The notes under the pieces were generated by a model. The model had not been told where the DNA came from and searched no databases. It was given only the letters and a program-made list of their open reading frames with translations. From a virus, in IMG/VR virus record IMGVR_UViG_3300031669_000273, positions 1 through 21,407 of that record: DNA of 21,407 nucleotides; one strand, written 5' to 3'. The translations under genes and the position numbers were made by a program. Below, one piece after another: positions 1 to 21,407 of this stretch. How positions within the stretch are numbered: position 1 is the first letter of the stretch; the number at the start of each line of letters is the position of its first letter.

Positions 1-2
1 TC

Positions 3-38
3 GCGTTCTTGTGGATCAACAAGAACGATCCGGATTAA
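3..38 (+). other. Possible C-terminal end of a plus-strand gene (partial)
   Basis: Frame 3 on the plus strand reads AFLWINKNDPD and then TAA at 36-38, running in from outside the window. The residues look like a plausible protein tail. If real, this gene converges on the minus-strand late operon and marks its downstream boundary. Only 11 codons are visible and no family can be named. The same bases form the inverted repeat at 4-27, so this could equally be non-coding. Confidence 0.2.
4..27. repeat. Perfect 9-bp inverted repeat at left edge
   Basis: Arms CGTTCTTGT (4-12) and ACAAGAACG (19-27) are exact reverse complements around a 6-nt loop. The repeat lies just past the stop of the DUF1353 gene, in the direction of late transcription. 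No T-tract follows on either strand within view, so it is not a textbook terminator. It may be an mRNA 3' hairpin or part of a bidirectional stop between convergent genes. It also falls inside the possible plus-strand reading frame that ends at 38. Confidence 0.5.
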
Positions 39-39
39 G

Positions 40-444
40 CTATGTTCCGAAGTGACTGCCACCCCCAACACGCACTCCCCAATAGATAGCATAGCGCTTC
101 CAGTAAGGAACGCCAGAGAGTGCCATCGCCTCCAACAACACGGCGTCCGCCGTCGCCCTGTTGACCATCTTGTTGCTCTTGGCTGAATACAGATAGTCAT
201 GCACCACAGCCGGCCAGACGATCACGTCCCCGACCGTATCAAACACTAGCGGCACTCGTGGGCAGCTTTCCAGGTCGGTGACGAACCCGACAGGGGCAAC
301 GATCAGCAGCGCCGCCACGTCGGATTGGTAGGCGAACGCGGGGGGCTGAACAGTGAATAGCTGCCTACCGTCTCTGTTTGTCAGTGGCACTCCATTCGAG
401 CCGACCATCACCTGGAGATTGAGAGCTGTTATCACTTTGCTCAT
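40..444 (-). CDS. DUF1353 family phage protein
   Basis: This 134-aa protein carries the pattern of the DUF1353 family, which is common in phage late regions and has no settled function. The visible motifs are a TDLESCPR stretch at residues 56-63, an HDYLY motif at 82-86 and a RATAD motif at 96-100, followed by a basic/aromatic helix and a Gly-rich end. There is no signal peptide or membrane segment. The ATG overlaps the TGA of the preceding open frame (441-443) as ATGA, so it should be translationally coupled to it. That preceding frame is cut by an amber codon about 195 bases upstream, which may weaken coupling. It is the last visible gene of the lysis cassette. Confidence 0.8.
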   Translation of the reverse strand: MSKVITALNLQVMVGSNGVPLTNRDGRQLFTVQPPAFAYQSDVAALLIVAPVGFVTDLESCPRVPLVFDTVGDVIVWPAVVHDYLYSAKSNKMVNRATADAVLLEAMALSGVPYWKRYAIYWGVRVGGGSHFGT

Positions 445-635
445 TTCGCGCCCCCAATGATCGCCTTGAGCCGGTCGAGCATCATCTGGATGGGGTACTT
501 GGCGAGCACGGCGCGGGCCTTTTGCTTAATGTCATCAGGCACCCCGGACCCGGAAACTGCCCACCTCTCCAGGTCCTTTGTTGCTCCCAGAAAATAGATA
601 CCGTTCCCAGCAGCGAGGCAGTATCTGAGTTCCTG
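441..635 (-). pseudogene. Downstream in-frame part of the amber-interrupted gene
   Basis: Directly after the TAG at 638-636 the same frame stays open for 64 codons and ends at a TGA that overlaps the next gene's ATG as ATGA. The translation begins QELRYCLAAGNGIYFLGATK and continues with a helix-forming, Lys/Arg-rich tail ending AIIGGAK. It reads like genuine protein. There is no ATG before a Met-Met pair 14 codons from the end, and no clear ribosome binding site after the amber codon. It therefore looks like the C-terminal half of the gene at 636-932, reached only by readthrough, or lost through a nonsense mutation or sequencing error. Confidence 0.6.
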
Positions 636-932
636 CTAATCCCCTTCAATCTCACCTCGAACAGCATTGAAGAACTGCGTCTGCTTGATGATCTCGTCAG
701 CTTGAGCCTGGAGGGCAATGACCTGATCGCCTAGCGTCTTGATGGATGCGTTGTAGGCGCCAATCTCGCCTTTGATCTGCCCCTTCATGGCGTCACCTGT
801 TGAATCCTGAGTGAGCGCTGAATCGGTGACCTTGACTCCAGCTTGGTCAGCTCGGGAGTAAGCAGACAGGAGGACCGTTAATACGATGGCGGCAATCGCT
901 ACCTTGATCACCTCTTTCTTCAGGCCGCTCAT
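636..932 (-). CDS. Membrane-anchored coiled-coil protein, i-spanin candidate (ends at amber)
   Basis: This 98-aa product has a short basic N-terminus, a hydrophobic segment at about residues 9-25, and then a soluble region rich in Ala/Gln/Ile with heptad-like spacing at about 50-85. That is the layout of an inner-membrane spanin, which with an outer-membrane partner completes lysis of Gram-negative hosts. The assignment rests on topology and on position in the lysis cassette, not on a recognised signature. The start overlaps the upstream gene's stop as ATGA. It ends at TAG, but the frame continues for 64 more sensible codons to a coupled junction with the next gene, so the intended product may be 162 aa. 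A cleaved signal peptide instead of a membrane anchor is also possible. Confidence 0.6.
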   Translation of the reverse strand: MSGLKKEVIKVAIAAIVLTVLLSAYSRADQAGVKVTDSALTQDSTGDAMKGQIKGEIGAYNASIKTLGDQVIALQAQADEIIKQTQFFNAVRGEIEGD

Positions 933-1468
933 TTCATCCCCGCTGGCGTTGCTAGAGTCGTCGCTGATTGCAGTTGCATCGTGGCAGCGGCATCGCTAGG
1001 CGTCGTCTGTGACCCCGACCAGCACAAATCCTGCACAGCCTTGACGTAGGACGGATTGCGCCCGAGGGTATCGACCGGCATCAGGCAGAACTGTTCGGCG
1101 GCAACCTTGGCCTGGAGATCGGAGGCGGCGCGCGCGGAGACGACGGCGGACGTATTCAGGGCAGTGAGCGCCTGGAACTGGGTCGCGCAACCGCCCATCG
1201 CCAGCGCGGCACCAATGGCCAGGATCAGCAGCAGGAACGGCATGGCTCGGCCGGCTTGCTTGTCGCCCCGGGACGTGGCAGGAGGCGCACTCTGCGCGCG
1301 AGGATTGATCATCGTCAGGACGTGCCCCGTCAATGCGCCCAGGGTGGCCTGGATGAATTCAACGAGGGTATCAGCGCCGGGCGTCTTGGCGAGCACCAGG
1401 GTCAGCCATCCGCCGAACAGCACGAGGTAGCCGATGGCGTAGAGGGCGATGGGTAGGTTCGGATTCAT
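929..1468 (-). CDS. Membrane protein with internal lipobox-like segment (o-spanin/holin-like candidate)
   Basis: This 179-aa protein has two distinct parts. Residues 8-27 form one hydrophobic segment and about 36-54 a weaker one, like a small holin-type membrane protein. Residues 76-94 then read like a lipoprotein signal: Met, a Leu/Ile/Ala-rich core, then AMGGC with Cys94. A periplasmic-looking region with two further Cys follows. An internal ATG at 1243 would give a 104-aa lipoprotein alone, but I see no good ribosome binding site there, whereas the full start has GGAG 7 nt upstream. It overlaps the previous stop (1465) and the next start (932) as ATGA. It could be a fusion, two nested products, or a two-pass membrane protein. 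The o-spanin role is inferred from neighbours. Confidence 0.6.
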   Translation of the reverse strand: MNPNLPIALYAIGYLVLFGGWLTLVLAKTPGADTLVEFIQATLGALTGHVLTMINPRAQSAPPATSRGDKQAGRAMPFLLLILAIGAALAMGGCATQFQALTALNTSAVVSARAASDLQAKVAAEQFCLMPVDTLGRNPSYVKAVQDLCWSGSQTTPSDAAATMQLQSATTLATPAGMK

Positions 1469-2022
1469 GTTTTCTCTCCATGTGGGTGGTCAAGGACTTC
1501 ATCCGGGCTGAACACGAACCCGGGTACGCGCGGCATGGCCTGGAAGATCCAGACGGCCATGCTCATCATGTGAATGCCGTGGTCTTTGTGGCGGTGGAAC
1601 TTGGCGTGCAGGACCAGCATGTTTTCCATGCTGTCCACGAAGGTCTCCGGGTGCGCGGGGTCGAAGGCGTGCCAGTCGAAGCCGCGGGCCTCGGCGAGCT
1701 TGCAGATGATCCAGAGCAGCGAATGCCGGGCGTCGAAGGTCTCGGAGGTCGGCTGATCGGTGACAAGGTCGAGCACCGGCAGCCGGGTAATCTCGCCCGT
1801 GGCGACACCTTTCACCGTCACCCAATCCACGCCGGCGGAGAACGCCCACTCATTGAAGACGTGGTGGTACTCGGTGTCCTCCACCTGACCGCTGATGGCG
1901 CACGGGATGCGCTGGGCGTGGCCGGCCTTCTTCGTCGCGACGAAGACGTGAGACTCGGTGCGCGGCGGATGGTCTGGGTAATAGATGTCCTCGGCCAGCG
2001 TGCGCTTGTCTTCGTGGCTCAT
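1465..2022 (-). CDS. HNH-like hypothetical phage protein
   Basis: This 185-aa protein has a pattern like the beta-beta-alpha metal fold of HNH nucleases. It contains CAIS at residue 41, a His-His pair at 53-54 followed by Asn57, then Asn134 and the His-rich FHRHKDHGIH at 142-151. The spacing between the His pair and the second half is much longer than in simple HNH proteins, so nuclease activity is only inferred. An upstream ATG at 2109 would add 29 Arg-rich residues that run back through the previous gene. I chose 2022 because GGAAG lies 7 nt upstream and the ATG overlaps the previous TGA as ATGA. HNH genes usually sit near terminase, so the lysis-cassette position is unusual. Confidence 0.65.
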   Translation of the reverse strand: MSHEDKRTLAEDIYYPDHPPRTESHVFVATKKAGHAQRIPCAISGQVEDTEYHHVFNEWAFSAGVDWVTVKGVATGEITRLPVLDLVTDQPTSETFDARHSLLWIICKLAEARGFDWHAFDPAHPETFVDSMENMLVLHAKFHRHKDHGIHMMSMAVWIFQAMPRVPGFVFSPDEVLDHPHGEKT

Positions 2023-2237
2023 GGCGCGCTTCCGTGGAAACGCATGGCGTCGTAAAATCGCCCGCTGTATTCTCCGTCCGCGCTCACTGAGCACACGGCG
2101 CTGCACCAACTACCGTGCGGGATCGTCTGATCAAGCACGATGTTGTCGGCACCGGGATCTTTCCCATCACCGGTCTTTACGATTCGGACGCCAACTGCGG
2201 TGCGCTGGAAGAACAGACCGTCGTTGCTATGGAACAT
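2019..2237 (-). CDS. Small conserved-type phage protein, 72 aa
   Basis: A 72-aa product of unknown function, soluble, with no membrane segment and two Cys near the middle (WCSAVC). Its composition and its run of beta-prone segments (FFQRTAVGVRIVKT) suggest a small beta-rich fold. The open frame extends to an ATG at 2279, but that would place the upstream terminator hairpin inside the gene. The ATG at 2237 has AGGA 9 nt upstream and follows the terminator. It couples to the next gene through an ATGA overlap. It heads the second half of the lysis cassette, right after the terminator at 2256-2276. Confidence 0.65.
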   Translation of the reverse strand: MFHSNDGLFFQRTAVGVRIVKTGDGKDPGADNIVLDQTIPHGSWCSAVCSVSADGEYSGRFYDAMRFHGSAP

Positions 2238-2255
2238 GTGGGGGATCCTAAAATG

Positions 2256-2276
2256 AAAAACCGCCTCGCGGGCGGT
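2256..2276 (-). terminator. Intrinsic terminator after endolysin
   Basis: Read on the minus strand: ACCGCC, a 5-nt loop, GGCGGT, then TTTTCATTTT. The stem is 6 perfect GC-rich pairs and lies between the endolysin stop (2305) and the 72-aa gene start (2237). Confidence 0.8.
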
Positions 2277-2304
2277 CATTAATCAATGTGCTGGGCACAC
2301 GTTT

Positions 2305-2826
2305 CTATGTGGCGATCGCCTCTTGCAGTTCATTGACGCGCTTTTCCCAGTCGGCCAAAAATATGTGCTGTTCCGGATTGCGCTCAACAATGTCTTGCAA
2401 GAAGTCCCTGCGCGCATCAAGATACGAGGCCACCAGCGCGGTTTCAGCATCCTGATCGAGCGCTGATACCAGAGAAGCAGTCTTCGGCCCCCAGCGTCCG
2501 TCTGGTCCGGTCCCGAGGCATGTCTGCAGCGTGGCGAGCGCCTGATGCACTCCTGAATTCACCGCGAAGTCGAAGACGCACATTCCGAGCTTGTGGGGCA
2601 TCGCTGCGCAGTGGGCCGGCGTCCAGTAGTTCAGTTGGTACACCATCGCGGACTTGTCTCGATCGATGTCATGCACCGACTCTTTCGGCAGCCCATGAGT
2701 CGCATTGAAGGCGTCCAGCGTTCGCTGGGTCAGGCCTAGATTCGTGGCCCCGCCATGATCGCGGGGGGTATCCGAAAAACCACCCTCCTGACCGAGCGTG
2801 AAGGTCAGCGCAGTGTCAAAGCTCAT
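2305..2826 (-). CDS. Endolysin, GH108-type muramidase with C-terminal wall-binding region
   Basis: This 173-aa enzyme should cut the glycan strand of peptidoglycan during lysis. The N-terminus has the signature of glycosyl hydrolase family 108: a QEGGFSD motif with the expected catalytic Glu at residue 14, then PRDHGGATNLGLT at 21-33. The C-terminal half contains the TGPDGRWGPKT turn of the associated peptidoglycan-binding domain. There is no signal peptide or anchor, so release depends on a holin. The ATG at 2826 overlaps the holin candidate's TGA as ATGA. An upstream ATG at 2838 is also in frame and would overlap that gene by 16 bp, with GAGAGG directly against it. A terminator follows the stop. 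Confidence 0.9.
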   Translation of the reverse strand: MSFDTALTFTLGQEGGFSDTPRDHGGATNLGLTQRTLDAFNATHGLPKESVHDIDRDKSAMVYQLNYWTPAHCAAMPHKLGMCVFDFAVNSGVHQALATLQTCLGTGPDGRWGPKTASLVSALDQDAETALVASYLDARRDFLQDIVERNPEQHIFLADWEKRVNELQEAIAT

Positions 2827-2987
2827 TTCCCTAACCATCCTCTCACCGTCCTAGTCTCGAATATTCGTATCACCGTCCAAACGATTGAAAATATCGCCGC
2901 AATGGCAGGCAGCCAGCCGGCCAGGGTTGCGAGTACGGTCCCGAGGGATAGGCCGTCGAATAGGTGCTTGGAGAGTGTCGAGCTCAT
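2823..2987 (-). CDS. Holin candidate, 54-aa membrane protein
   Basis: A 54-aa product with a short polar start, a long hydrophobic stretch at about residues 12-40 (including LAGWLPAIAAIFSIVWTVI) that may form one long or two short membrane helices, and a basic tail (RIFETRTVRGWLGK). Size, topology and position directly before the endolysin fit a small phage holin, which opens the inner membrane at a set time. The start at 2987 has GAGG 4 nt upstream. A longer frame to 3023 has no such signal and would begin inside the terminator hairpin. The stop overlaps the endolysin ATG by four bases. The family was not verified, and the role is inferred from context. Confidence 0.75.
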   Translation of the reverse strand: MSSTLSKHLFDGLSLGTVLATLAGWLPAIAAIFSIVWTVIRIFETRTVRGWLGK

Positions 2988-3009
2988 GTTGCCTCGCTGA
3001 AAGTGGACG

Positions 3010-3035
3010 AAAAAAACCGCCAAATAATGACGGTT
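3010..3035 (-). terminator. Intrinsic terminator between ejection and lysis genes
   Basis: On the minus strand: AACCGTC, loop ATTATTT, GGCGGTT (one G-U pair), then a run of T continuing to 3010. It separates the ejection-protein gene (stop at 3148) from the holin candidate (start at 2987). Confidence 0.75.
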
Positions 3036-3074
3036 GTGATAGGATTAAAAATTGAAGATTAGTGGAGGCAAGTG

Positions 3075-3200
3075 ATGATCACATTCCTATGGTGGAAACT
3101 GGTAATTGTCGGAATCGCTGCCTTCATTTATGGCTTATGCGGCGGTCTTACTCCGCGTTCAAAACAGCAGGAGCCGCCAAAAGAGCGCGACCTGAATTAG
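3075..3200 (+). CDS. 41-aa membrane peptide on the opposite strand
   Basis: An ATG at 3075 is preceded by GGAGG at a 6-nt spacing, the best ribosome binding site seen in the window. The product has a hydrophobic segment at about residues 3-22 (beginning MITFLWWKLVIVGIAAF), then CGG and a charged, Pro/Lys/Glu-rich tail ending RDLN and TAG. This is the pattern of a small single-pass inner-membrane protein. It is the only well-supported plus-strand gene inside the late block. Its last 53 bases are antisense to the end of the ejection-protein gene (3148-5142), and its 5' part occupies the gap before the holin. No strong promoter was found. It could be an antiholin, a superinfection-exclusion-type peptide, or chance. 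The function is unknown. Confidence 0.5.
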   Translation: MITFLWWKLVIVGIAAFIYGLCGGLTPRSKQQEPPKERDLN

Positions 3201-5142
3201 TGGCGCCGAGTAGCCCGGGCATCTTGATTATTGCCCCAAGTAACCCCTTGGATTCTGCCCCAGATAGAGAGTCCAGAGAATCAGCCATCGCGCCTGGGTT
3301 TAGTAGTAGCCCCGTCAGTTTTGCATTGAGCTTTGTCCCAACCCCGGCTCCGAGTTGTTTGGCACCAAGCCAGCCGCCGAGCGTCCCAACTCCGGGGATT
3401 AGGCTCCCAATGCCGGCCGCGGCGACCTGCGCCCCTTTGCCAGCCCCTTGAAAATTGTTCCCATAGATCGCATTGGCTAGCCAGCCATTAGCATTCAGGT
3501 TGTAATTGGTATCCGAGCCCGGAGCGCGAACGGAGTTAGAGATCGACGCGCGCTGGAGGTCGGCTCCGATATTTCCCAACGACTGCGCTGCATCCGGGGA
3601 AATTCCAAATTCCGCATTTTTGGATGCTTGGCCGAATGCTGTGCGATACCCCGGAAGCGTAATAATTGGATTGCCAGAAGCATCAAGGGCGCCTTGCGAG
3701 AGCTTTGTGCCAATATAATTCCCTGCCTCCATCGTGTTAATGGGTTGGCTCGCTGCTGCGTATTGCGCTCGGGCTTCGGCATATTGGGGGCTTAGCTTGT
3801 CCATGACATTGACAAGCTGCGATTGCGTACCAGACAACACCCTAACGAGATTGTTATCTCCCGTGCGAACAGCATTGCTTATCTGGTCATCAAGCGCCAT
3901 TTTTGCATAATGCAGTCCCTGAATAGAATTTGCGTCTGTGAGTTGAACCCCCTCATTGGCCGCTAAGGTCTGGGCCTGATTCATTGCGGACACCATCGCG
4001 GGCCGCTTCAGAAGTTGGGTGACTTGTCCTTTTATCCACGGCGTCATTGAGGCAGGGTCTGGGCCGCTAGAAAATGCGTTCCCGTACAAATCAGCAGCTT
4101 GGGCTCCCCGGTCTGCCACCGCCTGATCAAGTTGCCCGGGCTGTCCAGCAACATCTCGGATAGCCTGCCACCGTGCATTGTTGTTCTGCAATTCCTGCTG
4201 CATAAACTGCGTTTTTGCGTCCGGGAAATTCGCAGCCGCCTTCTCGATTTGGACGAGAGCCGGGCTACCGCCCACTTGAGCGGCCGTCGGCATAGATCCA
4301 GGAACCAACTGCGGAGCATTCCGCAGGTTATTTATAACCGACGGAAGATCGGGGCCGAGCTTATCGGCGATCTGCTGGGTGACGTACTGTCCAGGGTCGA
4401 GCGCCGGCATCGCAACATTTTTAATCGCGTTGCCAGTTGCCCCCAGCAAACCCGCGGCGCCTGGTATCGCTCCCCCGATTAAAGCCCCACTCCCGGCGGT
4501 GGATGGGTCAATAATCCCAGACACCGCGCCCCCATTGATAGCACCGCCAGCCAGGCGGAGGGCGCCATTCCCAACGGAGCCTAGAAATGTCTTAGCCGCT
4601 GGCGCTCCCGTCGAAAACCCGCCAGACGTGACGGCATTCGACAGGCTTTTCAATATAGGGCCAGCCGTTTCTCCGGCTACAGGTACAAGAGCCCCGATAC
4701 CTTTGCCTATCAATCCGCCTGCGCCAGCAGTCCCGGCAATACCCGCCCCCATATCCCCAATAGAGAACAAAGGCGACTGAGTGTTAACGCCGAGCGCAGC
4801 CAACCCACCATCTACGCCAGCATTAGTCGTAGCCCTGGCGGCGGGATCCCATAGGTTCCAAATAGTATTGCCAATATGGGACGCCCCTTTGAGGAATCCG
4901 CCAGCAAGATCCCAGTATGGGGAAGCGGAGTTATCGACAAGGTCACCAGCAGCAAGGGAGTCGGCAATAGACCCACCTTGTGACTGTTGTGGGGCAACCT
5001 GCGTAGGCGCAGCGGGGGCTGCCGGCTGCGATACATCAGCCATCATCTGCGCCATTAATGGCGACATGGGAGCAATAGGCGCAGATTGAACCGGAGCCGC
5101 CGCCCCTCCCAAATCAGCCATCATTTGATCGATGAGCGCCAT
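3148..5142 (-). CDS. Large membrane-active ejection (internal virion) protein
   Basis: This 664-aa protein is rich in Ala/Gly. Its N-terminus is Pro/Gln-rich, followed by several glycine-zipper-like hydrophobic segments in the first 230 residues (for example GALIGGAIPGAAGLLGA), a long helical, Gln/Asn-rich middle, and another hydrophobic Gly-rich segment at about 570-605. Such proteins in short-tailed phages ride inside the capsid and leave with the DNA to form a channel through the cell envelope. The assignment rests on composition, size and position at the end of the virion genes, after another ejection candidate. The ATG shares one base with the previous stop (TGATG). The last 53 bases overlap the plus-strand 41-aa gene. 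No catalytic motif is seen. Confidence 0.65.
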   Translation of the reverse strand: MALIDQMMADLGGAAAPVQSAPIAPMSPLMAQMMADVSQPAAPAAPTQVAPQQSQGGSIADSLAAGDLVDNSASPYWDLAGGFLKGASHIGNTIWNLWDPAARATTNAGVDGGLAALGVNTQSPLFSIGDMGAGIAGTAGAGGLIGKGIGALVPVAGETAGPILKSLSNAVTSGGFSTGAPAAKTFLGSVGNGALRLAGGAINGGAVSGIIDPSTAGSGALIGGAIPGAAGLLGATGNAIKNVAMPALDPGQYVTQQIADKLGPDLPSVINNLRNAPQLVPGSMPTAAQVGGSPALVQIEKAAANFPDAKTQFMQQELQNNNARWQAIRDVAGQPGQLDQAVADRGAQAADLYGNAFSSGPDPASMTPWIKGQVTQLLKRPAMVSAMNQAQTLAANEGVQLTDANSIQGLHYAKMALDDQISNAVRTGDNNLVRVLSGTQSQLVNVMDKLSPQYAEARAQYAAASQPINTMEAGNYIGTKLSQGALDASGNPIITLPGYRTAFGQASKNAEFGISPDAAQSLGNIGADLQRASISNSVRAPGSDTNYNLNANGWLANAIYGNNFQGAGKGAQVAAAGIGSLIPGVGTLGGWLGAKQLGAGVGTKLNAKLTGLLLNPGAMADSLDSLSGAESKGLLGAIIKMPGLLGATNSGRALLAAPAVLNAE

Positions 5143-7082
5143 CAGAAGGCTCCAATCCCTGACAACACTTGCATGCGCTTCATCAGCGTCGGATCTGCTT
5201 TGGTGGCGTTCTGCAGGAAGGCTTTCGCCTGCGGTGAACCCGGTTGCAGCGCTTTGTACTGATTGACGGTCTGAATCAGGGTCGGATCCGCGTTCTGGTC
5301 AAACGTTTGCGCCGCTTGTTGATAGCCTTGCTGATTTCGACTATTTCCGAACGGAGCTAACACCCGCGTTCTGGCCTGAACCATATCTTGCGCAGCGGAA
5401 AGGTTATCAGCGGCCTCGTTGATCGCCTGGAGGCTCATATGCGAGCCAGGAGTAGCAAGCGTGTTGATCGCTTTACCGGCATCTGTTCCCATGTCGCCAA
5501 CACTCATTCTGCCAATGATCTGATTGGCGTACTTTGCCATCAAATCGTTCGCGGTCACTGCATTGGTGGCGCGCTGAGTTACACCGAGAGCGTTGGGAAG
5601 AACGGTGGACGCCACCCCGTTAGCAACATCACCCCAGCCAGAACCGGGACCAACGGCAGGGAAAGGGGCTTTCGATGCAATAGCCGCTTGTGCCTTGATC
5701 ATTTGAAGATAGGACTTGATATTCTGCGCTTGGCCATTTTGCGCCTGCTGGTCCGCCCATTGTTTCGATAGCTCTGTCTGTGGGTTGATAGCTGAGGCGT
5801 TCGCCTTTTGCACAGCGCCGAGCGGAGGAGCGCCATAAGGGACCGCAGACGCTGCCGCGGGGGAGAATACTGCGCTAGGTCCGTTTTCGTGCAACATGAT
5901 TGCAGTGCCGATTGCTTGGCGCTGCACTGGATTGCTCAAGTCGATTGGTTGATTGGGATTGATCCCGAGGCGCGACGCGACATCATTGATGTATGACGCG
6001 GTGTTGTTTGTGCCTGGGGGCGCCCATTTGGTAATCACGCCAGCGATGGTATTAACGCCCTGTTGACCGTAGCTTTGCAGATTCTGATCGAGCGCGGCTA
6101 ATCCCGCTTGGGGGGTGCTGAATGTCGCCAGTTTTCCGGCAGGCATCAAAGCCCCGGGGTTGTTGTTAGCGAGAGGGGCTGTGAGGGCTGAGGCCGGGGA
6201 TTGTGCACCAGCTATCGGAGTCGTCAGAGGGAGCGGATTGCCTTGAGCATCCACGGCTTTGCCGGACCCAACCGTCGAGGCCGCTGCGCCCGTCTGTCCG
6301 GAGGTATAAAGCGCGTTCAATCCGTTTGTGACGGGCTGTACTGAGGCTTGCCCGTTAGGACTGAACTGATTCATGTACCCGGGTGGGGCCACGGCTGGCA
6401 ACCCTTGAAGCCCTTGCCCAGGGACATAGAATGCCCCATTTCCAAGTCGAGTCGGCGGCGTATAGGTCTGTTTCTGGATATACTGCTGCCCGAATCTAGG
6501 ATCGCTCGCCAGCTTCTGCTCCGGGGTAAGTTGGGAATTTGTGAGCGCGTTCTGCAGGAGCAATTGATCGGCGGTGTCTGGTATCCCCAGCAGATTGGAC
6601 GTTTTCAGCCGGTTGATGATGGGCTCCAGCGAGGGGTCAGAGAGCATCCCCGAAGTGTTCTGCGCTTGAGGTGCTTGCGCCAACATAGATGATGCGTAAT
6701 TCGTCGGCCCAGGACCGGCTGGGGCATTTCCGCCAAGCAAACCTTGAGTGATCGGATCGGCGGGCGTAGCGGATGCGCCGGCAGATAAAGCAGGCTGAAC
6801 GCTGGACGGATCCACTCCCGGCTGTTGCTGAGGCTGCGGATTCTGTTGCTGCCCATTAGCAAACATGGATTGCAGCATTTTCATTTTCTGCAGCATCATC
6901 ACGTTTTGAATGGCGCCCTGATACCCACTGCTTAAACCGCTCAACCCCTGTCCCAAGACCTGGCCGGTGCTGATTGGCATACGCGACGGGCCGGAAGCGT
7001 TCAGCATCCCTGCGGACGAACTGAGCAGCCCCATCGTGACGGGGTTCGCCATTGAGGCGGATAGCGAATCTAGGAGTCCCAT
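5142..7082 (-). CDS. Ejection protein with embedded peptidoglycan-degrading-type domain
   Basis: This 646-aa virion protein has a Gln/Pro-rich low-complexity region at about residues 75-145. A compact domain follows at about 303-402 with NNNPG at 306-310, a YGQQGVNTIAGVITKWAPP stretch at 338-356, and HENG at 398-401. This pattern recurs in phage structural proteins (the 'structural protein P5' type) thought to cut the cell wall locally during DNA entry. Enzyme activity is inferred, with Glu399 as a candidate catalytic residue. The C-terminal region is helical and Gln/Ala-rich. The start has GAGAGG 6 nt upstream, ten bases after the previous stop. The stop shares a base with the next ATG (TGATG), so both ejection candidates should be made together. 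Confidence 0.75.
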   Translation of the reverse strand: MGLLDSLSASMANPVTMGLLSSSAGMLNASGPSRMPISTGQVLGQGLSGLSSGYQGAIQNVMMLQKMKMLQSMFANGQQQNPQPQQQPGVDPSSVQPALSAGASATPADPITQGLLGGNAPAGPGPTNYASSMLAQAPQAQNTSGMLSDPSLEPIINRLKTSNLLGIPDTADQLLLQNALTNSQLTPEQKLASDPRFGQQYIQKQTYTPPTRLGNGAFYVPGQGLQGLPAVAPPGYMNQFSPNGQASVQPVTNGLNALYTSGQTGAAASTVGSGKAVDAQGNPLPLTTPIAGAQSPASALTAPLANNNPGALMPAGKLATFSTPQAGLAALDQNLQSYGQQGVNTIAGVITKWAPPGTNNTASYINDVASRLGINPNQPIDLSNPVQRQAIGTAIMLHENGPSAVFSPAAASAVPYGAPPLGAVQKANASAINPQTELSKQWADQQAQNGQAQNIKSYLQMIKAQAAIASKAPFPAVGPGSGWGDVANGVASTVLPNALGVTQRATNAVTANDLMAKYANQIIGRMSVGDMGTDAGKAINTLATPGSHMSLQAINEAADNLSAAQDMVQARTRVLAPFGNSRNQQGYQQAAQTFDQNADPTLIQTVNQYKALQPGSPQAKAFLQNATKADPTLMKRMQVLSGIGAF

Positions 7083-7092
7083 ATTTTACCTC

Positions 7093-8502
7093 TCAGCTCA
7101 TGTTGCCGACATCGTAAGGCGACGAGTACATGCCGGAATTGACAGCGCTGGATACTTGAGACGGCGTTGACCCGGTATTGAACATGCCCGCCTGGTTCAT
7201 CTGGTTGTAAATCCCGAGTCCACCTGTTGCAAGACCCAGCATGTTCCCGACAGGGTTCGTAAAGTACGGGTTGCTTTGCGAAGCGGAGCCACCAAGCGAT
7301 GCGCCGCCATTGATCAGCCCAGCGTAGTTGTTCAGGTTCGTCTGATTGTACGCATTTGGCGCATTCATCGCGCCCTGCAACGCTGAGTTGTTATTCTGGG
7401 CAAGCGTATTTCCCGCTCCGATGACGTCCAACCCAGACAGCGCATTGTTCAGGTTTTGCGTATTCACCGCCATGTTCTGAACGTTGTTGCTGAGTTGATT
7501 CTGCGCGTTTTTCGTCTGCCCTTGCATGTTCAGGCCGGCATTGATCTGGGACGCATTGTTAAGCGCTGAACTGTTGAACTGCTGCGCCGCCAGAGCGTTC
7601 TGTGAATTTGCCATACTCGCTTGCAGCGCTTGGTTCGCGTTCGTGGTTTGCCCAGCGAGATTGAGCGCTGCGTTCTGTTGGGCATTCGAGATACCTAGCC
7701 CAGCCATATTGTTGGCCGTCGAGTTCATGTTGTTTTGCGCTTGGGTATAAGCGTTCCCATACAAACCGGAAATGTCATTGTTCAATCCAGTCTGCGCATT
7801 CCCAATCGCCACGCCTTGCGCAATCCCCTGCCTTGAGCCTCCATACTGACCAGCCGCTTCGGCTCCCTGCCCAATACCAGGCAAGACGTTCTGCTGAAGA
7901 TTCTGATTCGATAAGGCGGTGATTGCATTTGCCTGCTGTGACAGGTAGGGATTATTGACTTGGCCGGAAAGTAATTGGCTGATAGAGGATGTGGGATTTG
8001 CGCCACCCATTGAGGCATACGCCTGCGAGGGGTCAACTGATTGAGCGCTAACGCTTCCCCCTTGAACGGAAGGGGCACCAGATATTTGAGACGCCCCAAC
8101 CGTCGGCGCAGTGATCTGGTTCGGGGCCGTCAATGTGGGGTTATAAGCCCCATTGAGCATTTGGTTACTGGCGCTGTTGTAGGCTCCCAACTGACCCGGC
8201 GTTTGAGATGATAGGTAGTTCTGATATTGGGTGTTATTCGACTGCATGGCAGGCGACCAGGCGGCCTGTTGATACTGCTGATTGCCGAGGCTATAGAGCC
8301 CTGGCGTCTGCATCGTCATGCCCGTTGGGCTTAATGTATTGCCGCCTGTGAGATACGGCTGCACGCCTGCCCACGGGGCATTCGTGGCCGTGGTAGTGGT
8401 ATTCCCTGCGGGCTGGCTGCCGCCGCCGCCTCCGCCACCGCCTCCTAACAAGCTCCCCCCCACCACTCCAACCGCCGCCGCTCCTATCGCTCCCCAGCTC
8501 AT
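7093..8502 (-). CDS. Asn/Gln-rich virion protein (ejection or tail component)
   Basis: This 469-aa protein opens with a small hydrophobic Gly/Ala/Val segment at residues 4-19 and an uninterrupted run of nine Gly at 20-28. A conserved-looking patch at about 190-245 includes the motif AAGQYGGSRQGIAQG, which I associate with a podovirus structural protein family of unknown role. Most of the rest is Asn/Gln/Ala-rich helix-like repeats (NANQALQ, NSQNALAAQ, NAQNQL and similar). There are almost no charged residues. Position between the cupin-SET gene and two ejection-type proteins suggests that it is packaged in the virion and ejected, or lines the tail. The ATG overlaps the previous TGA as ATGA. 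Confidence 0.6.
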   Translation of the reverse strand: MSWGAIGAAAVGVVGGSLLGGGGGGGGGSQPAGNTTTTATNAPWAGVQPYLTGGNTLSPTGMTMQTPGLYSLGNQQYQQAAWSPAMQSNNTQYQNYLSSQTPGQLGAYNSASNQMLNGAYNPTLTAPNQITAPTVGASQISGAPSVQGGSVSAQSVDPSQAYASMGGANPTSSISQLLSGQVNNPYLSQQANAITALSNQNLQQNVLPGIGQGAEAAGQYGGSRQGIAQGVAIGNAQTGLNNDISGLYGNAYTQAQNNMNSTANNMAGLGISNAQQNAALNLAGQTTNANQALQASMANSQNALAAQQFNSSALNNASQINAGLNMQGQTKNAQNQLSNNVQNMAVNTQNLNNALSGLDVIGAGNTLAQNNNSALQGAMNAPNAYNQTNLNNYAGLINGGASLGGSASQSNPYFTNPVGNMLGLATGGLGIYNQMNQAGMFNTGSTPSQVSSAVNSGMYSSPYDVGNMS

Positions 8503-9497
8503 ACAATTCCTTTCTTAATGGTTCGGCTGCTGTCATTGAGGGTGATCCCAGACAACTGCGCCCCTTGCCTGTAGTCGTTCAGGATCTCTGCGCCAACTGG
8601 AATGTCTTCAGTGGCAATAGAGTCCAAATCTCCATTAGTCAAAAGGAGAAATTCAGTGTTCTTGCGTGGGGAGTGATTGGCGTACCGGCCTAACGGAGTG
8701 CGCTTCCCCGCAATCCTGGCTGGCCCAATAACTTCGCCTGACTTGATGGCTTTCTCTGTAAAAAGCCCCATCCCTTCAATGCCGGAAGGCTTGATGACTA
8801 AATGTGCATAGCCTTCAGGAAAATCGGTTTGATCTTCTGGATTCTCTGAAACAGATCGCACCCATTTGTGTGATTTTCCAGTTTCCTCTAGCACCTTCAG
8901 GTAATCCGAGCGAGCAACATGGACATCATGGAACCGCTCATATTCTGAGTAAGTCTTGGCGATAACTTCATCTTCTATCTTGTCGAGGTCTGTTTCATTT
9001 GTTGGGTGAATGGTGGTCCAGACTGAGTCTGTATGCGCATAGACGGCGCGCTTTGTCCCTGGCGGAGAGACCATCGTTAGCGGTCCCGATAGCCGCTCCA
9101 CACCACCGCTTTCGGTGATTACATCTACCGTCCCCATTGAGAGAATATTGACATGGGCATGCTTATGGATCTTGCCCACAATGACGCTACCCGCCGGCAG
9201 GATGATCGTGCGCGCATAGACCCCGGGAGCGAAAACATGCTGCAACGGAAATTCAATATCCGGCAACTGCGCCAGCGATGCCTGCAAGTCATATAGTTTT
9301 TGCCGTGTGCTGCCCGCTGGCTGAAGCGGGCCTTGTTCGTTGGCATCCTGAACGGCTACTGCGCGTCTAGCCTCGCCTACCGTATCGCCTGCCACAAACC
9401 CCGCCAATCGGAGTCGTGTCGGTGCGTCCGACAGAGCTAAATTCGGCGCCAAAGAGACTTTCTGGCGCTTACCCCGCTGTGTGTAGATGACGATCAT
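8499..9497 (-). CDS. Cupin-SET domain fusion protein
   Basis: This 332-aa protein has a cupin-like barrel at about residues 93-165: a GKIHKHAH metal-ligand-type motif at 109-115 and the second cupin motif around PPGTKRAVYAH at 145-154. A SET-like domain fills about 233-311. Its hallmarks are the GIEGMGLF start (239-246), RYANHS at 271-276 with the canonical Asn-His pair, and the closing EILNDYR with Tyr309. SET domains are usually protein-lysine methyltransferases using S-adenosylmethionine. This one is short and lacks the Cys-rich flanks of eukaryotic enzymes. I chose 9497 because the ATG overlaps the preceding TGA as ATGA; an ATG at 9512 is also in frame. It sits among virion genes, so it may modify a structural or host protein, or be structural itself. 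Confidence 0.75.
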   Translation of the reverse strand: MIVIYTQRGKRQKVSLAPNLALSDAPTRLRLAGFVAGDTVGEARRAVAVQDANEQGPLQPAGSTRQKLYDLQASLAQLPDIEFPLQHVFAPGVYARTIILPAGSVIVGKIHKHAHVNILSMGTVDVITESGGVERLSGPLTMVSPPGTKRAVYAHTDSVWTTIHPTNETDLDKIEDEVIAKTYSEYERFHDVHVARSDYLKVLEETGKSHKWVRSVSENPEDQTDFPEGYAHLVIKPSGIEGMGLFTEKAIKSGEVIGPARIAGKRTPLGRYANHSPRKNTEFLLLTNGDLDSIATEDIPVGAEILNDYRQGAQLSGITLNDSSRTIKKGIV

Positions 9498-9763
9498 CCG
9501 AGCAAGTGCCACGCCGATGCGTAGTACCCATAAAATCCCTGGCCAGAGCCGGGGTTCCAGTGCGTACCGTCTGCCAACCGGACATCGCCATCTCTTGGCT
9601 TTGCTGGGGCGAAATAAGTAGTATCGAGATGCCCCGCTGCAAGCAACTTGATCGCCGCAGAGATGCGATTCAGTTCTGCCTGTAGATACCGTTGAAGCTC
9701 TTGTGGATTGGTCGGCGGCTGTCCGTTAGGGGCGTAAGCCGCGGTCGAGATAGACGCGGTCAT
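9494..9763 (-). CDS. Small virion-region protein, 89 aa
   Basis: An 89-aa product whose first half contains a helix (PQELQRYLQAELNRISAAIK) and whose second half is beta-prone (DGDVRLADGTHWNPGSGQG, then GFYGYYASAWHLLG). The C-terminal pattern recurs in small phage proteins next to tail or ejection genes, but I cannot name a family or function. The ATG shares one base with the tail-hub stop (TGATG), and its own stop overlaps the next gene as ATGA, so it is translated as part of the same coupled chain. It may be a short adaptor or a minor virion component. Confidence 0.65.
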   Translation of the reverse strand: MTASISTAAYAPNGQPPTNPQELQRYLQAELNRISAAIKLLAAGHLDTTYFAPAKPRDGDVRLADGTHWNPGSGQGFYGYYASAWHLLG

Positions 9764-11316
9764 CAGTACAGCCCCATCAATTCAATGTCGAAATCGAACG
9801 AATCCAGGCGCCATTGATAGGCGGACCCCGTGGAAAACTTGACCGCGATATATCTGCCAACAACCGTACAGTCATCATGGACGGTGATTCCGATGACATG
9901 CTGCATCACGGGGCCATAGACCGGATCAGCATAGGGATCGTCGCTGCTCCCAACCTGAATATTTACTGTTGATCCCACACTGCCGACGATTCGCGGACGA
10001 ATGGCACGAACAAGCTTCAATTGCTCCGGGGCGCCAAATGTCAAGCCGCGCCTTTCGAGATAGGCAGAGGGGAGAGCCCCGTCATAACTGCTGGATGAAT
10101 CGAGCAGGTATAGTTTCGTATTCGCACTGCCCATCATTACTCGGGCGGTTGAGGGCACAAAATCCGGCCCCCCCCACAAGGTCAGGTCAGAATCCCACGG
10201 CGCCGAATCTTCGTTCCAGTTCCCATCTAGACCGTTATCCACTGGCCCAAAGGAGGCGTGATTAAGATTCGGGAGCGAACGAAACGAAACCGTCTTGTCG
10301 ACATAGTTCCATACCATCGCGGTGTCGCAAGTCGTCGCTCCGATGGATGGATAACAGATCAAGACCTCATTGAAGAACGGGTTCTTGAATACAAAGGCCA
10401 GATTCGATCCTGAGGTGTCAATGTTCTGGAAAAGATAACGTCGGGTCTCTTTGTCCAGGCAGCTATTCGCCGTTTGCCCGTCATGGACAATGACATCCGA
10501 TCCGGTCAAAACAACGTGATAGCCGTCTATTTCGGCAATGCAGTTTCTGTTTAGCGCACCACTTGTACCGAGTACCTTTGTGAACTGATAGATGTACGCG
10601 CCGCCTGTAAAATCCATCCTCCAGACAGAATTTTCCTTGTAGATGATGAAACTATTGCGAAGCTGCATCCCATCAACAATCGGGTCATACCCTTCAGCAA
10701 TGTCATTCTCTCCGCAGTCTTTGGTGGGGTCGGTGATGTCCCAAGAAACTGGGAGCGTCCCGGGGTCTGCGGGCTGCGACCACTTGACCATGAAAGGATA
10801 ATTTTGCGAACCCTTGGTGACATTGAGGGCAATGAGCGTATTGTTAAAAGCCCGTAGGCTCTTGCAGTATGTCGATGCCGGCCAGTTCGCCAAATCGATA
10901 AACTTGTCAGTCGTCACCAAGTCCCACGACATCGGGACATTAATCGTATCGCCACTATTGAGGATCGGGATGCCAGAGAGCAGCGTCGAGGTCCATTGAT
11001 TGACGACGCCTGTACGCGGAGTTGCATTGGTGATGTCGGTATGTACGGCTACGCCTCCCGTGATCGTCACGCAGAATGTTTTCGTCGCAGTAGCGTAGAT
11101 CCAATATCGAGAGCCATTGACGTTGCACGGCAAGACATGCTGAGGCGTGTAGGTCGGCGAGTTGTAAACTTCGCCATACCCGTAGGCTTGGGATGCAAGA
11201 CCATCCAGAAACCTGATATTGCTTGCGTCTGTCCAGGCGTTCGGCGGCAAATCAGGGGCCGACAAATCCTTATTGACGCCGATGGCACCGGCCTGCTGGA
11301 TTGGGACTATTGGCAT
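9763..11316 (-). CDS. Tail hub / DNA-stabilisation-type protein, propeller-like
   Basis: A 517-aa protein with repeated beta-strand segments. The pattern is that of podovirus tail proteins with a propeller fold: an N-terminus that reads GVNKDLSAPDLPPNAWTDASN, then strand-turn repeats such as LNSGDTINVP, NSFIIYKENSVWRM, HVVLTGSDVIVHDG and FNEVLICYPS. Proteins of this type (related in role to P22 gp10) close the portal channel and link it to the tail needle or spike. The assignment is by composition, size and position, not a verified family hit. The start at 11316 follows a terminator and has no strong ribosome binding site. The stop shares a base with the next ATG. Confidence 0.65.
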   Translation of the reverse strand: MPIVPIQQAGAIGVNKDLSAPDLPPNAWTDASNIRFLDGLASQAYGYGEVYNSPTYTPQHVLPCNVNGSRYWIYATATKTFCVTITGGVAVHTDITNATPRTGVVNQWTSTLLSGIPILNSGDTINVPMSWDLVTTDKFIDLANWPASTYCKSLRAFNNTLIALNVTKGSQNYPFMVKWSQPADPGTLPVSWDITDPTKDCGENDIAEGYDPIVDGMQLRNSFIIYKENSVWRMDFTGGAYIYQFTKVLGTSGALNRNCIAEIDGYHVVLTGSDVIVHDGQTANSCLDKETRRYLFQNIDTSGSNLAFVFKNPFFNEVLICYPSIGATTCDTAMVWNYVDKTVSFRSLPNLNHASFGPVDNGLDGNWNEDSAPWDSDLTLWGGPDFVPSTARVMMGSANTKLYLLDSSSSYDGALPSAYLERRGLTFGAPEQLKLVRAIRPRIVGSVGSTVNIQVGSSDDPYADPVYGPVMQHVIGITVHDDCTVVGRYIAVKFSTGSAYQWRLDSFDFDIELMGLY

Positions 11317-11334
11317 ATTGGCGGTCTATGGACG

Positions 11335-11356
11335 AAAAAAAACCGCCCGGAGGCGG
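11335..11356 (-). terminator. Intrinsic terminator before the tail-hub gene
   Basis: Minus strand: CCGCC, tetraloop TCCG, GGCGG, then eight T. It lies between the stop of the 119-aa gene (11377) and the start of the tail-hub gene (11316). UCCG is a stable UNCG-type tetraloop. Confidence 0.85.
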
Positions 11357-11376
11357 CATAGCTGAAGTCGATTGTT

Positions 11377-11736
11377 CTACGCTACAAGCGCCGCAGCCCA
11401 CCCACTCGGGAACGCAGCATTCCCCGCAAGTGCCGTCGTGAGATACGCCAACCCCGACATTAGGTCAGGATCGTTTGCAATGACCGATGTCCCGCTCGCG
11501 ATAGCTGAGTCGAGCGTGTGCATTAAGTCTGCTGCCACCGGATCAGTCGTTGCGAGGTTTCGGATGGCGATGCGCTGCGCTGCGGTGAATTTGCGGTAGA
11601 AGTCGAAGGCCGGCCATTGATTGGGAGGGATGACCGCCGGAGGATCGGGTATCAGCACCGCATCCGGGTAATTCGTCGCGATAAAATCCGCACCAGCGAC
11701 GATGATGTTTCCGTTGCTCAATTTGTAGGTGCTCAT
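11377..11736 (-). CDS. 119-aa phage protein downstream of adhesin
   Basis: The N-terminus looks like a small beta hairpin (YKLSNGNIIVAGADFIATN), followed by a Pro-rich linker and a helical region with the pattern YRKFTAAQRIAIRNLATTDPV. Similar small proteins lie beside tail-fibre genes in other phages, so a role in fibre assembly or attachment is possible but unproven. The open frame runs upstream to 11829, but that part is an Arg-rich shadow of the adhesin gene. I chose the ATG at 11736 because it shares one base with the adhesin's TAA (TAATG). A strong terminator follows the stop. Confidence 0.7.
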   Translation of the reverse strand: MSTYKLSNGNIIVAGADFIATNYPDAVLIPDPPAVIPPNQWPAFDFYRKFTAAQRIAIRNLATTDPVAADLMHTLDSAIASGTSVIANDPDLMSGLAYLTTALAGNAAFPSGWAAALVA

Positions 11737-12845
11737 TATCCGATCCTTTCGATTGTTACGAGACCGTCTGTTCCGGCTCCAGCGGTAGCGGGTCCGGTAG
11801 CTTTTGAGACGGCACCCCCAGTTGAACATCCGACACCTGCATAGTCCGCCGATGTTGTTGCAGCAGCACCAGTGGCTGCTCCACCAGTGCTGCCCATAGT
11901 GCCGCCATAACTATTTACTGTGTTAGTAGTACTTCCCTTACCAATACTGCCCGCTCCGGGGCCACCTGTATCATCGCCAGTTGCGGAACCCCCGCCGGTA
12001 AGGGCTGAAAATGGATCGATAATTGACTCGAAGCCGCATTCAAAACCTGTGGTCGTTTGCGCATGGACAGTGCGTCTAAGACCATCCGCACTTGCCGATG
12101 TCGATCTGCCCAGCGAATTGGGGCCACCCGTGCCACTAACTCCAACTCCAACTCCATCGCCACCATTACCACCAGTTCCAGCTCCGCCTCCGTTTCCACC
12201 ATCCCCCGAACCATCCCCGCCGCGAAAGCCGCCGATGGCACCGCCTCCGCCCGCCGCATAGTTGTAAGTTCCACCGGCTGTTGCTGCCGCGTTCCCGCCA
12301 CGTCCGCCCGTTCCTCTCGGGGAACCTGGGGCACCCGACCCGCCCGCGTTAACGCTATTCGTTGTATACGTTGCAGATCCGCCAGGGCCACCATCGGCAG
12401 TAAATTGCGCACCAGTAACTCCTGTCCCGCCGAGACCGCCGGGCGCAATTGCTGCATTGGTTACAGTAAAACTTCCAGGCGAAGCGCCGTGCGCGGTAAT
12501 CGCAACACCTGCGCAGGTGATGGTAGTATTCCCGCCGGCATTACCTGCGTATCCTGTACCGCTGACACTTGATACGACAGCAGCACCGCCCGCTCCAATC
12601 ACCATCGTTACGACGGTACCCGCCGCGAGATAGACTTCGGACTCAGCAAACTGCGGACCGCCCGCGCCTGACGCGGCACCGCCTGTAGTTGTGGTAAAGA
12701 TCGCGCCGCCAGAAGCTCCGGCGCCCACGGCGGATAGGCGATACCATCCAGATGCGGGGATCGTGTAAGTAGTCGAACTAGGGAAGAATACCGCGGCAGA
12801 TTGAACCCTCCGCAGCCCTAATAGTGCAGATTGATTTCCGCTCAT
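11736..12845 (-). CDS. Glycine-rich tail fibre / adhesin
   Basis: This 369-aa protein begins with a short non-repetitive part that includes a beta-strand segment (TYTIPASGWYRLSAVGAG). It then becomes extremely Gly/Ala/Thr/Ser-rich from about residue 45 to 360, with many GGxGG and GGxGGxG runs. Glycine-rich regions of this type in other phage adhesins (such as S16 gp38) stack as polyglycine-II helices, and their loops bind host surface receptors. It follows a tail-fibre-type gene, as expected for a distal receptor-binding part. Codon choice shifts towards A/T at third positions relative to its neighbours, which hints at separate acquisition. The ATG at 12845 overlaps the previous TGA as ATGA, so I prefer it to the ATG at 12857. 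Confidence 0.75.
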   Translation of the reverse strand: MSGNQSALLGLRRVQSAAVFFPSSTTYTIPASGWYRLSAVGAGASGGAIFTTTTGGAASGAGGPQFAESEVYLAAGTVVTMVIGAGGAAVVSSVSGTGYAGNAGGNTTITCAGVAITAHGASPGSFTVTNAAIAPGGLGGTGVTGAQFTADGGPGGSATYTTNSVNAGGSGAPGSPRGTGGRGGNAAATAGGTYNYAAGGGGAIGGFRGGDGSGDGGNGGGAGTGGNGGDGVGVGVSGTGGPNSLGRSTSASADGLRRTVHAQTTTGFECGFESIIDPFSALTGGGSATGDDTGGPGAGSIGKGSTTNTVNSYGGTMGSTGGAATGAAATTSADYAGVGCSTGGAVSKATGPATAGAGTDGLVTIERIG

Positions 12846-13486
12846 AGCATCACCCACTTGGAAAGACTGGAGGAATATTCAAAGGTCTGCGGGCCGGCAT
12901 CGAGCGTGAAAACTCCTGTTCCGCTCCCGAATGGACCCATATAGGTCGCAGTTCCGAAGTCCACTGCGTTTGTCGTCAGTGAATTCAGCGGAGTGACGGC
13001 AAACATGTCCTGATCGGCAGGTGTTGCTGGAGCCGTTACCGTCGTCGCGGCTGCGTTTGTCAGTAGGTAGTTACTCGCCGCTGCCGCTGTCTGAGTGGTC
13101 GCACTCACCACTGACGGGACCATCGAGGCATACGCCCAACTCGCATTCGTTCCGTCTGTGGTGACGAACTTACCGGCATTCCCACTTTGGGCCGGAAGGG
13201 TAGTTTTGAATGCTATCCCTACGACGAATGCGGTACTTGCGGCATTTGAACTGTTATCTGTGAGTGGTTGAGTTGTAACCTGAATCGTGGCGCCGGTCGT
13301 GGCGGCATTGAGCAGCGCATTCAGGTCCGCGAGCGTCAGGGTGACAGCCCCGTTGATATGAGGGAAAGTAGCTTGTAGCGTACTTTTGATCAGGCGAAGA
13401 TGATCGTCACCCTGTGACTTCGGATCAGCCGCGGTTGGATTGGTAGCGACCAGATCGCTGATGTATGTACCCGTTTCGAGAGCCAT
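12842..13486 (-). CDS. Tail-fibre-type protein with conserved N-terminal attachment region
   Basis: A 214-aa protein whose first 45 residues match the pattern of phage tail-fibre N-termini (GTYISDLVATNPTAADPKSQ, then GDDHLRLIKSTLQATFPHING). This region usually docks the fibre to the virion. The rest is Thr/Ala/Ser-rich and beta-prone, ending FEYSSSLSKWVML. It is much shorter than most fibres, so it may be an adaptor that carries the glycine-rich protein encoded directly after it. The start lies three bases after the adaptor gene's stop with a GGGGTAGG stretch just upstream. The stop overlaps the next ATG as ATGA, so the two would be made together. Confidence 0.75.
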   Translation of the reverse strand: MALETGTYISDLVATNPTAADPKSQGDDHLRLIKSTLQATFPHINGAVTLTLADLNALLNAATTGATIQVTTQPLTDNSSNAASTAFVVGIAFKTTLPAQSGNAGKFVTTDGTNASWAYASMVPSVVSATTQTAAAASNYLLTNAAATTVTAPATPADQDMFAVTPLNSLTTNAVDFGTATYMGPFGSGTGVFTLDAGPQTFEYSSSLSKWVML

Positions 13487-13489
13487 AGC

Positions 13490-14128
13490 CTACCCCGCAG
13501 TGATTGCCAGGGAAGAGCCGCCCCAGCTTTCTGACTTGTCTTGTGTGATGAATGATTGGAGGGCCGTTTGATACTGCCCTTCCCATGTTTGGGCGCCTGA
13601 AGCATCACGCGTGAATTGATAACAGGCCACCAGAACGGCCGCTAACAGGCAGTCGGGTATTGTCGTTATCATCCATGTCGACGTGTTGGTCGAGGACAGG
13701 GCGGCGGCTTTCTGCCAATAGGTTCCCGTGATCACATAGGCTGCATCAGCATACGGACCGAAGATGAAGTTGGATCCCGAGCGTGCGATAACAATCGGCA
13801 TCCCCGACGCTTGTTGCATGGGGAAATTGTTAAACACAAATTCTTCATTTTTGCGTTCCAGGGGGTAAGCGTTCCCCCCGTTATTGATCTGGGCAATCTT
13901 CAGGCCGAGATAATCAGCCGGTACGGGGATGGCGTTACTGGCGATCGTGCCGCTTAAAGCCGCCTCCATCTGGCGAACGCCTCGGCCCTGATTCAGCGCG
14001 AAGACTTCCCGATAGATCCTGTTTTCTGCGACCTGGATGAAGTAGTCGAGATTCGCGGCAACATCGGATCGGTGCGTCCAACTGGCCACCGCGGCAGAGA
14101 GTGAAGCGTAGTCGGTGATGGTAGCCAT
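13490..14128 (-). CDS. Head-tail adaptor protein
   Basis: This 212-aa protein has the pattern of podovirus-type adaptor proteins that sit under the portal: an N-terminal helical region (DYASLSAAVASWTHRSD, then a helix with IQVAENRIYREV), a central beta part with VPADYLGLKIAQI and the motif FIFGPYADAAYVITGTYWQKA, and a C-terminal helix pair (DCLLAAVLVACYQF, WEGQYQTALQSFI). I recognise the arrangement from phages with SU10-type capsid proteins. The ATG shares one base with the previous gene's TGA. GGGG lies 7 nt upstream. It falls between head genes and tail-fibre genes, as expected. Confidence 0.8.
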   Translation of the reverse strand: MATITDYASLSAAVASWTHRSDVAANLDYFIQVAENRIYREVFALNQGRGVRQMEAALSGTIASNAIPVPADYLGLKIAQINNGGNAYPLERKNEEFVFNNFPMQQASGMPIVIARSGSNFIFGPYADAAYVITGTYWQKAAALSSTNTSTWMITTIPDCLLAAVLVACYQFTRDASGAQTWEGQYQTALQSFITQDKSESWGGSSLAITAG

Positions 14129-14409
14129 CAGATCGCCCCGGGATACGTCCTAAATGCCGCATATTCAGGTCTCTTGAGGATCTTCATTATTTCCTTCGCG
14201 TCGTCTTTGTCAAAGAAATCCAGGCCGGTTTCCTGACATATCTTCATCAGAATAACGTGCGGGACGCGCATGACGTGGTGCATTTCGCCCTTCTTGTCGA
14301 AGACCGATCGCTGCGCCATCTGCTCATGGTTGGCCTTGATGGTGGCTTCAAGATCCTGGGTGTGCGTGACGAATACCTTATCGCCTTCCTCTTTGTACTG
14401 AATGCGCAT
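14128..14409 (-). CDS. 93-aa head-region protein
   Basis: A charged 93-aa protein with no membrane segment. The first half has helical character (TQDLEATIKANHEQMAQRS). The rest contains MHHVMRVPHVILMKICQETG and DFFDKDDAKEIMKILKRPEY, a patch that looks like a small helix-turn-helix-sized domain. I do not recognise a named family. Its position between the decoration-type protein and the adaptor is commonly filled by small neck or completion proteins, but that role is only positional. It starts one base after the previous stop (TGATATG) and shares one base with the next ATG. Confidence 0.65.
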   Translation of the reverse strand: MRIQYKEEGDKVFVTHTQDLEATIKANHEQMAQRSVFDKKGEMHHVMRVPHVILMKICQETGLDFFDKDDAKEIMKILKRPEYAAFRTYPGAI

Positions 14410-14410
14410 A

Positions 14411-14698
14411 TCAGTGAGTCAGCTCAACAACGGAGAAATTGCCCGTAGCGGAAGCGTCCTGAATGACGGCGATTTTGTCGCCAGGAGACACGGCAAGAAT
14501 GAGGGGTTGATCGGACGATTTGACGAGGTAATCGGTCGCTACGGCAACAGGTGCCGTGCCGGTAGCAATGTGGCAATTACCCAATGCGGCCACCATGATT
14601 GCGTAAGTCTGCGAACCGAATGCAGTAGAGGCAACAGAAGTAGCGCCAATGGCCAAAATCTGCCCTGTGCCAGGAATGAGGCGGAAAGGTCGATCCAT
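14411..14698 (-). CDS. Capsid decoration-type protein, 95 aa
   Basis: A 95-aa, beta-rich protein with the pattern QILAIGATSVASTAFGSQTY, then NCHIATGTAPVA, and a C-terminal PGDKIAVIQDASATGNFSVVEL. Small proteins with this pattern are common just after the major capsid gene and are thought to decorate or stabilise the head. The ATG at 14698 has GGAG 6 nt upstream. The open frame could begin at a TTG at 14710, but that would put the ribosome binding site inside the gene. It directly follows the UUCG-loop terminator, so its level may differ from that of the capsid protein. Confidence 0.7.
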   Translation of the reverse strand: MDRPFRLIPGTGQILAIGATSVASTAFGSQTYAIMVAALGNCHIATGTAPVAVATDYLVKSSDQPLILAVSPGDKIAVIQDASATGNFSVVELTH

Positions 14699-14708
14699 GC
14701 GAATCTCC

Positions 14709-14739
14709 AAAAGAAAAGGGGCGACCGAAGCCGCCCCTT
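14709..14739 (-). terminator. Strong UUCG-loop intrinsic terminator after the major capsid gene
   Basis: Minus strand: AAGGGGCGGC, loop TTCG, GTCGCCCCTT (one G-U pair), then TTCTTTT. The 10-bp stem with an exceptionally stable C(UUCG)G loop lies between the capsid stop (14759) and the decoration gene start (14698). Confidence 0.85.
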
Positions 14740-14758
14740 GTGTTGCTTGCCGCTAAGA

Positions 14759-15739
14759 TCAGCCAGTTGTGTCGTAGATCGCGCCCAGCGCCTTCTCGTT
14801 GCCAACCTCCAGGCAGTAATCGACAAGCAACATCTTCTTGTCGCTGTCGCCGGTTTTCGCCAGTGGGATGGTCTGGAACGGACGCAGGTATGCAACCTTG
14901 ACGTACTGCGGATTGATGAAGAAGCAGTCGCCCGAGTGCGCCAGGAAAATGTCGGGGATGATCTTCACTTCGCCGAAGTCGGACTGGTAGACGTCAACCG
15001 CTGTCTGCAGCGTCTTGTCTTCCACCTGGTTAAAACGAGTGCCGGGGCCGGTGAAAGCGGAGATCAATTGCTTATTGACCGGAGACACCAGGCAGTACTC
15101 AGGAGACTCGCCGGACGAGGTGAATATCTTCTGCAGGACGCTCTTGACTTCGGCCTCCGTGATAGCTGCTGTTACTGCGGTACCAGATGTGTTGTTGTAC
15201 ACGCGAACATCCGCACCCGTGAGCGCGGCCGGGTTTGCGCCAGCCGTTGTGCCGGTCGTGAGGAACACGGTATTGGTGCCCAACCAAGCCGGCAAACCTG
15301 CCGACAAGGAAGCAGTCGAGGACGATCCTGCAGCCTTGGCCTGGTTGTAAGTAAGAATGCCTTCCATGTCGCGCTTGAGTTCCTTGGACTTCTTCAGGAG
15401 TTGATAGCCCATCTTATTGGAGTCACCAGCGGCAATGACCGCTTGCGACTTGCCGGAGATCTGGATGGTCTTGTTGGATGTTTGGACATAGTTGCCCAAA
15501 CGCGTGGTGGCGGCCAGCGAAATAGCGGCCGGATCGTCGCCTTCAATGGCGGCATTGGAGAGGTTTTGGGACGCGAGCGAGTCGGTATTCCACTCGTGAT
15601 ACCCCTGCTTGGCGGAAGTCTTCTTCGCCATGTTCAGAAGTGGGGTTTTGAACGGGTCGACGTTGTAGATCGCGTTGATCAGGTCTTCGCGGATGTTGGT
15701 CTGCGTGTAAGTCTGCAGAGTATTCGAGGGGACAGCCAT
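14759..15739 (-). CDS. Major capsid protein, SU10 / DUF5309 family
   Basis: This 326-aa protein matches the SU10-type major capsid family (DUF5309), which has an HK97-like fold and forms the icosahedral shell. The family pattern is clear: NIREDLINAIYNVDPFKTPL at residues 15-34, HEWNTDSLA at 48-56, EGDDP at 66-70, an ISGKSQAV segment at 94-101, and KELKRDMEGIL at 119-129. The length is typical. The ATG has AGGAG 8 nt upstream and lies 18 bases after the scaffold stop. A very stable terminator follows its stop, which fits the need to set capsid level apart from the downstream genes. A long open frame on the opposite strand here is a shadow. Confidence 0.92.
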   Translation of the reverse strand: MAVPSNTLQTYTQTNIREDLINAIYNVDPFKTPLLNMAKKTSAKQGYHEWNTDSLASQNLSNAAIEGDDPAAISLAATTRLGNYVQTSNKTIQISGKSQAVIAAGDSNKMGYQLLKKSKELKRDMEGILTYNQAKAAGSSSTASLSAGLPAWLGTNTVFLTTGTTAGANPAALTGADVRVYNNTSGTAVTAAITEAEVKSVLQKIFTSSGESPEYCLVSPVNKQLISAFTGPGTRFNQVEDKTLQTAVDVYQSDFGEVKIIPDIFLAHSGDCFFINPQYVKVAYLRPFQTIPLAKTGDSDKKMLLVDYCLEVGNEKALGAIYDTTG

Positions 15740-15757
15740 GATTGATGCTCCTAAAGT

Positions 15758-16807
15758 TTATGCTGCGAGTACGGAAAAGAGCGCCGCCTGTGCATCCACG
15801 TCTCGCGGATTGGCGTTGAATCGCTCGATGGCCTTCTGCTTGGATGCATTGGCCGGGTCTGTGTTTTGCCGTGTTCCCGCTTTCGCCATCTTTGGCGCTT
15901 CGCGCACGCGCTTCAGGGTTTCGGGCTGCGCTGCTTGGAGGGCCGCCTGCGACGCCGCATCATGCAAAATAGCCATGAAACGGTGGTCATACACTTGGCT
16001 TAACTCGGCATCGGTGAAACCGACTGATCTTGCATAGCTCAACATCTTTTCTTGTGCACCCTTCAGGGCGGTGGGGTCACGCCATTCCGGGTGCTTATTC
16101 AACATGACCTGCTTCTCTGACTCAAAGCGCTGCTGGAGGGCTTGCTGGTTCTGCTGGGCGATCTGTGCTTGCTGTTGATTGATCTGCCCGAGATGATTCT
16201 GAATCTGGTTCTGGCGCCCCTGGTAATCCGTGAGAAGTGCGGCGTATTGCCCCGGATTCGTGACCCGGAGTTCCTGCCAGTTGATCTGATTGAATTCGTG
16301 ATTCAATTGCTGCATGGCAAGATTGCCGAGGTTCTGTGTCTGCTCTAATTGCTGGCGAACGAGCGTCCGAGCCGCTTCCGCTTCCGCCGCGAATTGCTTC
16401 TGTGCGTTGGAAAGCTCAATGCTCTTGTTGTTGACGTGCCCTTCAAGTTGATACGATTTGAGGACTTCGGACAGCGGAACGAGTTGTTCCTTGCCGTCGA
16501 TCTTGACTGTCACCGGCAGAGACTTGACCGACTCAGGGTCAATCTTCTGTGCCCGGAGCATGTCTTCCAGGGTCGCGTATTCTTCCGGTTCCTCTTCCGG
16601 CTTAGCTTCCGGTTTTTCTTCCGGCTCCGGCGTTTCTTCCTTGGCTTCCGGCTCTTTGGCTTCCGGTTCCTTGGCCTGGACTTCCGGTTCCGGCGCAGGA
16701 TTTTCTGCCTGCGGAAGTTCTTTCGTTGGCTCGAATGCGCCGCTGTCCCAAAGACCTTGAAAATTTGTTTCTGGATCTGCTGAAACGCCCGTCTGGGTGG
16801 TTTCCAT
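15758..16807 (-). CDS. Capsid scaffolding protein
   Basis: This 349-aa, highly charged helical protein lies immediately upstream of the major capsid gene, the usual place of a scaffold. Residues 35-76 form an acidic, repetitive Pro/Glu/Lys stretch (repeats of KEPEA and EEKPEAKP). The middle is a long predicted coiled coil rich in Gln/Asn (about 110-235). The C-terminal part is basic and helical (AQPETLKRVREAPKMAKAG and beyond), as in scaffolds that bind capsid protein through their C-terminus. I chose the ATG at 16807, which has GGAG 10 nt upstream. The longer frame to 16828 would start at TTG. No protease domain is visible. Confidence 0.8.
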   Translation of the reverse strand: METTQTGVSADPETNFQGLWDSGAFEPTKELPQAENPAPEPEVQAKEPEAKEPEAKEETPEPEEKPEAKPEEEPEEYATLEDMLRAQKIDPESVKSLPVTVKIDGKEQLVPLSEVLKSYQLEGHVNNKSIELSNAQKQFAAEAEAARTLVRQQLEQTQNLGNLAMQQLNHEFNQINWQELRVTNPGQYAALLTDYQGRQNQIQNHLGQINQQQAQIAQQNQQALQQRFESEKQVMLNKHPEWRDPTALKGAQEKMLSYARSVGFTDAELSQVYDHRFMAILHDAASQAALQAAQPETLKRVREAPKMAKAGTRQNTDPANASKQKAIERFNANPRDVDAQAALFSVLAA

Positions 16808-16875
16808 TTGATGATTGCTCCATGTCAATGAGCGGGACTTCCACCCGCCCCCGGCGCATCACTGCGTTAGGATTT

Positions 16876-16894
16876 GCCCGGAAGCCGTCCGGGC
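16876..16894 (-). other. GC-rich hairpin without T-tract in the 99-bp gap
   Basis: GCCCGG (16876-16881) and CCGGGC (16889-16894) flank a 7-nt loop in the gap between the 93-aa gene and the scaffold gene. No T-run follows on the minus strand, so it is not a standard intrinsic terminator. It could be a pause or processing hairpin. I see no gene in this gap. Confidence 0.35.
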
Positions 16895-16906
16895 GCGGTT
16901 GCTCTG

Positions 16907-17188
16907 CTAACCGAACAGCTTGAACCTCTTACGCTGTTCTTCCTGTTGTGCGAGTTGGAAATCAGCCATACGTCCCGAGTCAGCAACTTGTTGTAAATAC
17001 CCCTCCAAGACTTGCCACAATTGCAGCATCATGATCAACCGCGTGTGCATGGTCTGATCGTGAATAGGGCATTTCGACATCTGGTAGTTGATGCCATCGA
17101 CGACGTGCTTTTTCGCCTCATTGAAGACGGTTGAATCCAGTACTTCTCGCGCTGAACCGCCGCGGATCACTTCTTCTTCAGCGTTCAT
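16907..17188 (-). CDS. 93-aa protein between portal and scaffold
   Basis: A helical, charged 93-aa product with a Met/Leu/Gln-rich middle (TRLIMMLQLWQVLEGYLQQV) and a basic end (QQEEQRKRFKLFG). There is no signal or membrane segment. Small helical proteins occur at this site in many podoviruses with a P22-type portal, but I cannot assign a function. The ATG overlaps the portal TGA as ATGA, so it is coupled to portal translation. A 99-bp gap with a hairpin follows before the scaffold gene. Confidence 0.7.
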   Translation of the reverse strand: MNAEEEVIRGGSAREVLDSTVFNEAKKHVVDGINYQMSKCPIHDQTMHTRLIMMLQLWQVLEGYLQQVADSGRMADFQLAQQEEQRKRFKLFG

Positions 17189-19410
17189 ATTCCCTCGTCA
17201 GGCGTAGCAGCCTGGGCTGCGCTTAGTTGTTGTCCGCTTAGGGTGGTCAGCGCGCCCAATTCCGCAACCTCGACCTTTGCCCGGTTGTTCAGTTGAGCGA
17301 TGAGGACATTAATGCTCTGCTGCATCTGCGCCATGCGCTCATCGCTCGCCATCTGCAATTGTTGGAGTTGCGCTTGCTGATGCGATTGCATGGCCTGTCG
17401 CTGCGCCTCCAGTTGCTGAGCCTGGGTATTCTGTTGAGCCTGTGCTTGCTGTTGGATCTGCGCTAATTGAGCATCCCGAGCGTCGGCCTGGGCATCCATC
17501 TGCGCTTTCATCTGAGCCGTTTGTTGCGCAATTTGCCCCTGAATGTGGATTTTCATGATGTCCGGATTCATCTGCGACATCTGCTGTTTCTGTTGCTGCG
17601 CCTGGTGATATTCCGGAGAATCTGGGTCCATAAAGAACATCTGTGGATTTTCATATCCGAGCAAATGGACACCTTGCTTCGACGTTTCGTATGCCTCTTT
17701 AGGGCCAACGATCCCAAACGGCGCGGCCTTTTCCTGCAGGCTCATCAGCATGGCGAGGTTGCCGCGGGCCTCTTCACGATTGCCAGAACCAAGCCCGACA
17801 TTGATCGAGACTTTCGTGCGACTCTTCCACTCGGCCGGATTCACATCGACCCATTTGCCGGTGATATTCACGGTCATGGGTTTGTCTTGATGGTGCAGAA
17901 GACAAGTATGGATCTTTTGAAACAGGTCTTTGACGCCCTCAGCTAGTAATCTGGCAACAAGCTCAACCTTGAGGGCCGCAGCAGACATTGCTGCCAACTG
18001 TCCGCCTTTCGTGACATCCTGCAAAGCATCCGAATCGACGCCCATCGTGTCTTTTCCGATCCCCGTACGCATCTCGCGCATGGAGTCGACATAGTCCATT
18101 GCAGGGATGATCTGCTGCATCATGTTCGACTGAGCACCCATCGGCAGAATGTTTTCACCGGGTGGCCCGTCAACACGGATGACGCCACCCGGGCGAGTTG
18201 TGAGTAAGTCGTCGATATTGACGTTGCGGTAGTTGATGGCTGTGCGTTCGTTATTCGTCGCGTAGAGATTGTCTAGGCCATTTCGAAAGAGCGTTGTCTT
18301 GATGACCTGAAGATCGTTCAGCAGGTCATAGTAGGAGATGCCCACATGGCGATGAGGCATCCTGATCGGAGAGCAGTACACGATCGGGATCTCGTCGCAC
18401 TCTTCATTTTCCAACAGGCTGTCGCCACCGATCATGAGCCGGCGAAGCTCTGAAATACCGTCTCCGTCGAAATCAACACGCAGATAGACCTCGCGCAGAT
18501 CAACCTCCTGGCTGGCCTTGTCGGTTGGGTTATCTTCCCCGAGTTGATCGGTGACTTCATCGCGTGCCAGCGAGACTAAGTTCAGCCAATCCGGAGATCC
18601 TTGTGAAATGCTTTCGATCTTGTCCGCATCGAAGCCCATCTCCTTCAGGGTTGAGCGCGTCACCTTGGTTTTATGCTCGGCAAACGGGATACCGTCAAAC
18701 CCGTCGCGCGCCTTCGGGCTGATAAGAATCTCTTCGGGAGGGATACACTCTACCTTGACTTGCCCGACCATCGCGGTTCTGCGGATCCGCAAATCGAAGA
18801 CAGTCACGGGAACGAGACCCATCGGCGTCTGGACATGGACAACAGACTCTGACTGGCCGAGAACTTCCACTTCGTCGTCGTTCTGCATCAACTGCGTCAC
18901 TTCTGGCTCCGTCAGCCCCGTGTAGGACTCGACGGAGGTTTTACGTTCTTCGTCCCAATAGACCTTGGCATAGCCATTCCGCAAAAGCAGCGAATCCTTG
19001 AACATGTCGTGAAGGATGAAAAATCCTTCATTCATTTTCATGAAGACGTGGTTGACGACATCCGTTTCAACCTCGGCCTGTTCCTCGTCCTTCTCGTTTT
19101 CTGGGTCGAACTGGCACGCTTTCTGGGTGGCAGCGAACATCCGCATCAATTGCGGCATCACCCACTCGATGGTATCTCTCAGTTCAGGGATCACAACCTG
19201 CGACCGGTCCGCGACCTCGTTACCCATCGGGCGAGCGAAATAGGAATTCAGGGCATTGTAACGATCGACCTCAAGCGTCGACATCTGCTGCCCAGCGGGC
19301 GAGATATTCCCGCCAACAGTGGCCCCCGCGGACACACTTGCGCCAAGTGCCGTCTTCTCATACTGGCCGACGAGCGCAAGCAGCTCGTTATCGGTCATTC
19401 CCCTAGCCAT
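17185..19410 (-). CDS. Portal protein, P22-type
   Basis: This 741-aa protein should form the ring at one vertex through which DNA is packaged and ejected. The N-terminal two thirds follow the P22-type portal pattern, with NSYFARPMGNEVADRSQVVI at residues 55-74 and the downstream WVMPQLMRMFAATQ. The C-terminal part, from about 615 to 715, is a long Gln/Ala/Met-rich coiled coil, comparable in kind to the helical barrel that extends into the head in P22. The frame starts at 19410 with weak ribosome binding but an 8-bp overlap with the small upstream gene. The ATG at 19398, four codons in, is an alternative. It follows the large terminase and precedes scaffold and capsid, the standard packaging-head order. 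Confidence 0.85.
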   Translation of the reverse strand: MARGMTDNELLALVGQYEKTALGASVSAGATVGGNISPAGQQMSTLEVDRYNALNSYFARPMGNEVADRSQVVIPELRDTIEWVMPQLMRMFAATQKACQFDPENEKDEEQAEVETDVVNHVFMKMNEGFFILHDMFKDSLLLRNGYAKVYWDEERKTSVESYTGLTEPEVTQLMQNDDEVEVLGQSESVVHVQTPMGLVPVTVFDLRIRRTAMVGQVKVECIPPEEILISPKARDGFDGIPFAEHKTKVTRSTLKEMGFDADKIESISQGSPDWLNLVSLARDEVTDQLGEDNPTDKASQEVDLREVYLRVDFDGDGISELRRLMIGGDSLLENEECDEIPIVYCSPIRMPHRHVGISYYDLLNDLQVIKTTLFRNGLDNLYATNNERTAINYRNVNIDDLLTTRPGGVIRVDGPPGENILPMGAQSNMMQQIIPAMDYVDSMREMRTGIGKDTMGVDSDALQDVTKGGQLAAMSAAALKVELVARLLAEGVKDLFQKIHTCLLHHQDKPMTVNITGKWVDVNPAEWKSRTKVSINVGLGSGNREEARGNLAMLMSLQEKAAPFGIVGPKEAYETSKQGVHLLGYENPQMFFMDPDSPEYHQAQQQKQQMSQMNPDIMKIHIQGQIAQQTAQMKAQMDAQADARDAQLAQIQQQAQAQQNTQAQQLEAQRQAMQSHQQAQLQQLQMASDERMAQMQQSINVLIAQLNNRAKVEVAELGALTTLSGQQLSAAQAATPDEGI

Positions 19411-19549
19411 GCGGCTTCGGCCCTGGCTTGCGCGCAGCGATCCATTCCAGGATCCGCGCCATCTCTTCGATCAATGCGGCTGTCTGGGCTTCGAGAGATG
19501 CAATGCGTCGCCGTAGGATCTCTATCTCGGCTTCTTGTGCCATGCTCAT
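19403..19549 (-). CDS. 48-aa coiled-coil peptide between terminase and portal
   Basis: The ATG at 19549 shares one base with the TAA of the large terminase gene (TAATG), and the frame runs to a TAG at 19405-19403 that overlaps the portal start by 8 bases. The product is a single amphipathic helix (EAEIEILRRRIASLEAQTAA) with Leu/Ile at heptad spacing, then a basic Pro-rich tail (ARKPGPKPHG). An ATG two codons later is also possible. It exactly fills the otherwise empty gap, and its coupled junctions at both ends argue that it is real. Its function is unknown. A small terminase- or portal-associated helper is one possibility. Confidence 0.6.
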   Translation of the reverse strand: MSMAQEAEIEILRRRIASLEAQTAALIEEMARILEWIAARKPGPKPHG

Positions 19550-20826
19550 TAGACGATTCCTAGTTTTGGGTACTTAATGTCTTTGCCCCATGTCTGCTCG
19601 TTCCGTAGCAGTTCAGAGCAAATGGCGAGGTATCGAAACGAATCTGCACCGTGCGAATACTCATCATGCACGGGCGTCCCCGGCTCACCAGTCACGCGAT
19701 TGACGTTTCTGCGATAACGCTTCAGACACTCGATAAGGCGTTCGGCCTTTGCGGCATCAAAGTAAATCTGCGGGAACATCTCACGCGCGCGCTTAATGCC
19801 TTGCTCTACAGAGACATCCGGAACTCGTTGAACTGTGCAGCCTAGAGCTTTCAGGACTTCCTCATCGCTCTTGCCAGTCTGGTGCCGCTTGGCAAAACCG
19901 TCATGAGGCAGGAAATGCGTTCCCCACTGGATTGGTGATCCGAAGTCTAGCGCTTTAATCTCTGACATGTAGTCAGCAAGTGTTCTGCGCGAATCCTCAA
20001 TGTAATGAATAACCCTCATCTCAGAGGCGGCTTTCTGCGCCATGATGATCGACATGGAATCGTTAAAACCTAGATCCCAAATGCAATGCGTCTTAAGGAG
20101 GGGATCATGCGGAACAGTTCTAACCCGCCCTTTCTCGACCGCTGCCTGGATCTCGTCAAAGTAAATCGCGCCTTCGACCGCAGGAAGGCATTTGCCGCCC
20201 CAGGTGTGCTCATATTCAGCCCGTGGCATCGTCTCTTCAGCGTGGATCCGTTCGGCCTCTAGGACCGCGGGAAACCAAGGGTTGTCGTGGTAATTGACAT
20301 GGGCGGTCACACAATCCGGCGGCGGTTTTTTCACAAACCGCTTGTATGTCTCGTCCGTCTCAAGTTCTGGATTGAAACTGACCCATATCTCAGACTGCTC
20401 TTTTCTGATAGTGGGAATCAGAATGTCCCAAGAGCGTTTCGAGACGGTCTGTCCTTCTTCAACCCAAACAATATCAACACCCTCGAACGACTTGAGGGAT
20501 TCAATCGTCTGATCAGCCAGGCCAGAGAAGAAAAAGGCAGAGCCGTTCTTACCTTTGATCGTGGATTGCTGAATCTCGTAGAACGACCCCAGGCCGATGG
20601 CCCCCACCTGGTCACTCAGTAATTGATGCACCGACTGCTGAATTGACTTCTGCGTTTCCCGAGTACAAAGAACACGCATGGGCTTGGCTGCAGCGAGGAC
20701 TAACAGAGCCCGAGCGAATCCCCATGACTTGCCCGAGCCTCTGCCGCCATACGCGCATTTGTAGCGCGACGGCTGAAACAGGAACTTGAGCTTTGCCGGG
20801 AAATCAACGTCACTTGAATTTGACAT
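19549..20826 (-). CDS. terL: Terminase large subunit
   Basis: This 425-aa protein is the DNA-packaging motor and headful or end-cutting nuclease. The ATPase part has Walker A GGRGSGKS at residues 27-34 and Walker B VDIVWVEEGQ at 117-126 with the acidic pair at 123-124, followed by a coupling-type SFNPE at 150-154. The nuclease part has candidate metal ligands Asp251 (IWDLGFND), Asp309 (LPHDG) and Asp395 (GADSFRY). This is the PBSX-like terminase class, and the length is typical. The start overlaps the small-subunit gene by 17 bp and has no clear ribosome binding site, so it is probably coupled to it. Confidence 0.95.
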   Translation of the reverse strand: MSNSSDVDFPAKLKFLFQPSRYKCAYGGRGSGKSWGFARALLVLAAAKPMRVLCTRETQKSIQQSVHQLLSDQVGAIGLGSFYEIQQSTIKGKNGSAFFFSGLADQTIESLKSFEGVDIVWVEEGQTVSKRSWDILIPTIRKEQSEIWVSFNPELETDETYKRFVKKPPPDCVTAHVNYHDNPWFPAVLEAERIHAEETMPRAEYEHTWGGKCLPAVEGAIYFDEIQAAVEKGRVRTVPHDPLLKTHCIWDLGFNDSMSIIMAQKAASEMRVIHYIEDSRRTLADYMSEIKALDFGSPIQWGTHFLPHDGFAKRHQTGKSDEEVLKALGCTVQRVPDVSVEQGIKRAREMFPQIYFDAAKAERLIECLKRYRRNVNRVTGEPGTPVHDEYSHGADSFRYLAICSELLRNEQTWGKDIKYPKLGIV

Positions 20827-21052
20827 TCAGGGACAGCTGAACCGGGTTGTCAGGATCGCCCGTTAAAGCCACGGAGTTCAGGTCAGGAACAGACTTCCGC
20901 AGCAAAATCTCTATTGCTTTCAAACGACTAGAGGTGATTTCATCCGCTGACTTACCAAGCGCATGATTTTGCAACACGTTTATAAGCTGACTGGCCTGGA
21001 TCTTGGCCCTAATTTCCTCCGTGTGTTTCGGTCGTATAGTTCGTGCTGCCAT
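20810..21052 (-). CDS. terS: Terminase small subunit
   Basis: This 80-aa protein recognises the packaging site and recruits the large subunit. It is basic at the N-terminus (ARTIRPKHTEEIRAKIQ), then helical (LINVLQNHALG, SRLKAIEILLRKSVPDL) and ends with a beta-prone tail (NPVQLSLNVKFK) that overlaps the large-subunit start by 17 bp. The long central helix fits the oligomerisation core of small terminases. The open frame extends to 21127, but that would run through a terminator hairpin. The ATG at 21052 has AAGGG 11 nt upstream. The identification rests mainly on position and helix pattern, because small terminases are poorly conserved. Confidence 0.75.
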   Translation of the reverse strand: MAARTIRPKHTEEIRAKIQASQLINVLQNHALGKSADEITSSRLKAIEILLRKSVPDLNSVALTGDPDNPVQLSLNVKFK

Positions 21053-21110
21053 GATTGCAACGCCCTTAGGTAGTTGCGCGGTATTGCGCGTTATTCCAGT
21101 TCTGGGATGT

Positions 21111-21146
21111 AAAAAAGCCCGCGGCACGGTCGTCGTGCTGGCGGGC
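21111..21146 (-). terminator. Leader terminator or attenuator before the terminase genes
   Basis: Minus strand: GCCCGC, 2 nt, GCACG, 5-nt loop, CGTGC, 1 nt, GCGGGC, then six T (21116-21111). It lies between the divergent control region and the first late gene, so late transcription must pass through it. No convincing minus-strand promoter was found between the hairpin and the small terminase. Confidence 0.8.
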
Positions 21147-21174
21147 GAACTAGCGGTGGCTAGAGGAGATTCTT

Positions 21175-21188
21175 TTGATCTAGATCAA
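21175..21188. promoter_or_regulatory. FNR/CRP-family-type palindrome
   Basis: TTGATCTAGATCAA is a perfect 14-bp palindrome and an exact match to the FNR/Anr consensus TTGAT-N4-ATCAA. Its centre (21181.5) lies about 61 bases before the start point expected from the plus-strand promoter at 21208-21236, the classic class I activator position. A further GATCAA half-site lies at 21195-21200. A phage repressor operator is the main alternative. Confidence 0.6.
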
Positions 21189-21207
21189 GAAAATGATCAA
21201 ATAGCGC

Positions 21208-21236
21208 TTGACGTGACACGCAAAGCGTGCTTTAAT
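21208..21236 (+). promoter_or_regulatory. Near-consensus sigma-70 promoter for the divergent gene
   Basis: TTGACG (-35, 21208-21213), an exact 17-bp spacer, and TTTAAT (-10, 21231-21236), each five of six to consensus. The start point would be near 21243, about 50 bases before the ATG at 21293. Confidence 0.8.
21217..21229. promoter_or_regulatory. Inverted repeat inside the promoter spacer (operator candidate)
   Basis: CACGC-AAA-GCGTG is a perfect 5-bp inverted repeat with a 3-bp centre, placed entirely between the -35 and -10. A dimeric repressor bound here would block the promoter. The regulator is not in the window. Confidence 0.5.
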
Positions 21237-21292
21237 ACAGCCATGGATTCAACGAATCCGCCGCGCCTCGGGAGCAGGGGTAGGAGATTAAA

Positions 21293-21407
21293 ATGACCAA
21301 ATACGAAATCACCCGCACCGACATCAACAAGATTGTCGTCAAGCCCTACGAATTCCGCGACGAGCAGGCCGCTCTCGGCGAGTACATGTCCTGCCTGATG
21401 ATCGCTG
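21293..21407 (+). CDS. Start of a divergent plus-strand gene (partial, unknown)
   Basis: The ATG at 21293 has TAGGAG 6 nt upstream and an excellent promoter about 60 bases before it. The 38 visible codons read MTKYEITRTDINKIVVKPYE and then a helix-like FRDEQAALGEYMSCLMIA before the window ends. I do not recognise the family. It is transcribed away from the late operon, as expected for an early or regulatory phage gene, or for a host gene at a prophage border. The FNR-like site and the spacer repeat upstream suggest regulated expression. Confidence 0.7.
   Translation, partial: MTKYEITRTDINKIVVKPYEFRDEQAALGEYMSCLMIA

Follow-up and report, generated by a model that had tools for sequence, protein, structure and literature searches.

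The window (the whole stretch of viral DNA analyzed here, 21,407 nucleotides of a short-tailed phage) carries, among genes for tail and ejection proteins, one gene whose product was described in the first-pass annotation as a cupin barrel joined to a short SET-like domain. SET proteins are familiar mainly as chromatin enzymes of eukaryotes, and the question raised by this locus is what such a domain does in a block of virion genes and whether it could be a methyltransferase there. If the reading proposed below is true, a widespread phage lineage whose minimal SET core stays intact in the absence of a substrate platform, and is passed as a unit from one virion-block cupin to another, would test the minimum that SET catalysis requires. 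It would also indicate a modification of proteins that short-tailed phages either carry out or inject. The question is directly testable, since Rhodoferax phage P26218, which is cultured and lytic and has a known host, carries a homologue.

The fusion gene and its predicted folds

The features of the gene and its neighbors are collected in Table 1. According to the start and stop coordinates, the cupin-SET gene overlaps by 4 bp with the genes on both sides. The tail and ejection context postulated earlier was supported by synteny with ejection genes: 79 of 89 SET fusions have a relative of the "DNA ejection" gene of P26218 (PHROG_598) downstream and 65 of 89 are preceded by a gp10-like gene, in contigs that are often cut. 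The P26218 equivalent of the ejection-like gene downstream in the window matches PHROG_598 "DNA ejection" with 8.7e-53. The cupin motifs HKHAH and PPG (residues 145-147) were found where they had been placed, but the histidine after PPG is residue 155, not 154; NHS and NDY of the SET part occupy residues 274-276 and 307-309.

Table 1: Coordinates of the cupin-SET gene, its parts and its neighbors in the window.
Feature	Position	Strand	Remarks
Cupin-SET fusion gene, 332 aa	8499..9497	-	ATG at 9497, stop ending 8499; PHROG_34170, 5.6e-53 over aa 79-314
Alternative GTG start of the same gene, 337 aa	9512
N-terminal extension, aa 1-59	9321..9497	-	AlphaFold2 pLDDT <50; length varies among relatives (gaps in alignment of other fused members)
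Cupin-fold domain, aa 61-190	8928..9317	-	PHROG_12032 "short tail fiber protein"/BPP-1 Bbp23 family
HKHAH motif, aa 111-115	9153..9167	-	Within the family, H115 is the only conserved His
Helical pre-SET segment, aa 193-225 (DYxxxLxExG...N..DQ..P)	8823..8921	-	Left edge of the mobile module
SET domain in minimal form, aa 226-316, lacking SET-I	8550..8822	-	Pfam, AlphaFold2 model, structure and profile matches
GIEGMG, SET-N GxG motif	8766..8783	-	G242 and G244 invariant in 55 homologues
ARIAGKRT, family-specific signature at the expected SET-I site	8697..8720	-	R266 and T267 invariant
NHS motif, aa 274-276	8670..8678	-	N274 and H275 invariant
NDYRQ, aa 307-311	8565..8579	-	Y309 invariant; catalytic Tyr position of solved SETs
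Small upstream protein, 89 aa	9494..9763	-	4-bp overlap with cupin-SET gene; weak PHROG_8092
Virion structural protein, PHROG_3287	9763..11316	-	Where relatives have a P22 gp10-like gene (synteny)
Ejection-like protein downstream	7093..8502	-	4-bp overlap; PHROG_4287 "DNA ejection", 1.7e-4

The reading frame and its SET-cupin fusion proved to be real, as a Pfam match above the curated cut-off, a confident AlphaFold2 model and matches to solved SET and cupin folds coincide. Pfam SET (PF00856) scored 28.7 bits in the window protein against a curated cut-off of 22.4 (E 1.8e-6), and a profile of 50 homologues matched MLL1 (2.9e-10), EZH2 (~1e-7) and PBCV-1 vSET (2.6e-6, on SET-C). The model was obtained from a 50-sequence alignment of the window and the fetched-locus sequences, with the annotated-phage rows left out; pLDDT was above 90 across most of residues 70-310, and the lack of a SET fold that had been considered beforehand did not occur. 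The SET part superimposed on EZH2 and MLL1 with Z of 11-11.7 and rmsd of 1.8-2.7 over 81-95 residues. The cupin part matched many cupin structures with Z of ~10, VIA among them (Z about 10, Foldseek probability 1.00). Between both domains the model has helices at 183-206, whose end lies in the pre-SET segment, and at 210-217. In the predicted model the N- and C-terminal halves of the SET part are paired, as in a SET fold. Searches of the window protein against the PADLOC anti-phage defense models (no match at E<=1) and against NCBIfam (no match) were negative.

With MLL1/KMT2A, EZH2 and SET8 (PF00856) the window protein shares the SET-N and SET-C folds and the GxG, NHS, E and Y motifs, of which GxG binds S-adenosylmethionine (SAM) in solved SETs; unlike them, it has no SET-I, it is fused to a phage cupin, and its SET is ~35-38 residues shorter than those of MLL1 and EZH2 (in the structural ranges, ~86 model residues versus 124 in MLL1). 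The difference falls in one place. The match to MLL1 is split, with profile positions 188-214 aligning to chain positions 17-43 and profile positions 225-273 to chain positions 89-134, and in this profile alignment ~11 residues stand between SET-N and SET-C where MLL1 has ~46. Because of this reduction the SET-I platform and the strand that precedes it (EYxG) are missing, and the usual substrate groove is absent as well. The platform and strand of a canonical SET lysine methyltransferase are thus not found, and the window protein is assigned to the SET superfamily rather than to the canonical enzymes. With SET-I missing, the earlier label of protein-lysine methyltransferase is kept here as putative.

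PBCV-1 vSET (A612L) is also a compact viral SET, although it is a chain of 119 residues whereas the SET of the window has ~91 and is tied to a virion-block cupin. A similarly short SET was observed in BFVD entry A0A481YSP5 (Marseillevirus LCMAC101, 100 aa), with rmsd of 1.3 over 85 columns against the model; since this giant-virus protein fits the model, short SETs are not limited to phages.

Conservation, distribution and origin of the module

In 55 fused homologues (~35% identity to the window), S238, G242, G244, R266, T267, G270, R271, N274, H275, E304 and Y309 are invariant. The NHS motif and the C-terminal Tyr noticed before are therefore intact, and their feared loss in homologues did not occur. 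The permuted, split and stand-alone members of the lineage likewise preserve the cofactor and catalytic residues, and R266 and T267 constitute a signature of this lineage. Median dN/dS was 0.11 for the SET and 0.07 for the cupin (94 pairs, non-independent), values that indicate strong purifying selection on the SET. The cupin behaved differently from what its annotation as metal-binding had suggested: H111 is found in 22 of the 55 homologues, H113 in 12 and H115 in 50. The reading as a metal-cupin enzyme was discarded, as the putative ligand set is not conserved apart from H115, though the window has HKHAH. In two other loci, L030 and L047, the cupins are 99% identical and the SETs 92%, which hints at recombination at the domain boundary.

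Among annotated phages, the cupin was present in 63 records, in 8 of them together with SET. The search of viral contigs with the SET alignment, from which the best 80 of at least 414 relatives were kept, was completed with 16 from genome contigs; the counts of arrangements come from this SET-led search and are not frequencies. Among the kept relatives and the annotated phages there were 86 cupin-SET proteins and 3 in SET-cupin order (L032, L066, L073). The search for the fusion across phages that had been proposed thus turned up no fewer than 86 loci, viral or prophage, with the cupin-SET order, whose aligned identity to the window is 26-39%, and because the arrangement is conserved in so many loci the fusion is not due to chance. 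SET and cupin are neighboring genes in L077 and L109 (the split in L077 being possibly a sequencing frameshift), in L096 the two are 1.3 kb apart, with the SET gene downstream and directly before the portal gene, and in L034 a lone SET gene immediately precedes the terminase large subunit. The module is found in hundreds of viral contigs and in five arrangements: cupin-SET, SET-cupin, adjacent, separated and SET alone. Fused, permuted, split and stand-alone forms all have the helical segment DYxxxLxExG...N..DQ..P ahead of the SET, and the permuted proteins open with the module, which there starts at the initial methionine; this shared segment and this start define a module of ~125 residues.

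Lineage SET genes were also seen in bacterial contigs (L107:7716-8318 and L108:7788-8534) near primase/helicase (replication) or integrase genes rather than ejection genes, with longer flanking regions and no recognizable adjacent cupin; this location counts against the tail-linked enzyme proposed below. For the stand-alone SETs of L034, L107 and L108, hhalign detected no divergent cupin next to them. In L160:3320-5182, and in the same ORF of L167, a cupin of the family runs in frame via an extra domain into a 390-residue tail, whose composition resembles that of Gly/Gln-rich ejection-like proteins and which has no PHROG match.

Comparison with the nearest relatives bears on the origin of the module in the window. 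A scan of the cupin clade of the window, performed with a narrow cupin alignment as query so that the cupin-only counts describe this clade, gave 80 loci, and SET was found in 0 of the 80 within the stretch examined; in nine full records from those 80 (31-44 kb each, possibly fragments) it was found nowhere. The cupin-only relatives L122-L124 are 78-80% identical to the window cupin, and the nearest, L122, stops at ...YEQFLKIGVQP, where the window runs on into the module; the module boundary is clean against the cupin-only relatives, whose proteins stop at the point where it starts. The best full tree (101 rows) had five changes of SET state, and in it one SET clade was not rejected (p-AU 0.36). 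In a 36-row subset, with long branches removed and picked after the first tree had been seen, the window was grouped, with support, with six cupin-only rows; a single fusion origin, with the window and the fused members as one clade, was rejected in this tree (p-AU 7.1e-5). The simplest reading is that the lineage of the window would have acquired the SET module separately. The G+C content of the SET (0.50, versus 0.53 for the cupin and 0.56 for the window) agrees with a separate gain but proves nothing. Taken across loci, the SET is an accessory and mobile module, carried by a cupin whose gene adjoins P22 gp7-like ejection genes.

The same architecture and gene position are found in PHROG_34170 (296 aa, a family without assigned function) and in gp30 of P26218 (AKA60333.1), which is 33% identical to the window protein; the window differs in having a cupin from another clade and a SET without the GCxGG insertion. 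The cupin domain family is shared with the "short tail fiber" cupins (PHROG_12032) and with Bbp23 of Bordetella phage BPP-1, which have no SET. Both the SET superfamily and the cupin family were known before, and the fused proteins are already gathered in a PHROG that carries no label; no functional account of them is given in the literature searched, which included few subscription papers and held no description of a phage SET-cupin. The passages found of the papers on P26218 and PBR31 do not mention it, and neither virion proteomics nor an assay of a SET-cupin was found in the literature searched.

Proposed activity and competing explanations

The basis for an enzyme is formed by the two folds, the invariance of cofactor and catalytic residues, purifying selection, mobility and synteny. 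Considering these data together, the most likely reading, which we hold at even odds, is that the protein is a virion-block cupin with a mobile minimal SET module acting as a cupin-tethered, active SAM-dependent protein methyltransferase in an accessory role. The cupin would hold the SET module at the tail/ejection apparatus, or would keep the module with the apparatus during assembly, and either the cupin partner or a substrate site more open than usual may make up for the missing SET-I; we infer SAM binding, catalysis, presence in the virion and the existence of a target. Since close relatives are without the module its function would be accessory. This makes an indispensable step of assembly less likely than a host protein as target, encountered while ejection proceeds or afterwards, or than an optional modification of the virion. 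We lean slightly to a host target. The full version of this proposal, in which a mobile SET-I-less methyltransferase on a virion cupin is delivered with the genome and methylates a protein of the host as infection begins, and so would be a virion-borne protein methyltransferase of tailed phages, is tentative and rather doubtful.

A substrate in the virion was searched for in the neighboring families. No lysine column linked to SET and conserved in at least 60% of the SET-bearing phages was detected in the ejection-protein family (51 with SET, 42 without) or in the gp10-like family (44 with, 38 without), a negative result that weakens, and does not exclude, a candidate virion substrate. Another modifying enzyme was noted close to the cupin in two phages: in BPP-1 (L023:7480-8399, bbp24-bbp23) a GNAT acetyltransferase gene adjoins it, and in phage zth2-2 (OL791268.1:24429-24830) a GNAT gene lies ~400 bp downstream of cupin-SET. 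GNAT as a general partner was rejected, with PHROG_1249 matches in 4 of 51 cupin-only records and 1 of 35 SET records.

The main doubt on the methyltransferase reading is the absent SET-I. This absence, with that of the EYxG strand, could be expected of a non-catalytic module, in which the minimal SET would bind SAM or a protein partner and serve the cupin as a structural or sensing element, and SET-I would have been lost as no peptide is methylated; the lack of a candidate conserved lysine in the two families points the same way. However, Tyr309, NH and GxG are invariant across very diverged members and architectures, and a catalytic Tyr is not obviously needed structurally, so that we consider a non-catalytic role unlikely. 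We assign a similarly low probability to a modifier acting at assembly, which need not remain in the virion and would methylate an ejection or tail protein during building, somewhat like T7 gp13, a protein described as needed for the incorporation of other proteins into the virion (PMC5592923). The slot of the gene between tail-hub and ejection genes is that of T7 gene 13 (between the tail protein gp12 and the first ejection protein gp14), and the 4-bp overlaps with both neighbors are in line with such a role. The analogy is only positional, as gp13 belongs to a different Pfam family (PF11090), and the lysine search in ejection-protein and gp10-like neighbors counts against it. The many close relatives with a cupin and no SET do so too: the methylation of a structural protein during assembly, put forward in the first-pass annotation, is unlikely as an essential step when the 80 nearest cupin relatives are without SET.

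It could also be argued that the protein is an ordinary tail fiber or adhesin in which the cupin does the work and the SET is a functionless passenger. The database names of the cupin are "short tail fiber protein" and "tail fiber adhesin", PHROG families that match the cupin part alone of the window protein, and in the window's close relatives the cupin occurs by itself. In the papers searched these names had no experiment behind them and were database names only, and for a phage cupin annotated as short tail fiber validation is lacking according to PMC8703784. The strong purifying selection on the SET and the recurrence of the SET-cupin linkage in both fusion orders and as neighboring genes speak against a passenger, and we judge this explanation very improbable.

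Two further reading frames of the window were noted. At 1465-2109 (-) there is a His-rich ORF that by eye is HNH-type nuclease-like, and at 14402-15745 (+) a long ORF, probably a by-product of codon composition, overlaps the likely major capsid gene (14759-15739, -) in antisense.
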